Positions 1 to 64,000 of a stretch of 64,000 bases of DNA are shown in pieces (the first letter of the stretch is position 1; every line of letters starts with the position of its first letter). The notes below the pieces were generated by a model, which searched no databases, was not told the origin of the DNA, and saw nothing but the letters and a program-made list of their open reading frames with translations. The stretch is from Agrobacterium tumefaciens (GTDB taxonomy: Bacteria > Pseudomonadota > Alphaproteobacteria > Rhizobiales > Rhizobiaceae). A program made the translations under genes and the position numbers. The DNA is taken from NCBI RefSeq assembly GCF_005221325.1, contig NZ_CP039891.1, positions 62,001 through 126,000 of the forward strand, in the 5' to 3' direction.

Positions 1-985
1 GCCGATCTCGCTCCTGCGCCTGCCGGCAAAGATTGTCTCTGACCTGCGAAACCTTGGCTTCCAGACGATCGGAGAGCTCGCCAACACGCCGCGCGCACCG
101 CTGACGCTCCGCTTCGGCCCGGAGGTCGGTCGCCGTCTCGACCAGATGTTCTGTCGTGCCTCCGAGCCAATTCAGCCAATCCGCACGCCTGAGCTGATTG
201 AGGTCTCCAAAGCCTTTGCTGAACCGATCGGGGCCGCCGAGACAATCAACAAATATGTCGGCCGCCTTGTTGTTCAGCTAGTTGATGAGCTCCGGAAGCG
301 CGGGCTTGGCGTGCGCCGCGCCGACCTGATCGTCGAGAAGGTCGACGGTACCAGACAGGCCATTCGCGCAGGCACCGCCAAGCCGGCCCGCGATATCGCC
401 TGGCTGACGAAACTGTTTCGGGACCGGACCGAAAAGATCGAGCCGGGTTTCGGGATCGAGAGGCTCACCCTCGTCGCCGTCATGGTAGAGCCATTGGAGG
501 AGGCGCAGAAAGTCTCTGCTCTGGTCGAGGATGACATCACCGATGTGACGCCGCTGATCGACATCTATGGAAACCGGGGGCAGCGAGTTTATCGCGTCGG
601 ACCGGTTGCTTCCGATGTGCCCGAACGCGCTGTCCAGCGCATCAGCCCCGTTGCTGAGCCGATTGCTGTTGCCTGGGTCAGCCATTGGCGCCGCCCGGTG
701 CGTCTTTTGCCACGTCCGGAACTGATCGAGGCGATTGCGCTGATGCCGGACCGGCCGCCGGTCTCCATTGTCTGGCGCGGCAGACGCCGGAAGGTCAAAC
801 TTGCCGATGGGCCGGAGCGCATTTTTGGCGAGTGGTGGCAGCGCGACGCCGAGATGGACGCTGTGCGCGACTACTTTGTCATCGAGGACGAGGCAGGTGA
901 ACGCCTGTGGGTGTTCCGCTCCGGCGACGGTGTCGATCCTGAGACTGGTTCCCACCGCTGGTTCTGTCACGGGATTTTCGCATGA
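1..985 (+). CDS. imuB: ImuB, Y-family DNA polymerase-like protein (3' part only)
   Basis: The reading frame is open from base 2, so the gene starts before the window; 327 residues are visible. The upstream in-frame segment carries the helix-hairpin-helix-like part typical of ImuB ([10 protein letters not shown], then [11 protein letters not shown]), followed by the little-finger-like domain and the ImuB C-terminal tail. ImuB is a catalytically inactive Y-family polymerase homologue that connects the beta clamp, ImuA and DnaE2 in the SOS mutasome. The palm domain lies outside the window, so its active-site residues cannot be judged. The stop codon overlaps the dnaE2 start in an ATGA, which is strong evidence for an imuB-dnaE2 operon. 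Any LexA box would lie upstream, outside the window. Confidence 0.9.
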
Positions 986-3900
986 GCTACGCCGAGCTTC
1001 AGGTCACGACACATTTTTCCTTTTTGCGCGGCGCGTCCTCTGCACAGGAGTTGTTCGAGACAGCCAAAGCCTCGGGCATCCAGGCGCTCGGCGTCGTCGA
1101 TCGCAATTCGCTGGCCGGGATTGTTCGCGCCCTTGAAGCATCCCGCGCGACAGGTCTCCGCCTCGTCGTCGGCTGTCGTCTCGATCTCGCCGACGGCATG
1201 TCGATGCTCGTCTATCCAATGGATCGATCTGCCTATTCCCGGCTGACCCGTTTGATCACGCTCGGCAAGTCGCGCGGCGGCAAGAACAACTGCATCCTTC
1301 ACTGGGATGACGTTATCGCCTACTCGGAAGACATGATCGGCATTCTGGTGCCGGATCTGCCGGATGCCACCTGTGCTGTGCAGCTTCGAAAAATGGCTGA
1401 GCTGTTTGGTGATCGCGCTTACGTGTCTCTCTGTCTGCGTCGGCGACCGAACGACCAGTTGCGCCTGCACGAGATTTCCAACACGGCGGCGCGGTTCAAG
1501 GTGAAGACCGTCGTCACCAATGACGTGCTGTTTCATGAGCCGGGCCGGCGGCAATTGCAGGACATCGTCACCTGCATCAGGCACAACACCACGATCGACG
1601 ATGTCGGCTTCGAGCGCGAAAGGCACGCAGATCGTTACCTGAAGCCGCCCGAGGAAATGGAGCGTCTGTTTCCCCGGTACCGTGAGGCGCTTGCACGGAC
1701 GATGGAGATCGTTCGGCGGTGCAAGTTTTCGCTCGAGGAACTGACCTACCAATATCCCGAGGAAGCGATCGTGCCGGGCAAGAATGCCCAAGCCTCGCTG
1801 GAACATTATGTCTGGGAATGTGCGCCCGAACGTTATCCGGAGGGCTTGCCACCGGATGTTCTGAAGACCGTCCGGCACGAGCTCGATCTCGTTCGCACCA
1901 TGAAATATGCGCCCTACTTCCTGACCGTGTTTTCGATCGTGCGCTTTGCCAGAAGCCAGGGCATTCTCTGTCAGGGCAGGGGGTCCGCTGCCAACAGCGC
2001 TGTCTGCTATATTCTCGGCATCACATCGATCGACCCCTCGACCAATGATCTCCTCTTCGAGCGTTTCGTCAGCCAGGAGCGCGACGAGCCGCCGGATATC
2101 GATGTCGACTTCGAGCATGAACGGCGCGAGGAGGTCATCCAGTGGATCTACAAGACCTATACCAAGGATAAGGCGGCACTCTGCGCGACCGTCACCCGCT
2201 ACCGGGCCAAGGGCGCAATCCGCGATGTCGGCAAGGCGCTCGGCCTGCCTGAAGATGTCATCAAGGCGCTGTCATCAGGCATGTGGTCCTGGTCGGAAGA
2301 AGTTCCCGACCGAAACATCAGGGAGCTCAATCTGAACCCCGATGACCGGCGTCTGGCGCTCACCCTGAAACTCGCGCAGCAGCTGATGGGCGCACCGCGC
2401 CATCTCGGACAGCACCCCGGTGGCTTTGTCCTCACCCATGACCGGCTCGATGATCTCGTGCCGATCGAACCCGCCACGATGAAAGACCGGCAGATCATCG
2501 AATGGGACAAGGACGACGTCGAGGCGCTGAAGTTCATGAAGGTCGATGTGCTGGCACTCGGCATGCTGACCTGCATGGCCAAAGCCTTTGATCTCATCCG
2601 CGAACACAAGGACGATGATCTTGATCTGTCGAAGATCCGCCAGGAGGATGCCGCGACCTATGCGATGATCCGCAAGGCTGACACGCTCGGCACCTTCCAG
2701 ATCGAAAGCCGCGCGCAAATGGCGATGCTGCCGCGGTTGAAGCCGCGCACGTTCTATGATCTCGTCGTGCAGGTGGCGATCGTGCGGCCGGGCCCAATCC
2801 AGGGTGACATGGTGCATCCCTATCTTCGTCGGCGCGAAGGCAAGGAGCCTGTCGAATATCCCACACCAGAGCTTGAAGCAGTCCTCGGCAAGACGCTCGG
2901 CGTGCCGCTGTTTCAGGAAAGCGCCATGCGTGTTGCCATGGTCTGTGCCGGCTTTACCGGTGGCGAGGCCGACCAGCTGCGCAAATCCATGGCGACCTTC
3001 AAGTTCACTGGCGGTGTCTCGCGCTTCAAGGACAAGCTGGTGTCCGGCATGGTCAAAAACGGATATTCGCCCGAGTTCGCCGAAAAGACCTTTTCGCAGC
3101 TAGAAGGCTTCGGCTCCTACGGCTTTCCGGAAAGTCATGCGGCCTCATTTGCGTTGATTGCCTACGCGTCGAACTACATCAAGTGCCATTACGCCAACGT
3201 CTTTTGTGCAGCCCTTCTCAACAGCCAGCCAATGGGCTTTTATGCTCCGGCCCAGATCGTCGGGGACGCGATCAAGCATGGCGTTGAGGTGAGGCCGGTT
3301 TGCGTCAACCGCTCGCGATGGGACTGCACGCTGGAAAGGATCGGCAGCACCGATCGACATGCTGTTCGGCTCGGTTTCCGGCAAGTGAGGGGACTGGCGG
3401 TCGCGGAGGCGGCGCGGATCGTTGCAGCTCGCATGAACAACCCGTTCGCCTCAGTCGATGATATGTGGCGCCGATCCAGTGTTCCAACCGAAGCGCTTGT
3501 CCAACTGGCAGAGGCCGATGCCTTCCTGCCATCGCTCAAACTCGAACGACGCGATGCGCTCTGGGCGATCAAGGCGCTGCGCGACGAACCCTTGCCGTTG
3601 TTTGCAGCTGCAGCCGAACGCGAGGCGACAGCGATTGCTGAGCAGCGGGAGCCGGAGGTCGCGCTTCGGCAGATGACGGACGGCCACAACGTCATCGAGG
3701 ACTACAGCCACATCGGGCTGACTTTGCGCCAGCATCCGGTCGCCTTTCTCCGCGAAGACCTCTCGTCACGCAATATCATCACCTGTGCCGAGGCGATGAA
3801 TGCCCGGGATGGCCGATGGGTTTACACCGCTGGACTCGTGCTGGTGCGGCAAAAGCCGGGATCTGCCAAGGGTGTGATGTTTATCACCATCGAGGACGAG

Positions 3901-4239
3901 ACTGGACCGGCCAACGTCGTTGTCTGGCCCACTCTTTTCGAGAAGCGCAGGCGCATCGTGCTGGGATCTTCGATGATGGCGATCAACGGGCGAATTCAGC
4001 GGGAAGGGGAGGTCGTCCATCTCGTCGCCCAGCAACTCTTCGATCTCTCAGGCGATCTGGTTGGCCTTGCCGATCGAGATACGGAGTTCAGGCTGCCGGC
4101 TGGTCGCGGCGATGAGTTTGCCCACGGAGGCGGCGGGCCGGATTCACGCGATCGGCCAAAGCCGGTCGTCCCGCGGGACATGTTCACGCCCGATCTTCAT
4201 ATCGATACGCTGAAGGTGAAGGCCCGGAATTTTCAATGA
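982..4239 (+). CDS. dnaE2: DnaE2, error-prone DNA polymerase III alpha subunit
   Basis: Complete 1085-residue C-family polymerase, the usual length for DnaE2. The N-terminal PHP domain (about residues 1-250) begins with the [10 protein letters not shown] motif. The palm region has the [11 protein letters not shown] segment near residue 335 and the metal-binding [12 protein letters not shown] motif near residue 372. A C-terminal OB-fold segment ([12 protein letters not shown]) is present, and the long tail of the replicative DnaE is missing. DnaE2 carries out mutagenic translesion synthesis with ImuA and ImuB after DNA damage. The start overlaps the imuB stop (ATGA). The gene ends only six bases before the left end of the insertion sequence, so it was not interrupted. 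Confidence 0.96.
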
Positions 4240-4244
4240 GCGAT

Positions 4245-4268
4245 CTAGGCCGTAGACTCATAAGCCCG
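4245..4268 (+). repeat. Left terminal inverted repeat of the IS
   Basis: Starts CTAGGCCGTAGACTCATAA. It matches the right repeat at 16 of the first 19 positions. The transposase stop codon TAG (minus strand) lies inside the CTAG, so the coding region runs right to the element edge. Confidence 0.8.
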
Positions 4269-5011
4269 CAGCCACAGGCGCATTGACGCCAACTGGACCA
4301 TGGCGAGGAAGTTTTCCGCCAGCTTATCGTAGCGGGTAGCGACCCGACGAAAGTGCTTCAGCTTGGAGAAGAACCGCTCGATCAGGTTCCGTTCGCGATA
4401 TAGCCATGAGCTGAAGTACGGTTTTGACCTACGGTTTGCCTTGGGCGGAATATTGGCGAACGCCCCCTTCTCGCGGAGAGACGCCCGGATGCGATCGGCA
4501 TCATAGGCCTTGTCAGCGAGCACGATGGTTCCGGCACCCACATGGTCAAGCAGACCGTCAGCCGCTTGCCCGTCGTGGCTTTGCCCAGCGGTTAGGCTCA
4601 GCCTGATCGGGAGACCTTGCCCATCGACGACCGCGTGGATTTTGGTCGTGAGCCCGCCTCGGGAACGGCCGAGACAATGATCTCGATCCCCCTTTTTGCC
4701 GTCGCAGCCTGCTGGTGGGCGCGAACGGAAGTGCTGTCGATCATCTGGATGTCGCCATCATGGGCAGCGGTGATGGCGTCCATCATTCGGTCCCAGACGC
4801 CTGCTTTCCGCCATCGTATGAATCGGTTGTAGCAGGTGGTTCGCGGACCATAGCGTTCGGGCAGGTCGCGCCACGGCGCACCGGATCGTAGCACCCAGAA
4901 GATTCCATTCAGCACGCGACGGTCATCGACGCGCGGCACCCCTCTTGGCTTGTTGGGTAAAAGTGGCTCAATCACGCGCCATTCAAAATCGGTCAAGTCA
5001 TATCGGCTCAT
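4245..5011 (-). CDS. IS5-family DDE transposase, two frames joined by a -1 frameshift
   Basis: Frame A runs from the ATG at 5011 and stops near 4598. It has the IS5 N-terminal domain (LTDFEWRVIEPLLP) and the first catalytic Asp in MIDSTSVRAH. Frame B continues to 4245 with GLTTKIHAVVDG, the second Asp in ADKAYD and the catalytic Glu in RNLIERFFSKLKHF. The frames meet at a run of five A and five G on the coding strand (complement of 4688-4697); re-reading one base there gives a fused protein of about 255 residues. This is the usual arrangement in the IS427 group, where slippage makes the active enzyme, so the two frames are not evidence of decay. All three DDE residues are present. Confidence 0.88.
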
Positions 5012-5040
5012 GCTGGTGCTGAATCAGCTTTTGATCTGTA

Positions 5041-5490
5041 ATGGAAGCCGTCATCATTCAGGAAAGCGAAAGTGGAGGCCGCGTGCTGCAAAATCGAGAA
5101 TGGCATAAGGTCGATGGAGCCTCCGCAGACGCAATCGCCTCGCTCAAATCGCTGGCTCCGGTCGATCTTCCTGAGAGTTATTACGCATTGCTGACTTTCA
5201 GCAATGGCGGGGAAGGACCGCTAGCGGTTCAGCCGCTTTGGTTCCAACTCTATCCCGCCGAGGAAGCTGCTCAGATTGAACGGGACGGGACTTTCCGAGA
5301 GTTTTTCCGGGGTTTGTTCGTGATCGGCGGCAACGGTAGCGGCGAAGCCGTGGCATTCGACTTGCGGGAAAATGCGCCATATCCCCTCGTCGCATTCGAC
5401 ATGACCAACGTCGACCTGGAAGAGAGCCTAAGACCGATAGCGCCATCCTTCGATGTAGCGCTGGATTTGATCGGTCGAGACAATCAGTAA
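5041..5490 (+). CDS. SMI1/KNR4 (SUKH)-like protein, IS passenger
   Basis: 149 residues without signal peptide or membrane segment. The family features are the central LPESYYALLTFSNGGEG segment (about residues 43-60), a hydrophobic strand FVIGGNGSGEAVAFD, and the late PYPLVAFDM block. SUKH proteins are often immunity partners of polymorphic toxins or of contact-dependent inhibition systems, but many are orphans, and no toxin gene is seen here. The gene starts 29 bases from the transposase start on the opposite strand and ends 28 bases before the IS right repeat. The ATG at 5041 has no good ribosome site; a GTG at 5083 preceded by GGAGG would give about 135 residues and may be the true start. 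Confidence 0.72.
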   Translation: MEAVIIQESESGGRVLQNREWHKVDGASADAIASLKSLAPVDLPESYYALLTFSNGGEGPLAVQPLWFQLYPAEEAAQIERDGTFREFFRGLFVIGGNGSGEAVAFDLRENAPYPLVAFDMTNVDLEESLRPIAPSFDVALDLIGRDNQ

Positions 5491-5498
5491 TCCGGCAC

Positions 5499-5522
5499 CG
5501 CGTTTATGGGTTCACGGCCTAG
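5499..5522 (-). repeat. Right terminal inverted repeat of the IS
   Basis: Read on the minus strand it starts CTAGGCCGTGAACCCATAA, the partner of the left repeat. It lies just after the stop codon (5490) of the SUKH-like gene, which places that gene inside the element. Confidence 0.8.
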
Positions 5523-5564
5523 GTAAACGTACAGTCGGAGGCTCTATATTGGTTCAAAGCGATG

Positions 5565-5891
5565 TTACTTCTCAGTGGCCAATTCACTGAAATTCTTGAT
5601 GTTGACCGAGGCGTCGGGAAACCTCGCCGTAATCTCCAACGTGCCACCTAATGCTTCGATATAGCGTCGCAGATTGCTGACATAAATATCGGCGCGCTGC
5701 TCCAGCTTTGCGACAGCCGGCTGCTTCACATGGAGTGCGCGTGCCACATCCTGCTGAGTTTTTTCACGGGCCACGCGCAGCTCGTGTAGCGCCATGTCTT
5801 CAAGAATTGCCTTGGTCGCTTCATCGTTGCGGGCACGGCGTTCTGGCGACATTCTGTTGCGCAAGTCGTTAAAGGAGCGATGTCCAGTCAT
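5565..5891 (-). CDS. HigA-like antitoxin, XRE-family helix-turn-helix
   Basis: 108 residues. The HTH lies at about residues 38-72 (REKTQQDVARALHVKQPAVAKLE) and is followed by an Arg/Tyr-rich helix and the IEALGGTLEI segment typical of plasmid-borne HigA/XRE antitoxins. The start codon overlaps the upstream toxin stop in an ATGA, so the two are translationally coupled, toxin first. The protein should neutralise the HigB-like partner and bind the palindromes upstream of the pair. It lies just right of the IS. Confidence 0.85.
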   Translation of the reverse strand: MTGHRSFNDLRNRMSPERRARNDEATKAILEDMALHELRVAREKTQQDVARALHVKQPAVAKLEQRADIYVSNLRRYIEALGGTLEITARFPDASVNIKNFSELATEK

Positions 5892-6247
5892 ATCAACCCT
5901 TCCTTCCCGATCTCGATCAGGTAATTGTCATATAGTCGATCAGCGACCGGAATCATGATTTCATAAAAGCGGTCGTCGCCGGTTTTATTTCCACCGACAA
6001 GCAAAATAGCAGTGCGACGCGGATCGAAAGCGTAGAATACCCGGTAGGGTTCGCCGCCGCTTTGAATCCGCAGTTCCCGCATATGTTCGTGCTTTGAACC
6101 TTCGATGCCGGATGAGTAAGGGAAGGGAAGTTGCGGTCCTTTGGCTTCTAGAAGCCCGACTACCCTTACGATATCGTCCTGAACGGCCTCGATCAGCGTC
6201 GTGTACCACTCACCAAACTCATCGGTATATTCAACGCTCCAACTCAT
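5888..6247 (-). CDS. HigB/RelE-like toxin (phage Gp49-like family)
   Basis: 119 residues from the ATG at 6247, chosen because GGAG lies seven bases upstream; a longer frame to 6364 would run through the operator. Family features are the N-terminal EYTDEFGEWYTTL segment, the basic central MRELRIQSGGEPYRVFYAFD block and the LLVGGNKTGDDRFYE strand. Members are ribosome-dependent or free mRNA endonucleases that slow growth when the antitoxin is lost. The toxin-before-antitoxin order is typical for higBA. On a transmissible replicon such pairs commonly stabilise inheritance; that role is inferred here. Confidence 0.82.
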   Translation of the reverse strand: MSWSVEYTDEFGEWYTTLIEAVQDDIVRVVGLLEAKGPQLPFPYSSGIEGSKHEHMRELRIQSGGEPYRVFYAFDPRRTAILLVGGNKTGDDRFYEIMIPVADRLYDNYLIEIGKEGLI

Positions 6248-6261
6248 CGGTGCTCCAAATG

Positions 6262-6306
6262 TATTCCATTTGTGGAATATTTCAAGCGATATTCCACAGA
6301 CGGAAT
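6262..6306. promoter_or_regulatory. Twin palindromic operator of the higBA-like pair
   Basis: Two inverted repeats with the pattern TTCC-N6-GGAA lie at 6264-6277 and 6292-6305, centres 28 bases apart. Both sit just upstream of the toxin start. The position suits autorepression by the antitoxin or the toxin-antitoxin complex. The palindromes are seen directly; binding is inferred. Confidence 0.65.
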
Positions 6307-6555
6307 AACTCGCCCCCTCGAGGTTGACAAGTGGAGATGGCGCTGAGCTGTTGGCGCCCACCACGATCGTTCCATCGAATTTGTGATCTGGTGCCTGCGT
6401 GAGAACGACGTCGGACCTCGATGCGGCTTCCGCAACCGTCCGGAATAATCCGCTTCACGCTGCATGCGAGCCGTCTCCAGCAGTTATGGGTGCAGTCCTC
6501 CTTTCCGGTTCGCTCTTCAACCCCGCAATGAAACGCAATCAACAGGAGATCCAGG

Positions 6556-6729
6556 ATGCAACAGCTCGCAAAATTCCTCAGCGCCACCGGCCGCCGTCTT
6601 CGCACCCTTGGCAAGGTCGTCAGTCACCTCTTCCGCAAGGGCAAACTCGGTTTGAAGATCGCCATCAAGATCCCTTTCTTCGCCGATGTCGAATTCAACA
6701 TTGAGACCGAATGGGAACGGCGCGAGTGA
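6556..6729 (+). CDS. Small basic protein of 57 residues, unknown function
   Basis: ATG at 6556 preceded by AGGAG at a normal distance. The product begins MQQLAKFLSATGRRLRTLGK and ends in an acidic tail (TEWERRE). The first 30 residues are rich in Arg and Lys and could form an amphipathic helix; a hydrophobic strand IAIKIPFF follows. No known family was recognised. Good codon structure, a ribosome site and a strong hairpin ten bases after the stop make it a credible gene. It lies alone between the toxin-antitoxin pair and the nuclease gene. Confidence 0.55.
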   Translation: MQQLAKFLSATGRRLRTLGKVVSHLFRKGKLGLKIAIKIPFFADVEFNIETEWERRE

Positions 6730-6738
6730 GCGCCCACG

Positions 6739-6762
6739 GGCTCGGCCTTAACCGGCCGAGCC
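6739..6762. terminator. Bidirectional hairpin terminator
   Basis: Perfect nine-base arms GGCTCGGCC and GGCCGAGCC separated by six bases. It lies between the stop of the 57-residue gene (6729) and the stop of the convergent nuclease gene (6765), where a shared terminator is expected. There is no long T-run, so a Rho-independent function is likely but not certain. Confidence 0.6.
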
Positions 6763-6764
6763 GT

Positions 6765-7262
6765 CTAGCACCAGGGCTCGCGACGACCTGTCCAAGTCCG
6801 GGCCAGTCCTTCCGAGACCAGGATGTCACCGAGGCTATGGCCATCTCGCACGAGAACCCGCAGCGCCCGACCATAGCGATCCTTGTCATGACCCGGCCAT
6901 GCTCGCATTTCGAAAGGACCCTGGTTCACCAGTTCGATTAATCGCTCGGTGGCGCGATTACCCAGAGCAAGCTCCGAGGCGCATCTGGGCTCGCTGATCT
7001 CGGGTGCGTCTATGTCGGCGACCCGGATCTTCATGCCATCAATCCACAGCGTATCACCATCGATGACGCAAGTGATCCGATGGCCATCGGTGCATTTTTC
7101 AAACTTTAGCGAAGGCATGTTCGCTGCGGCCAGTGTCATCGACGTAGCACTGGTCGTGAGCGCGATGGTGCTCATAACGCCGAGTACCATGGCAGGCACG
7201 GTGAGGTCGCGCTGCCTTCTCTTTTTCCGGAAGAAAAGCCGGAGACTAAGTGAATATCCCAA
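6765..7262 (-). CDS. Secreted thermonuclease-like (SNase-fold) nuclease
   Basis: Up to 165 residues. An N-terminal basic stretch followed by a hydrophobic segment (about residues 22-47) looks like a signal peptide, so the mature nuclease probably acts in the periplasm. The SNase fold is shown by VIDGDTLWIDG, then KIRVADIDAPE (calcium-site Asp and catalytic Arg region) and DRYGRALRVLV near the end. The longest frame starts with a TTG; an ATG at 7190 would leave 141 residues but without the basic signal region. Such nucleases occur on many conjugative plasmids beside transfer genes, but their role in transfer is not settled. Confidence 0.82.
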   Translation of the reverse strand: MGYSLSLRLFFRKKRRQRDLTVPAMVLGVMSTIALTTSATSMTLAAANMPSLKFEKCTDGHRITCVIDGDTLWIDGMKIRVADIDAPEISEPRCASELALGNRATERLIELVNQGPFEMRAWPGHDKDRYGRALRVLVRDGHSLGDILVSEGLARTWTGRREPWC

Positions 7263-7280
7263 ACGTCGAATGCTCCAGTT

Positions 7281-7595
7281 TCATCGTGGTCGATGTGTGA
7301 ATCTTGGCCAGTGTTCCGCGCGAGATTGCCGATCTTCAATAATGGGCTGCCGAAGGGTGACCCGATATCCGCGGCTTCGTTTGCGGCGGAGAAGATCGAG
7401 GAAGGTGGCTACAGCGTCTCGCTCACTGGCAAAATGCTGGACCTTCATCTGCCCCTGCGCTCCGATCCGGCCCCAGCGGCGTGTCAGGCAGACCTCGCCG
7501 AACAGATTGGCCTCTATCGTCATGGCATAGAAGCGGGCCATGTTGCGGGCGTCGTCCGTGCGTTCGACGTAAAGCTGATAGGGTTGAATGAGCAT
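7281..7595 (-). CDS. WGR-domain protein
   Basis: About 104 residues from the ATG at 7595. The WGR domain is visible as YQLYVERTDDARNMARFY, then CLTRRWGRIGAQGQ and a following helix DAVATFLDLLRRK. WGR domains bind nucleic acid ends in PARPs and occur as short stand-alone proteins on rhizobial plasmids. The open frame extends upstream to 7895, but that part would overlap the 65-residue gene and does not resemble the family, so the later start is preferred. No strong ribosome site is seen at any candidate start. It is in line with the nuclease and traG on the same strand. Confidence 0.72.
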   Translation of the reverse strand: MLIQPYQLYVERTDDARNMARFYAMTIEANLFGEVCLTRRWGRIGAQGQMKVQHFASERDAVATFLDLLRRKRSRGYRVTLRQPIIEDRQSRAEHWPRFTHRPR

Positions 7596-7818
7596 GGCAG
7601 CATAATCGCTGGGTCGCCAGTTTTCGTCCAACGAGAGATATGAATCGATTGCCTCTGACCGATTCATTTTTGTGAAGTTCGAACCCGGAAATTTCTGGGC
7701 GGTCCGCCTGCGGCGTTCAGTTCTATTCGCCGGGGCGAACGAAGCCCAGAGGTCTTCGCCCATCCGGGTCACGATCTTCCCGCGAACGCCAGGCGCCATC
7801 AGTGCAAACAAACGTCGA

Positions 7819-8016
7819 TCAATATCCGAGGAAGCCGAGAACATCACCGCCATAGAACTCTCCGTAGCCGTCGGGAAGACCAATGACTTCTCCACTGTCT
7901 TCGTCGATCAACGCGCCGTCGGCTTCGCGTACCACCGCCGTGATGCCGTGCTTGCGGCATTCATCGATCGCCTCGGCCACTGTCACCTGTGCTTCGCATG
8001 CTTCCCAATATCTCAT
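7819..8016 (-). CDS. 65-residue acidic protein, unknown function
   Basis: ATG at 8016, 15 bases after the traG stop on the same strand, so probably the end of the traCDG operon. The sequence has a helix (TVAEAIDECRKHG), an acidic stretch (READGALIDEDSGEVIG) and a Gly/Tyr-rich end (GYGEFYGGDVLGFLGY). No catalytic motif is visible. Small acidic genes next to traG are common on Agrobacterium-type plasmids; the function is unknown. Confidence 0.6.
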   Translation of the reverse strand: MRYWEACEAQVTVAEAIDECRKHGITAVVREADGALIDEDSGEVIGLPDGYGEFYGGDVLGFLGY

Positions 8017-8031
8017 CGTCCGATACTCAAT

Positions 8032-9972
8032 CTATCGCCCCGGACTGTCAGTGCCGGAAGAGTTCTTGTGAAACCGGTTCTCTCCGACACAGGCCTTCAT
8101 GTCCTCGCGCCGGAACCAGACGGCCCGCCCGCATCGAAGCGGTGCATTGCCTGCCGTGAAGACGATCTGCTCGTCGGCGCGCATGCGCAGAACCTCATGC
8201 GGAAGGATCAACGGCCGGCGGTTAAGCTGCTTTGATCGCGAGCGCGACGATCCTTTCATTCCGGTTGAACGGTTGGTTTGGTCCACCTCGACCGTGGTGT
8301 CGCCGCAGCGCTTGGAAATGTAATCAGCGGTGTCGGGATCGTTGATCGCCGCAAACGAAATCCACGATGCGGATTCGAACCACTTGCTCGTTGCATCACG
8401 CCCGCCATAAGCCTCGCGCATTTGGCCAAGCGACTGGAAGATCATTGTCAGCGTGATGCCGTATTTGCGGCCTGCGTCTCGAGCAGTTTCGAGGATGCGC
8501 AGATAGCCGAGCCTTGCGACCTCGTCGAGCAGGAAGAGGGTCCGACCCTTCACGTCGCCGTTGCGGTTATAGATCGCGTTGAGCAGCGAGCCGATGACGA
8601 CGCGCGCAAATCCGGGATGGGCTTCCAGCACTTTCAGATCGAGCGCGATGAAGATATCGGTCTCGCCGTTTGCGAGATCGTCAGTCGAGAAACTGTCGCC
8701 GGACACCAGTCCGGCATAGTTCCGGTAGGACAGCCAGTGCGTTTCCTTGACTGCATTGGCATAAACCCCGGAAAACGTCTCCGGCGTCATGTTGACGAAG
8801 ACGGAGACATTCTCCTTCACGAAATCCGAATCCGACCCTTCATAGATCTTCGTCAAACGTGCTCGAAGCTTCGGCTCGGGTTCGGACAGATTGGCGCGAA
8901 CCTGGCGCAAAGTCTGCTCCTTTTCATCGGTGTGGCCGGACAGGCAGACGTCGGCGATCAAAGCCGTCAGGAGCTGCATCGCCGAGGCCCTGAAGAAGTC
9001 GTCGCGGGCAGATGCCGTGTGGGCATTGTCGGTCATGATCCACGTGGCGACGGCGACGATATCTTCTTCCTTGGTATTGCCGTGACGACCGATCCAGTCG
9101 AGCGCATTCAAGCCGACACCAGACGCGGTTGGATCAAGCACGATCACCTTGCGGCCGGCCTTGCGCCGATGTTCGATCACCATCGGCGCGACCTCGCTTG
9201 ACGGATCCAATACGACGAGGCCGCCGCCCCATTTGAGCGCGGTCGGGATCGTCACCGACGTCGTCTTGAAACCGCCGGAGCCAGCAAAGACGATCCCGTG
9301 CGACGAGCCGAAAGAGCCGTCGAAGCAGAGCAGCGGCGACTTGCCACCGGCACCCCAGCTTTGCGGTTCATCGGAGCGGAACGGCATAGTGGCAACGCTG
9401 TCGCGATCGACGCGGTAACGTTCGCCGATGACGATACCGCCGGCTTCGGGAAACACCTTTGCGGCTTCGGGCAGTTTCATCCAGTCGGCCTCGCCGTGGA
9501 CAGCGCGTTTGCCGCCGATCCGCTTCGGGGCTGCCATTGCGAAGGCGGCATTCCCCTTTATCGCAACCCGCAAAGCGAAGACGCTTCCGATGAAGGCGAC
9601 GGCCGCGCCGAGCATGGTTGCCGGGTCGGCGTAGGCGAGAACCGATTGACCGGCCGGGACGTCGCTGGCAATAGCGGCCAGTCGAATGGCCTCGCGTGTC
9701 ATAGCGATGATGACGACCACAGCACTTCCAGCCAGCACGCTCAGACCGGCGGCCTTGATATTCGTCGAACCATGGGTGGCGAACAGCGCAACAACGCCGA
9801 TCGCGGCGGCGCCCACGTAGGGCAGGACGAGCCCGGCGCGGCCCAGTGCCAGCCTCGCCGGCGCTGATGTTCCGAGTGCTGCCAGCCGATGTTCTAAGCC
9901 TGACATCATGACCAGCGCCGCGATCATGATTGCTGCGGGCAGGATTGTCAGAAGCAGCCTATTCGCCGTCAT
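8032..9972 (-). CDS. traG: TraG, type IV coupling protein (VirD4 family)
   Basis: 646 residues from the ATG at 9972, which overlaps traD by 14 bases; the longer frame to 10047 lacks family similarity. N-terminal hydrophobic segments anchor it in the inner membrane. Walker A is [10 protein letters not shown] near residue 230, and Walker B is [11 protein letters not shown] near residue 480. TraG links the relaxosome at oriT to the mating-pair channel and energises DNA export. Order traC-traD-traG matches Ti plasmids. The mating-pair (trb) genes are not in the window, so they must be elsewhere on the replicon or be missing. Confidence 0.95.
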
Positions 9973-10174
9973 TGCCGAAGACCTCCGCGCCGATCGCCGC
10001 CAGTCGGGCTTTCTCCGTCTCGTCGCCCTTGATCCGCCCGCTGGCATCGATCAGCAGACCGAGCAGCAAGGAACGCTTCTCGTACCGCAGCCCCGCCTTG
10101 ACGATCAGGCCGCCGAGTTCGATTTTTTCGCGCGTGTCCTTTTTACGCGCCTCTGCCGTCGTTGATTTCGCCAT
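9959..10174 (-). CDS. traD: TraD, conjugal transfer protein
   Basis: 71 residues starting [20 protein letters not shown], the size and sequence pattern of Ti-plasmid TraD. The open frame extends upstream to 10360, but the extension overlaps traC and is not conserved in style. The gene starts four bases after the traC stop and ends inside the traG start. TraD is a small relaxosome-associated protein whose exact step in transfer is not well defined. Confidence 0.88.
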
Positions 10175-10178
10175 CCGC

Positions 10179-10475
10179 TCAAGCCTCACCAGCCCCGCCC
10201 GCATCCGCGCCAGGCGACTGCGACGTGGACGGCTCACTGCCGCTTCTGCTCTCGCCGGCATTCTTTCTCCCGGTCGCCATACCTTTGCCTCCGCGAAACC
10301 GTTTGGCGACGTCCTCGAAGGCAGCCTGAAGCTCCGCCTCGTCAATCTCGATGTCGCCAAGACCAGCCCTCAGCGCGATGCGGCCGATGCGCTCGGCCTC
10401 ACGCGTCTCTGCCTGCTTCAGCTGGTCCTGCAATCTTGCGATCTCTTCCCTGATCTTCGATGACGGTTTCTTCAT
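10179..10475 (-). CDS. traC: TraC, conjugal transfer accessory protein
   Basis: 98 residues; the ATG at 10475 has AGGAG nine bases upstream. It begins with a charged coiled-coil helix ([23 protein letters not shown]), followed by [14 protein letters not shown] and a basic, low-complexity tail. This matches the TraC/MobC-like accessory protein of Ti plasmids that helps the relaxase at oriT. First gene of traCDG; the promoter and a TraR box lie 73-90 bases upstream. Confidence 0.88.
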
Positions 10476-10547
10476 TCCGGTTGCTCCTCTGAACTCTGGG
10501 CGTTGCGCTTGCGATGCCCAGACTCTCCCGGATGTGCCTGAATTGAA

Positions 10548-10565
10548 ATCTGCAGATCTGCAGAT
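10548..10565. promoter_or_regulatory. tra box, TraR operator between traC and traA
   Basis: Perfect 18-bp palindrome with the core TGCAGATCTGCA (10551-10562), identical in its 12 central bases to the known TraR operator of Ti plasmids. Its position between the divergent traCDG and traAFBH operons is also the known one, so one TraR dimer could activate both. The regulator gene traR is present at 17.0-17.8 kb. Confidence 0.9.
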
Positions 10566-10616
10566 CGCCAAGGGCGATGCTTTTGTGAATGATCCCGCCG
10601 TTCCGAAGGAGCGGTT

Positions 10617-10677
10617 CCAAGGGCGCAATTATACGTCGTGATACGACGCGTTGCTTATCGGCCCGGTGAGACCGGGC
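10617..10677. other. oriT: oriT, origin of conjugal transfer
   Basis: The segment CCAAGGGCGCAATTATA (10617-10633) resembles the nick region of RSF1010/Ti-type origins when read on the minus strand (TATAATTGCGCCCTTGG). It is joined to an inverted repeat CGTCGT-GAT-ACGACG (10634-10648). A second hairpin GCCCGGT-GAG-ACCGGGC follows at 10661-10677. The location between traC and traA is the expected oriT position. The exact nick site cannot be fixed from sequence alone. Confidence 0.85.
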
Positions 10678-10727
10678 TCTACTGCCACTCCCGACGAACT
10701 TGGTTCTAACCGGGAGCGCTCTTCGCC

Positions 10728-13700
10728 GTGGCCATCGCCCATTTCTCAGCCAGCATCGTCAGCCGCGGCTCGGGCCGCAGCGTGGTGCTGTCTGCCGCCT
10801 ACCGGCACTGCGCGAAGATGGAATTCGAGCGCGAGGCCCGCACCATTGACTACACCCGCAAACAAGGCTTGCTGCATGAAGAGTTCGTACTCCCTGCAAA
10901 TGCCCCCGAATGGGCTCGCAGCCTCATCGCCGACCGCTCTGTTTCGGGCGCTATCGAAGCCTTCTGGAACAAGGTGGAAGCGTTCGAGAAGCGTGCCGAT
11001 GCGCAGCTTGCCCGTGACCTGACGATTGCCTTGCCCCTGGAACTTTCGGCCGAGCAGAACATCGCCCTGGTCAGGGATTTTGTCGAGAAACACATCCTGG
11101 CGAAGGGCATGGTTGCCGATTGGGTTTACCACGAAAATCCCGGCAATCCGCACATCCATCTGATGACCACGTTGCGGCCGCTTTCTGATGAGAGCTTCGG
11201 GTCGAAGAAGGTTGCCGTCATCGGCGAGGACGGCCAGCCGGTACGCACGAAGTCCGGGAAGATCCTATACGAACTCTGGGCCGGTTCGACCGATGACTTC
11301 AACGTGTTGCGCGACGGATGGTTCGAGCGGTTGAACCATCATCTCGCGCTCGGCGGCATCGATCTCAAGATCGACGGCCGTTCCTATGAGAAGCAGGGTA
11401 TCAATCTTGAGCCCACCGTTCACCTTGGCGTCGGGGCCAAGGCGATCGAGCGCAAGGCGGAGCAAAGGGGTGTTCGCCCGGAACTGGAACGGGTCGAGCT
11501 GAACGAGCAACGACGCTCGGAAAACACCCGCCGCATTCTGAACAATCCAGCCATCGTGCTCGACTTGATCACGCGAGAGAAGAGCGTCTTCGACGAACGC
11601 GATATAGCCAAGGTCCTGCATCGCTATATCGACGACCCCGCGCTCTTCCAGCAATTGATGTTGAAGATCATCCTGAACCCGGACGTGTTGCGGCTGCAGC
11701 GCGAGACGATCGATTTCTCCACCGGAGAAAAGCTGCCGGCGCGCTATTCCACGCGGGCGATGATCCGGCTGGAAGCGACGATGGCACGGCAGGCAACATG
11801 GCTGTCGAACCGGGAGGGAAGGAGCGTTTCCCCCACCGCTCTCGACGCCACCTTCCGGCGCCATGAGCAGTTGTCCGACGAGCAGAAAGCGGCAATCGAG
11901 CGCGTTGCAGGACCTGCCCGTATCGCCGCGGTCGTCGGACGTGCCGGGGCCGGCAAGACCACGATGATGAAGGCAGCCCGTGAAGTCTGGGAATTGGCTG
12001 GATATCATGTGGTCGGTGGTGCGCTTGCAGGCAAAGCGGCCGAAGGATTGGAAAAGGAAGCGGGGATCCAGAGCCGGACGCTTGCGTCATGGGAGCTGCG
12101 CTGGAAACGCGGCCGTGACCTTCTGGACGACAAAACGATCTTCATCATGGACGAGGCCGGCATGGTCGCCTCAAAACAAATGGCGGCCTTCGTCGATGCG
12201 GCGGTTCGGGCGGGTGCGAAGATCGTGCTGGTCGGCGATCCCGAACAGCTTCAGCCGATCGAGGCGGGCGCTGCTTTCCGCGCCATTGTCGATCGCATTG
12301 GTTACGCCGAACTCGAAACCATCTATCGCCAGCGCGCGGAATGGATGCGCAAGGCGTCGCTCGATCTCGCGCGCGGCAATGTCGAAAACGCATTGAGTGC
12401 TTATGGTGCCAACGTCAGGATTGCGGGCGAGCGCCTGAAGGCCGAAGCTGTCGAGCGTCTGATCGCCGACTGGAACCACGACTACGATCAGACGAAGACG
12501 ATTCTGATCCTTGCCCATCTGCGCCGCGATGTTCGCATGCTCAATGTCATGGCCCGCGAAAAGCTGGTCGAACGCGGCATTGTCGGTGAAGGTCATCTGT
12601 TCCGGACCGCCGACGGCGAACGCCGTTTCGACGCTGGCGACCAGATTGTCTTCCTGAAGAACGAGAGATCGCTCGGCGTCAAGAATGGCATGATCGGTCA
12701 TGTCGTAGAGGCAGCAGCAAACCGCATCGTCGCAACGGTGGGCGAGGGGGATCGGCGGCGCCAGGTGATCGTCGAACAGCGGTTCTACAACAATCTCGAT
12801 CACGGCTACGCCACGACGATCCACAAGTCTCAAGGAGCGACCGTCGATAGGGTCAAGGTGCTCGCTTCCCTGTCTCTGGATCGGCATCTGACCTATGTGG
12901 CGATGACCCGCCATCGTGAGGATCTGCAACTCTATTACGGAACGCGGTCCTTCTCCTTCAATGGCGGCCTGGCCAAGGTTCTCTCCCGAAGACAAGCCAA
13001 GGAGACGACGCTCGATTACGAGCATGGGCAGTTCTATCGCGAGGCGCTGCGCTTCGCCGAGACTCGTGGCCTGCACGTCGTCCAGGTCGCACGCACGATG
13101 GTACGCGATCGGCTCGACTGGACGCTCCGCCAGAAAGCCAAACTTGTCGATCTCAGCCGGCGTCTTGCTGCCTTCGCCGCGCACCTCGGCATCACCCAAT
13201 CCCCGAAAACCCAAACGATGAAGGAGACCGCACCGATGGTCGCAGGCATCAAGATATTCTCCGGTTCTGTTGCCGATACGGTCGGTGACAGGCTCGGCAC
13301 AGATCCCGCCCTGAAGCAACAATGGGAGGAAGTCTCGGCGCGTTTCGCGTACGTCTTCGCCGATCCCGAATCCGCCTTCCGTGCGATTAACTTCGACGCG
13401 GTTCTGGCAGACAAGGAGGTGGCGAACCAGGTTCTCCGGAAAATCGAAGTGGAGCCGGCTTCGATCGGCCCGCTAAAGGGCAAGACCGACATTCTCGCCA
13501 CCAGGTCGGAGCGGGAGGCGCGTCGTGTCGCCGAGGTCAATGTTCCCGCCTTGAAGCGGGATCTTGAGCAATATCTTCGGATGCGTGAGACGGTTACTCA
13601 GAGGCTGCAAACGGACGAGCAGTCCCTGCGTCAGCGGGTCTCGATTGACATTCCGGCGCTGTCGCCGGGAGCCCGTGTCGTGCTGGAGAGGGTGCGTGAC

Positions 13701-14030
13701 GCAATCGACCGCAACGATCTGCCGGCAGCGATGGCCTACGCGATCAGCAATCGCGAAACAAAGCTCGAAATCGACGGGTTCAACCGGGCGGTTACCGAGC
13801 GGTTCGGGGAACGGACGCTGTTGAGCAACTCTGCCCGTGAGCCGTCGGGAAAGCTGTACGAAAAGCTCTCCGAGTCCATGAAACCGGAGCAGAAGGAGCA
13901 GCTCAAACAAGCCTGGCCGGTCATGCGCACGGCGCAACAACTCGCGGCTCACGAGCGCACCGTGCAGTCGCTGAGGCAAGCCGAGGAACAGCGTCTTACC
14001 CAGCGCCAGACGCCGGTGCTGAAGCAATGA
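10728..14030 (+). CDS. traA: TraA, relaxase-helicase of conjugal transfer
   Basis: 1100 residues from a GTG start with GGGAG upstream. The N-terminal MobA/MobL relaxase domain (about residues 1-250) has the metal-binding histidines in [12 protein letters not shown] (His135, His142, His144). A RecD/TraI-like helicase follows, with Walker [11 protein letters not shown] near residue 405, IIMDEAGMV, and late motif [11 protein letters not shown]. TraA nicks oriT, stays bound to the 5' end and unwinds the transferred strand. The C-terminal 250 residues are charged and helical. The stop overlaps traF (ATGA), and oriT lies just upstream. Confidence 0.96.
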
Positions 14031-14557
14031 GGCGGAGACGGGTTCTCCTGTTTCTGTCTGGCGCCGCTGTCATCATAGCCGCACTCGCGGCGGCTGCGAT
14101 CACGGGTGGCTATCGGCTGAACCTGACCCCAAGCGAGCCGCTCGGCCTCTGGCGTATCGAACAGCTTCAGCGTCCGGTCGCTATCGGCGATCTTGTGTTT
14201 TTATGTCCGCCCTCGACAGCCGTCTTCGCAGAGGCACGAGTTCGCGGATATCTTCGGCGAGGTCTTTGTGCCGGTGGCGTTGCGCCGTTGATCAAGACTG
14301 TTGCGGCGCTCCCTGGGCAGCGTGTCGAAATCACCGATCACGTGCACATCGACGGCCGTTCGGTCCCCGCATCGTCGGTGAGCGGCACGGACGGCGATGG
14401 CAGGGTGCTCCTGCCTGACTCCGGCGGCGTGGTTCCGCCGCATCATTTGTTCCTTCACTCCTCCTTTGCGAGCTCCTATGATAGTCGATATTTTGGTCCG
14501 GTTCCGGATTCCGGTCTTCTCGGCCTGGCGCGGCCCGTCTTCACCTTCCACCTGTGA
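14027..14557 (+). CDS. traF: TraF, S26-type signal-peptidase-like transfer protein
   Basis: 176 residues with one N-terminal membrane anchor (about residues 6-28). The SEPLGLWR segment carries the catalytic Ser of the TraF/S26C peptidase family, and [15 protein letters not shown] supplies the Lys box. In RP4, TraF processes and cyclises the pilin; Ti-plasmid TraF is thought to have a similar maturation role. The start overlaps the traA stop (ATGA), and the gene ends 16 bases before traB. Confidence 0.92.
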
Positions 14558-14573
14558 TCGCGGTGGCGACCAT

Positions 14574-15773
14574 ATGACTGATCGCTGGAAATGCATCTTT
14601 CTCGTCGTCGCTGCGATCCTCTGTGGAAGGATCGGCTGGAGCGGCGAGGTACTTCTCTTGCCCCTCACGATGATATTTCCTGTGCTATGGGCCATGACGC
14701 CGTCACGCTCGATAGCTGCACTCGTGTCTGCAGGGTATTTTCTGGCGGCCTCCCGCGGTTTGCCGCAGGGCGTGGCCAACTTCTACGCTTCCGATCTCTG
14801 GCCTGGACTTCTGCTGTGGGTGACGGCTTCGGTGTCGTTTATTGCCGTGCATGCCGCACTCTGGATGAGGCCCTGTGACGAATTTGCGTCGGGGACCAGG
14901 GGCGCGGATTTGGCGAGAGCGATACGTTATCTGCTCGCAATGGGGCTTACTGCGCTGCCGCCCTTCGGCATCACCGGTTGGGCGCATCCCCTGACTGCTG
15001 CCGGCGTTCTATTCCCCGGTTGGGGATGGTGGGGAGTGGGCGCGACCGCGATCCTGTTGGTCCTCACGATCGGTCGAAGATGGCGGATCGCGGTCGCAGT
15101 CATCGGAGGACTTTACGTCTGGTCCCTAACAAACTGGACGCCCCCGAAACTACCACCCGGCTGGATTGCGGTCGATCTGAAACAAGGGAGAACCGTTGGG
15201 CGCAATGGCTCGCTGGCCTATCAACGTGATTTGATTGACACGGTGCGCAAGGCCGCCGAAGCGGGCGAGGATGTTCGTGTCGCGGTGCTGCCTGAAAGTG
15301 CGCTCGGCTTCTGGACGCCGACCGTCGCACGGGTCTGGCAGGAAGGTCTCCGTGGCTCCAGTCTCACTGTCGTCGCAGGTGCCGCCGTCATCGACTGGCG
15401 CGGCTATGACAGTGTCATGGTGGCGATTTCGGCCAACTCTGCAACGGTCCCCTATCGGGAGCGTATGCCAGTCCCGGGTTCGATGTGGCAACCATGGTTG
15501 CGATGGACCGGACAGGGCGGTGGCGCGGGGGCCGCCTTCTTCGGCAATCCGGTGATTGAGGTTGAGGGAAGAAGGATCGCGCCGCTGATCTGCTACGAGC
15601 AACTCCTTGTCTGGCCCGTCCTGCAATCAATGCTGCACTCGCCCCAGGTGATGGTTGCGGTGGGCAATGGATGGTGGACGGAAAACACCTCGATTGTTGC
15701 GATCCAGAAAGCGAGCGTTGCGGCCTGGGCAAGGCTCTTCGGCTTACCGGTTGTCATGGCATTCAACATATAG
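14574..15773 (+). CDS. traB: TraB, membrane conjugal transfer protein (nitrilase/Lnt-like)
   Basis: 399 residues from the ATG at 14574; the upstream open frame overlaps traF and is not convincing. Six or so hydrophobic segments fill the first 200 residues, followed by a CN-hydrolase-like domain with VLPESALGFW (Glu), then PLICYEQLL with the catalytic-type Cys, and VAVGNGWWTENTS. This resembles apolipoprotein N-acyltransferase. Ti-plasmid TraB raises conjugation efficiency, but no enzyme activity is established. Third gene of traAFBH. Confidence 0.9.
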   Translation: MTDRWKCIFLVVAAILCGRIGWSGEVLLLPLTMIFPVLWAMTPSRSIAALVSAGYFLAASRGLPQGVANFYASDLWPGLLLWVTASVSFIAVHAALWMRPCDEFASGTRGADLARAIRYLLAMGLTALPPFGITGWAHPLTAAGVLFPGWGWWGVGATAILLVLTIGRRWRIAVAVIGGLYVWSLTNWTPPKLPPGWIAVDLKQGRTVGRNGSLAYQRDLIDTVRKAAEAGEDVRVAVLPESALGFWTPTVARVWQEGLRGSSLTVVAGAAVIDWRGYDSVMVAISANSATVPYRERMPVPGSMWQPWLRWTGQGGGAGAAFFGNPVIEVEGRRIAPLICYEQLLVWPVLQSMLHSPQVMVAVGNGWWTENTSIVAIQKASVAAWARLFGLPVVMAFNI

Positions 15774-15785
15774 GGAGTACCCAAG

Positions 15786-16412
15786 ATGCTCGATGCCGTC
15801 CTTATCCAGCAATGCGCCGATCCTACCCTGGAGGCTGCGATCGTCGAGCAGTTCATCGCGAAGGCCGGATCGCAGGACCCGCTGACCATTACCGTGCGCT
15901 CCGGCAACCGCATGGTGCTGGTGCCGAAGCCGACAACGCCGGAAGAGGCACTGGCTCTGATCCGCGACAATCTCGGTCGCAACACCGTTCGCGTCGGCAT
16001 CACCCAGTATCCGGCAGGCCTCGGCATTGTCGAGGCCGGTCAGTTGAAGCCGGATCTGGTCGATCCTTGCGAGAATATCCGCATGGGGACGACGCTGTTT
16101 GCCAAGGTCTTTCGCATCGTTTCAAAATGGTATGGCAATCCCACGGCGAAAGAAGTCCTGCCTCAGGTCATGGATGATGCGGTCATCGCCTGGCAGACGG
16201 GATATTTCGAAGGGGCGGCGGTGTTTCGGGCGGAGGATCCGGGACAGCAAAAAATCGCTCGGCCTGGAACCGTCGATCCCGAGAAATCCGAAGAGGATAG
16301 CCACCTCGATGACGCCAGTGACGTGGTGAAATCTGCGACCGATGCGGTAGCATCCGATCCGAACAAGGCAAGCATTAGGATCGACCTCTCCGGGATCGGT
16401 GCAAGGCCGTAA
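15786..16412 (+). CDS. traH: TraH, conjugal transfer protein
   Basis: 208 residues, GGGAG ahead of the ATG and 12 bases after the traB stop. The middle (VRVGITQYPAGLGIVEA then DPCENIRMGTTLF) resembles the second half of VirB1-like lytic transglycosylases, although a clear catalytic Glu motif and a signal peptide are not obvious. The C-terminal third is acidic and low in complexity. TraH is the last gene of the Ti-type traAFBH operon; its biochemical role is not established. Confidence 0.82.
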   Translation: MLDAVLIQQCADPTLEAAIVEQFIAKAGSQDPLTITVRSGNRMVLVPKPTTPEEALALIRDNLGRNTVRVGITQYPAGLGIVEAGQLKPDLVDPCENIRMGTTLFAKVFRIVSKWYGNPTAKEVLPQVMDDAVIAWQTGYFEGAAVFRAEDPGQQKIARPGTVDPEKSEEDSHLDDASDVVKSATDAVASDPNKASIRIDLSGIGARP

Positions 16413-16421
16413 ATCCTAGTA

Positions 16422-16439
16422 GTCTGCAGATCTGCAAAG
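16422..16439. promoter_or_regulatory. Second tra box, downstream of traH and upstream of traM
   Basis: The core TGCAGATCTGCA (16425-16436) is identical to the core of the first tra box, with less symmetric flanks. It lies ten bases after the traH stop and about 290 bases before traM. TraR-dependent activation of traM would form the known feedback brake on quorum sensing. The distance is long for a promoter site, so an untranslated leader or another target must be assumed. Confidence 0.8.
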
Positions 16440-16727
16440 CGATTGTTTTTCCAATGCACTAGCGAAAGCAGTCTACAGCTTTTATAAGACGGGCAGGGCA
16501 GTACGCGCTGCCCGGGGGTGTGGAAACCCTTACTCGGCGGTTGGTGTCGGCCGATACGACATCAGAATCCTCTGGCCATTGGCCGGTGGGCCTGCGACGT
16601 ATGTCCAGGTGCTCCGGTGCTAAAGGTCGCAGGACTGTCCGAGTACAGTTTCCAACCCCCGGCTTGGGATCAGAGATTAACGTTTGCGGGGGCGCACCGC
16701 GAACTATACTCCAAGGTTGGATCACCA
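16440..16727. other. Non-coding stretch between tra box and traM
   Basis: About 290 bases with no convincing gene; open frames here lack ribosome sites and similarity to anything recognised. A GC-rich inverted repeat (GGCAG-TACGCG-CTGCC) near 16497-16512 could end traAFBH transcription or fold in a traM leader. It has no T-run. Confidence 0.4.
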
Positions 16728-17036
16728 ATGGATTTGAAAGATTCAGCAGTGTCGGACACATGTGAATTGCGCCCGGTGATCGGGCTCACGCGCGGACTTC
16801 CAATCCCGGATATAGAGACGTTGGCGGTCAACGCCATCCGGATGCACAGGCAACTCGTCGAAAAGGCGGATCAGCTTTTCCAGGCGCTGCCGGAGGAATA
16901 TCAAACGGGGAAATCGTTCGGTGGCAAACAGCATCTTGAATACATCGAAGCAATGATCGAGATGCATGCGCAGATGAGCGCCGTTAACGCGCTTGTTGGT
17001 CTGCTGGGCTACATTCCAAAGGTTTCAGTCAACTAA
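16728..17036 (+). CDS. traM: TraM, antiactivator of TraR
   Basis: 102 residues, exactly the length of Ti-plasmid TraM. Characteristic blocks are ELRPVIGLTRGLP near residue 12, the helix RMHRQLVEKADQLFQALPE, QHLEYIEAMIEMHAQMSA, and the end LLGYIPKVSVN. TraM binds TraR and blocks its DNA binding, so transfer stays off until the cell density threshold is passed. The start at 16728 was chosen over the longer frame (16518) because only this part matches the family. traR follows on the opposite strand, ten bases away. Confidence 0.93.
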   Translation: MDLKDSAVSDTCELRPVIGLTRGLPIPDIETLAVNAIRMHRQLVEKADQLFQALPEEYQTGKSFGGKQHLEYIEAMIEMHAQMSAVNALVGLLGYIPKVSVN

Positions 17037-17046
17037 AGACCCGCGC

Positions 17047-17751
17047 CTAGATGAGGCCGGCGCGGATGGCGAGTGCCACCAGGTGCGGCATCGTATGGAT
17101 CTGGAAGCGCTTTCTCGCCTCCTCAAGTTTGCTTTTCACCGAATTGTATTTAACGCCCTCGAGATCGGCAGCTTCTTCCATCGTCTTGCCGACCGAGATC
17201 CAGTTTAGGTACGCGGCCTCTTTCGGATCGAGCCACGCCGGGTGCTGTGCAGTCGGCGTTAGGGGCAACAGGGTCATACGGGTGTGAAGCTGGCCAACAG
17301 CTGCGGCGGCCGCGACAGGATCGATATCTCGTTCGAGTTCGATTGCTTGTTTATCGGATGCCAGAGTAAACATGGAAGTCGAGCCATTGGCTGCTCTGAT
17401 CGGGATGGTGATGCCGGAACGGATGCCGAATTCTGCTGCCTGGTCGAAGAACGCCCGCTCTTCCTTTGAAAGCTGCCGTCTCTGTTCCTCCCCGCTCCAC
17501 GTAAATACCCGTTTCAGCGATTTCGCGCGCTTTACGATCGGGTCGATGGTCTCGTATTTTCTTTTGAAATAAATCGACCGCCAACCGGGAGGGTAATTTG
17601 ATGAGGTGATTGTGTGGCCCGGTCGGATGAACAGATAGGCATAGCCGGAAAATCCTGCTTGGTGGGCAAGATGGGTTAGAGCGTCCTTCAAGACACTCTC
17701 GTCGCCCCGAAGCGCTGCAAGGTCAATTAGCTTGTCCAGCCAATGTTGCAT
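17047..17751 (-). CDS. traR: TraR, LuxR-family acyl-homoserine-lactone-dependent activator
   Basis: 234 residues, the same length as Ti-plasmid TraR. The N-terminal pheromone domain keeps Trp57, Tyr61, Asp70 and Trp85, the residues that contact 3-oxo-octanoyl-homoserine lactone in known TraR. The C-terminal LuxR HTH is at about residues 170-234 ([25 protein letters not shown] is split across its first helices). TraR with ligand binds the tra boxes at 10.55 and 16.43 kb and activates transfer genes. The signal synthase gene traI is not in the window. traR and traM are convergent. Confidence 0.95.
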
Positions 17752-18252
17752 ATTTTACTCCGTAATTTGTCAGGTGGGACAGGTCACGAGGCGCTCGTCA
17801 TTGCTTGCATCTTTAGCATTAACGCAATCATAAATTGCATAATCAAGGTTATGGAACTTTAGGAACTGGCGATCTACTGCCGACACCACTGACTAGGGTT
17901 GCCGCCCTTCAAGATAACGGGCGGCCGAGGCGCTGGCGGTGGGCGGGGTCCGCGCCTCGTTTGGGAAAATTCGCTGACTACAGAACTTGCTGCGCCATTC
18001 TCAGAAGGCGTGGTTAATATGCCGACCGCTTCTTTCGTTCCATCGATCAATTAGTTCGCTGCAGAGTTCACGCGCCTTCCGTTACCTCGCAGGATAACGC
18101 CTTCCTGATATCGAACGTTTTCGACCAAGTGTCTCCTTGTTCGCCTATAACCTCGACTTCATCCGGTCTAACGTTCCGATAGAAGTACTACGCAACCCTT
18201 CCGGTCCCCTCGCCGCGCTATGGCTGATAATGTGTTTGCCCAACTTCGAGTT
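17752..18252. other. Intergenic region upstream of traR
   Basis: About 500 bases with no convincing gene on either strand. The traR promoter should lie near 17755-17860, where the DNA becomes AT-rich. No tra box was found there. This stretch also marks the border between the transfer region and the next, unrelated cluster. Confidence 0.5.
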
Positions 18253-19323
18253 CTAGGTCTGCCTAGAACGGATGACTTCGCAGTCGATCAACTGCTGAAA
18301 CATGTCGCTCATGGATTCTTCCAACGGCCGGTACATTACCCCTAGTTCTCGTCTGCTACGGCCGTTGTCGCACCGGAAATGATGATCGACATTCCGGGCA
18401 ACGATCTTGCGTGTAATGCCTCCGCCCGCGAGAGGGCCTACGAGCCACATGAACCACTTGGGCAGTGCGCGGCGAGGTATCGGATTGGCATGCCCATACT
18501 TCGGCAGCAGGGTCAGCGCCAAACTGAGCAAATCCGTATCATGGCGGCTGATTATGTATCTTCCGCTAGCGGTTGGGGTAAAAGCAGCGGACAGGTGGGC
18601 CTTGGCAAGATCTCTGACATCCACGGCGCCCAATCCCCACCGCGGCGCTCCCCATCGCAAAGTCCCGTCACCCATTTGCTTCACCATGCGGAAGCTCTCG
18701 GAGGTGGCGTAGGGATTGATGCCGGGTCCGATGACCAGGGATGGATTGATGGAAACGAGATCCCATACCTTCTGACTTCGGGCGATCCTCCAAGCTTCCC
18801 GCTCCGCAACTGTCTTGGAATATGAGTATGGATTGTGCTGGAGAGAGGAAGAGCTGTTCCAGAGATCCTCGGTGAGAGTTTTATTTGGTGCTTCTGCGAC
18901 GTCGGCCGCATCGCCGTACATGGCGGCACAGCTACTGGTCAGAACCACGCGTTTGATGGTGGGGTGTCTTGTAGCCTCTTCCAGAACATTTCGCGTACCA
19001 AGCAACGCAGGATCAACAAGGTCTCTCTGCGGGTCCTTGACGTCGACCACGAAGGGGGACGCGGTGTGGAATACGATTTGGCAACCCATCATCGCCTCGC
19101 GATAGGAGCCGGGCGCCAGCAAGTCAGCTTCAAAGAACTTTATCGTGCCTGGCCCACTCTCTGCAATTTGGCGCAGGTATTTCGTCTTTTCGGGATCGCT
19201 TGCTTTTCGGATCGGCGCATGAACAGTGAGGCCCGCCTCGATCAAATCCTTGACGATCCAACCGGCAACGAAGCCGGTCGCACCCGTCACCATGACAGGG
19301 TGGGTTGTTTCTTTTTCATCCAT
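18253..19323 (-). CDS. NAD-dependent epimerase/dehydratase, dihydroflavonol-reductase-like SDR
   Basis: 356 residues from the ATG at 19323 (AAGGA nine bases upstream; the frame also allows a TTG one codon earlier). Extended SDR: the cofactor motif TGATGFVAG is near residue 15, the Asp of VVLTSSCAAMYG is followed by the catalytic YSYSK. It most resembles 4-dihydromethyl-trisporate or dihydroflavonol-4-reductase-type ketone reductases, but the substrate cannot be predicted. It is last in the TetR, DJ-1, lipocalin-like, SDR series on the minus strand, 108 bases after the preceding gene. Confidence 0.85.
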   Translation of the reverse strand: MDEKETTHPVMVTGATGFVAGWIVKDLIEAGLTVHAPIRKASDPEKTKYLRQIAESGPGTIKFFEADLLAPGSYREAMMGCQIVFHTASPFVVDVKDPQRDLVDPALLGTRNVLEEATRHPTIKRVVLTSSCAAMYGDAADVAEAPNKTLTEDLWNSSSSLQHNPYSYSKTVAEREAWRIARSQKVWDLVSINPSLVIGPGINPYATSESFRMVKQMGDGTLRWGAPRWGLGAVDVRDLAKAHLSAAFTPTASGRYIISRHDTDLLSLALTLLPKYGHANPIPRRALPKWFMWLVGPLAGGGITRKIVARNVDHHFRCDNGRSRRELGVMYRPLEESMSDMFQQLIDCEVIRSRQT

Positions 19324-19431
19324 CAAATTGATCCTTGATTTACCGCGATCCAGTGCCGCGACGAGGGCTGTTCTCGCTTCCCCGAATAAGACACGGCAGA
19401 GAGACGAGATCGGGCGTTCAAAGCCGCCATT

Positions 19432-20508
19432 TCATGGGGCTTTCGCAATGGCGCGACCGAGAAAGTCCATATTTTCCAAGACACCCGCATCTGCTGCGCG
19501 TATCGTCGCGCCATCGCTTTTTCCAAGCTCAACCGAGACCTTCGCCGGGAAGCGCGTGTACCAAGCCTCCCAGTCTTCGGACGAGCTTTCAAACTGGTAC
19601 GAGGCGATCACGGTTCGCTGACCGTCAAAGCGCACAGACGCGGTCAGGTCGCCATTGTCGACCAGATAAATGCAGTCACTACTGGTGGGCTTGCCGGTGT
19701 CTGGATGGGTTATCTTGACGCCTTCCAGACACGTGACTGCGTCGTTGAAGGCGTCGACCAGGATTAAGTTGCCTTGGGTGACATACAGCAGTGGCGTCTC
19801 GCGTCCGCCGACCTCGTTGGTGAAGCGTACAGAAGCAGCTACGATGGTCGTCTCGCCGACCTGAGCGCGGCCCCACAACCAGCCCGAAAGAATGTGATCC
19901 ATGGCGACATTCCCCCAATTATGATCGTGATATCCGTTGCCCTCGACCTCGATGGCGGCGCCATCGACAAACAGGCGCCCGGTCACTCGTCCGCCTGGAA
20001 CTGCGCAGAACCAGGAGAAGTGCCTTCCGTCTACGTCCCAACGTCCGGTTCCCGGGCGGTAAGACGGAATAGTGCGTTCCAATGTGATATCGATACCGAA
20101 ACCACCAGCAGAATCGGGATCAACAAAGATATGATATCGATCCAGGCTTCCTCCTTCGCTTCGGAAGAAGTGCGGCCCCATCCGAGCGTCACAATGGGTG
20201 TCGGCGATTTGCAGCTCATTTGAATTGACGGATATCTTTTGTTCCGAGAGCTTCTTTCCGTCTTTTGCAATATCGAGCCTAATGAACGCGGAGATCTCTC
20301 CATCAGCGTTGATTTCGATATTATGGGCCACGATGCAAAAGTAACCATTCGAGAAGTGCGCGTCGGCGTACCACCACTCGTAAGCTCCCGATTGGAACGG
20401 TTTAGAAAGCCGGAACCCGTCTTCCCAAGTCTGCGGCACGTCACGATCAATCTTTAGTTCTGCGAAGCTTGCGTCATCGTCGAGAAGGCGACCTTGCTTT
20501 GTCGGCAT
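19432..20508 (-). CDS. Lipocalin-like (CrtC/AttH-type) protein
   Basis: 358 residues; the ATG at 20508 has AAGGA eight bases upstream. The fold signature is of carotenoid 1,2-hydratase/AttH-like twin-lipocalin proteins: YEWWYADAHFSNG near residue 45, RYHIFVD, and the GNGYHDHNWGN block near residue 200, followed by WLWGRAQ. Family members hydrate carotenoids or act as Diels-Alderase-like pericyclases, and many have no known role. No signal peptide is seen. It lies between the DJ-1-like and SDR genes and could work on the same small molecule; that link is inferred from position only. Confidence 0.65.
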   Translation of the reverse strand: MPTKQGRLLDDDASFAELKIDRDVPQTWEDGFRLSKPFQSGAYEWWYADAHFSNGYFCIVAHNIEINADGEISAFIRLDIAKDGKKLSEQKISVNSNELQIADTHCDARMGPHFFRSEGGSLDRYHIFVDPDSAGGFGIDITLERTIPSYRPGTGRWDVDGRHFSWFCAVPGGRVTGRLFVDGAAIEVEGNGYHDHNWGNVAMDHILSGWLWGRAQVGETTIVAASVRFTNEVGGRETPLLYVTQGNLILVDAFNDAVTCLEGVKITHPDTGKPTSSDCIYLVDNGDLTASVRFDGQRTVIASYQFESSSEDWEAWYTRFPAKVSVELGKSDGATIRAADAGVLENMDFLGRAIAKAP

Positions 20509-20627
20509 AACTATATTCCTTCCATTCATTGCCCCGAATCTGGACGCACGATGCCCGGCCACCGGAAGCCGGTGGCAAAAGCATGGCCAAGTCTGGTGAT
20601 TTATAGGCTGATCAGTTCAGCCGACTC

Positions 20628-21620
20628 TCATTCGCTTCTGCTCAGCATTGATCGCAGGCGGCTCGTTTGCACGTCGACCGATTGTGGACCGTTGCCGGTC
20701 AGCAGCTTTAGATGAGGTTCCCATTCGACACGGATCGCCGCCGGATTGAAGGACACACGGACGTCGTAGCCGGCCTGTTTCAATGCCTCGTCCACATAGT
20801 ATGGCAACCTCGTCTTCTTGCCGGGAATTTTAGGATAGTTCGTTGCAAGAGCCACCAACTCTCCGAACTTTGGCACCGTCGTTATCTTCGCACCACGAAA
20901 CGGGTGGTTTGGATAGTCGATGGGGTTCCCCCCGGAATCTACCCTCCACCTCGCCGAGGTCATTGCGATTGGCGCGTGGCAAATCAACGAAAGCAGCACA
21001 TTTTCTTCATAGGCCGTATTGATGATCTCGCCGAGCCAGGGAGAATCCTTGAAATCGACGACGGGGGCGTGGCCGCCGGGGAAATGAATGAATTCGAAGT
21101 CGCCGATCGAAAAGGGATCGCCGGGATCACGATGGCGTTCGACGACAGTCCGGGCCGAGAGATAGTCCTTCTGTGGCAGCGCTGCAAAACTGGCGAGAAC
21201 TTCATCAAATAATGCGGCCGCTTCCGGGTCTGTGTTCGGCAGTACTTCGGATAGCGGCAGAGCGCCAAGATGGCGGCGGGCAAGCGCAAGTTCTGCACTA
21301 CGGCGGGAGACCAGATCGGGATGGCGATGGGCAAAGCTTTTCGGAGCGAGCATATTGGCCGCAGCGGCGATCGTCATGCCGCTCGTCGCGAGAAACGGGA
21401 GCGACAGGCCGTTGATATCGAGTTGAGGCAACGCGCCATCGGGCGTGCATAATGTGAACTCGTGGGAGTTCTCGAACTCCTTCAGCACCTGCGCCAATTC
21501 TATAAGGAAGACGCCTGTTGAAATTAAATGCCCCTGCGGCTCGCTGACCGGAAAATGGCGTGCAGACGACAGAATGATAAGGGCTTTGGGTTTGCCTGAT
21601 GCGTGGGGATCGGCTGTCAT
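20628..21620 (-). CDS. DJ-1/PfpI family protein (Hsp31/glyoxalase III-like)
   Basis: 330 residues from the ATG at 21620, which has AGGAG upstream. The class I glutamine-amidotransferase-like fold is shown by FIHFPGGHAPVVDF (acidic residue and oxyanion loop region), and the nucleophile elbow LSLICHAPIAM with Cys. The CHAP elbow is that of Hsp31-type glyoxalases and deglycases. The family handles methylglyoxal or other reactive carbonyls. The start lies two bases after the TetR stop, so both are in one transcription unit. Confidence 0.82.
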   Translation of the reverse strand: MTADPHASGKPKALIILSSARHFPVSEPQGHLISTGVFLIELAQVLKEFENSHEFTLCTPDGALPQLDINGLSLPFLATSGMTIAAAANMLAPKSFAHRHPDLVSRRSAELALARRHLGALPLSEVLPNTDPEAAALFDEVLASFAALPQKDYLSARTVVERHRDPGDPFSIGDFEFIHFPGGHAPVVDFKDSPWLGEIINTAYEENVLLSLICHAPIAMTSARWRVDSGGNPIDYPNHPFRGAKITTVPKFGELVALATNYPKIPGKKTRLPYYVDEALKQAGYDVRVSFNPAAIRVEWEPHLKLLTGNGPQSVDVQTSRLRSMLSRSE

Positions 21621-21621
21621 A

Positions 21622-22239
21622 TCAGCTCCTTTTTTGACTATGGAGCAAAGCGCGCAGAAGGATGGGAACCATGCTCGATATGCCACCTGGGCTGATCACC
21701 CTGTCGAGGGCTACGCTGCGTTCAAGTGCCATCAATCCGCTCGCGAGGTCTTCCAACGTGACGGGTGGAGGTGTTTTGCTGAGATCGAAAAGTCGCTTGG
21801 CGAGCCGCGCATAGAGCGCGCGTTGCTCGGCCATGATGGCCCAATAGGCCTTGCCGAAATCGGCATTGCGCACCGCATGCAGTTGAAGTTCGGCGGAGAC
21901 CAAAGCGTGCTCCGGGCTCTCGGAAAGTTTTTCCGCCCAGGCATCGAGACCGTCGAGGGCTGCCTTTAGGTCCTCACCCGCAGCATCAATGATGGTCGCC
22001 ACCCGTTCGGATTCCTCAAGCTTGTGCAGCTTTAAGACCTCCAGCAACAAGGCCTCTTTACTCTCGAAATTCGAGTAGAAGGCGCCCTGCGAGTACCCAG
22101 CAGCCTCTGCGATATCGCGCATCGATGCCGCATTGAAGCCACGCGCAGCAACCTGCTGTCGCGCGGATTCGATCAAACGCTGGCGGGTTTGCTCACGGGT
22201 TTCTTCACGGGTAAGTCGGCGACGGTTCACATCCTTCAT
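21622..22239 (-). CDS. TetR-family repressor
   Basis: 205 residues. The N-terminal HTH lies at about residues 14-60 (RQRLIESARQQVAARG, then RDIAEAAGYSQGAFYSNFESKEAL), a textbook TetR domain. The ligand-binding half is helical and unassigned. It is the first gene of a minus-strand series with the DJ-1-like gene directly behind it, so it probably controls that series and itself. The AT-rich stretch just upstream (22240-22310) contains GATATC-centred repeats that could be the operator. Confidence 0.88.
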   Translation of the reverse strand: MKDVNRRRLTREETREQTRQRLIESARQQVAARGFNAASMRDIAEAAGYSQGAFYSNFESKEALLLEVLKLHKLEESERVATIIDAAGEDLKAALDGLDAWAEKLSESPEHALVSAELQLHAVRNADFGKAYWAIMAEQRALYARLAKRLFDLSKTPPPVTLEDLASGLMALERSVALDRVISPGGISSMVPILLRALLHSQKRS

Positions 22240-22459
22240 GAGATTCAGATATCAGATGACATCGGAATTCGCAATGCTATCAATAAATTTTATCTGAATG
22301 ATTGGGAGGGATCTGTCACAAATTCGGGAGGGCGCTAACGGTATGATCGATGGGGCGGCATGGACCGTCGCCGCGCGCACTGCGTGAGACCCTCTACACT
22401 CAGGTTCGCCACTGTGTTTGCTGGAATTTGCCACCAGGTTGAAATCCAAGCGCGACCTG

Positions 22460-22782
22460 ACAAGATCTCCCCTCACCCGCAGCGATCTCCACCGTATTCA
22501 ATGCGGCCGACTGGTTCGACGCCAACGATCTCGGTCCTTCCCCACAGTCGGCAATGTCCTTCGACCGGTCCTTTCTTGCCCTTGCTGCAGCCGCTAACGG
22601 GCGCGGAATCGCACTAGAATTGAACATACTGGCACGACCTACACTGGGAGGCGGCCACCTGGGTGCGTCCCGTTGAAGGAAAGGGGCGTCATACCCGCTA
22701 TATCGGTCACTATCTCGTCCACCCTAAATCGGGAAGCCAGCGCCGGCTTGCCCGTGGGTTCGGCAGCCTTGGACATAGCTGA
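22460..22782 (+). pseudogene. Remnant of a LysR-type regulator (C-terminal domain, frameshifted)
   Basis: Two plus-strand frames carry the end of a GcvA-like LysR effector domain. From 22491 to 22676 the translation contains MSFDRSFLALAAAANGRGIAL and LARPTLGGGHL, ending in a stop; from 22678 to 22782 a shifted frame continues with RYIGHYLVHPKSGSQRR. The order is that of LysR C-termini (YHLVYP-type block after the helix). No N-terminal HTH is left, so this is a decayed gene fragment. The rest of 22240-22832 has no gene. Confidence 0.6.
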
Positions 22783-22832
22783 GAAGATGCTGCGGAAGCA
22801 TCCATTCGGGCATACCCATCCGGAATGACACC

Positions 22833-23552
22833 TCAAATCTGTTCGATGTCTGAATCTTTTGGCGAGTTGCGAAATTCGACAGGTAAGTCTGCCCTCATAT
22901 TACCGGGTGCCACATACAATTCCATGTTCTCTCGCGACAATTCCCAGTGCTGGAAAACGAGATCGACAACCGCATTTTCATCGTGGTTCTTTATGGACGC
23001 AATAAAACCGTCATGATGCTGGGTTGCCAGCAGAAGGCGCTGTCGCATGTCATCATTTCGCGGGCGAAAGAATGTTTGTCCAATACGAGCGTGGTCCACG
23101 AGAAGACGCCGCAAGCTCGGTTGCAGATAAACGTTGCCGGACATTTCACCTATGATGGCGTGGAACCTGTTGTTCTCCAGAACCATCGCAAGCGCGTCAG
23201 CGTTGTGGCTGGCAGCACGAAACCGTTCCTGCGTGTCACACAATTCAGATAGCTGCTTTGGTCTGAAGTTCTGGACCGCCAGGCGGCCGATGGCTGCATA
23301 GATCATAGGCGCAACCAGAAAGAAATGCCGTAGCGTCGAGTAGTTCAACGGCGCGACGCGTGCGCCTTTGTTATCTCTAATGTCGATATAGCCCTCACCG
23401 GCAAGGCGGCGGAGAATATCTCGCACAGGTGTCCGTGACAGACCGTATCTCTCACTGATGCTGACCTCGTCCAAGTCCTCGTCCGGATCGAGTTCCATCG
23501 TCAAAATCTGTCGTTTGAGATCGTCGTAGAGACTGCTCTTGTCGCTCTTCAT
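22833..23552 (-). CDS. GntR/FadR-family regulator, copy 1
   Basis: 239 residues. The winged HTH lies at about residues 8-70 (SISERYGLSRTPVRDILRRL) and an FCD-type helical ligand domain at about 90-220, with His residues in NRFHAIIGEM and ATQHHDGFI of the metal-binding type. It is a close paralogue of the regulator on the opposite strand at 23896. The two start regions face each other across 343 bases. No catabolic gene follows on its own strand, so it may act on the divergent operon. Confidence 0.9.
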   Translation of the reverse strand: MKSDKSSLYDDLKRQILTMELDPDEDLDEVSISERYGLSRTPVRDILRRLAGEGYIDIRDNKGARVAPLNYSTLRHFFLVAPMIYAAIGRLAVQNFRPKQLSELCDTQERFRAASHNADALAMVLENNRFHAIIGEMSGNVYLQPSLRRLLVDHARIGQTFFRPRNDDMRQRLLLATQHHDGFIASIKNHDENAVVDLVFQHWELSRENMELYVAPGNMRADLPVEFRNSPKDSDIEQI

Positions 23553-23784
23553 AGTCCGCCTTCATACGACAAGTCGTTGTCGTCACACTAACGCTGTCGC
23601 CGAAGCGGCGCAACCGAAGTCCTGTATCCTGCGTCAGACATGGAGACATCGCGGTGCCAAAGACTGCCATAGCCCTCGCAATCCGCAATGGACCTGCTCT
23701 GCTCGGCGTTAGGTAGTCGCCGCGTCTCTCCGCCTTCACTACACCGGCATCGTCCCGTCCATTTGTATTTTCCAGGTGTAATAA

Positions 23785-23805
23785 TTGTGTACTTAGATAA
23801 TACAA
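23785..23805. promoter_or_regulatory. Possible GntR operator in the divergent intergenic region
   Basis: Imperfect palindrome TTGTGTACTTAGATAATACAA within the AT-rich centre of 23553-23895, between the two divergent GntR genes. FadR/FCD-type GntR proteins bind short inverted repeats of this kind, so it could serve one or both regulators. The repeat is seen; binding is inferred. Confidence 0.4.
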
Positions 23806-23895
23806 TCGTGTTGACTCGCTTCGGACCTCGTGTAAATTTTGTGCTCACCGCCCAAAAGCACCGTCTTGTGGGGACAACGATCACGGGGAATTCGG

Positions 23896-24606
23896 ATGAA
23901 GGGTGGCAAAAGCGAACTCTACGATGATCTCAAGCGTCAGATTCTGACGATGGAACTCGATCCCGACGAGGATCTGGACGAAGTGTCGCTAAGCGAAAAA
24001 TATGGCCTCTCGCGCACGCCAGTCCGAGAAATATTCCGGCGACTGGAAGGTGAAGGTTACGTCGACATTCGCGCAAACAGGGGCGCACGGGTCATCCCGA
24101 TGAACCATTCGACCCTGCGTCATTTCTTTCTTGTCGCGCCGATGATCTACGCGGCGATCGGCCGCCTGGCGGTCCAGAACTTCAAGCGCCACCAGCTTGC
24201 TGACCTTGAGGCCACGCAGGAACACTTTCGCCAAGCAAGTGTCTCGCAGGACGCACTGGCGATGACGCTGTCGAACAACCGGTTTCACGCGATCATCGGC
24301 GAGATGTCCGGCAATGAATACCTTCAGCCTAGCCTTGGCAGGCTGCTGATCGATCACGGTCGCATCGGCCACACCTTCTTTCGTCCGCGTAATGCAGACA
24401 TGCGCGAGCGGCTTCAGAAATCGGTCGAACATCATGACGGCTTCATCGCGGCGATCGCGGCGCGAGACGAGGACGCCGTCGTCGATCTCGTGTTCGAACA
24501 CTGGGAACTGTCACGCGAGAACATGGAAATGTTCATCGCCCCCCAAGCACTCAAGGCGGACGCAGCGGTCGGCGCGCCGATGCAATCGATGGAGAAGTCA
24601 TCATGA
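23896..24606 (+). CDS. GntR/FadR-family regulator, copy 2
   Basis: 236 residues from the ATG at 23896 (GGGGA upstream; the frame extends to 23839, but that extension is not shared with the paralogue). The HTH (SLSEKYGLSRTPVREIFRRL) and FCD domain match copy 1 almost block by block, including NNRFHAIIGEMSGN and the HHDGFIA stretch. Its stop overlaps the next gene in an ATGA, so the regulator is the first gene of the catabolic operon it presumably controls. Confidence 0.92.
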   Translation: MKGGKSELYDDLKRQILTMELDPDEDLDEVSLSEKYGLSRTPVREIFRRLEGEGYVDIRANRGARVIPMNHSTLRHFFLVAPMIYAAIGRLAVQNFKRHQLADLEATQEHFRQASVSQDALAMTLSNNRFHAIIGEMSGNEYLQPSLGRLLIDHGRIGHTFFRPRNADMRERLQKSVEHHDGFIAAIAARDEDAVVDLVFEHWELSRENMEMFIAPQALKADAAVGAPMQSMEKSS

Positions 24607-25514
24607 AATTCGAAGGTATCTACACCCCGGCGGTGACACCGCTTCGACCGGACGGGCAGATAGACCGCGCAGGGTTTGCAGCCATCCTCGAATCACTCAT
24701 TGAAGCCAAGGTTCATGGCATCGTCGTCGGCGGATCGACGGGCGAATATTATGCCCAAAGCACTCTGGAGCGTAACGATCTCGCGGCCCTTGCAAAGGAT
24801 GTGATCGGCAATAGGGTCCAACTGGTGATCGGTACTGGAGCGACGAGAACAGAGGATTCCGTAGCCTATGCGGTGGCTGCGCGGGAGATCGGCGCTGACG
24901 CCATTCTGGTGTCGTCCCCTCCTTATGCGCTGCCGACTGAACGCGAGAATGCCGTTCATGCACTGACGATCGACCGTGCGGCAAACTTGCCGATCATGCT
25001 CTACAACTATCCGGCCCGCATGGGCGTGATGATGGGAGACGAATATTTCTCCCGCGTCGGTAAATCCAGGAATGTTGTAGCGATCAAGGAAAGCTCCGGG
25101 GACATGGGCAACCTTCACCTGCTCGCCCGGAAGTTTCCCCATATCGGCCTGTCCTGCGGCTGGGACGATCAGGCGCTCGAGTTCTTCGCCTGGGGAGCGA
25201 GAAGCTGGGTCTGCGCCGGCTCCAACTTTCTGCCGCGCGAACACGTCGCGCTTTATGAAGCCTGTGTCATCGAGAAGGATTTCGACAGGGGGCGCGCGAT
25301 CATGACTGCGATGCTACCGCTGATGGACTTCCTTGAATGCGGGAAATTTGTCCAGTCCATCAAGTATGGCTGCGAGCTGATCGGCCTGAAGACCGGATCG
25401 GTGCGTGCGCCTTTGCGGGCGCTGAACGCCGAAGAAAAAAGAACCCTCGAGACCGTCGTTGCCACTGTGAAGCGCACGGTTGCCCAGATCACGTCGGGAG
25501 CTAACAATGCATGA
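24603..25514 (+). CDS. DapA-like lyase/dehydratase (dihydrodipicolinate synthase family)
   Basis: 303 residues, (beta/alpha)8 aldolase fold. Family marks are GSTGEYYAQS near residue 42, MLYNYPAR with the catalytic Tyr near residue 137, and VAIKESSGD with the Schiff-base Lys near residue 161. Relatives act as dihydrodipicolinate synthase, 2-keto-3-deoxy-sugar-acid lyases or dehydratases, or 1-pyrroline-4-hydroxy-2-carboxylate deaminase (HypD). With an ALDH, an FAD oxidase and a proline-racemase-like protein behind it, a HypD-like step is the best guess, but not proven. The start overlaps the GntR stop and the end overlaps the ALDH start. Confidence 0.85.
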   Translation: MKFEGIYTPAVTPLRPDGQIDRAGFAAILESLIEAKVHGIVVGGSTGEYYAQSTLERNDLAALAKDVIGNRVQLVIGTGATRTEDSVAYAVAAREIGADAILVSSPPYALPTERENAVHALTIDRAANLPIMLYNYPARMGVMMGDEYFSRVGKSRNVVAIKESSGDMGNLHLLARKFPHIGLSCGWDDQALEFFAWGARSWVCAGSNFLPREHVALYEACVIEKDFDRGRAIMTAMLPLMDFLECGKFVQSIKYGCELIGLKTGSVRAPLRALNAEEKRTLETVVATVKRTVAQITSGANNA

Positions 25515-27024
25515 ACCTTTGACCGCGGCCGAATACAGGGCCATCGCCACCAGCCTTCACCTGCCGACCAACGCCTTCATCGACGGCGCCTTCCGTCCGG
25601 CAAAGTCCGGCAACACATTCATCTCAACCAATCCCGCAACCGGCGAGACCCTGGCACAGATCGCGGCCTGCGACGCAAGCGACGTTGACGAGGCCGTTGC
25701 CAGGGCGAGACAGGCGTTCGATGACGGCCGCTGGCGGCTTCTGGCTCCGGGCGACCGAAAGGCCGCGCTATTGAGGCTTGCCAAGCTGATTGAAGATAAC
25801 CGTCATGAACTCGCCGTCATGGAAAGCCTCGACAGCGGCAAGCCGGTGCGTGAATGCCAGACAGTCGACGTTGCCGATACGATCCATACTATTCGGTTTC
25901 ACGCCGAAGTTATCGACAAGCTTTATGATAATACCAATCCCGTCGGGCCGAATGCCCTTGCGATGGTGGTACGCGAACCGATCGGCGTGGTCGGCTGTGT
26001 GCTTCCCTGGAACTTTCCGCTACTGATGCTTGCCTGGAAGATCGGCCCGGCGCTCGCCTCAGGGTGCTCCGTCATCGTCAAGCCCGCGCAGGAAACAACT
26101 CTTACGACGCTGCGCATCGCCGAACTGGCTGTCGAGGCGGGAATTCCGGCCGGCGTCTTCAACGTGGTCACCGGCGGTGGCAAGGAGGTCGGCGAACCGA
26201 TTGGCTTGCACATGGATGTCGACATGGTGGCCTTTACCGGATCTACGCCGACCGGACGTCGTTTCCTGCGTTATGCGGCAGATTCCAACCTGAAGAAGGT
26301 TGTCCTGGAATGCGGCGGCAAGAACCCGGCTGTTGTTCTTGCCGATGCCGAAGATCTGGATCTGGTGGCCGAGCAGGTTGTCAACGGCGCATTCTGGAAC
26401 ATGGGCGAGAATTGCTCCGCAACTTCCCGCCTGATCGTGGACAGCACGATCAAGGACGAGTTGCTTGAGCGGATCGGTGCCTATCTGCGCGAATGGAAGA
26501 CGGGCGATCCGCTCGACCCGGAAAATCGCATCGGTGCGCTCGTCAGCAAGCCCCACTTTGAAAAGGTGAAGTCATTTCTGGATGATGCGAAGACGGAGAA
26601 GCTTTCAATCACCCACGGCGGTACAACGCTCGACGGCATCTTTATCGAGCCGACCGTCATCGAAGGCGTCACACCGTCAAGCCGTCTGTTCAAGGAGGAG
26701 ATTTTCGGGCCAATCCTGTCCGTGACCACGTTCGAAACCCTGGCCGAAGCGGCGGCTCTGGCCAACGACACCAACTATGGTTTGACCGCATCGGTCTACA
26801 CCGGCAGCCTGCGCACGGCGATCCGGCTATCGCGCGACATTCGCGCCGGCCTCGTTACTGTCAACTGCTTCGGCGAAGGCGACGCTTCGACACCTTTCGG
26901 GGGGTACAAGGAATCGGGCTTCGGCGGCCGCGACAAGTCAATCTTCGCACACGACAATTACTGCGAACTGAAGACGATCTGGATCGATATCTCCGAGCGT
27001 TCCGTGGACGAGACAATCCGATGA
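25507..27024 (+). CDS. NAD(P)-dependent aldehyde dehydrogenase
   Basis: 505 residues from the ATG at 25507, which has GGGAG just upstream and overlaps the lyase gene by eight bases. ALDH marks: PWNFPLLM, FTGSTPTGRR, catalytic Glu in LECGGKNPAVV, catalytic Cys in NMGENCSATSR, and EEIFGPILSV. The overall style is nearest to PuuC-type (gamma-glutamyl-gamma-aminobutyraldehyde) dehydrogenases, while 2-oxoglutarate-semialdehyde dehydrogenase would suit a hydroxyproline route. It should oxidise the aldehyde made by its operon neighbours. Confidence 0.92.
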   Translation: MHEPLTAAEYRAIATSLHLPTNAFIDGAFRPAKSGNTFISTNPATGETLAQIAACDASDVDEAVARARQAFDDGRWRLLAPGDRKAALLRLAKLIEDNRHELAVMESLDSGKPVRECQTVDVADTIHTIRFHAEVIDKLYDNTNPVGPNALAMVVREPIGVVGCVLPWNFPLLMLAWKIGPALASGCSVIVKPAQETTLTTLRIAELAVEAGIPAGVFNVVTGGGKEVGEPIGLHMDVDMVAFTGSTPTGRRFLRYAADSNLKKVVLECGGKNPAVVLADAEDLDLVAEQVVNGAFWNMGENCSATSRLIVDSTIKDELLERIGAYLREWKTGDPLDPENRIGALVSKPHFEKVKSFLDDAKTEKLSITHGGTTLDGIFIEPTVIEGVTPSSRLFKEEIFGPILSVTTFETLAEAAALANDTNYGLTASVYTGSLRTAIRLSRDIRAGLVTVNCFGEGDASTPFGGYKESGFGGRDKSIFAHDNYCELKTIWIDISERSVDETIR

Positions 27025-28367
27025 TCCAGACGTCCGTCAAGCGTTTGCCAATTGAAAACGGAGTCTCGGGCTGGGAGGCGATCAGTACGAGGCCTTTTCC
27101 CATTCGCAGTCTCGAAGGCAACGTGACTGCGGACTGGCTAATCGTCGGCGCGGGTTTTGCGGGCCTTTCTGCCGCCCGCCGCCTGTTGCAGCTTCGTCCC
27201 GACGACAAGATCGTTATTCTGGATGCGAGCGAAGTGGGAAAAGGCGGTTCGGGAAGAAACTCTGGTTTCATGATCGACGTTCCTCACAACCTGTCGTCCG
27301 GGGAATATTCGACCGGCACGACTGACGACACCCGCGTGGAAATGGCACAGAACCGTACCGCCATTGCCTTTGCGACGCAGGCCGCGGCGGAATACGGGAT
27401 GTCAAGCGAGACTTTCGATCCGTCGGGCAAGATCAATGCCGCTGCCACCGAGCACGGTCTGACACTAAACAGGGATTTCGGCAGATCCCTGACGAAAGCG
27501 GGCGAAAAGCACCGTTTCCTCGACGCCGTGCAAATGCGCGACATAACCGGGACCGATTTCTACCTTGGCGGCATTTACACGCCGGGCGCCGTCCTCATCC
27601 AACCCGCCGACTACATCAGGAACTTCGCGGCCGGTCTGTGTCGCCAGGCCGATATCTTCGAGCGCTCACCCGTCAAATCCCTCATACGCGAAAACGGCGT
27701 CTGGAAAGCTTCGTCGCCGCAAGGCAGTGTTTCGGCACCAAAGGTCATCCTGGGCGTCAACGGCCATATCAACGACTTCGGTCATTTCAACGGCCGCCTG
27801 ATGCATTTCTTCGGTTATGCTTCGATGACGGAGCCGTTCCAGGCTGACGATTTCGGGAGGAGAGCAAGCGGGTGTGATCGATGGGCTCTGCTGCCGGCCG
27901 ACCCGATGGGCGCAACTGTTCGAAAAATCACGTCGAACGGCCAGTCGCGCATCGCCCTGCGCACCAAATGGACCTACGACACCACCCTGAAGCTGACGGA
28001 TAAGCGTCTGCGGAAAATGGCGCGGGAACATCGCTCGTCGCTGGACAAGCGTTTCCCCGGATTAAAGGATTTGCCTTTCGAATATTGCTGGGCAGGCCGC
28101 ATATGCCTCACCCGCAACCACGTGCCCGCCTTCGGCGAGGTGGAGGAAGGGCTTTACTCTGCTTGCTGCGAGAACGGGCTTGGCACGGTGAAAAGCACGC
28201 TGGCTGGCATGTTGACGGCCGAACTCGCCACGGGAAGCACCTCCTCGCATTTGAAGGAATTCATGGATCACGCGAAGCCGAGCAGGCTTCCGCCTGAGCC
28301 TTTCACATGGCTTGGCGCCAACGCCGTGATCCGTTGGCAGGAATTGCGTGCAGGCCGCGAGGGATGA
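27021..28367 (+). CDS. FAD-dependent amine/D-amino-acid oxidoreductase (DAO family)
   Basis: 448 residues, starting in an ATGA overlap with the ALDH stop. The FAD-binding GxGxxG is VGAGFAGLSAARR near residue 42, with the next strand ending in ILDASEVGKGGSGRNSGFM, the conserved DAO/PuuB loop. The late ENGLGTVKSTLAG block contacts the cofactor. Relatives oxidise gamma-glutamylputrescine, glycine betaine derivatives or D-hydroxyproline. Pairing with a PuuC-like ALDH favours an amine substrate; pairing with the racemase-like gene favours an imino acid. Confidence 0.9.
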   Translation: MIQTSVKRLPIENGVSGWEAISTRPFPIRSLEGNVTADWLIVGAGFAGLSAARRLLQLRPDDKIVILDASEVGKGGSGRNSGFMIDVPHNLSSGEYSTGTTDDTRVEMAQNRTAIAFATQAAAEYGMSSETFDPSGKINAAATEHGLTLNRDFGRSLTKAGEKHRFLDAVQMRDITGTDFYLGGIYTPGAVLIQPADYIRNFAAGLCRQADIFERSPVKSLIRENGVWKASSPQGSVSAPKVILGVNGHINDFGHFNGRLMHFFGYASMTEPFQADDFGRRASGCDRWALLPADPMGATVRKITSNGQSRIALRTKWTYDTTLKLTDKRLRKMAREHRSSLDKRFPGLKDLPFEYCWAGRICLTRNHVPAFGEVEEGLYSACCENGLGTVKSTLAGMLTAELATGSTSSHLKEFMDHAKPSRLPPEPFTWLGANAVIRWQELRAGREG

Positions 28368-28446
28368 TCCGTCGCCGCGCAATGGGGAGACCGCGCTTAG
28401 GCGTCAGGCTTCAACGATAATGGGAACGTAAAACTAGGAGCGAAAA

Positions 28447-29298
28447 ATGAGGACTTTGTGGAAGGCACTATGCGCAGCGGCAATGGTCGGAATAACGGCC
28501 CTGTCGGCACATGCAGAAGAAAAAACCATCACGATCGGTACGATGTCCTGGGAAGACCTTACACCGATCACGGGCATCACCAAGAAGGTGCTCGAAGATT
28601 CCGGTTATACCGTGAAAGTCGTACCCTTCTCCGAATGGGGCATTGCCTATGCGGCTCTGAGCAAGGGTGATGTCCAACTCCTTGCCTCGCAGACCGATTA
28701 TGTGGCGCAGGACTACTGGAACAAGAATAAGAAGCGGCTGGAAAAAATCTCACCCGTCTCGCACGGCCTATTCCAGGCCATCGCCGTTCCCAAATACGTC
28801 AGCATCGATTCCATCGACCAGCTGAACGAGAATGCCGACAAGTTCGGCGGTAAGATCGTCGGCATCGAGCCGGGTTCGGGCTTGATGAAGGATACTGCGA
28901 ACGCCGTCAAGGATTACGGCCTCAAACTTCAACTCGTTGAAGGCAGCACGGCCGCGATGACGGCAGCTCTCAAGTCGGCAACCGATCGCAAGGAGTGGAT
29001 TGCCGTCACGATCTGGGAACCGTCTTGGATGGCGCAGAAATACGACATCAAGTTCCTGAAGGACCCCAAGGGCGTATTCCCGCCGCCCCAGAGCTATTAC
29101 TGGGTCGGTCAGAAAGGCTTTTCGGCCGAGAACCCACATGCACGTGAAGTTATTGCCAGCGTCTACGTGCCACTTGCCGACATCACCTCGATCAACAGCG
29201 CCGTCAATGACGGAAAGACCATGGACGAGGCAATCAAGAGCTGGACCGACAGCCATGGTGACCTCCTGAAGCGCTGGGAAAACATCAAATCGGAATAA
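28447..29298 (+). CDS. ABC transporter substrate-binding protein, glycine betaine/proline type (OpuAC family)
   Basis: 283 residues, AGGAG before the ATG. Residues 1-23 form a clean signal peptide ending ALSAHA. The mature protein has the OpuAC/ProX layout: TITIGTMSWEDLTPIT, several Trp/Tyr residues suited to a quaternary-ammonium cation-pi cage (DYWNKNKKR, TIWEPSWMAQ, SYYWVGQKG). It delivers substrate in the periplasm to the two permeases encoded downstream. The cage suggests betaine-like or proline-like ligands, but the exact ligand cannot be read from sequence. Confidence 0.9.
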   Translation: MRTLWKALCAAAMVGITALSAHAEEKTITIGTMSWEDLTPITGITKKVLEDSGYTVKVVPFSEWGIAYAALSKGDVQLLASQTDYVAQDYWNKNKKRLEKISPVSHGLFQAIAVPKYVSIDSIDQLNENADKFGGKIVGIEPGSGLMKDTANAVKDYGLKLQLVEGSTAAMTAALKSATDRKEWIAVTIWEPSWMAQKYDIKFLKDPKGVFPPPQSYYWVGQKGFSAENPHAREVIASVYVPLADITSINSAVNDGKTMDEAIKSWTDSHGDLLKRWENIKSE

Positions 29299-29391
29299 AA
29301 CCGGAAGGCCGGGCTTTCGTGATGGCGGTCGCCCGGCCATTAAATTCACGAAAGAGAATGTCGGTAGAAAAGCCGGCGCGCGGGGAACGCG

Positions 29392-30483
29392 ATGACAACA
29401 TCAATACCTGATGCGAGCGAAGTCCTCATCGACTGCCAGTCCGTCTGGAAAATATTCGGAGCCCGGGCGAAATCTGCCGTCCAGGCGGTCAAGACGAAGG
29501 GCCTGTCGAAGAAACAGATTTTGTCGGAATACGATTGCGTTGTCGGTGTTTCCGATGCCAGTCTTCAAGTCCGACGCGGCGAGATATTCTGTATCATGGG
29601 ACTGTCGGGTAGCGGCAAGTCAACTCTGATACGCCTTCTCAACAGGTTAATCGAGCCGAGCCTTGGCAAGATTCTTGTCAAGGGCAAGGATATTTCGGCC
29701 CTGAACGCCGCCCAGTTGCGCGACATCCGCGCACGCCATATCGGAATGGTCTTCCAGAGCGTGGCACTTTTGCCGAACAGGACCGTACTGGACAATGCCG
29801 CCTTCGGTCTCGAGGTTAGGGGCGTCGGCAAAGAGGAGCGCTACAAGATCGCCCGGGCGGCGCTGGATAAGGTCGGCCTATCGGACTGGATGTCGCGATA
29901 TCCCTCCGAACTGTCGGGCGGCATGCAGCAACGCGTCGGGCTGGCGCGCGCCATCGCCGCCGATCCCGAGATCATCCTGATGGACGAGCCGTTCAGTGCG
30001 CTTGACCCGCTGATCCGCCGCCAGCTTCAGGACGAATTCCGCCAGCTCACCAAATCGCTTGGAAAATCCGCCGTGTTCATCACCCACGATCTCGAAGAGG
30101 CGATCCGCATTGGCGACCGGATCGCCATCATGAAGGACGGCGTCATCGTCCAGGTTGGCAATGCGGAGGAGATTGTCATGAAACCGGCGGACGACTATGT
30201 CGCCGAATTCGTCGCCGGTATTTCCAAAATTCATCTGGTCAAGGCTCATTCCGTCATGATCCCGGTATCCGACTACAAACACGATCAACCCTACTCCAAT
30301 ATCGACATGCTTTTGCGCACCACGCCGGAGGCGGACATCGCAGCACTGATCGAATTAACAATGCAGTCCGAGCAGGACGCGGTCGCCGTAATCGACGATG
30401 GACGGATTGCCGGTATAGTCACCACCCGGGGCCTGCTCCGCGGTGTTGCCGGCTGTCCGGTCGACCCGGCCGCAACCTTGTAG
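29392..30483 (+). CDS. ABC transporter ATPase, ProV-like
   Basis: 363 residues. Walker A GLSGSGKST near residue 70, Q-loop MVFQSVALLPNRTV, signature LSGGMQQRVG, Walker B EIILMDEPFSALDPL and the H-loop FITHDLEEA. The long N-terminal lead (about 50 residues with KIFG and a KTKG segment) and a C-terminal extension with a CBS-like pair (DAVAVIDDGRIAGIVTTRG) are typical of quaternary-amine transporters (QAT), where this region senses ionic strength or ligand. GGGGAA precedes the ATG. Energises the two permeases that follow. Confidence 0.93.
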   Translation: MTTSIPDASEVLIDCQSVWKIFGARAKSAVQAVKTKGLSKKQILSEYDCVVGVSDASLQVRRGEIFCIMGLSGSGKSTLIRLLNRLIEPSLGKILVKGKDISALNAAQLRDIRARHIGMVFQSVALLPNRTVLDNAAFGLEVRGVGKEERYKIARAALDKVGLSDWMSRYPSELSGGMQQRVGLARAIAADPEIILMDEPFSALDPLIRRQLQDEFRQLTKSLGKSAVFITHDLEEAIRIGDRIAIMKDGVIVQVGNAEEIVMKPADDYVAEFVAGISKIHLVKAHSVMIPVSDYKHDQPYSNIDMLLRTTPEADIAALIELTMQSEQDAVAVIDDGRIAGIVTTRGLLRGVAGCPVDPAATL

Positions 30484-30493
30484 GGGGGATGTC

Positions 30494-31342
30494 ATGGACA
30501 CCTCCGCCATTACAGACAGCTTCGACGAACATATTGACGACGCACTCAACTGGATCGGAGACAATGCCGCGTGGCTGTTCGATTCTATCCGGACCGTGCT
30601 GGAAGGCGCGTATGACGGTGTCCTCTGGCTGGCGCAGCTTCCACCGTTTTACGTGATTGCCCTGCTCGCAGCCCTTCTCGGATGGCGATTGATGAACGGC
30701 AGGGCCGGTCTTTTGACGGGTATCGCCATGCTGGGCTGCGCTGTCATGGGTCTATGGGCCGAAACCATGAGCACGCTGGCACTTGTCATCACCGCCACAT
30801 TTATGGCGCTGATGATCGGAATTCCGCTTGGCGTTTTGGCAGGCTTCGTCAAGACCTTCGACAAAATCGTGGAACCGGTGCTCGATCTGGTCCAGACCCT
30901 GCCGCCCTATATCTACCTTTTACCAGCCATCGCTCTGATGGGATACGGTCCTGCGACCGCGCTTCTCGCCACCGTCATCGTCGCCGTGCCGCCTGCGATC
31001 CGGCTGACTTCGCTTGGCATTCGCAGAACGCCTCATGAGTTCATTGAACTGGGACAAGCGAGCGGCCTGACGCCCTGGCAGATGTTCGTGAAGATCAGGT
31101 TGCCGTTCGCAATCCCGAGCGTCATGGCCGGGATCAACCAGAGCTTAATGATGGCATTCGGCATGGTCGTCATCGCCGGCATCGTTGGCTCCGGCGGGCT
31201 TGGCGAAACCATCTACGGCGCCGTAAGAACACTGGATATCGCCACCTCCATCAACGCCGCCATTGCCATTGTGATTCTTACTATGGTGATAGACCGACTG
31301 ACGCAAAGTGCGGCACGCCGCAACACGGGAGGGATATCATGA
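30494..31342 (+). CDS. ABC transporter permease 1, ProW-like
   Basis: 282 residues from the ATG at 30494, which follows GGGGGGAT; the earlier start at 30443 would overlap the ATPase gene. About six hydrophobic segments; the EAA-type loop is seen in ELGQASGLTPWQMFVKIRLPFA, shortened here to its ends ELGQAS and IRLPFA. Starts ten bases after the ATPase stop and overlaps the second permease in an ATGA. Confidence 0.92.
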   Translation: MDTSAITDSFDEHIDDALNWIGDNAAWLFDSIRTVLEGAYDGVLWLAQLPPFYVIALLAALLGWRLMNGRAGLLTGIAMLGCAVMGLWAETMSTLALVITATFMALMIGIPLGVLAGFVKTFDKIVEPVLDLVQTLPPYIYLLPAIALMGYGPATALLATVIVAVPPAIRLTSLGIRRTPHEFIELGQASGLTPWQMFVKIRLPFAIPSVMAGINQSLMMAFGMVVIAGIVGSGGLGETIYGAVRTLDIATSINAAIAIVILTMVIDRLTQSAARRNTGGIS

Positions 31343-32196
31343 GCCCAGAAACAGTCTGGTTTTCTCCGGGCGCCTATCTCGCCCCTGTGGTGGATTGGTT
31401 GAACGCCCATTTCCATCCCCTCTTCGACATCGCGACCAAGATCATTGAAGCGGTTCTCGGAAGCATCGAATCAGCTCTTCTCTATCTTCCCTTCTATGCG
31501 GTCATCCTGATTTTCGTCGCCCTGGCTGTAGCCGTCATCAATATCCGTGTGGCAGTAACAAGCGCGATTGCCTTGTCGTTCTGCGCCGTATCCGGTCTTT
31601 GGGAAGCCTCGATGCAGACGCTTGCCCTCGTAACGATGTCGGTGTGTATCTCAGTGCTGATTGCCTTTCCCCTGGGTATTCTGGCCTCCCGGCATCGCAC
31701 GTTCGAGGCGACTATCCGTCCGGTACTGGACATCATGCAGACGGTCCCGCCCTGGGTTTATCTGATCCCTGCCGTGATGATCTTTAGCCTCGGCCGGGTC
31801 CCGGCGATCATCGCCACGATCATCTACGGTATACCGCCGATGCTTCGGCTGACGACGCTTGCGTTCAACCAGATACCGAAAGACCTTCTGGAACTCGGGC
31901 AGGCTACCGGCGCATCGCCGCGCTCCATCCTGCTCAAGATCGAAATTCCGGCAGCAACGCCCACGCTGCTCGTCGGGCTGAACCAGTGCATTCTTCTGTC
32001 TCTAGCCATCGTCGTTCTTGCCGGTCTGGTCGGCGCGGGCGGTCTGGGCGCCGAGGTCACACGCGGGCTGACGCGCATGGAAATGGGCCTTGGGCTCAGG
32101 GCCGGACTGGCGATCGTTGCGGTCGCTATCTTCCTGGACCGGCTGTCGCGCGGCGCATTACAGCAAAGTCGTGCGCCGGTCGGGGCAAGTAGCTGA
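31339..32196 (+). CDS. ABC transporter permease 2, ProW-like
   Basis: 285 residues with about six membrane segments. The EAA loop ELGQATGASPRS...LKIEIPAATP is conserved, and QTVPPWVYLIPAVM matches the first permease (QTLPPYIYLLPAIA), so the two are paralogues forming a heterodimer. Two separate permease genes are seen in several rhizobial QAT systems. The start overlaps the previous stop (ATGA), and the next gene begins 20 bases after the stop. Confidence 0.92.
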   Translation: MSPETVWFSPGAYLAPVVDWLNAHFHPLFDIATKIIEAVLGSIESALLYLPFYAVILIFVALAVAVINIRVAVTSAIALSFCAVSGLWEASMQTLALVTMSVCISVLIAFPLGILASRHRTFEATIRPVLDIMQTVPPWVYLIPAVMIFSLGRVPAIIATIIYGIPPMLRLTTLAFNQIPKDLLELGQATGASPRSILLKIEIPAATPTLLVGLNQCILLSLAIVVLAGLVGAGGLGAEVTRGLTRMEMGLGLRAGLAIVAVAIFLDRLSRGALQQSRAPVGASS

Positions 32197-32215
32197 CGGA
32201 ACGAAAGGAAAGATC

Positions 32216-33214
32216 GTGCGACACAGCTTCTTCTGCATCGACAGTCATACCTGCGGCAATCCCGTCCGCCTCGTCGCTGGCGGTGGCCCCCTTCTGCCGC
32301 ATCTGCCGATCTCCGAGCGGCGCGAGCTGTTTATTCGGGACCACGATTGGGTAAGAAGGTCCCTGATGTTCGAACCGCGCGGCCATGACATTATGTCAGG
32401 CGCGATCATCTATCCAGCCTATCGCGAGGATTGCGATTTCGCGGTCCTCTTCATCGAGGTTAGCGGTTGCCTACCCATGTGTGGGGCCGGTACGATCGGT
32501 CTGGTGACCGCAGGCATCGAGGAAGGCCTAATCAAACCGCGGATCGAGGGACAACTTTCCATTGAGACCCCGGCCGGCCGGGTGGATATTCTCTACGAGA
32601 AACCCGGCGCGTTCGTGGAATCGGTGCGCATGTTCAACGTGCCGAGCTATCTTCACGCCGCAGACGTCGCCGTCGATCTTCCGGGCTTCGGGGGTCTCGT
32701 CGTGGATATTTCCTATGGGGGAAATTATTACGCAGTCATTGAACCGCAGCAATCGTGGTCGGGACTTGATGGGATGTCTGCCGGCGGAATAGTCGATCTC
32801 AGCGTAAAGTTACGCGAAGCGCTGGCAGAAATCTGCAATCCGCACCATCCGGACGATGCCAGGATCAACGGAGTTCACCACGCTCTCTGGTGTGATAAAC
32901 CGACAAGCGACGCGGCAGATGGTCGTGGGGCTGTGTTCTACGGCGACAAGGCCATCGATCGCTCCCCGGGCGGGACTGGTACCTCAGCCAGAATGGCCCA
33001 GCTTTACGGCAAGGGGCGGCTGAAGGTAGGCCAACCCTTCCGTCAGGAAAGTATTATCGGCACTGTGTTCGAAGGGCGGATCGAAGACGAAGTCCCGGTT
33101 GGTCCGTTTAAGGGCATCAAGCCGAGCGTTGGGGGGTGGGCCCGGATCACCGGGCATAATACTATCTTCGTGGATGATCGGGACCCTCTCGCGCATGGCT
33201 TTCAGATCAGATAG
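32216..33214 (+). CDS. Proline racemase/hydroxyproline epimerase family protein with altered active site
   Basis: 332 residues from a GTG with AAAGGA upstream, the normal length. The start RHSFFCIDSHTCGNPVR and end NTIFVDDRDPLAHGF match 4-hydroxyproline 2-epimerases closely. The first catalytic Cys is kept (Cys89 in LPMCGAGTIG), but the His that follows CG in epimerases is Ala91, and the second catalytic Cys (SPCGTGTS in the family) is Gly252, codon GGC. Cys/Cys members epimerise and Cys/Thr members dehydrate 3-hydroxyproline; Cys/Gly fits neither. The protein may be a changed-function enzyme or inactive. Last gene of the operon. Confidence 0.85.
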   Translation: MRHSFFCIDSHTCGNPVRLVAGGGPLLPHLPISERRELFIRDHDWVRRSLMFEPRGHDIMSGAIIYPAYREDCDFAVLFIEVSGCLPMCGAGTIGLVTAGIEEGLIKPRIEGQLSIETPAGRVDILYEKPGAFVESVRMFNVPSYLHAADVAVDLPGFGGLVVDISYGGNYYAVIEPQQSWSGLDGMSAGGIVDLSVKLREALAEICNPHHPDDARINGVHHALWCDKPTSDAADGRGAVFYGDKAIDRSPGGTGTSARMAQLYGKGRLKVGQPFRQESIIGTVFEGRIEDEVPVGPFKGIKPSVGGWARITGHNTIFVDDRDPLAHGFQIR

Positions 33215-34039
33215 ACGCTTGCCGTGGTGGTAGATTGAACATGACGTCATCTGACACGGCTACCCGGGTTTACCGTCTGTCGTCGGCTTTGTCCGCGCAT
33301 TCAGTTATCGCCTTTGCGTTGTTCGTTGGCGCTCTGCGTTCCGGGCATCGTCATAAGATCAAGCAGCATTGGTCGTAGTACACTTTCACGCCGGGGCGAG
33401 AAACAACGAAATTAATATCCATCTGAAGATTGCATTGACTTTCACATGCTGCGGGAAACGCGTCTGAATTCGCGATAACTCTCAAACCCAAGAGAGATTG
33501 CCACCCGAACCACCGTCGACTCGGCGACAGAACAACGAGCAGCTTGGGAATTCGCCGTCGACAGGCGACGACTTCCGGGCAGGTGACAACAGTTCGCGGG
33601 ATTCGCCCTTGATGACAGGATAGCTGCAAAGCTTTGACCGCAAGCATGCTTCTCAAATCAAAAATTTCTTGGGCTTCGGAACTTTTACTTTCACTTCCCA
33701 TGGCGATTTTCCTTCCCTCGCCGATGACAAACTGAATGACGAAGTTTTCCAACATCTATGTGCTGACGGGACGCTGTCGGCCGACACGGATTCAATGGCA
33801 GCAGCTGCGATCGCCAGAGCGCTGCGAACATCAGCTCTAGTTGGTGCATTCCGGACGTACCGCTACGAGCCGCCTCGACTGACGAAGCGGGCTGTGCCGT
33901 GTGGGCCTGGACGAAGCGGTCCTCATCACGCCGCCAGAAATTGGGAATCTCGTCATTGTCTGCTTTCTGCATCAATGGGGCCACCGCTCTTCCTTGGCCA
34001 ACCTCAGCTGTCGATGTCTAGCTCCCTACAACCCTTAGT
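33215..34039. other. Intergenic region after the catabolic operon
   Basis: About 825 bases. Apart from the RpiR remnant described separately, open frames on both strands lack ribosome sites and recognisable domains. The stretch separates two unrelated, convergent operons and probably holds decayed DNA. Confidence 0.5.
33442..33600 (-). pseudogene. Remnant of an RpiR-family regulator (HTH part)
   Basis: Minus-strand translation gives SVAESTVVRVAISLGFESYREFRR, shortened here to its key parts: ESTVVR and LGFESYREFRR are the second and third helices of an RpiR HTH. A stop codon (33442-33444) follows after ten more residues and no SIS sugar-binding domain is found, so only a fragment is left. Confidence 0.5.
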
Positions 34040-35902
34040 TTACCACACGACAGGATGCGATTGGCCTGTGTTGACGTTGACAAGTCCTGACGGCACCTGG
34101 TCGCTTGGCGCGACGAATACCCAGCGCCAGGGCAGGCAAGTCAGGGTGGCGAATATCAGCGTTTCCGGAAAGCCCGGTTTCCAGATCTTGGTAGCGGAAG
34201 GCTCGTACATCCACTCGATCTTTTCCGCGGCTGAGTATAACTGCTGCATTTCTCGATCAAGTTCCTCTGCCGGGCGCGCCGTCATCAGGCCACCGATCTC
34301 GTAGCGTACCTCCGCTACGATCTCGCCCCGATGCACCAGCACCCATCCGCCGGCGATTTCCTGCAGGCGATTTACGGCCATCGCCATCGCACTGTCGGAG
34401 GAGCCCACCGTCCAGACGTTATGTGAATCATGGGCGACGGAGCAGGCAAGCGCCGTGTCCGGATCCGAAGGACCGCAGCCCAGCCAGAACATCGATGCCA
34501 GCTTTCCGGTGCCGTTATACCGGTCAACGATAGCGAATTTCGTGATCCTCCGCACCGTGTCTCGCAGCACCTCGCCGTTTTTAACGGCCAGTTCCATTGT
34601 CAGGAAATCCTGATTCCAGTGAAAGGGGCGCAGGAGCGCTGCTTGCACGGTGTAACGGCTGTCTGGAGCAGGAATGGCAAAGTCCGCTGCAGTCAGGAAG
34701 CGCCCGATCTTCATCGTATCGCTTGCCCATTCCGGCCAGGAAATGTCGGGTTGCGGTCCGAGATATTGCTTGCCTTCGGAAACGAGCAAGCCGTCTGCGT
34801 AAACGGCTGAGATGGAAACGGACTCCACGTCGTTGAGCAGCACGAGATCCGCGTAGCGGCCGGGTGTAATGCTGCCCACCCATGCGTCGATGCGCATATG
34901 TCTGGCCGGGTTGAGCGTGACACATTGAATGGCGGTTTCGGGCGGGACGCCGTGCTCGATCGCGGATCGAAGATTGTAGTCGCTAGCGCCTATTCTCAGC
35001 GTTTCCGAGGCACTGCGGTCATCCGTGGTAAAGGCGATATTGGACCAATCGGGAAGGCCGCGCTCAAGGAGGCCCGGCAAGACCTCGGGGAAATTATAGG
35101 GGCGGATCTCAATGAAGATGCCGCGGTTTATTTTCTCCCAGCCGTCCTCGAAACTCCAGATCTCATGATCGGAAGAGATACCGGACGCGGCGAAGGCACT
35201 GGTTTCATGCACCTCGACAAGACCTGCACCGTGTCCCTCGACAACGCCGCGCTGTTCGACCGTAGCACGGATCATTCCCCATATTCGCTCATAGGCGGGG
35301 TTTTGCGGATCCCAGACCGCCGGCCAGTCCATGACCTCGTCGAGACTGACCACGGACAGATCTCCCGTCAGGAAGCCGCGCTGCTCCTCATAGCCGTAAT
35401 GGCCGCCGGTGCTCTCCCATCCGCTCGGAGGCACTGCGGAGCCGGGCTGGATGAAGACCTTGTGTGGTACGCCATAACTGCGGGCCGTCTTCCAGAACGC
35501 CGTATTGTTGGGGCCGTCGACATTTGCGAATTCGTGGCTCGCCTCGCACGTCCAGGTGTTGCCTCTCGGCAGAACAAGGGCTGCCTCATATTCGGGCGTC
35601 AGGTGCGTGCTTTCGATGTGCTTGTGCACCTCGCCGAAGCCGGGAACGGCCGAAAGGTCCGGATAGTGTACTCGGCCGGCGACCTCCCCCTTGTATTGGC
35701 CGGCAGGGCCGACCCAGGCGATGCGCCGTCCCTTGACGACGATCTCCTGGTCAATAGCCCACATGCGCGTATGTACATTCAGCAGGCGGCCCACGCGGAT
35801 CACCAGATCCGCCGGTCTTTTGCCCAAGGCCACAAGGACGAGATCCTGGCGGATGGTGATATCGTCCTTTGCGCTGAGGATGAGGTCGTTTGGAAGGCTC
35901 AT
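34040..35902 (-). CDS. Adenine-deaminase-like amidohydrolase
   Basis: 620 residues, AAGGAG before the ATG. Amidohydrolase layout of bacterial adenine deaminase: the metal-binding HxH is in GEVHKHIEST near residue 93, a His in VVEGHGAG, then GISSDHE, TDDRSAS, and the late AHDSHNVWTVG motif. In typical adenine deaminases TDDR/K is followed by His and the HxH region reads HVHIES, so this is a divergent member and adenine is only a likely substrate. It is 12 bases behind the AzgA-like permease gene, which supports purine salvage or breakdown. Confidence 0.78.
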   Translation of the reverse strand: MSLPNDLILSAKDDITIRQDLVLVALGKRPADLVIRVGRLLNVHTRMWAIDQEIVVKGRRIAWVGPAGQYKGEVAGRVHYPDLSAVPGFGEVHKHIESTHLTPEYEAALVLPRGNTWTCEASHEFANVDGPNNTAFWKTARSYGVPHKVFIQPGSAVPPSGWESTGGHYGYEEQRGFLTGDLSVVSLDEVMDWPAVWDPQNPAYERIWGMIRATVEQRGVVEGHGAGLVEVHETSAFAASGISSDHEIWSFEDGWEKINRGIFIEIRPYNFPEVLPGLLERGLPDWSNIAFTTDDRSASETLRIGASDYNLRSAIEHGVPPETAIQCVTLNPARHMRIDAWVGSITPGRYADLVLLNDVESVSISAVYADGLLVSEGKQYLGPQPDISWPEWASDTMKIGRFLTAADFAIPAPDSRYTVQAALLRPFHWNQDFLTMELAVKNGEVLRDTVRRITKFAIVDRYNGTGKLASMFWLGCGPSDPDTALACSVAHDSHNVWTVGSSDSAMAMAVNRLQEIAGGWVLVHRGEIVAEVRYEIGGLMTARPAEELDREMQQLYSAAEKIEWMYEPSATKIWKPGFPETLIFATLTCLPWRWVFVAPSDQVPSGLVNVNTGQSHPVVW

Positions 35903-35914
35903 GGTGCGCGCTCC

Positions 35915-37282
35915 TTAAAAAGCCCGATTGACGATAATGATGTAGATGATGAAGATGACATCAAGGGCTACGAGCATCGCGGTGAGTTTCTGCCACTGGC
36001 GCGTCGCCAGAACGATCAGCGAGTAGACGAAGCAACCGATCGCCAATCCCATCATCAGATCGGTGGTTACGACCGTGATCAGGAGGATCAGGATAGGCGG
36101 AATGGCATTCTCAGGCCGCGACGTGTCCAAGTCGCGAATGCCTTCCATCATCAGAACGCCGACCATCACCAGGGCCGGAGCCGTTGCCTGGGCCGGAATG
36201 ATGCCGATGAGCGGCCAGAAGAAGAGCGAGACACCGAAGAGAACTGCGACGACGATGCCGGTCAGGCCCGTACGGCCGCCTGCTTCGACGCCCGCCGCCG
36301 ATTCCACGTACGCCACGACAGTCGACGTGCCTAAAGCAGCACCGATAATCGAGGCGAAGCCGTCAGCGGCGTAGGCCTGCCTGGCGCTCGGAATGTTGCC
36401 GTCCTCATCCATGATCTTGCCGCGGCGTGTCACACCAATCAGCGTCGCTGTCGCAGAGAAGAAATCGGATATGAAGAAGTAGAGCGTGATCGGAAGAACG
36501 AGCCAGAAGTGCGTGAAAAACTCATGGAAATCGAAAGCGAAGAAGAGCTCTTTTGGGATGATCGGAAAATCGATGATGCGATCCGGAACGGCTGTCAGCG
36601 GCGTTCCATCCGCTGTGATGAACAGGCCGATGACACTCAGGGCGGCGATCGAGATCAGGAAGGCGGCCGGTATCCGCAATGCGATCAGCATCGGCGTCAC
36701 AAGCACGCCGATAAGCGAAAGCATGACGGCCGGCTCGGCGATATCACCGAAGGAAAGCCGGTCATTGGCCAGAGACACCAGGCCGGCGTTCTTGAGGCCG
36801 AGATAGGCGATGAAAAGACCGAGGCCGCATTGTATGCCCAGCCGGATCGGCTCGGGAAAACCGCGGACAATCCGCTCGCGCCATCGGGTGAGCGACAGGA
36901 TCGTAAACAGGATCCCGCCGATCAGGACCATGGTGAAGGCAGTCTGGTAGGATACTCCCATCTGCAGCACGACCACCTGCGCAAAGATTACGTTCGACCC
37001 CATTCCGGGCGCGAGCGCGATCGGCAGATTGGCCCAAAGCGCCATGATCAAGGTTCCTACCATCGAAGCGAGGGCCGTGGCGATGATGAGCGAATGCATA
37101 TTCATGCCCGCGGCCGACAGGATCGCTGGGTTGACCACGATGATGTAGCTCATCGCGCCGAAGGTCGTGAGACCGGCTACGACCTCACGCGATATCGACG
37201 AATTCCGCTTTTCGATGCGGAAATATCGATTGAGGGCCGGTAGTTTTGACCCCTCCTGATCCGAAAAAACACTGCCTGTCAT
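35915..37282 (-). CDS. NCS2-family purine permease, AzgA type
   Basis: 455 residues with about 12 hydrophobic segments. Typical AzgA blocks: REVVAGLTTFGAMSYIIVVNP near residue 33 (TFGAMSYIIVVNP), ALAPGMGSNVIFA, and GTSTVVAYVESAAGVEAGGRTGLT. Members import adenine, guanine or hypoxanthine by proton symport. First gene of a two-gene unit with the deaminase-like gene. The promoter should lie in 37283-37682, shared with the divergent AraC-type regulator. Confidence 0.9.
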   Translation of the reverse strand: MTGSVFSDQEGSKLPALNRYFRIEKRNSSISREVVAGLTTFGAMSYIIVVNPAILSAAGMNMHSLIIATALASMVGTLIMALWANLPIALAPGMGSNVIFAQVVVLQMGVSYQTAFTMVLIGGILFTILSLTRWRERIVRGFPEPIRLGIQCGLGLFIAYLGLKNAGLVSLANDRLSFGDIAEPAVMLSLIGVLVTPMLIALRIPAAFLISIAALSVIGLFITADGTPLTAVPDRIIDFPIIPKELFFAFDFHEFFTHFWLVLPITLYFFISDFFSATATLIGVTRRGKIMDEDGNIPSARQAYAADGFASIIGAALGTSTVVAYVESAAGVEAGGRTGLTGIVVAVLFGVSLFFWPLIGIIPAQATAPALVMVGVLMMEGIRDLDTSRPENAIPPILILLITVVTTDLMMGLAIGCFVYSLIVLATRQWQKLTAMLVALDVIFIIYIIIVNRAF

Positions 37283-37682
37283 TGCCTATCGTTCCCCTGT
37301 TTTTGCCGTCGCGTTGGCAGCTTTTTGCTGTCTATCGAGCGCGATGAAACTGGATATCGTCATGAAAAGGCGGGCGCCATGACTGCGGCTTCGTGAAGTT
37401 GATTGGAATTCAGAAAGATATGCCCATTCTGACAACCGAGAGGCTTCGGTCGCTGCACAGGGATTACTTTTTGGCTTGGCACGAATGCCCTAACCGCAGT
37501 GCGACAGGCGGGTCAGCGTTCACATAGAATGCGATGAGTTAGGCACGAATATTGCTTGTTATCGAAATGGAACGCCGTCGTAAATTGGCAAAGGCCGAGG
37601 TTCTCACACCAAGCCGCAGCCGACCGAGTGCAATTGGGTTCTACGCATCGGATGCGGGCTGTTCTGTAGGAAGGATCGAGTT
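37283..37682. promoter_or_regulatory. Divergent promoter region between the purine permease and araC-type gene
   Basis: 400 bases without a convincing gene. It must hold the promoters of both divergent units and presumably the AraC-type operator. No clear repeat pair stood out by eye. Confidence 0.5.
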
Positions 37683-38468
37683 ATGGAGATTTTAAGTCGA
37701 GACTATAACTTTCACTTTCACAAGGCGACAAGCGACAACAATCCAGCCGGCACCTATTTCGGCGAACCACGTGTCGAGGTGTCGCTCATTGTGAAGGGGT
37801 CGGTGCGGTTCATCGTCGACGGCCGTGTTCGAGTTGTGCATGCGCCCTGCGCCACATTACAGGCATACCAGGTCGATCTCTACGCGTTGTCAAACAAAGA
37901 CCAAAAGGTTCAGACAATGTGGTGCCACTTTTCTCCGGATGCGCTGTCGGAGGAGGACTGGTCGGTACTGGAAAATTTGCCGGCCGCCCAGCCGATTCCT
38001 CCCTTGATGCCATCGCTCTTTGCCGGCGCTCTCTCATTGCAGCAGGAATCCGATGCCACGCCCGAGCACGATGTCACAAATCACATGCGCAATTCGCTCG
38101 GCCGGACGATCCTCGCGGAATATATCCGAGGCACCCAGCTTGCGGGGCGAACGAGGCCATTGCCAAAGGCGGTTAGCGTGGCAAAAAAGGCTCTCGACAG
38201 TGAATATTCACGATCGTGGACGGTTGCAAGGCTAGCGAGCCTCGCCGATACCAACGCAAACTACCTCATCCATCTTTTCAAGACCTATCTCGGCGTGCCG
38301 CCGATACATTATTTATGGGAGAGAAGGCTGGATGCGGGTATCCAGATGCTGCAGTCCACCAGCCTGACAATCGACGAGATATCCCATCGCTGCGGATTCC
38401 GGAGCCCGGCGCATTTTTCACGGCGGGTCAAGGAGAGGAATGGCGCTCCACCAAGCCGTTTCCGGTAG
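37683..38468 (+). CDS. AraC-family regulator
   Basis: 261 residues with AAGGA before the ATG. The N-terminal half is a cupin-like ligand domain (VEVSLIVKGSVRFIVDGRV). The C-terminal two-HTH AraC domain covers about residues 165-261: WTVARLASLADTNANYLIHLF and LTIDEISHRCGFRSPAHFSRR, given here as their core parts. Its position suggests control of the purine permease and deaminase genes on the other strand. Confidence 0.9.
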   Translation: MEILSRDYNFHFHKATSDNNPAGTYFGEPRVEVSLIVKGSVRFIVDGRVRVVHAPCATLQAYQVDLYALSNKDQKVQTMWCHFSPDALSEEDWSVLENLPAAQPIPPLMPSLFAGALSLQQESDATPEHDVTNHMRNSLGRTILAEYIRGTQLAGRTRPLPKAVSVAKKALDSEYSRSWTVARLASLADTNANYLIHLFKTYLGVPPIHYLWERRLDAGIQMLQSTSLTIDEISHRCGFRSPAHFSRRVKERNGAPPSRFR

Positions 38469-38675
38469 TAGTTGTATTTTCACGGAATCGTGGTCTTGCG
38501 AGCCGTCAATTATCTCTGCAAATACGGCATCTCTATCGTGACTTGAATCCAGGCTGCGGACGGCGGCAATAGAACAGGTGTGTGTTTCGGTGTGGACCCT
38601 GCGGCGATGGCAAAGACATTGAAAACTCCATAGTCATGCGGCGTTCGCGCAGGTTTTCCCACGAGGATCGAGCCA

Positions 38676-38804
38676 ATGAGAATCCTGTCGATTTGCCTTG
38701 TTGCCGTTTTGGCGCTCTCAGTTGGTCCGACTTACAGGCATCAAGGATGGGGCTTCTATGCAACAGGTCAACCGGTCTATCTTCGAGGGCGGTCACTGAT
38801 GTGA
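38676..38804 (+). CDS. Possible small secreted peptide (42 residues)
   Basis: Too short for routine calling. ATG at 38676 with GAGG upstream; the product starts MRILSICLVAVLALSVGPT, which looks like a signal or membrane segment, followed by a short polar tail rich in Gly, Tyr and Arg. No relatives recognised. The surrounding 38469-38893 holds nothing else that can be supported. Confidence 0.3.
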   Translation: MRILSICLVAVLALSVGPTYRHQGWGFYATGQPVYLRGRSLM

Positions 38805-38893
38805 TCTGAAATCCGCTGCGTGTTTGAAGAACGTCTGCTCCTCCTTTGACAGGTGCCGCTGTTCTTGTTTTTCACCCCATGTCCCGTAATAAA

Positions 38894-39531
38894 TCACAGC
38901 GTAGGCCCGGACCTTTTATTCACGCTTTGAAGAACGAGATTTATAACATTCTCAATCCCTGGGTTGTCGGGTTTGTAGCCGGACGAAAGCACTGGATGTA
39001 AATAGTTCGTCATGTGCATGGTGATACATGCGGCGGCCAGCTCGCGGGTCTCGATGCACCCGAGTCCGGAATCACATTCCGCTTTCAGGAGCTTTGTGAT
39101 TGAGGCACGCACACGAGCCAAAAACCCGCGTGCGGCTGGCAATGCTTGGATTACTGCATCCCTGACCAGGTCGTTCGCGTGAACGTTCCCTACGATTTTT
39201 TCCGAACTCACCTCGGCAAGAGTGCGCAGTAAGCATGCGAGCCGTTAATCCGGTGATTGATCCGTAGAATTCGTGATGCGTTCGAGTTCGTCGCTAATTT
39301 TGTTCAGTTGCAGTTCTGCAAGCGCCTCATCAATCGACCCTCTTGCCGGGAAAGACCGGTACAACTCAGCGCGGCTAATCCCAGCTTGTGCCGCTATGTC
39401 ATCGATTGTCGCCTTGCGATAGCCAACTCCGCGAACACTTCTTCGGCCCCTCGAAGAATGTCAAATTTAGCCAAAGCGGTTTTGGACTCTCTACCGCTTC
39501 GGTTCCCCGACTACTCGGTGATCGCCTCATA
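38894..39531 (-). pseudogene. TetR-family regulator gene, frameshifted
   Basis: Three minus-strand frames add up to one TetR protein. Near 39475 the frame reads ALAKFDILRGAEEVFAEL; after a shift near 39420 another continues with YRKATIDDIAAQAGISRAELYRSFP, the HTH, and stops near 39250; a third (start 39211) holds the ligand domain RDAVIQALPAARGFLARVRA to the end. At least two frame breaks make the gene non-functional unless they are sequencing errors. It lies behind the GST gene on the same strand. Confidence 0.7.
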
Positions 39532-39594
39532 AGGGACCACCCATTCCGAAAGCCACTCTTCTGCTGCGCATAAAGCGCGCTCGCTGCTGCGGAA

Positions 39595-40287
39595 TCATAA
39601 TGGTTGAGACCGAGTGGAGTACGATGCCAGCGCTCGCTGAAACGCGGGGCGAGCTTCACCGCGTTCGACGTAAAGTTGAACCATGGGGATCTCTCGTAGG
39701 ACATCCGTCCCACGTAGCGATCTAAGCACGGTCACCATCAGCAGGTCTCCGGCAGTAAAATCCCCGTCCAACCAGTCAGAGCCACCCAGCGTCTCAGCCA
39801 GTTCCTGAAGCCGCAGGGGAAGATAGCCAGCGCTACCTGACGAAATGCAGGGTTCAATTGTGTTCAAAGCCGCAAACATCCACATCACCGCCCGTGCCCT
39901 CGCATTGCGGTCGGGTGGCAGCAGACCAGAATGCTCGTGCGCGATGTGATGGACGATCGCTCCTGATTCGAAGAGGGCTAGGTCGCCGTCCTCGTAAGTC
40001 GGCATCTGTCCGAAAGGATGGAGTTCGCGGCGGTATTCAACCCTTTGCATTTCAGGAAACGTCAAAAACCGCAGATGATACGGTTGTCCAACTTCTTCCA
40101 ATGCCCAGCGCACCCGAAAATCGCGGTGGTGCCCCCGGCCGCCATCGAAAGGGTTTTGGAACGTGGATACGATTGGTTGCCTTTTGGTGTGACTTTCCAG
40201 AACATCGACATTTTTGACTTCGCTTGCTCGCTCGACGGATGGCCGCAGGGCAATGTTGCCCCACAGCGTTCTGAAGAGTGCCTTCAT
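39595..40287 (-). CDS. Glutathione S-transferase family protein
   Basis: 230 residues from the ATG at 40287, with GGAGG seven bases upstream. The thioredoxin-like domain is recognisable at FRVRWALEEVGQPY and FGQMPTYEDGDLALFESGAI (ESxAI glutathione loop); the helical domain carries ALNTIEP and WLDGDFTAGDLLMV. An unusual 60-residue N-terminal stretch replaces the normal first strand, where GSTs begin within ten residues, and may be a scrambled 5' end. The gene follows the RND pump by 60 bases on the same strand, so it is probably co-transcribed and serves detoxification. Confidence 0.8.
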   Translation of the reverse strand: MKALFRTLWGNIALRPSVERASEVKNVDVLESHTKRQPIVSTFQNPFDGGRGHHRDFRVRWALEEVGQPYHLRFLTFPEMQRVEYRRELHPFGQMPTYEDGDLALFESGAIVHHIAHEHSGLLPPDRNARARAVMWMFAALNTIEPCISSGSAGYLPLRLQELAETLGGSDWLDGDFTAGDLLMVTVLRSLRGTDVLREIPMVQLYVERGEARPAFQRALASYSTRSQPL

Positions 40288-40346
40288 GTGAGATCCTCCC
40301 GACATGCAAGCTTTTTCTTTGGAGTTAGCATTCTCACCGGCTCTGC

Positions 40347-43300
40347 CTATTCCGCAGCGAGATGCACACTCGGTTCTGCACCCATCCCATGGTGGTTTTC
40401 CTTAAGCGAATCCTCCGACGGCTTTATCCGGAACCAAGCCACGTAGAGCGCCGGAAGAAACAGCAGGATCAGCACTGTGCCAACAGCTGTGCCGCCGATC
40501 AGCGTGTAGGCCATCGACCCCCAGAACACCGAATGGGTCAGAGGAATGAAGGCGAGAACCGCTGCAAGTGCTGTCAGAATGACTGGGCGCGTCCGCTGCA
40601 CGGTCGCTTCGATAACGGCATGATAATCATCCAGGCCAGCAGCCTGATTGTCCTTGATCTGCTCGGTCAGGATGAGCGTGTTTCGCATCAGAATGCCGGC
40701 GAGTCCGATCAATCCGAGGATGGCATTGAAGCCGAACGGTTGATTGAACAGAAGCAAGGCTGGCACCGTCCCCGCAAGACCTAAAGGTGCCGTCAGCATA
40801 ACCATGGTCATGGTCGACAGGCTACGGACCTGAAGAATGATGACGATCAACATCGCCGCAATCATCATCGGGAATATCTTGACGAGTGCGGCGTTTGCCT
40901 TCAGCGATTCCTCAATGTTACCGCCCATCTCAATCCGATAGCCGACGGGGAGTGATGCGATCAGCGGCTGCAGCGCCTTCATCACCGCTTGCGAAACTTC
41001 CGGCGGTTGGGTTGCTTCGCTGATGTCAGACCGAATAGTAATTACGGATGTTCGGTCTCGGCGTTTCATGATCGGCTCTTCGAACCTGATTTCCGAATGG
41101 CCTATCTGGTCAAGCGGAACTGCCTGTCCGTCGCGGCTGATCAGCGAGAAGTCCGAAAGTCTCGAAGGATCAAGACGGTTTTCGCCGCCGCTGCGTGCGA
41201 CAACAGGCACGTTGCGAATGTTTTCTCGAACCTGCGTAACCGAGACCCCGCTCAACAGCAATTGCATCTGCTGCGCAGCCTCAGCTGGCGATAGACCGAT
41301 GAGGTTAAGTCGCTCCTGATCGGGGATGAAACGGACCACGGGCGTGCGATTGCCCCAATCACGGTTGGCCTGACGGACATCCGGAACGGTTTTCATGATG
41401 GCGAGAGCTTGTTCTGAAATCTCGTAGAGCTTTTCGGGATCTGGTCCCATGACACGAAACTCGACAGGGAACGGCGTATAAGGCCCGAATACGAGTTGTG
41501 TGACGCGGACCGATGCCTCGGGCGCAAGGCCATTAGAAATTGCATCGCGCAGGCGGTGCTTCAACGCTTCGCGTCCCTCGGCATTTGGCGTCAGCGTGAC
41601 GATTTTGGCGAATGCGGGATCCGGCAGCTCAGGAGCCATCGCGAAGAAAAAGCGCGGTGCACCCTGGCCGATATAGCTGGTAACGATATTGGACTCGGGC
41701 TGCTCTTGAAGCCACTTCTCCACTTTCTCGACGGTTCTTGTCGTGGTTTCGATACTGGTCCCTTCAGGCATGCGCACTTCGACAAGTACTTCCGGCCGGT
41801 CCGAAGCTGGAAAAAACTGCTGCTTGACGCTACCCATGCCGACGACTGAGGCTGCCATGATCACGACGACTGCCGCACAGGTTACGAATTTGTGGCGAAC
41901 AGCAAACTTGATCACATTGCGAAGGCGCTGGTAATTCGGGGTGCCATAGATCGCGTCGTGGCCGCCGCTGACAGGTTTGATGTCGGGGAGCATTTTAACG
42001 CCGAGATAAGGCGTAAACACCACGGCGATGATCCAGGACACGATCAGAGCAAAGCCGACGACCCAGAAGATGTTACCCGCGTATTCGCCGGCCGTCGACC
42101 GCGCGAAGCCAACCGGCATAAGTCCAATGATTGTGACAAGCGTGCCCGAAAGCATCGGCGCTGCTGTGTGGCTCCAGGCGTAGGCGGCCGCCTTGATACG
42201 GTCCATGCCTTCTTCCATCTTCACCACCATCACTTCAATGGCGATGATGGCGTCATCGACAAGAAGCCCGAGGGCGAGAATAAGCGCCCCGAGCGTGATG
42301 CGATCGAAGAAGCGGCCTGTCTCCAACATAATCAGAAAGACAACAGCCAGTGTCAGCGGCACTGCAAGTGCCACGACGATGCCGACGCGCCAACCCAAAG
42401 CGACCAGACTGACGAACAGCACCACACCGAGCGCCATGGCAAATTTCATCATGAACTCGCCGACGGCTTCCTGAATATTGACGGCCTGATCGCTGACCTT
42501 TGCCAGCGTCATACCCAGAGGCAGAGCCTGGCTGATCTTTGCAGATCGTTCCTCAAGCGCTTTGCCAAGCTCAAGGCCGTTCCAGCCTGATTGCATGACC
42601 GCACCAAGCATGATTGTCGGCTCGCCATTATGGCGGATGACGTAGGTCGCAGGATCTTCATAGCCACGTTTGATTTCGGCAATGTCGGAAAGCTTCAAGG
42701 TCCGGCCACCCGCCACGATGGGGGTATCACCGATGGCCTGGATGCTGTTGTAAGCGCCATCGAAACGGATGAACACCTGGGGACCGCGCGTGTCGATGGA
42801 CCCGGCTGGGGTCACCGTATTCTGGTTTTGAAGTGCCGAAGCGATATCCTGCGCAGAAACTCCGAGTGTCGCCAGTTTCTCAAACGAAAACTCGACGAAA
42901 ATCTGCTCGGGCCTCTCACCCAGAATATTGATTTTTTTGACGCCCGGCACATGAAGAAGATCTTGCCGGATCGTCTCGGCCTGACGGACCAGATCACGCA
43001 TCGGCATGCCCTTTGCTTTCAGGGCGTAAAGGCCGAAGCTGACGTCAGAATACTCATCGTTGACGAAGGGGCCAAAGACACCGGGCGGCAGGCTTCTGGC
43101 TTCGTCCCCTAGTTTCTTGCGCGCCTGATAGAACTCTTCCTCGACGGCACTGGCCGGTGTGCTGTCCTTGAGGGTAACCGTCAGGTAAGCGTATCCAGGA
43201 CGCGTGGTCGTTTCCACCCTGTCATACCAGGTCAGTTCCTGAATACGTTTCTCCAACGGTTCGGCGACCAGCTCCTGCATCTCGCGCGCGGTCGCGCCCG

Positions 43301-43460
43301 GCCATGCGGCCGTGACGGTTATCGTCTTGATGGTGAAGGATGGATCTTCCGCGCGTCCAAGGCTCATGAAAGCATAGACGCCTGCGGCAGCCAGAAGGAC
43401 GATAAAGAACAGGGTGACGGCACGCTCGCGGACGGCGAGCGCAGACAGGTTAAAGCTCAT
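40347..43460 (-). CDS. RND-family efflux pump, inner-membrane transporter
   Basis: 1037 residues, normal for HAE-RND pumps. It begins FNLSALAVRERAVTLFF, with the first membrane helix, and has the large periplasmic loops and the TM4 proton-relay aspartates in LGLLVDDAIIAIEVM near residue 400. The late part has QPFGFNAILGLIGLAGILMRN, cut here to GLIGLAGILMRN. It exports drugs, solvents or dyes with proton import through a trimer, using the adaptor encoded upstream. Start overlaps the adaptor stop (ATGA). No outer-membrane factor gene is nearby, so a TolC encoded elsewhere is needed. Confidence 0.95.
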   Translation of the reverse strand: MSFNLSALAVRERAVTLFFIVLLAAAGVYAFMSLGRAEDPSFTIKTITVTAAWPGATAREMQELVAEPLEKRIQELTWYDRVETTTRPGYAYLTVTLKDSTPASAVEEEFYQARKKLGDEARSLPPGVFGPFVNDEYSDVSFGLYALKAKGMPMRDLVRQAETIRQDLLHVPGVKKINILGERPEQIFVEFSFEKLATLGVSAQDIASALQNQNTVTPAGSIDTRGPQVFIRFDGAYNSIQAIGDTPIVAGGRTLKLSDIAEIKRGYEDPATYVIRHNGEPTIMLGAVMQSGWNGLELGKALEERSAKISQALPLGMTLAKVSDQAVNIQEAVGEFMMKFAMALGVVLFVSLVALGWRVGIVVALAVPLTLAVVFLIMLETGRFFDRITLGALILALGLLVDDAIIAIEVMVVKMEEGMDRIKAAAYAWSHTAAPMLSGTLVTIIGLMPVGFARSTAGEYAGNIFWVVGFALIVSWIIAVVFTPYLGVKMLPDIKPVSGGHDAIYGTPNYQRLRNVIKFAVRHKFVTCAAVVVIMAASVVGMGSVKQQFFPASDRPEVLVEVRMPEGTSIETTTRTVEKVEKWLQEQPESNIVTSYIGQGAPRFFFAMAPELPDPAFAKIVTLTPNAEGREALKHRLRDAISNGLAPEASVRVTQLVFGPYTPFPVEFRVMGPDPEKLYEISEQALAIMKTVPDVRQANRDWGNRTPVVRFIPDQERLNLIGLSPAEAAQQMQLLLSGVSVTQVRENIRNVPVVARSGGENRLDPSRLSDFSLISRDGQAVPLDQIGHSEIRFEEPIMKRRDRTSVITIRSDISEATQPPEVSQAVMKALQPLIASLPVGYRIEMGGNIEESLKANAALVKIFPMMIAAMLIVIILQVRSLSTMTMVMLTAPLGLAGTVPALLLFNQPFGFNAILGLIGLAGILMRNTLILTEQIKDNQAAGLDDYHAVIEATVQRTRPVILTALAAVLAFIPLTHSVFWGSMAYTLIGGTAVGTVLILLFLPALYVAWFRIKPSEDSLKENHHGMGAEPSVHLAAE

Positions 43461-44563
43461 GACTTGTCCGCCTCTGCTTTTTCCACCGTTGTTCGAACGC
43501 TTGCACCATCCGTCAAAAGGTGTGCTCCCAGCGCAATGATGTCTTCACCTGGCTTAACGCCGGATACGATGGCGTCCTCTTCACCCAAGCGTTCGACCTT
43601 GATCTCACGAAAATGTACAGTAGATGCTTGGCTATCAACGATCCAAACACCACTTCGGGTGCCGTCATCGATGATAGACCCGACAGGAACCTCGGCGTGA
43701 GACTGAGCATCCTGATTGGGTATCTTCACTGTTACCGTCGCGCCAAGAGGCGCGCTCGCTGCCGCACCTTCGAGCACCCAGCGCGCTTCATAGGTTCTTG
43801 TCCTTGGGTCGGCAGACGCAGAAATCTGACGAAGCACCGCTCTCGCCTCACCCTCGCGCCCGTAAACGGAGGCGTAAGCCGGGGCTCCCACTTCCGGGCG
43901 AATATTTTCAGGCATGAAGACGAGGGCCTCGCGCGCGCCCGCTTTCGCCAGCCTGACAACGGTTTGTCCGGCAGCAACTACCTGCCCAGGCTCGCCGAGG
44001 GTTTCGACCACCGTACCGTCTACGTCTGCCAAAAGCTGTGAGTACGTCGCCTCATTCGCGGCGACATTGGCTTCAGCCTGAGCCGCGGACAGCTGGGCTG
44101 CGGCAGTATCGAGCGCCGCCTTTGATCGTTCATATTGCTGGGTCGATGCGGCATTGGTTTTAATCAGATTGGCAAAACGCTTCTCATCAGCCTGCGCTTG
44201 GACAAATGTCGCCTGGGCTGCAATGACGGCATTGCGCTTTGCCGTCAGCGCAAGCCGAAGGTCGGTTTCGTCAATTTGCATCAATGGCTGCCCCGCCTTG
44301 ACCTCGTCTCCAATGTTGACGAAACGCGTGATGATCTTTCCAGGCACCCGGAATCCCAGGTCGCTTTGCACGCGCGCTGCGACCGTACCTGTCAAGCTGC
44401 GCGAGATGGAGTCGGGTGTTTTCGCCTGCGCTACGCTCACATAGGGAGCAATTGTGCGGGGGTCGGCGGTAGCGGAAACCTCTGCCGTTGGCCAGAGCCA
44501 GAACGCTCCTGCGGCGGCCCCGGCGAGGAGCACGGCCGATAAAAGGACCATTTTTTTGTTCAC
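43457..44563 (-). CDS. RND pump membrane-fusion (adaptor) protein, HlyD family
   Basis: 368 residues from a GTG start with AAGG upstream. An N-terminal hydrophobic segment (about residues 5-25) is a signal or anchor. The lipoyl half-motifs are in FRVPGKIITRFVNIGDEVKAGQPL (PGKIITRFVNIGDEVKAG) and DVDGTVVETLGEPGQVVAAG, flanking an Ala/Gln-rich coiled-coil hairpin; a beta-barrel domain follows. It links the pump to the outer-membrane channel. First gene of the adaptor-pump-GST unit; the operator-like palindrome lies just upstream. Confidence 0.93.
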   Translation of the reverse strand: MNKKMVLLSAVLLAGAAAGAFWLWPTAEVSATADPRTIAPYVSVAQAKTPDSISRSLTGTVAARVQSDLGFRVPGKIITRFVNIGDEVKAGQPLMQIDETDLRLALTAKRNAVIAAQATFVQAQADEKRFANLIKTNAASTQQYERSKAALDTAAAQLSAAQAEANVAANEATYSQLLADVDGTVVETLGEPGQVVAAGQTVVRLAKAGAREALVFMPENIRPEVGAPAYASVYGREGEARAVLRQISASADPRTRTYEARWVLEGAAASAPLGATVTVKIPNQDAQSHAEVPVGSIIDDGTRSGVWIVDSQASTVHFREIKVERLGEEDAIVSGVKPGEDIIALGAHLLTDGASVRTTVEKAEADKS

Positions 44564-44596
44564 GAGCGCACCTTCTTGACGAAAGAGTTGAAACTG

Positions 44597-44618
44597 TTAG
44601 ATTGCTTCTTAAATCTAA
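44597..44618. promoter_or_regulatory. TetR-type operator between the RND adaptor and tetR genes
   Basis: TTAGATT and AATCTAA arms around eight bases (22 bp in total), extended outward by AACTGT and ACAGTT. It lies in the 95-bp divergent intergenic region, the normal place for autorepression and pump repression. A matching 22-bp site with the same spacing stands before the MATE gene (47816-47837). Confidence 0.7.
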
Positions 44619-44658
44619 AACAGTTATTGATGTCAACTGAAATCTAAGGGTCCATATC

Positions 44659-45243
44659 ATGAGAGTCAGTCGAGCCCAGGCAGAGGCCAATCGCGAGGCG
44701 GTCATCAACGCCGCAAGTCGTCTCTTCAGAGAGAACGGATTTGATGGGATTGGTCTGAAAGACCTGATGAAAGGCGCTGGCCTTACGCAGGGCGGCTTCT
44801 ACAAGCAGTTCAAATCGAAGGACGACCTTGCTGCACTTGCTTCACGGCGCGCGATGGAAAGCGCGACACGTCGATGGTCGTCCGTTGCTGCGGCGAGTTC
44901 AGATCCTTTTCGGGCGTTCGTCGATTTTTATCTTTCCGCAGGCCACCGTGAAGAAACGAGCGACGGGTGCCCGTTGGTTGCACTTGGTTCAGACGCCGCG
45001 AGACAAAGCCCAGAAGTTCGAGCACCATTCCAGGATGGGATTAAAGCCCACCTTCAGGTTCTTCAGGAATTGATGCCGAATGGGGGAAGCCCTGAAGCCA
45101 ACGAGAAGGCAAAAGTCGCGCTAGCTCTGATGGTTGGCGCTGTCACGCTGTCACGGATCGTGACCGATCAAGACCTATCAACAAGCATGCTCGAAACTGC
45201 GGCCAAGGAGGTGATGCGACTAGCACACTCCAAAGAGGCATAA
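44659..45243 (+). CDS. TetR-family repressor of the RND pump
   Basis: 194 residues, AAGGG before the ATG. The HTH covers about residues 10-55 (INAASRLFRENGFDGIGLKD then GLTQGGFYKQFKSKDDLA), and a C-terminal TetR_C-type domain with the DGCPLVALGSDAARQ block. This is the AcrR/NemR-like subgroup that often reacts to reactive electrophiles or drugs through a Cys; Cys is present in DGCPL. Divergent from the adaptor-pump genes and probably represses them from the palindrome at 44.6 kb. Confidence 0.9.
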   Translation: MRVSRAQAEANREAVINAASRLFRENGFDGIGLKDLMKGAGLTQGGFYKQFKSKDDLAALASRRAMESATRRWSSVAAASSDPFRAFVDFYLSAGHREETSDGCPLVALGSDAARQSPEVRAPFQDGIKAHLQVLQELMPNGGSPEANEKAKVALALMVGAVTLSRIVTDQDLSTSMLETAAKEVMRLAHSKEA

Positions 45244-45284
45244 GCGTACACATTTCTGCCTGTAAAACATTGTTTGGAGTCTCT

Positions 45285-46562
45285 ATGCGTCGTATCGTCA
45301 TTACCGGCATGGGTGCGGTAAGCCCACTCGGTGCCAGTGTTTCCAGTTCGTGGACCCGGCTTAAGGCCGGACGATCTGGTATTCGTCGTCTATCGGATGA
45401 GGTCGTTGGCGAACTACCTGCGAAGGTTGGCGGGGTCGTCCCGTCCATTTCGGAGGATGCGGAGGGCGGCTTTGATCCTGATCGCGTCCTGCCACCGAAA
45501 GATCAGCGTAAAATCGACCGATTCATTCTCTTTGCCCTTGCCGCAGCTGACGAAGCACTTGCGCAGGCGCGATGGAGACCAATTTCTGAAGAGGATCGTC
45601 TTCGGACGGCAACGATCATCGCGTCTGGGATCGGCGGCTTTCCGGCCATCACCGAAGCTGTACGTACTGTAGATCAAAAGGGGCCACGACGTCTTTCGCC
45701 GTTCACCATTCCTTCTTTCCTCGTTAATCTAGCTGCCGGTCAAGTATCAATCCGCCACGGGTTGAAGGGGCCGCTGGGAGCGCCGGTGACAGCCTGTGCG
45801 GCAGGTGTTCAGGCAATTGGCGATGCCGCAAGGCTAGTTCATGCCGGCGAAGCTGACATCGCAGTTTGCGGCGGGACGGAAGCCTGCATGAACATCGTCA
45901 GCCTCGGCGGATTTGCGGCGGCAAGGTCGTTGTCTGCAGGGTTCAACGACACGCCCGAACTGGCATCGAGGCCGTTTGATATGCTTCGTGATGGGTTCGT
46001 CATGGGCGAGGGTGCAGGGGTTCTCGTCATCGAGTCCCTCAGTCATGCACTTGCACGCGGCGCCGAACCGTTGGCCGAACTGGTCGGTTACGGCACGACA
46101 GCGGATGCTCATCACATTACGTCTGGCCCTGAGGACGGATCAGGTGCTGCGAGAGCTATGCAGATTGCGATAAAACAGGCTCGCATTTCTCCACAAGAGA
46201 TCCAGCATTTGAATGCGCACGCGACATCAACGCCGGTGGGCGACCGAGGCGAAATCGAGGCTATAAAGTCTGTGTTTGGCAAAGGATCGAATGTGGCGGT
46301 GAGCGGCACGAAATCCGCGACCGGGCACCTACTTGGTGCGGCCGGCGGACTTGAAGCAATATTTGCAATCATGGCTCTGCGAGACCAGGTTGCACCGCCG
46401 ACGCTGAACCTCAATGCACCAGATCCCGCCAGTGACGGAATCGACATCGTCGCAAAGGTGGCTCGACCTATACTCATGAACTACGCGATAACCAATGGAT
46501 TTGGTTTTGGCGGCGTGAATGCCAGTGCCGTATTCAAGCGGTGGGCTGACAAAGCTTCATAG
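45285..46562 (+). CDS. Beta-ketoacyl-ACP synthase II-like protein (FabF/NodE type)
   Basis: 425 residues from the ATG at 45285 with GGAG upstream. Full KAS II triad: catalytic Cys in VTACAAGVQA, first His in NAHATSTPVGD, second His in KSATGHLLGAAGG. The start RRIVITGMGAVSPLG and end GFGFGGVNAS are typical. It condenses malonyl-ACP with acyl-ACP. No acyl-carrier-protein or other fatty-acid gene is near, so it is an orphan copy; it may modify a special lipid or be co-regulated with the pump regulator just upstream (42 bases away). Confidence 0.92.
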   Translation: MRRIVITGMGAVSPLGASVSSSWTRLKAGRSGIRRLSDEVVGELPAKVGGVVPSISEDAEGGFDPDRVLPPKDQRKIDRFILFALAAADEALAQARWRPISEEDRLRTATIIASGIGGFPAITEAVRTVDQKGPRRLSPFTIPSFLVNLAAGQVSIRHGLKGPLGAPVTACAAGVQAIGDAARLVHAGEADIAVCGGTEACMNIVSLGGFAAARSLSAGFNDTPELASRPFDMLRDGFVMGEGAGVLVIESLSHALARGAEPLAELVGYGTTADAHHITSGPEDGSGAARAMQIAIKQARISPQEIQHLNAHATSTPVGDRGEIEAIKSVFGKGSNVAVSGTKSATGHLLGAAGGLEAIFAIMALRDQVAPPTLNLNAPDPASDGIDIVAKVARPILMNYAITNGFGFGGVNASAVFKRWADKAS

Positions 46563-46673
46563 GAACTCGGATTTATGGCACTGACGTGCGGCCAGTAAAG
46601 CCGCATCCATATCAACATCGGCAAAGTGCCGACCGGTCACGCCGATGATGGGCGCAGGCAAAGGGAATTAACG

Positions 46674-46886
46674 ATGTGGAACCGCATCCTTGCGAAATTG
46701 AAGCTCTGGAGTGAAGCCCTCCTGGGGATCGACGATCTCCAAGGGGATCAGCTCGCGGGACTCCAACAGCGCGTCCGCCGACTTGAACAGGAAATGGAGA
46801 AGGTTTTGCCACCCGCAACCGCAGGAGACGCGTCTAAAATAGAACGGAAACTGTCTTTGGACAGACCGGATAATAAGCCTTGGTGA
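46674..46886 (+). CDS. Small coiled-coil protein of 70 residues, unknown function
   Basis: ATG at 46674 with GGGA upstream. The first 27 residues are amphipathic (WNRILAKLKLWSEALLGIDD), followed by a predicted coiled coil (LAGLQQRVRRLEQEMEKVL). No signal peptide and no known family. It follows the FabF-like gene by 111 bases in the same direction. Confidence 0.45.
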   Translation: MWNRILAKLKLWSEALLGIDDLQGDQLAGLQQRVRRLEQEMEKVLPPATAGDASKIERKLSLDRPDNKPW

Positions 46887-46914
46887 TCGGCGGCCGGGGT
46901 CGTGCGGTCGCACC

Positions 46915-47415
46915 TTAGCATAAGCGATCTAACGCCAGGGTGACGTCCTCAAGTGATCCGTTCTGTTCCAGTTTTCTCTTAATTCTAACGTCTATCTCGT
47001 CCAGGATTACGCGTGCTGATAGTAGCTTGCGGCGGCCCTCCGCGGCGAGCTCAAGAGTCTTCGCGCGGCGATCGCTGGGGTCATCGAGCGTCGTGATCAA
47101 GCCTAGCCTAAGAAGCGGTTTGATATTTGCAGATACCGTCGAGGGATCAAGACCGAGCGCTACACTAACGTCTGTGTTACGCGGGGACGGTATACGTTCT
47201 ATGGCATCTAGCAATGCCATTTGTTCTCCCGTCATTCCAAGTTCACTCAGTCTCGAATTTACTTCCCGTGACAGGAGGCGTGCGAACCGCACCACGACAA
47301 AACAAAGATCTTTTTCAGGATTTGCGCCCACAGCAGCCTCGCGCCCTACGACCAAACGAGTAACATCAGTGTGAATTGTTAGCCGACTTATATTCCATCT
47401 ACCATCTAAAACCAC
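46915..47415 (-). CDS. MarR-family regulator
   Basis: 166 residues in the longest frame, which begins with a GTG; the first 30 residues do not look like MarR and the true start may be later (about residues 25-35). The winged HTH is at about residues 60-125: MTGEQMALLDAIE, DVSVALGLDPSTVSANIKPLLRLGLI and the DPSDRRAKTLELA wing. MarR proteins sense phenolics, oxidants or drugs. It is convergent with the 70-residue gene and divergent from the MATE gene across about 480 bases. Confidence 0.82.
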   Translation of the reverse strand: MVLDGRWNISRLTIHTDVTRLVVGREAAVGANPEKDLCFVVVRFARLLSREVNSRLSELGMTGEQMALLDAIERIPSPRNTDVSVALGLDPSTVSANIKPLLRLGLITTLDDPSDRRAKTLELAAEGRRKLLSARVILDEIDVRIKRKLEQNGSLEDVTLALDRLC

Positions 47416-47896
47416 GTCTTAAAACGTCTTTAACCGGCAAAGATTCTCGGTCTGATGCGGATTCAGCATCATACTTATTCTTACGTGAAAGGTCGTTACG
47501 CGGATTGCCTGAAGCTATGGCGGTTGTCGATTCCTACCCCTCAAGGGCAGCTCTTGCATTTTGGCGATCGGCATCGCTCAAAAACCCGGGACACGCGACC
47601 TGAATTGAGGTTTGCTGGCGATCCTGATCCATTAAATTAGCATATTCGCATCGGGTTGAGAGGTCTTCGTATTGCTCAAGACGGTCAAACAGCCCTGCTG
47701 CCTACCGCCAAAGCATACCTTTTTAGACCCTATTCCAATTTTGTTTCTCTACTGGCTTTATGGCACAAATCTGCCTAACCCATTTTTTTGATTGCGTTCG
47801 ACTTCTATAAATGGTTTAGACTCCGATATAAATCTAATTCACATATGCGTGTGGCTGATGAGCGTAGTTCCCACGGCCCCTTATGAAGGACAAACG
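47416..47896. promoter_or_regulatory. Intergenic region between marR-type and MATE genes
   Basis: About 480 bases without a supportable gene. It contains direct repeats ACGTCTT close to the MarR start (47414-47432) and the 22-bp palindrome described separately, so promoters for both divergent genes are expected here. Confidence 0.5.
47816..47837. promoter_or_regulatory. Second TetR-type operator, upstream of the MATE gene
   Basis: TTAGA and AATCTAA arms in the same 22-bp arrangement as the site at 44597-44618; the two sites share both arms and the AAATCTAA half exactly. It lies 60 bases upstream of the MATE start codon, close to where the promoter should be. Confidence 0.55.
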
Positions 47897-49294
47897 ATGG
47901 ATCTGGCATCTCCTCGAAAAAGATCGCCCCAGGCGGGCGCTGCGCCCAAAGCCAAACTCGATATACTCGATGGCTCGATCACACCGACCCTGCTACGCTT
48001 GGCTCTGCCAACTGTCATCGTTCTCGTCGTCCAAACTGGCGTAGGCGTTGCTGAAACTTATTTCATAAGTTTCCTTGGCACTGAGGCGATGGCAGGGGTC
48101 ACGCTTGTATTTCCTGTTCTCATGCTGATGCAGATGATGTCGAATGGCGGAATAGGTGGTGGCGTATCCTCCGCAGTAGCTCGCTCAATTGGCGCGAATC
48201 GTCGCTCCGACGCCGATGCGCTGGTTTGGCACTCGGTTGTTCTTGCAATTGTGTTTGGCTTGGCATTTTCTATCGCTGCAATTTTGTTTGGATCAATCCT
48301 TTACCGCTCAATGGGAGCGACCGGATCAGCCCTATCTGCTGCTCTTACCTACTCTGGAATAACTTTCGCTGGTTCAATTCCTATCTGGATCACAGCATTG
48401 TTGTCTTCAGCACTCCGTGGTGCTGGAAATGTGAAGGTGCCTGCAATCGTCATCGTGCTCGGCGCGGTGATAATGCTAGCCCTATCTCCGCCACTGATTT
48501 TTGGCTGGGGCCCTATTCCGGCACTGGGCGTCGCTGGTGGCGGCATAGCCGTGGTTGCATATTATCTGATTGCAGCTATCGTGCTCGCATTGTATTTGAG
48601 ATCGTCGCGCTCTCCGCTAAAGCTGAAGGCCGTTCCGCTCGAACGACGCCTGTTTAAAGACATTCTGGGCGTTGGGCTGCTTTCCGCAGTCGGAACCGTG
48701 CAGGTCAACCTCACGGTGACATTAGTCACAGCAGCGGTAGGTCATTTTGGAACGGATGCTATAGCGGGTTTTGGTATCGCATCACGCCTCGACTACCTTC
48801 AGATCCCAATCATATTTGGGCTTGGAACGGCCATCGTCACCATGGTGGGCATCAATATGGGAGCCGGCCAGTTTGATCGGGCGCGCAAAATTTCTTGGAT
48901 AGGTGCGGGTATAGCTTTCGGTATCACGCAGGCCATCGGCGTCGCCGCCGCATTGTTCCCACACATCTGGATGGCGTTGTTCACTTCAGATCCAGCGGTC
49001 AATCAAATGGGATCTCACTATTTGCAAATCGTGGCTCCCGCCTATGGGGCCGTAGGACTGGGGCTTGCACTCAATTTCGCGAGCCAGGGTACCGGTCGCG
49101 TTCTCCTACCAGTGCTTGCCGTGACCGTTAGGATGATTATCGCTGCGTTTGTGGGATGGTCGGCGGTCATCTGGTACGGCGCAAGCATGGGCATGTTGTT
49201 TCAGATCGTGGCGCTCGGTGCAGTCGCGTACGGAGCACTCACAGCTGCCGCAGTCCTTCCAAAGCGAGTTTTCTCACTGAGGCGTAAGGACTGA
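47897..49294 (+). CDS. MATE-family multidrug efflux pump
   Basis: 465 residues from the ATG at 47897 with AAGGA upstream; an earlier in-frame start would cover the operator. Twelve hydrophobic segments in two related halves. Family marks: LALPTVIVLVVQTGVGVAETYF at the start (cut to LALPTVIVLVVQTG), SALRGAGNVKVPA and the second-half LDYLQIPIIFGLGTAIVTMVG (PIIFGLGTAIVTMVG). Exports cationic drugs using Na+ or H+. The shared operator suggests control by the TetR at 44.7 kb; the neighbouring MarR is the alternative. Confidence 0.93.
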   Translation: MDLASPRKRSPQAGAAPKAKLDILDGSITPTLLRLALPTVIVLVVQTGVGVAETYFISFLGTEAMAGVTLVFPVLMLMQMMSNGGIGGGVSSAVARSIGANRRSDADALVWHSVVLAIVFGLAFSIAAILFGSILYRSMGATGSALSAALTYSGITFAGSIPIWITALLSSALRGAGNVKVPAIVIVLGAVIMLALSPPLIFGWGPIPALGVAGGGIAVVAYYLIAAIVLALYLRSSRSPLKLKAVPLERRLFKDILGVGLLSAVGTVQVNLTVTLVTAAVGHFGTDAIAGFGIASRLDYLQIPIIFGLGTAIVTMVGINMGAGQFDRARKISWIGAGIAFGITQAIGVAAALFPHIWMALFTSDPAVNQMGSHYLQIVAPAYGAVGLGLALNFASQGTGRVLLPVLAVTVRMIIAAFVGWSAVIWYGASMGMLFQIVALGAVAYGALTAAAVLPKRVFSLRRKD

Positions 49295-49475
49295 TGCGGC
49301 CACTAGCTCCGCGCGTCTTTATCAAATCCGACGCGCATCGTCAGCAAGGCAATGATCTATGGCGCGTGATCGCACACCGAGTGCCATATCGCGCTGATTC
49401 ACCGAAGTGAACCAATAAGAACATAGCCGCGATAGATCGGGAATTGGTCGGTGGCGGCTTACAAGGAGCAAAGAG

Positions 49476-50378
49476 ATGACGAACCGGATTCTAGTCACTG
49501 GCGCCGCCGGCGCTGTCGGTTACGCCTTGTGCAACGCGCTGCTGGAACGCGGATTGAGGGTCCGAGCTTTGGTCCGAGCTACCAATCAGCGATCGGAGGA
49601 ACTGGCTGCGCGAGGCGCCGAAATCGCGGTGGGCGACCTGCTTGATCTGGCCGCCGTCCATCGCGCGGTTGAAGGATGTGACCGAATTTACTTCGGTATG
49701 AGCGTGTCGCCATCTTACCTGGAGGCGGCCGTCAACATGGCAGCTGTCGCGAAGCACCACAAGGTCGAAGCTTTTGTAAACATCTCGCAGATGACCGTGT
49801 CACAGATGAGCATCACGTCAACTACCGACAGCCCGCAACAAAAACTGCACTGGCTGGCCGAGCAGGCCTTGAACTGGTCTGGATTGCCGATTGTGCACAT
49901 TCGCCCGACGGCGTTCCTCGATACATTTTTTCTTCGCCTGTCGGTGCAGTCCATTCGCCAGCATCAGCAAATCCGTTTGCCATTTGGTAACGGCAAGATC
50001 TCACCGATTGCAAGCGAAGACGTCGCGAGGGTCATCGCAGCGGTATTGCAGGAGCCTTCTGATCATATCGGAAAGGTTTACGAATTGACCGGCGCACGAT
50101 CGCAGGACCTGTCCGACATCGCCGGTGAATTTTCGAAGGCGCTTGGCCAGACAATCAGCTACGTCGACGTGCCTTGGGAGCCGTGGCGAAAGGCGCTGGG
50201 GGACAGCGGAATGTTAACGCCCCATGTTCTGGCTCATCTGGCAACGATGGCGCTTCTCATTCAGCAGAACCGTTATGATCGTATGACCACGGACGTTGAG
50301 TTGTTATCCAAGCGGCCGCCACTGACCGTTTTCGAATTTGTTCAACAGCATGCCCAAACTTATCTCGCAAATGCCTGA
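49476..50378 (+). CDS. NmrA-like NAD(P)-binding oxidoreductase
   Basis: 300 residues. Atypical extended SDR with ILVTGAAGAVGYALCNALL (motif TGAAGAVG) at the N-terminus and the DLLDLAAVHRAVEGCDRIYF second strand. There is no clear YxxxK catalytic pair, as is usual for NmrA/QOR2-like proteins, which act as redox sensors or quinone reductases. It ends 40 bases before the truncated SDR and lies after the MATE gene with a 180-base gap. Confidence 0.85.
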   Translation: MTNRILVTGAAGAVGYALCNALLERGLRVRALVRATNQRSEELAARGAEIAVGDLLDLAAVHRAVEGCDRIYFGMSVSPSYLEAAVNMAAVAKHHKVEAFVNISQMTVSQMSITSTTDSPQQKLHWLAEQALNWSGLPIVHIRPTAFLDTFFLRLSVQSIRQHQQIRLPFGNGKISPIASEDVARVIAAVLQEPSDHIGKVYELTGARSQDLSDIAGEFSKALGQTISYVDVPWEPWRKALGDSGMLTPHVLAHLATMALLIQQNRYDRMTTDVELLSKRPPLTVFEFVQQHAQTYLANA

Positions 50379-50418
50379 TGGCAATCGCGAGAATGGGCAG
50401 TCGGTTGAAAGGAGGAAG

Positions 50419-50619
50419 ATGAGAAAATCAGCTAACGTATTCGCGACGAAGACGGCCGCCACCTCGGAAAAATGGGCACTAATTACGGGTGCATCCAGCG
50501 GCCTTGGAGTAGAATTTGCTCAGTTGGGCGCGAGGCCGAAGAACACGTCCAAACTGCATCGGCTGGCTTCCCGGAAGGCGGGGGCTGCTCGGCATCAGCA
50601 GACCGTGGGACGCAAGTAA
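50419..50619 (+). pseudogene. Truncated SDR (N-terminal fragment)
   Basis: Perfect ribosome site (GGAGG) and ATG at 50419; the product starts a standard SDR with KWALITGASSGLGVEFAQL and then departs into unrelated sequence after about 40 residues, ending at 66. The catalytic YxxxK half is missing, so the gene is broken, probably by deletion. It would have followed the NmrA-like gene in one unit. Confidence 0.65.
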
Positions 50620-50655
50620 TATGCTGGTCCACTTCCGACTGAAACTCCAGGATTT

Positions 50656-51123
50656 ATGATGGTCCCTTCACGTCCAAAAAAAATATTGCGGCTGCGCAAA
50701 GGCAGCCGGCATGTGGTCGCGCTCCTTCTTGCGGATGGCACCGTTCCTGCCGCCCCGTTTTGGTCTGAGGCTCAGGCCGCGTCGGCATATGGCCTCGCTT
50801 TTAGCCAATGGTCATCTCTGCCGACGGAGGTTTTTGCAGAAATACACCTCGACACGATCCCGCCAGAAATCTCCATCTTTGCGAGATCGACTCGGCGCGG
50901 CCGCGTCGAAGGAGCCATCCTGTGGACGAAAGACGGGATATTTCCAAAAATCCTCGGCTCGGTCGCAGACGCAATCATAGCGGCCGGGATCTTCGTCGCC
51001 ACTGGTCAAACCGGGATTACGACCGCGAGCAAACAACTTTGTCGAGGAGTGATCCCTGCGCATTTCAATTCAGACGAAGCCCGCGACAAAATTGCTTTCT
51101 GCCTCGATCGGTCTTCCCTCTGA
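50656..51123 (+). CDS. Hypothetical protein of 155 residues
   Basis: Open frame with AGGA shortly before the ATG. The N-terminus is basic (RPKKILRLRKGSRHVV); no membrane segment, signal peptide or known motif was recognised. It lies right behind the truncated SDR in a stretch with signs of decay, so it may not be expressed. 51124-51358 holds no gene. Confidence 0.3.
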   Translation: MMVPSRPKKILRLRKGSRHVVALLLADGTVPAAPFWSEAQAASAYGLAFSQWSSLPTEVFAEIHLDTIPPEISIFARSTRRGRVEGAILWTKDGIFPKILGSVADAIIAAGIFVATGQTGITTASKQLCRGVIPAHFNSDEARDKIAFCLDRSSL

Positions 51124-51358
51124 TGTTCAAAAGGCAGTAGCTGCAAGTTTGCGCGGCTGTTGTAGCCACGGGAGTGAGATCCCTCATCGACATAAGAGAC
51201 GCGGGATGCTCCAGTGTGAATCTGCTATTGGGCGCTCGACAAAGAACAGAGACCGCGACTAAGATAGTCAAACTCGGTCACTTCGAGAGGATTTGAACCG
51301 AGGCGAATAAGTATCGATGCAACCCGCCTTGGTTTGAATACTGACGAGACCTACCTTA

Positions 51359-52159
51359 TCAAGCGCCTGCGGTTTTACCGCCATCGATCGGGATCACAGC
51401 TCCCGTGATATAGCTTGAAGCAGCGGACGCTAGCAACAGTGCGAGCCCTTTGATTTCCTTCGGTTCGCCTAGCCGCCCGACTGGCACCGTGGCGGCCTCC
51501 CCGGCCTCATTTTCTGCGTTGAAAAACCTGCCATCATTGATGTTGGTCTTGAAGGGGCCAGGCGCCAGACCGTTGACGTTGACGCCGTAAGGTGCGAGTT
51601 CAAGCGCCAGTTCCTTGATAAGCAGGACAAGTGCCGATTTCGAGGCTGTATAGGAATATCCGATCGATGGATTGGCCCGCAGTCCTGCGATCGAGGCCGT
51701 GACAATGATCCTGCCGGAGCGCTGCTCCTTCAGTGCGGGCACGACCTGCTTCAGCGTATGCACCACACCAGTCAGATTGATCCCCAGCGTCCTATGCCAC
51801 GCGCCAAGATCGATGTTCTCGAAGAGGCCGGCTTCGTTCTTCCCGGTAGATGGTCCATAACCACCGGTGACGCCGGCATTGGCAAAGACAATATCAACGC
51901 CACCGAGCGCCTCGACCGCAGAGCGGATGATGCTGCCGATCGCCTCGTTGGCGACGTCACCAAGATGCGCGCTGACTTGAAAACCGTTATCCGTCAATCT
52001 GGCCGTTTCCGCTTCCAGCCGTTCGGCATGGTTGTCAATAATTGCTACGTGCGCACCGTTTTCGAGCAGAGCTTCGGCGATTGCCAGTCCCAACCCGCTC
52101 GCGCCACCCGTAACGATTGCTTTCTTGCCTTCGACCGAAAATATCTGATTCAAACTCAC
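51359..52159 (-). CDS. Classical SDR oxidoreductase
   Basis: 266 residues. Cofactor motif TGGASGLGLA near residue 18, NAGVTGGYG, the catalytic Ser in VTASIAG and YTASK (Tyr, Lys) near residue 170, and a C-terminal GAVIPIDGG. Classical 3-oxoacyl-ACP-reductase-like SDR; an acidic residue after strand 2 (IIDN) points to NAD(H). It is the last gene of the sulfur-related minus-strand series, 26 bases after the sulfurtransferase stop. Confidence 0.9.
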   Translation of the reverse strand: MSLNQIFSVEGKKAIVTGGASGLGLAIAEALLENGAHVAIIDNHAERLEAETARLTDNGFQVSAHLGDVANEAIGSIIRSAVEALGGVDIVFANAGVTGGYGPSTGKNEAGLFENIDLGAWHRTLGINLTGVVHTLKQVVPALKEQRSGRIIVTASIAGLRANPSIGYSYTASKSALVLLIKELALELAPYGVNVNGLAPGPFKTNINDGRFFNAENEAGEAATVPVGRLGEPKEIKGLALLLASAASSYITGAVIPIDGGKTAGA

Positions 52160-52185
52160 GATTGTCTCCTACTAAATGTTGCTAA

Positions 52186-53025
52186 TCAAAGCTCGACCGG
52201 CCGGCTCTTGTCAGCCGTCCACTCCGACCAGGAGCCTGGGTAGAGGGCGACATCCTTCCCAATCTCCGAAAGCGCTAGCGTGAATAGCGACGAGGCGATC
52301 CCGCCGCCGCAATAGGCAGCGATCGGCTGAGACAGGTCGATGTCCGCTTCACTCAGCTTTTGCTTGAGCTCGCCAGGGGCGATGAGCTTACCATCGGTCC
52401 CGATGAGGCGATCAACAGGAAAGCTCTTCGCCCCGGGGATGTGCCCATTGCCTTCACCGGTGAAGGACGAAGACGGTCGGACGTCTACTAGGGTTGTATC
52501 TGCCGGAAGTGACGCGACCTGATTGACGTCGATGCTTGGCAAAGTGTTGGCGATCAGTTCCACCCGGCCGATCGAGGGGACGACCCCCTCACCTGTTTCC
52601 ACCGTTCTTCCCGACGCCTTCCAACTGGCGAGGCCGCCGTCGAGCAGCTTGACGTCAGTCAATCCTGCCCATGTGAGGGTCCACCAGGCGCGGGCGGCTG
52701 GGGCGCCATTGGTATCGTCATAAACGACTATGCGGCTCCCGTTGCTGACGCCAAGCCTTCCAAGATCTTCCGCTAACCGCTCGATCTGCGGAAGCGGATT
52801 GCTTCCTCGACCGTGTTGGCGGGCAGCGGGATCAGCAAGCTCATTGGGCAGATCGATGTAGTGTGCCCCAGGAAGGTGTCCCTCCAGATAACTATCTCTC
52901 CTGCCAGGTTTTCCTGGCGTGAAACGAACGTCAAGCAGCACAAGCTTTGAGTCACCGTCCAAAGCCGTGGCCAGGTCTTCGGCGCTGATTAGGTTTGAGG
53001 GGCGCAGAGAAGGGTTCGAGGTCAT
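52186..53025 (-). CDS. Sulfurtransferase, two rhodanese domains (copy 1)
   Basis: 279 residues, the length of SseA/TST-type enzymes. First rhodanese domain about residues 15-140 (LVLLDVRFTPGKPGRRD), second about 165-275 with DTTLVDVRPSSSFTGE and the active-site loop AAYCGGGIASS containing the catalytic Cys. These enzymes move sulfane sulfur from thiosulfate or 3-mercaptopyruvate. It sits between an SsuC-like permease gene (41 bases away) and the SDR. A second, related sulfurtransferase opens the same operon at 57.3-58.2 kb. Confidence 0.9.
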   Translation of the reverse strand: MTSNPSLRPSNLISAEDLATALDGDSKLVLLDVRFTPGKPGRRDSYLEGHLPGAHYIDLPNELADPAARQHGRGSNPLPQIERLAEDLGRLGVSNGSRIVVYDDTNGAPAARAWWTLTWAGLTDVKLLDGGLASWKASGRTVETGEGVVPSIGRVELIANTLPSIDVNQVASLPADTTLVDVRPSSSFTGEGNGHIPGAKSFPVDRLIGTDGKLIAPGELKQKLSEADIDLSQPIAAYCGGGIASSLFTLALSEIGKDVALYPGSWSEWTADKSRPVEL

Positions 53026-53066
53026 GGTGTGTCTCGATTGGTTAGAGGAAGTAACTCGGGGATTAG

Positions 53067-53921
53067 TCAGTGTTGGCTAAACGCGAATGTCCGCCAGCGT
53101 GTCAGCCGATGCTCGACGGCCAGGAAAATGACATTGAGTGCATATCCCACCGCCGCGACCGTAAAAATTCCGGCGAACAAGGAACGTATGTCGAGCACCT
53201 GTTGAGCCTGGAGGATGAAATAACCAATACCGCTGTTGCCGGCGAGCATTCCCGTCACGACGGCAATGACCAGCGTGACACCAAGCGCTTGGCGCATCCC
53301 GACAAGGATGAATGGCAGCGCTGCAGGAAGGCCGATTTCAAGTTGGGTTTGAAGCCAGGAAAGCTGAAACGTTTGAGCAGTCTGTCGCATCGTTTTCGAA
53401 ACGCTTCGCGCGCCGGCAAAGGAATTCAGCAAAATTGGAAAGCTGGCGGCAAGGACAATAATGGTGATCTTAAAGCTGTCCGCGATGCCGAGATACAGGA
53501 TGAGTAGGGGAAGCAGGGCTGTGATGGGAATTTGTCGGAGGAGTTCAACAGGCGGCTCGGCAGCTCCCCAAATGACGCTTACCCTTCCCATGAGAAATCC
53601 GAGCACGATCCCGACGGCCGTGGCGACGATAAAGCCGATCGCGGTAATTCGCATCGTGTCACCGAGCGCAATGAGAAGATCGCCGTTCGTTACCTGCTCG
53701 ATCCAGGTCGCATAGATATCGCTAAGAGCCGGAAGTTGCGGCATTGGATAGCTCGAAGCCACGACTTGCCAAACCACGAGCAGGACGGCGACGATCGTCC
53801 ATCCGAACGCACGGCTGGCTAAGTAACGCCCGACGAACGAAACCGCAAAGCTTGAAAACCAAAATCTGGCTCGTTGTATCATGGGTGGCACCGCCTCCCC
53901 AAGGAATTCTGACGATGACAT
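53067..53921 (-). CDS. ABC transporter permease, SsuC/TauC-like
   Basis: 284 residues from the ATG at 53921, ten bases after the ATPase stop; an alternative ATG at 53879 (GGAGG upstream) would shorten it by 14. About six hydrophobic segments and the EAA-type segment QTAQTFQLSWLQTQ...GLPAALPFI. The PPVELLRQIPITALLPLLILYLG block is the usual one of nitrate/sulfonate/taurine permeases (core RQIPITALLPLLILYLG). It works with the ATPase and binding protein of the same operon to import a sulfonate-like or other organosulfur compound. Confidence 0.9.
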   Translation of the reverse strand: MSSSEFLGEAVPPMIQRARFWFSSFAVSFVGRYLASRAFGWTIVAVLLVVWQVVASSYPMPQLPALSDIYATWIEQVTNGDLLIALGDTMRITAIGFIVATAVGIVLGFLMGRVSVIWGAAEPPVELLRQIPITALLPLLILYLGIADSFKITIIVLAASFPILLNSFAGARSVSKTMRQTAQTFQLSWLQTQLEIGLPAALPFILVGMRQALGVTLVIAVVTGMLAGNSGIGYFILQAQQVLDIRSLFAGIFTVAAVGYALNVIFLAVEHRLTRWRTFAFSQH

Positions 53922-53931
53922 AACTGAACTT

Positions 53932-54708
53932 TCACTGATTGGACAATACGCGGCCCAGTAGCTCGCGACGCAGGTCGAGAAACGCAGGTTCAGAGCGCGT
54001 TTCGATCTGATGCCTTGGTCTTGGGAGATCGACGGGGACATCGAGTTGGACACCGCCACCATTGGGAGCGAGAACGATCACCCGATCTGAGAGGTACAGC
54101 GCCTCTTCGATGTCATGAGTGACAAAGACAACCGTCAGGTGATGGTCTTTCCAAACCTTGAGGAGCAGATCCTGCAGCGTTGCCCGGCTCAATGCATCGA
54201 CCGCAGAAAAAGGCTCATCCAGCAGCAAGACCTTCGGGTTGGAAGCGAGTGCCCGGGCAATCGCGACACGTTGCTGCATCCCCCCCGATAGCTCTGCCGG
54301 ATACCGCTCGCTGATACCGGCAAGCCCCACCTCTGCAAGCTTCTCTTCTACGAGCCCAGGGAAGTCGGCGCTCCTGGGCCGTGAACCATATGCGTGTCGG
54401 AGTCCAAACCTGATGTTGGCACCAACCGTCTTCCATGGAAGAAGCGATTCGCTAAAATTTTGAAACAGATAGCGGACGCTGGCTGGCGGTCGGATGATCG
54501 GGTCATTGCTGATGGTCGCCACCCCGGAAGAAGGCGATTCGAGACCCGCAAGCAAGCGAAGCAGCGTGGACTTGCCACATCCTGATCGACCGACAACCGA
54601 GACAAAGGCGCCATCGGCTATCGTCAAGGAGACAGGAGAAAGACCGGTAATAGCTTCTCCTCGGGCGCTCCGATAGGTTTTGCTGACGGCGGACACGGCA
54701 ATCGTCAT
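53932..54708 (-). CDS. ABC transporter ATPase, SsuB/TauB-like
   Basis: 258 residues. Walker A GRSGCGKST near residue 40, Q-loop YLFQNFSESLLPW, signature LSGGMQQRVA, Walker B VLLLDEPFSAVDAL, H-loop FVTHDIEEAL. The LPW after the Q-loop and short length are typical of the nitrate/sulfonate/taurine class. It starts nine bases after the monooxygenase stop. Confidence 0.93.
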   Translation of the reverse strand: MTIAVSAVSKTYRSARGEAITGLSPVSLTIADGAFVSVVGRSGCGKSTLLRLLAGLESPSSGVATISNDPIIRPPASVRYLFQNFSESLLPWKTVGANIRFGLRHAYGSRPRSADFPGLVEEKLAEVGLAGISERYPAELSGGMQQRVAIARALASNPKVLLLDEPFSAVDALSRATLQDLLLKVWKDHHLTVVFVTHDIEEALYLSDRVIVLAPNGGGVQLDVPVDLPRPRHQIETRSEPAFLDLRRELLGRVLSNQ

Positions 54709-54717
54709 CTGCGCCCC

Positions 54718-56085
54718 CTACTCCGCCGCGACAAGGCCGGCTGCTTCCGAGAACCGGTTTGCAGGGCGCGTGATGCCAAGATGGCCGCGCAACGTCTCGG
54801 CTTCATACGAGGTCTTTTGAATGCCAAGGCGCTGCAGCTCGGGAACGACAAGATCGACGAATGCGTCGAGAGGTGTTCGGGCGTAAGGTGGGAAAAGTTT
54901 CACTCCATCGAATGCCCGCGCCTCGAAATTTTCCGCTATCCAGTTCGCGATCTTCTTGCCACTTCCAACCACCGGAGGCTGGTTTAAATGCCCTTTGTTG
55001 GAGATGTAGTGGAAGAGATCGAGGAGCGAGACGTTCTCGTCCCCGAAGGCCGCCAGCGCGGTCCGAAGCCACTGGTGCTTATCGAGATCTCCAGCATCGA
55101 GGACGTCGACAACCTTTTCCCGGGAATTGATCGACGCGATGTCCTTGCCGACAAGGGCCGAAACCTGGGTCGGGACATATTGGGAAACAACAAGATCCTG
55201 CACTTCGCGGAATTTACGGTGTGCTTCTGCGTCCGTCCCGCCGACGAAGAACGTAATGCCAGGGATGACGAAGAAGGTGTCTGGATCCCGGCCGAACGGC
55301 TGCAGATAGCTTTTCACCTTTTTATAGTATTCGATGTTCCATTCGGTCGAAACAAACGGACTGAAACGAATATCCGCGAACTCTCCGCCATACTGGAAGG
55401 ATGCTTCCGAGCCGCCAGCATGAATGACCGGGATATGTCCCTGCGGAGGGCGCGGGAGGTTGAGCGGGCCACGAACCGAGAAGTGGTCGCCCTTGAAATC
55501 GATCGTGTGAGCTTTGGACGGGTCGATAAATTTTCCGGCTGATCGGTCGTCGAGAAAATACCCATCTTCCCAACTGTCGCTCAAACCATTGATGATCGAG
55601 ATGAACTCGCGCGCCCTTCGATATTTTTCATCACCAGAGATGTGCTTGATCTGTCCGTAGTTCTGGGCAGGTCCGTCGACGCCTTCGAGACCTGTAACAA
55701 TGTTGAGGCCCGCCCGGCCATTGCTCAGGTGATCGAGTGAAACGATCGCACGTGCCGTATCGTAGGGATCTTGATAGGAGCTGTTGACAGTGACGACGAG
55801 GCCGACATTGCGCGTGATTGCTGCGACGTACGAGGCCACTGTGAATCCTTCAAGCTTGAAGACGTCATTGTGCCAGAAGCCCTGCGCATCAGGGGTGCTC
55901 GATATCGCATTCCCCATGAAGTAATAGTCGAACACCCCGCGCTCAACCGCACGTGCCGTATCGGCGAGATAAACCGGATCTACAGTTCCGTTATTGAAAG
56001 CCTCCGGAAGACGCCATGCGCTGGCGTGTCTGCCGGTTGGCCAGGCGGAATAGGCGAGCTTCAATCTACGCTTGCTGGTGCTCAT
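54718..56085 (-). CDS. Flavin-dependent monooxygenase, NtaA/SnaA/DszA type
   Basis: 455 residues, (beta/alpha)8 luciferase-like monooxygenase. Typical blocks: RLKLAYSAWPTGRHASAWR (AWPTGRHASAWR), FDYYFMGNA, ITRNVGLVVTVNSSYQDPY and NIVTG. The group uses FMNH2 from a separate reductase to oxidise sulfones, sulfides or aminopolycarboxylates. No flavin reductase gene is seen nearby, so one encoded elsewhere is needed. Its place between sulfonate-type transport genes and two sulfurtransferases argues for desulfurisation of an organosulfur compound. Confidence 0.9.
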   Translation of the reverse strand: MSTSKRRLKLAYSAWPTGRHASAWRLPEAFNNGTVDPVYLADTARAVERGVFDYYFMGNAISSTPDAQGFWHNDVFKLEGFTVASYVAAITRNVGLVVTVNSSYQDPYDTARAIVSLDHLSNGRAGLNIVTGLEGVDGPAQNYGQIKHISGDEKYRRAREFISIINGLSDSWEDGYFLDDRSAGKFIDPSKAHTIDFKGDHFSVRGPLNLPRPPQGHIPVIHAGGSEASFQYGGEFADIRFSPFVSTEWNIEYYKKVKSYLQPFGRDPDTFFVIPGITFFVGGTDAEAHRKFREVQDLVVSQYVPTQVSALVGKDIASINSREKVVDVLDAGDLDKHQWLRTALAAFGDENVSLLDLFHYISNKGHLNQPPVVGSGKKIANWIAENFEARAFDGVKLFPPYARTPLDAFVDLVVPELQRLGIQKTSYEAETLRGHLGITRPANRFSEAAGLVAAE

Positions 56086-56108
56086 GGTTGTTTCTCCACC
56101 TTCAGCGT

Positions 56109-57101
56109 TTAATTCTTGGCAGTCGCGAAGATGTGCTTGTCCAAATCGACATCACCTGGAACGTTCGCATACTGGCTGCCGACGGCGATCCAGGCTTTGA
56201 GCTTGTCGAGGTCCACCGGCTTCTCGTATCCGAAATACTCGGTTGCGGCCTCCAGAATGCCTGGCGTCTCCTTGTCGAGCGCGCGCAGATCGATCTTTGT
56301 TTGGCTCTTTACATATTCTGCCTGCTCGTCCTTGGACAAACCGCGGTACCATATTTCGGTTTCGCGCAATGCGTCGGTGAAACGTTTCGCTGCGTCGCTG
56401 TTCTTTTCGTACCAGGCAGCCGTCGCCCACCAGCCGGCAATCGGCGAACCGTCGGCAATCTTCAGACCGCGCGTGTTAGTCTCGCCAACGGTACGGAACC
56501 CGAATTGAGCAATCCATTTGTACGCATTGACAGCGGACGATGTGAAAAAGGCGTCAGCCTGACCGCTTTGGAGAACCGCACCGAATGAGGTCTGATCCGG
56601 AACGATCGTGAACTTGACCTTTGAAGGATCTCCGCCCTGGGCGCTAACAATGGATGACGCGATGACCTTGAACTGCGGCGGAGCGCCGAGCGCAATGTTT
56701 TTGCCCTCGAGATCTTTCACCGTTTTGATGGCGCTATCCGGCTTTACCAGGATGAACTGGAACGGGCTAAGGCCGTTGTGGGGAGCGACAAACCCGATAT
56801 CGAAGCCGTTCTTGATCGAGGAAAGACCCGCAAAAATGTCGGCATATCCAATGTCTGCGGAGCCGTTCACCGTGGCAGTGATGTTATTGGTGCCTGTCGC
56901 AAGCTCGCTGATCTCTAGCTTCACCCCATGTTTTGCGAATATCCCCTCCGCAATACCTGCCCGAAAATCCTGGGGCATGACTGAACCTGAGACGGCCGAT
57001 ATCTTCAAAGTGAGCGGGGTTTCGTCGGCCGCGTAAACACCGCCGCCCGCGACTGTAAAGATCGAGGCGGCGATAAGAACCGCCCGCGTGGTCATAAGCA
57101 T
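56109..57101 (-). CDS. ABC transporter substrate-binding protein, SsuA/NMT1-like
   Basis: 330 residues. Signal peptide about residues 1-24 (hydrophobic core, ending VYAAD). The SsuA/NMT1 fold is seen in RAGIAEGIFAKHGVKLEIS, TATVNGSADIGYADIFAG and DLEGKNIALGAPPQFK, with QSGQADAFFTSSAVNAYK (core QADAFFTSSAVNAYK). Binds the substrate of the downstream permease and ATPase. The gene follows an AT-rich 187-base gap, the best place for the main promoter of the five genes downstream. Confidence 0.9.
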   Translation of the reverse strand: MLMTTRAVLIAASIFTVAGGGVYAADETPLTLKISAVSGSVMPQDFRAGIAEGIFAKHGVKLEISELATGTNNITATVNGSADIGYADIFAGLSSIKNGFDIGFVAPHNGLSPFQFILVKPDSAIKTVKDLEGKNIALGAPPQFKVIASSIVSAQGGDPSKVKFTIVPDQTSFGAVLQSGQADAFFTSSAVNAYKWIAQFGFRTVGETNTRGLKIADGSPIAGWWATAAWYEKNSDAAKRFTDALRETEIWYRGLSKDEQAEYVKSQTKIDLRALDKETPGILEAATEYFGYEKPVDLDKLKAWIAVGSQYANVPGDVDLDKHIFATAKN

Positions 57102-57288
57102 GGTTATATCCTATCGATGATAATCAACATGCTTTGATATTAAATTTTGTAATTAGAATTGTAAAAATCAAATCTATAGATTTTAGTCGAAATTAATAGA
57201 AAAATTGCCCCAACCTAGGTGCGGAACGAGATTCTTCGTCTACAATTCATAGAGAAAGGATCGGTCCGGGACGTCGTCAAATTATATT
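57102..57288. promoter_or_regulatory. AT-rich promoter region inside the sulfur operon, with palindrome
   Basis: 187 bases, clearly more AT-rich than its surroundings. It contains a perfect 14-bp palindrome AAATCTATAGATTT at 57170-57183, and TTAGAATTGTA at 57153-57163. A similar TAGAATTCTA palindrome lies at 58248-58257 before the first sulfurtransferase gene. A sulfur-starvation regulator such as a CysB-type LysR protein is a natural candidate; none is encoded nearby. Confidence 0.45.
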
Positions 57289-58197
57289 TTAGTTTGAATC
57301 GGCTTTGCTTAATCGGCCTGGTCCGGTTTCAAGGGATAAGTCTGGATCAGATATCCACTCGTTTAGGTATCCGTCATATTCTGCGGTGTTCTCGTAACCC
57401 AGAACCTCCAAAGCAAGCGCTCCATAGGTGGATGCAACACCACCTCCGCAATAGGTGATGATCCGTTCCCCGGTGAGCGGCGTTACACCGCGAAAAGTCT
57501 CCGACAGCTGTTTGAAAGGCAGCATCGTATTGTTCTGCGGATCAATCAGCTTGGTGAACGGCAGATTGCTGCTGGAAGGAATATGGCCCGCTCGGGCGCG
57601 AACCGAAATCTCTCCCGAGAAATCGTCCGGCTGGAGCAGGCAGATCAAGGTCCCCTCCGCTCGTCCCGTCGAAAGTGTGACGACCTCCTCTTTGTGCGCC
57701 CATGGTTTTTCCTCGTTTTCGATGCGATAAACAGTACGCTCGAAGCGCGGAAGCCCCGTGTCCAGTCGACCACCCTGAGCCTGATATCGCTTCAGTCCGC
57801 CGTCGAGAACACTGACCTTTTCATGGCCAAGCGTTCGGAAGACCCACCACAGTCGCGCCGCCCATTGTCCGGCGAGCGCATCGTAGGTGATGACGTGAAC
57901 ATTGGGCCGAAGTCCAAGTTTTCCAGCCGCCTCCTCAAATTGGGCGGCTGTCGGTCGTGTGAATGATAGCGAGGACGCCGGATCGGAGAATTCGGTAAAC
58001 AGGTCAGCAAAACGAGCGCCCGGAATGTGGCCCTTCTCGAGGAAATGATCGAGGCCGGATCTGAATTCGCCCCTCGCCGATCCAGAGGGTGCTGGATCGA
58101 GGAAGACGCTTGCGTCCAAAACAACGACGTCCGCCTCATTGGTGTGCGCCATGAGCCACTCGACCGAGACGAGGGGGGGAACCCGCTTTGCAATCAA
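57289..58197 (-). CDS. Sulfurtransferase, two rhodanese domains (copy 2)
   Basis: 302 residues; the start is a TTG with AAGGA upstream, or possibly a later codon. Two rhodanese domains: DVVVLDASVFLD in the first, and the active-site loop TYCGGGVAST with catalytic Cys near residue 250 in the second. It is related to copy 1 at 52.2 kb but differs throughout, so it is not a recent duplication. It opens the organosulfur gene series and may pass sulfur from the released product to acceptors. Confidence 0.87.
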   Translation of the reverse strand: MIAKRVPPLVSVEWLMAHTNEADVVVLDASVFLDPAPSGSARGEFRSGLDHFLEKGHIPGARFADLFTEFSDPASSLSFTRPTAAQFEEAAGKLGLRPNVHVITYDALAGQWAARLWWVFRTLGHEKVSVLDGGLKRYQAQGGRLDTGLPRFERTVYRIENEEKPWAHKEEVVTLSTGRAEGTLICLLQPDDFSGEISVRARAGHIPSSSNLPFTKLIDPQNNTMLPFKQLSETFRGVTPLTGERIITYCGGGVASTYGALALEVLGYENTAEYDGYLNEWISDPDLSLETGPGRLSKADSN

Positions 58198-58358
58198 GAC
58201 TATATTTCCTTAGGTCCCAGAGACTTTACCGACGTGTTTTTCGAAGCTAGAATTCTAACTAGAAAAATGCGATTACATCAAGGCTTCCCGAAGCCCAAAA
58301 GCACAGGAAGCAGGATCAGTGTTCCGCCCGGGAATCAGGATTAGGGATTTGTATTCCG

Positions 58359-58688
58359 TTGAACAAGCGCTATTCAGACGAGCTACGTGATCGTGCGGTG
58401 GCGCTGGTGGACGAACGGCGCCTACGGAATCCGAGAGATCGCACTATTTACCGAGAAGTGGCAGAGAACCTCAAGATCGGAGAACAGTCTCTCAGGCTTT
58501 GGGTGCGGGAATTTGATAGGGAGCGAAACACTCGTATTCCTTCTATCGCGAAAAAGGACGATGACGGCGTCCCTGAGCATGTCGAAGCTGAAATGAACAG
58601 CCTTCGCCGAAAAATTGAAAAATTACAGGCGGAGAACGACGTTCTTAAACGGGCTTTCGTGGTATTTTCCTCAGAGTGGTCAAAGTAA
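58359..58688 (+). mobile_element. IS3-family transposase OrfA remnant
   Basis: 109 residues from a TTG start: IS3/IS911 OrfA layout with N-terminal HTH (YSDELRDRAVALVDERR), SLRLWVREFDRE and a C-terminal leucine-zipper-like helix (LRRKIEKLQAENDVLKRAF). In a complete IS3 element OrfB with the DDE core would follow, but the next 140 bases hold no such frame and run into another gene. No terminal repeats were found. This is a truncated element at the border between the sulfur and sugar operons. Confidence 0.75.
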
Positions 58689-58825
58689 CAATGCTACCGG
58701 CCGTCTTGTTGGCATGCAGACCCGTGGATCCAGATTTTCGAACTTTCGCTTTGGCGCATTGACACAGCACAGTCACTTTTGCACGGAGGTCTACAGTCGA
58801 GGAAGCATATCAGCAGGGTACGCCG

Positions 58826-59719
58826 CTAAAGTCTGTAGAAGCGCTCGGCATTATCGTGAAACAACGCGAGTCGCTCATTTACCGAATAGCCAGCTGTGAT
58901 AGTACGGAAGGCGTCGAAAATCCGGTCATAGCTCGAGAACAGCTTGTCCACGGGGAAATTTGAGGCGAACATGCATCGTTCAACGCTGAAAGCCTCGATG
59001 GCTGTCTCCACATAAGGCCGGAACTCCTCAGTCGTCCAAGTACAGTTGCCCATTCCAAGGCCCGAAATTTTGCAAGCGATATTGGGGGCTGCGGACAGTC
59101 TTTCCATCGCCAGGCGCCAGCCGCCGAAATGGTCAGGGCCATCCACCTGCATGCCCGTATGGTTAAGGATGATCTGAACGTCGGGAAAGTCGGCGGCCAG
59201 ATCGACAAACTCGTCCATCTGCCAGTAATAGAGCTGCAGATCGAAACTCAGCTCGCGCTTCGCCAATTCGCGGAAGCCGTTGCGCCATTCAGGCGTTCGG
59301 CTGACTTCCGGTTCCGTCAGGTAGGTTTTAGCCGCGTCGTGATGAAAATTCATCGATTGCCGGATGCCGCGGAAATTGGCGTATTGCATGTGCTCGTCCA
59401 GCAGATCGCCGACATCGCGCTTGCGCAGGTCGGCATATCCCACGATCCCGTGCGGGAACCCATGCCTGTCGGCAACTTGTTGCAACCACCGGGTTTCCCC
59501 AGCCGGATCCTTCGGGTCGTATCCGACATCCAGATGGACCGCCTTGACGAGGTTCTGCCCGCGGGCATCCGCCAGAAAATCGGCGATAAGGTAGGTTTTG
59601 TTGATCGCGGTATAGTCCCCGAAGGCGGACGGTTTTACGCCGTCGGAAAGCCAAGGGTAATAGTTGTTGTCGAGGTCCCAAAGATGGAAATGTGGGTCGA
59701 CGATCGGCAAGTCATCCAT
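58826..59719 (-). CDS. Amidohydrolase-2 family hydrolase (sugar-lactonase-like)
   Basis: 297 residues, metal-dependent TIM barrel of the COG3618 type. The N-terminal IVDPHFHLWDL gives the HxH motif, with a His in LNHTGMQ near residue 170 and Asp in SNFPVDK near residue 265. Relatives hydrolyse L-fucono- or L-rhamnono-lactones or 2-pyrone-4,6-dicarboxylate. Being behind an RbsB-type binding protein (65 bases) it may act on a sugar lactone, which is an inference. Last gene of the right-hand operon. Confidence 0.85.
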   Translation of the reverse strand: MDDLPIVDPHFHLWDLDNNYYPWLSDGVKPSAFGDYTAINKTYLIADFLADARGQNLVKAVHLDVGYDPKDPAGETRWLQQVADRHGFPHGIVGYADLRKRDVGDLLDEHMQYANFRGIRQSMNFHHDAAKTYLTEPEVSRTPEWRNGFRELAKRELSFDLQLYYWQMDEFVDLAADFPDVQIILNHTGMQVDGPDHFGGWRLAMERLSAAPNIACKISGLGMGNCTWTTEEFRPYVETAIEAFSVERCMFASNFPVDKLFSSYDRIFDAFRTITAGYSVNERLALFHDNAERFYRL

Positions 59720-59784
59720 GATTGCATATCCAGTAGATGTTGAAACGGTAGCGGGCGGGGATAAACACCGCGCCCGCGAAGAGA

Positions 59785-60765
59785 TTATTTGGAAGGCGGG
59801 AATACGCGGGCAATCACCTTTTTGGCGTCGTCGGAATCGACCTTGTCTGCTGTCACGAGAGGCATGACCAGCGCAAGATCCTTCTTGACCGGCGCTCCCG
59901 TCATCGCATTGAAGACCTGTTGCGTACCGTCGATGCCCTGCCCGACGGCTTCCTGGAAAAAGATCCCCTGGATAGCGTTGGACCTCAGTAATGCGATCGT
60001 CGTCGGGCTGCCATCGGCAACCGCAACACCCACCTTGCCTGTAAGGCCGCGGGTCTGCAGCACCTTGGCGGCGCCTGTGCCTGCCTCGTCATACATGCCG
60101 TAAATGGCCTTGATGTCCGGGTGGGCGGTCATCATGTCGTTGGCCTGGGTCACGGCCTCGTTGACGGTCAGTCCGCGTGTCTCGAGCATCTGCGCCAGCT
60201 TGCAACCATCCGCCTGAAAGGCCTCCTGTGCGCCCTTCAGATATTTCTGGGCGTTTTCCCGATCCTGTGGCAGGGACAGCATACCCACTTGATCGCCACC
60301 TCGCTCCTTGGCAAGTTTGCACACGAAGCTGCCTTGGGCTTTGCCGGTCTCGTAGTTGTTCGCCGTCACGGACGACGTGTAGTCTACCTGGCCGGGTTGC
60401 GGACCAATACCCGCGAATGCGATCGGAATGTTCTGCGATTTCAGATAGGCAAGCAGCGGAGGCGTGCTGGTCGAGCTGACAGGTCCGATGACGATCGCAT
60501 CCACGCCCTTTGTCACCGCCGTGCGCGCGTTGTCCATCTGCTTTGCCGGCGAGTTTTCCGATGTATATTCGACATAGTCCATGCCGAGTTCCTCGGCCTT
60601 CTGCTTGACGCCGTAACCGACCCATTGCCAGTAGGAAATGTCCAGCGACGGTGCCAGATAGGCGACGGTTTTCTTGTCCTGTGCCTGCGCGCCGCCGCTT
60701 GCCAGACCGATCGCCAATACAATGCCTGCAGCGAGCGCCAGGCGGCGTTTTCCCGTATTTTTCAT
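59785..60765 (-). CDS. Sugar ABC transporter substrate-binding protein, RbsB-like
   Basis: 326 residues from the ATG at 60765, which has AGGAGG nine to ten bases upstream. Signal peptide about residues 1-27 (ending GGAQAQ). Type-I periplasmic-binding-protein fold: [16 protein letters not shown], the conserved [10 protein letters not shown] strand and a late [13 protein letters not shown]. It collects a sugar or polyol for the RbsC-like permease. 45 bases separate it from the permease gene upstream. Confidence 0.9.
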
Positions 60766-60810
60766 TTCAGTTCCTCCTCCCAAGGCCCGGGACATTCCGG
60801 TCCAAACCAT

Positions 60811-61821
60811 TTAACGAAAACCGCGTCGCGCCTTGCCGAAGCGATCGATCAGGACCGCCGTCAAGATCGCAAGACCCGTGACCGAACCCTGCCAAAAACT
60901 GTTGATACCGATGAGATTGACGCCATTCTGGATCACGGTGATCATCAGGGCGCCGAGCACCGCACCGACAGCCGTTCCCGTGCCTCCCAAAAGGCTAGCC
61001 CCGCCGATCACGACGGCCGCGATCGCCTGCAGCATCAGGCTCGCGCCGGCGGTTGATTCCGCGTTGAGGATGTAGGAGATCGTCAGCAGCCCGGAAAAGG
61101 ATGCGAGAAGAGACGAGGCCACATAGGCGAAGAACTTTGTCCGTTTGACCGGAATGCCCAATAGATAGGCCGCGGTTGAACTGCTGCCGACCGCATAGAA
61201 CCAGCGGCCCGCCACCATCTTCTTGAGGAACAGCTCGATGACGATCAGGAAAACGACGCAGAACAGGATATAGTTCGGGACGCTCGGTATAAGGCTGCCG
61301 CTGTTTAGCAGCCAGAAATCCGGATCGCCGATCGGCATCGAACGGCCGTTGGTGACGATAAATGCCAGCGATCCGGCAATCGCAAAAGTGACCAGAGTGA
61401 CCACGAAGGGCGCAAGCCCGACAATCGTCACCAGAAAACCGTTGATAGACCCGAATATCAGTCCGACACCAAGCCCGAAGGATGCGGCTGCAACCCCGCC
61501 GAAACCCTGCGCCATGGCCTGTGCCGTCACCATGCCGGTGAGCGAAAAGACCGATCCGACGGACAGATCGATGCCGCCGGTAATAACGACCAGAAGCACG
61601 CCGAGCGACATGATGATAAGCGGAGCGCCGGCCTGGGTGATGTTGGCGAAATTCCCCCAGCTGAGGGCCTGGGGTACCTGTGACCCGACGGCAAGCGCCA
61701 CCAGCACGATCGCAAGCGCGATGGCAATTTCGGTTCGATAAGTGCCGAACAGGCTTTCCCGATGCTTCACCGCCGCATGCTGCGTGGGCTCGGCCGGAAC
61801 TCTTTCTGGCGCGTATGTCAT
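60811..61821 (-). CDS. Sugar ABC transporter permease, RbsC-like
   Basis: 336 residues from the ATG at 61821, which overlaps the ATPase stop in an ATGA; the longer open frame (to 62187) is an artefact of the overlapping gene. Eight to ten hydrophobic segments. The family signature is GGIDLSVGSVFSLTGMV near residue 90, followed by NGFLVTIVGLAPFVVTL. Forms the membrane channel with the RbsA-like ATPase. Confidence 0.92.
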   Translation of the reverse strand: MTYAPERVPAEPTQHAAVKHRESLFGTYRTEIAIALAIVLVALAVGSQVPQALSWGNFANITQAGAPLIIMSLGVLLVVITGGIDLSVGSVFSLTGMVTAQAMAQGFGGVAAASFGLGVGLIFGSINGFLVTIVGLAPFVVTLVTFAIAGSLAFIVTNGRSMPIGDPDFWLLNSGSLIPSVPNYILFCVVFLIVIELFLKKMVAGRWFYAVGSSSTAAYLLGIPVKRTKFFAYVASSLLASFSGLLTISYILNAESTAGASLMLQAIAAVVIGGASLLGGTGTAVGAVLGALMITVIQNGVNLIGINSFWQGSVTGLAILTAVLIDRFGKARRGFR

Positions 61822-63314
61822 GCTGCCATTCCCGTCAAATGCGCGAGTGCATCCTCGCTGAGGTTTTCTTTTTCGATGATCCCGGCGCAGAGTCCATCGG
61901 TCTCGAAGGCCATCACCCGGTCGCAGACTTCCAGAAGTTCCGCGTTTTCCGTTGACCACCAGACGATGATCGTGCCGCTGGCAGCCATCTGCCGTATCAA
62001 CTGGTAAATCTCCTTCTTGGTGCCGATATCGACGCCGCGCGTCGGCTCTTCGAGAACGAGAAGGCGTGATGGAACTCCGAGCCAGCGCGCTAAAAGAAGC
62101 TTCTGCTGCGTCCCGCCGCTCAAGGTGCTGGGCAGGTCCCAGATGGAGGCAGCCTTGACCTTGAGTGCATTGATCAGGTCGAGGCATTCCAAACGCTCGG
62201 ACGCACCTGCCAGCATGCCGCCACGCACGATCCGTCTCGAGGCCATCACATTATCGATGATGGGAAGGTCGGCCAAGATGCCCTTGTGGGCGCGGTCGCC
62301 GGATATGAACCCCGACCCTTTCCGCGCCGCATCGCGCGGAGATGCGAATTTTTCGGGCCATCCGGCGCGTGCCACGACCCATCGTTTTGCCTTGGCGGCG
62401 CCAACCAAGGCTTCGATCAGGGTCTGTGGCCCGGCCGGCGCGCCGGCGATACCGAGAACCGTTCCGGCCTCGAGCGACACCTCTAGATCGGCATCTCGGA
62501 TGACCAGCCTATCCGGATGCGCAGGGTCCGGTTTGAACCGGGCGGGTGCCGCAGTCTCCGCCTGCCTTGCGAAGACCTGCCCCATTTTCTCGACGATCAT
62601 GGCGTCGGTCAGGCTGTCGATCGCGGACCGGTCGACCGCGGTCCTGCCGTCACGAATGATGGTGCAAACATCGGCTATTTGCCTGATTTCCTTCATGCGA
62701 TGCGATACGAAGACTACTGCAAGACCCTTTTCGGTCGTCAGCCTGCGCAGGACGGAAAAGAGACGCTGCGTTTCGACCGCAGTCAGGTTGGCGGTCGGCT
62801 CGTCGAGCAGGATAAGCTCCGCGCCGGAGGACAATGCCCGAGCAATCTCGACCATCTGTCCCTGGTGGAGCGTTAGATCACCGACAAGGCTGTGAAGCGA
62901 TGTATCGGCGAACTCCCGATCGATCAGGCAAAGAGCCTCGTGCGCCATGCGCCATGCGCGCTTCCTGTCAAACAGACCGAAACCTTTCGGCAACCGCGGC
63001 AGGATCAGATTTTCTGCAACGGTCAAATGCGGCAGAAGGGCGAGTTCCTGGTGAACCACGGCGACCTTCGAACGCCCCTCCGTTTCGGATAGCAGATTGC
63101 CGGTTGCATCGTGGAATGTGATCTTGCCGGCGTCCTTTGCGGCCAGTCCGGTGATAATCCGGATCATCGTCGACTTGCCGGCGCCATTTCCACCGAGCAG
63201 GGCATGGACTTCGCCGCGTGCGACCGAGAAATCCACTCCCTTGAGAACGGAAGTCGCGCCGTAGGACTTGGTTAGCCGCCTGACGGAAAGAACCGGTTGC
63301 GATTGGTCAGCCAT
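61818..63314 (-). CDS. Sugar ABC transporter ATPase, RbsA-like (two nucleotide-binding domains)
   Basis: 498 residues, two fused ATPase domains as in RbsA/XylG. First domain Walker A GGNGAGKST near residue 42 and Walker B LILLDEPTANL. The second domain has a degenerate Walker A (AGAPAGPQT) and the signature LSGGTQQKLLLARWL, with LLVLEEPTRGVDIG; a weak second site is normal for this class. Begins ten bases after the TRAP permease stop and overlaps the permease gene. Confidence 0.93.
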   Translation of the reverse strand: MADQSQPVLSVRRLTKSYGATSVLKGVDFSVARGEVHALLGGNGAGKSTMIRIITGLAAKDAGKITFHDATGNLLSETEGRSKVAVVHQELALLPHLTVAENLILPRLPKGFGLFDRKRAWRMAHEALCLIDREFADTSLHSLVGDLTLHQGQMVEIARALSSGAELILLDEPTANLTAVETQRLFSVLRRLTTEKGLAVVFVSHRMKEIRQIADVCTIIRDGRTAVDRSAIDSLTDAMIVEKMGQVFARQAETAAPARFKPDPAHPDRLVIRDADLEVSLEAGTVLGIAGAPAGPQTLIEALVGAAKAKRWVVARAGWPEKFASPRDAARKGSGFISGDRAHKGILADLPIIDNVMASRRIVRGGMLAGASERLECLDLINALKVKAASIWDLPSTLSGGTQQKLLLARWLGVPSRLLVLEEPTRGVDIGTKKEIYQLIRQMAASGTIIVWWSTENAELLEVCDRVMAFETDGLCAGIIEKENLSEDALAHLTGMAA

Positions 63315-63324
63315 GACATTCTCC

Positions 63325-64000
63325 TCAATAGATCGTCAGAGCAGGAATGAAGCTCACTGCCATCAGAAGCAGCATCGCCATCCCGAAAAAGGGCCAGAGT
63401 TCGCGCGTCGTGGTGCCAAGCGGTGCCTTAGCGATGGACGAAGAGATGAACAGCGTCGTGCCGATCGGCGGCGTGTAGAGGCCGATGCCGAGGTTGATCA
63501 CCATCATCAGCCCCAACTGGACGCGGTCGAGCCCGATCGCATCGGCGAGCGGCACGAAAATCGGTCCGAGAAGCAGGATCGCCGGAGGCATGTCGAGCGG
63601 CATGCCGACGATAAGCATCAGGATGTTCATCATCAGGATGATGACGATGGGGCTGGAGATATTGGCCGCGACCCATTCCGCCATCTGTTGCGGAGCCTGG
63701 TCGAAGGTGAGGACCCAGCCGACGGCAGCACTGCCCATGATCACCAGCATGACGACGCCGGTGGCCACGCCTGCCTCGACGATGTTTTCGCAGAAGCGCG
63801 GCCAGGTCAGATCGCGATAGACCAGCAGGCTCAACAGCAGCGAATAGACTACGGACAGAACTGCGACTTCGGTTGGTGTTGCAAAGCCGAAGCGCAGCAG
63901 AAGGATGATGAGGATGGGCAGCAGGATTGCAGGAGCACTCTGTAGCGCAAGCCTTGCGAGCTCGCGCTTCCTCATCTTGACCTTTTGGGCGCCATAGCCG
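63325..64000 (-). CDS. TRAP transporter large permease, DctM-like (C-terminal part)
   Basis: The frame is open to the window edge (GYGAQKVKMRKRELAR at its left side), so the 5' part lies beyond 64000; about 225 residues are visible. Six or so long hydrophobic segments, with the C-terminal DctM blocks FATPTEVAVLSVVYSLLL (TPTEVAV), LDMPPAILLLGPIFVPLA and NLGIGLYTPPIGTTLF. TRAP permeases import organic acids using a sodium gradient and need a binding protein and small permease; those must lie to the right. Coupling to ABC sugar genes with a ten-base gap is unusual. Confidence 0.9.
   Translation of the reverse strand, partial: GYGAQKVKMRKRELARLALQSAPAILLPILIILLLRFGFATPTEVAVLSVVYSLLLSLLVYRDLTWPRFCENIVEAGVATGVVMLVIMGSAAVGWVLTFDQAPQQMAEWVAANISSPIVIILMMNILMLIVGMPLDMPPAILLLGPIFVPLADAIGLDRVQLGLMMVINLGIGLYTPPIGTTLFISSSIAKAPLGTTTRELWPFFGMAMLLLMAVSFIPALTIY

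Follow-up and report, generated by a model that had tools for sequence, protein, structure and literature searches.

In the portions of the literature available to us, insertion sequences (IS) of the IS427 group, such as those of Paracoccus (PMC3281130) and ISPssp5 (PMC6514802), are described as having a DUF4096/DDE transposase encoded in two frames, as is usual in this group (PMC3281130), together with imperfect ends of about 20 bp and a TA duplication. The elements of PMC3281130 measure 832-865 bp, and ISPssp5 is stated, in the accessible text of its report, to be without a passenger gene (PMC6514802). Transporter IS (tIS), according to the accessible accounts (PMC3129680, PMC7986276, PMC9330008), hold inside a single IS a gene that is unrelated to transposition and that moves together with it; in these accounts, a single member of the IS6 family is reported with such a passenger. 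The rAID systems of Bacteroidales are presented, in the accessible part of PMC12247911, as orphan immunity genes (with SUKH among them) that are mobile or linked to a recombinase, in the form of a co-oriented gene array with a tyrosine recombinase, and SUKH orphan immunity proteins are described there as shielding Bacteroidales against a T6SS effector. SUKH proteins make up the broadest immunity superfamily of polymorphic toxins according to the available part of PMC3482391. The yeast Knr4 is an example of a SUKH protein outside immunity. Integron gene cassettes are small single genes that can be exchanged and whose function is mostly unknown.

The locus that we analyzed lies in a 64,000-nucleotide stretch of Agrobacterium tumefaciens DNA (contig NZ_CP039891.1, positions 62,001 to 126,000; hereafter the window), and its features are those of an IS427-group IS combined with those of a transporter IS. 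The original prediction had proposed an IS5-family element carrying a SUKH gene inside its inverted repeats, and a 149-aa ORF matching Pfam SMI1_KNR4 does lie there. The element, of the IS5/IS427 type, spans positions 4248-5519 of the window (1272 bp) with a TA duplication on either side, and the features of the locus are the following:

4245..4541, minus strand: transposase frame 2, DDE domain (Pfam DDE_Tnp_1_2 4.6e-11, DDE_Tnp_1 3.4e-9)
4246..4247, no strand: left TA copy of the target duplication (one TA alone where relatives have the site empty: NC_022536, NZ_CP081988 and CP039919)
4248..4268, plus strand: left inverted repeat, beside the transposase stop (19/24 match; same element start in the chromosomal copy)
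4598..5011, minus strand: transposase frame 1, DUF4096 (Pfam DUF4096 3.1e-31)
4688..4697, minus strand: A5G5 run, candidate frameshift site between the transposase frames (read from the sequence)
5012..5049, minus strand: conserved stretch upstream of the transposase start, of the CTGAATCA-N15-GAAAGC type (78 elements side by side)
5041..5490, plus strand: cargo SUKH-1 (SMI1/KNR4) gene (Pfam, homologue lengths and alignment, structure model and its matches)
5499..5519, minus strand: right inverted repeat, cargo side (19-bp pattern 5503-5521, TA included, which the chromosomal copy shares)
5520..5521, no strand: right TA copy of the target duplication (chromosomal copy and empty sites)

RefSeq names the transposase as belonging to the IS427 family, and the Pfam matches to DUF4096 and DDE domains, the inverted repeats and the 2-bp TA duplication are all those of this group. 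At 1272 bp with a cargo slot, the element differs from the 0.83-0.87 kb of the IS427 group because of its cargo, its length being descriptive rather than defining. Its two ends are identical at 19/24 positions (flanking CTA counted in), as originally read; within the 64-kb window, this level of match to the left end is reached at these two places only, and 200 mononucleotide shuffles of the window gave a mean of 0 such places. CTAG had also been noticed at both ends, and here only the TA part stood: a CTAG duplication was rejected because TA alone is duplicated when judged from empty sites and from a chromosomal copy, whose left flank reads TTA and whose right flank reads TAG. Among the relatives described below, TA occurs at both ends in a Y-TA-R context in 63/65 elements with both ends readable, and C or T followed by TA is found at the left flank of 64/65. 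Since a YTA target makes the left flank read TAG or TAA on the transposase strand, this target seems to supply the stop codon of transposase frame 2, a frame without its own stop; in the window and in locus L002, that codon lies in the flank and is made with the target TA.

The proposal that the IS and the SUKH gene form one mobile unit was borne out by genome comparisons. When the exact 1.28-kb unit was looked for, a second copy was found on another replicon of the same genome (contig C1), identical over window positions 4246-5522 with unrelated flanks, the shared sequence stopping at TA on both sides bar one matching base beyond. Empty target sites with a single TA were found as well, at the plasmid site (NC_022536, NZ_CP081988 and CP039919) and at the chromosomal site (L139-L142; 4 viewed of 11 related sites), and they contain neither the SUKH gene nor the transposase, which does not fit a resident SUKH gene at an IS-free site. 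The unit also occupies further sites in A. arsenijevicii (L008) and A. cavarae (L009), it is present in plasmid NZ_CP116691 with the same flanks as in the window, and the element is found at 100% identity in plasmid NZ_CP039900 (pAtCFBP5877b). The tally of the unit comes to 5 copies at 4 sites in 3 Agrobacterium species, and the SUKH gene is inside each time, as had been expected of independent insertions; in L002, L008 and L009, dS was 0.04-0.08 for the cargo and 0.03-0.04 for the transposase. The locus hence shows a passenger inside the ends (SUKH-1) and, by comparison with the second copy and the empty sites, movement of the whole unit, as in a tIS. No second transposase, as in a composite transposon, was seen among the 14 features of the surrounding 11.3-kb region. 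Immediately to the right of the element, an XRE-type regulator and a RelE/Gp49-type toxin form a pair (5565-6364, minus strand), and its left side is occupied by genes of ImuA-type, Y-family polymerase and error-prone polymerase proteins; the plasmid was typed as conjugative.

A genome search with transposase frame 1 gave 505 relatives, of which the best 80 were fetched, and the figures that follow describe these closest relatives rather than a fair sample. When sought within 1.4 kb of the transposase start with at most 4 mismatches, the right inverted repeat was present in 73/80 of them, at 40-42 bp from the transposase start in 4 (L039, L052, L053 and L056), at 166 bp in 1 and at 224-1307 bp in 68 (median 431). 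The short-slot relatives are about 0.83 kb long, with the left inverted repeat 766 bp before the start. No right end was found in 7/80 (L051, L054, L063, L067, L071, L075 and L087), 5 of which have a contig end within 111-368 bp. Complete plasmid records (11 of 13 non-identical matches read, H13 and H14 being left out; at most 5 mismatches) had a right end in 10/11: 8 with cargo and 2 empty (42 bp; L162 and L163), the last one being without a right end. Other copies of the transposase ending close to its start, one of the two findings that together would have refuted the original prediction, thus do exist among relatives, whereas no SUKH copy is of this kind (0/5).

When 78 elements were set side by side, their common parts were the transposase, the roughly 37 bp that precede its start and the 19-bp right end, and no further shared motif was seen among them. 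On this comparison, the stretch 5012..5049 is the inner border of the cargo slot, and the closest relatives form a clade with a variable slot. Cargo can be unrelated despite transposase regions up to 92% identical (L013 and L028), and single genomes carry several elements with differing cargo (L011, L034 and L040; L022, L032 and L041). Both cargo orientations occur (32 and 23 clusters), and the G+C content of the slot is 0.57 vs 0.62 for the transposase and flank, as expected of genes from another origin. Unlike what is reported for the IS6 family, most close relatives examined here carry a passenger, and it differs between elements. The pairing of SUKH with this IS stands, but its scope was understated in the original prediction, as it is one among dozens in a variable-slot clade. 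The exact right-end pattern was rare in two sets of genomes drawn regardless of the IS, with 4/385 alphaproteobacteria (own genome counted) and 6/390 genomes from the family of G359, and it was found in 16/20 genomes picked for holding the IS, a selected set that gives no prevalence. In the literature searched, which did not extend to ISfinder and subscription reviews, we found no description of a cargo-slot clade of this kind. Taken together, comparison of sequences establishes a mobile unit with exact ends, TA duplication, related empty sites and variable cargo.

To describe this cargo, 73 ORFs were hand-picked by strand and length and grouped by blastp into 55 clusters; some other slots may contain missed genes, and the picks in L012, L026, L031, L044, L046 and L086 are possibly degraded or wrong. 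A Pfam run covered 50 representatives, the window SUKH and alternative ORFs of L021 and L050. At gathering cut-offs, 10/50 representatives were named (DUF6968, GNAT, T6SS_Tdi1_C, DUF6980, Hfx_Cass5, DUF7919, Barstar, alpha/beta hydrolase, Imm53 and RraB), the window SUKH-1 being an eleventh named family, and 40/50 had no family. Recognised immunity or inhibitor families account for 4/52 representatives (SUKH, Tdi1, Barstar and Imm53, one per cluster), compared to 0/60 at E 1e-6 among control ORFs of 60-190 aa located beside elements, which were chosen by codon score and may include non-genes, and which contained two antitoxins of toxin-antitoxin pairs. The one-sided p value of this enrichment is 0.044, or 0.094 without the SUKH gene that started the study, which gives a weak hint, short of proof, that the cargo is enriched in immunity genes. 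The GNAT, alpha/beta hydrolase and RraB cargoes are not obviously immunity genes. Anti-phage cargo was considered and rejected, as 0/52 representatives matched a PADLOC family at E 0.001. Against NCBIfam, one member of the 52 matched in each of 27 families; the 25 matches listed were acetyltransferases and hydrolases, with no immunity family among them; one cargo member matched the acetyltransferase model PRK10514 at E 3.7e-73, and GNAT acetyltransferase cargo was seen in L036, L043 and L069. DUF6968, the most frequent cargo, was modeled with a pLDDT of 84, and this model had no PDB match at E < 0.001. A search for Tdi1 in the own genome gave no match, but as the control likewise matched nowhere, this negative carries no weight. 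The L013 cargo (250-555) belongs to Hfx_Cass5, a Pfam family of integron cassette proteins, which may possibly link integron cassettes with such elements.

Selection on the cargo could be estimated from 30 same-cargo pairs in 12 clusters, 43 single-member clusters being left out. Of these pairs, which share members and are hence non-independent, 28 yielded a dN/dS, and it was below 0.5 in 26/28, the exceptions being L019/L030 (0.69) and L081/L083 (1.26). Most cargo clusters with at least two members are thereby shown, at the level of these substitution ratios, to be constrained as proteins. The cargo of L086 is shortened. A quickly built tree of 77 transposases, with 54 states for the slot (an empty slot being one state, two degraded cargoes assigned by hand), required no fewer than 59 changes, six above the minimum; support reached at least 95 on 12/74 inner branches only. 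Close pairs show similar divergence of cargo and transposase, which indicates that the two travel together. Between the three DUF6968 groups, and also in L025/L070, L037/L084 and L044/L082, divergence of the cargo far exceeds that of the transposase, a pattern that fits independent recruitment of related genes; for related DUF6968 cargo, recruitment apparently took place repeatedly. The reverse, with the transposase more diverged than its cargo, was seen in L014/L033 (p 9e-4) and L035/L041 (p 0.009; neither value corrected for 30 comparisons), which fits a transfer of cargo between transposase lineages. Concerning how cargo may enter, two MITE-like elements of 269 bp without transposase were observed in Novosphingobium sp. 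SG919 (L124 1501-1769 and L137 1501-1769), each having an inverted pair of cargo-side right ends as its borders, and two matches on contig C5 of G1073, separated by 250 bp, suggest a third; the 269-bp elements may possibly be mobile right ends that give a hint on cargo entry. Another hint comes from L057, where a second left end and transposase of a same-kind element lie 144 bp into the slot of the first.

The ORF at 5041-5490 matches Pfam SMI1_KNR4/SUKH-1 at E 2e-10, with 41.8 bits vs a gathering cut-off of 25.4. Its native start is probably GTG 5083, giving 135 aa: many homologues are about 135 aa long and start at this position, residues 1-15 of the structure model have a pLDDT < 50, and ATG 5041 falls within the border motif that is common to elements of unrelated cargo. 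ATG 5041 was rejected as the likely native start on these three grounds. The divergent arrangement of the two genes had been read correctly, but the gap of about 29 bases between their starts becomes about 71 bases if GTG 5083 is the start. Folding the protein, as the original prediction had suggested, gave a model with a predicted SUKH fold, consistent with its structure matches, which include Knr4, FBXO3 and Syd. Matches to the window SUKH protein were found in 4/297 genomes of its family (3 of the 4 weak), in 3 plasmid records and in 5/29 genomes picked for holding the IS. The other suggested check, a search for SUKH-bound toxins in the same strains, identified no cognate toxin: no partner was identified in the genome, and no cognate toxin gene adjoins SUKH in the element, whose neighbours are polymerase and toxin-antitoxin genes. 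With no toxin gene adjoining it, SUKH as an immunity gene would be an orphan. Three distant SUKH genes were found outside elements, of which L157 alone follows a toxin-like ORF while L155 and L156 do not. In L157 (7-1851), whose genome also carries L049, a 476-aa ORF with an HNH-like C-terminus (judged by eye) and without any Pfam or PDB match ends 18 bp ahead of a SUKH-1 gene.

Could the inverted repeats be fortuitous, or the IS end beside its transposase start with SUKH as an ordinary resident? The six relatives with slots of 40-42 bp give this reading its ground, but a second copy that includes SUKH and stops at TA on both sides, empty sites without SUKH and the same right end bounding unrelated cargo in 68/80 relatives make it scarcely credible. 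Just as improbable is that a segmental duplication, or recombination between replicons, produced the two copies instead of transposition: their identity implies a recent event, for which other causes are conceivable from that fact alone, but the match stops at TA (one base beyond excepted), the flanks are unrelated, and relatives have both sites empty with a single TA. A somewhat less remote idea, still improbable, is that SUKH serves as an accessory transposition factor, a regulator or helper, rather than as a passenger; it adjoins the promoter region of the transposase and moves together with this gene, but close relatives of this transposase have unrelated genes or an empty slot in its place.

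That the slot merely holds randomly trapped DNA of no benefit, SUKH being a chance resident, is unlikely. Such DNA would suit a cargo that is extremely varied, inserted in both orientations, sometimes degraded (L086 and L012) and without a Pfam family at gathering level in 40/50 scanned representatives; against it stand the low dN/dS in 26/28 pairs, the apparently repeated recruitment of related DUF6968 cargo and a slot G+C (0.57 vs 0.62) as for genes of foreign origin. The rival that deserves most attention, although we consider it unlikely as well, is a functional SUKH cargo with a task other than immunity to competitor toxins, such as defence against phages or a different role in binding. 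Knr4, FBXO3 and Syd have folds of this type and no cognate toxin was identified here; on the other side, 0/52 cargo representatives match an anti-phage family, Barstar, Imm53 and Tdi1 were found in the same slot, and SUKH is, by the available part of PMC3482391, the broadest among the superfamilies of immunity to polymorphic toxins. We infer, with somewhat better than even confidence, that the window SUKH is most likely an orphan immunity gene that would shield its host from a neighbour's toxin. We hold with good confidence the wider reading that the unit is a transporter IS whose single-gene cargo can be exchanged and is in some cases an orphan immunity gene.

Under this transporter IS reading, the two-frame DDE transposase would act on two ends of about 21 bp, insert at YTAR and duplicate TA. 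It would require just these two ends, one abutting the transposase stop and the other lying beyond a permissive slot whose inner edge is some 37 bp ahead of the transposase start and that would tolerate from 40 bp to 1.3 kb, so that slot content of any kind may move along with the element. This content is a single SUKH-1 gene here and dozens of other small genes elsewhere in the clade, and selection for useful cargo may aid the spread of the element. More tentatively, and with a little less than even confidence, we propose that this alphaproteobacterial IS427 clade is a general gene-capsule platform, with a fixed transposase module, a right end of about 20 bp and, between them, a slot for one interchangeable gene; a capture process not yet described would swap this gene among elements, and selection would fill the slots largely with genes for orphan immunity and similar survival functions.

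Like the rAID systems, the element would make orphan immunity genes mobile, SUKH included, but it consists of a DDE transposase and one cargo gene and not of the tyrosine recombinase and co-oriented array described in the accessible part of PMC12247911. Like integron cassettes, its cargoes are small, exchangeable single genes, but the element showed no integron integrase; if the gene-capsule reading is true, it would resemble a one-cassette integron made from an insertion sequence. Among the smallest autonomous mobile elements there would then be a clade with a selected gene as its routine load, and its slot would offer a ready list of small unknown genes as candidate antidotes. Antidotes to competitor toxins could in that case spread singly, without a toxin system, an array or an integron, which would help account for the orphan immunity genes that are scattered over chromosomes and plasmids.
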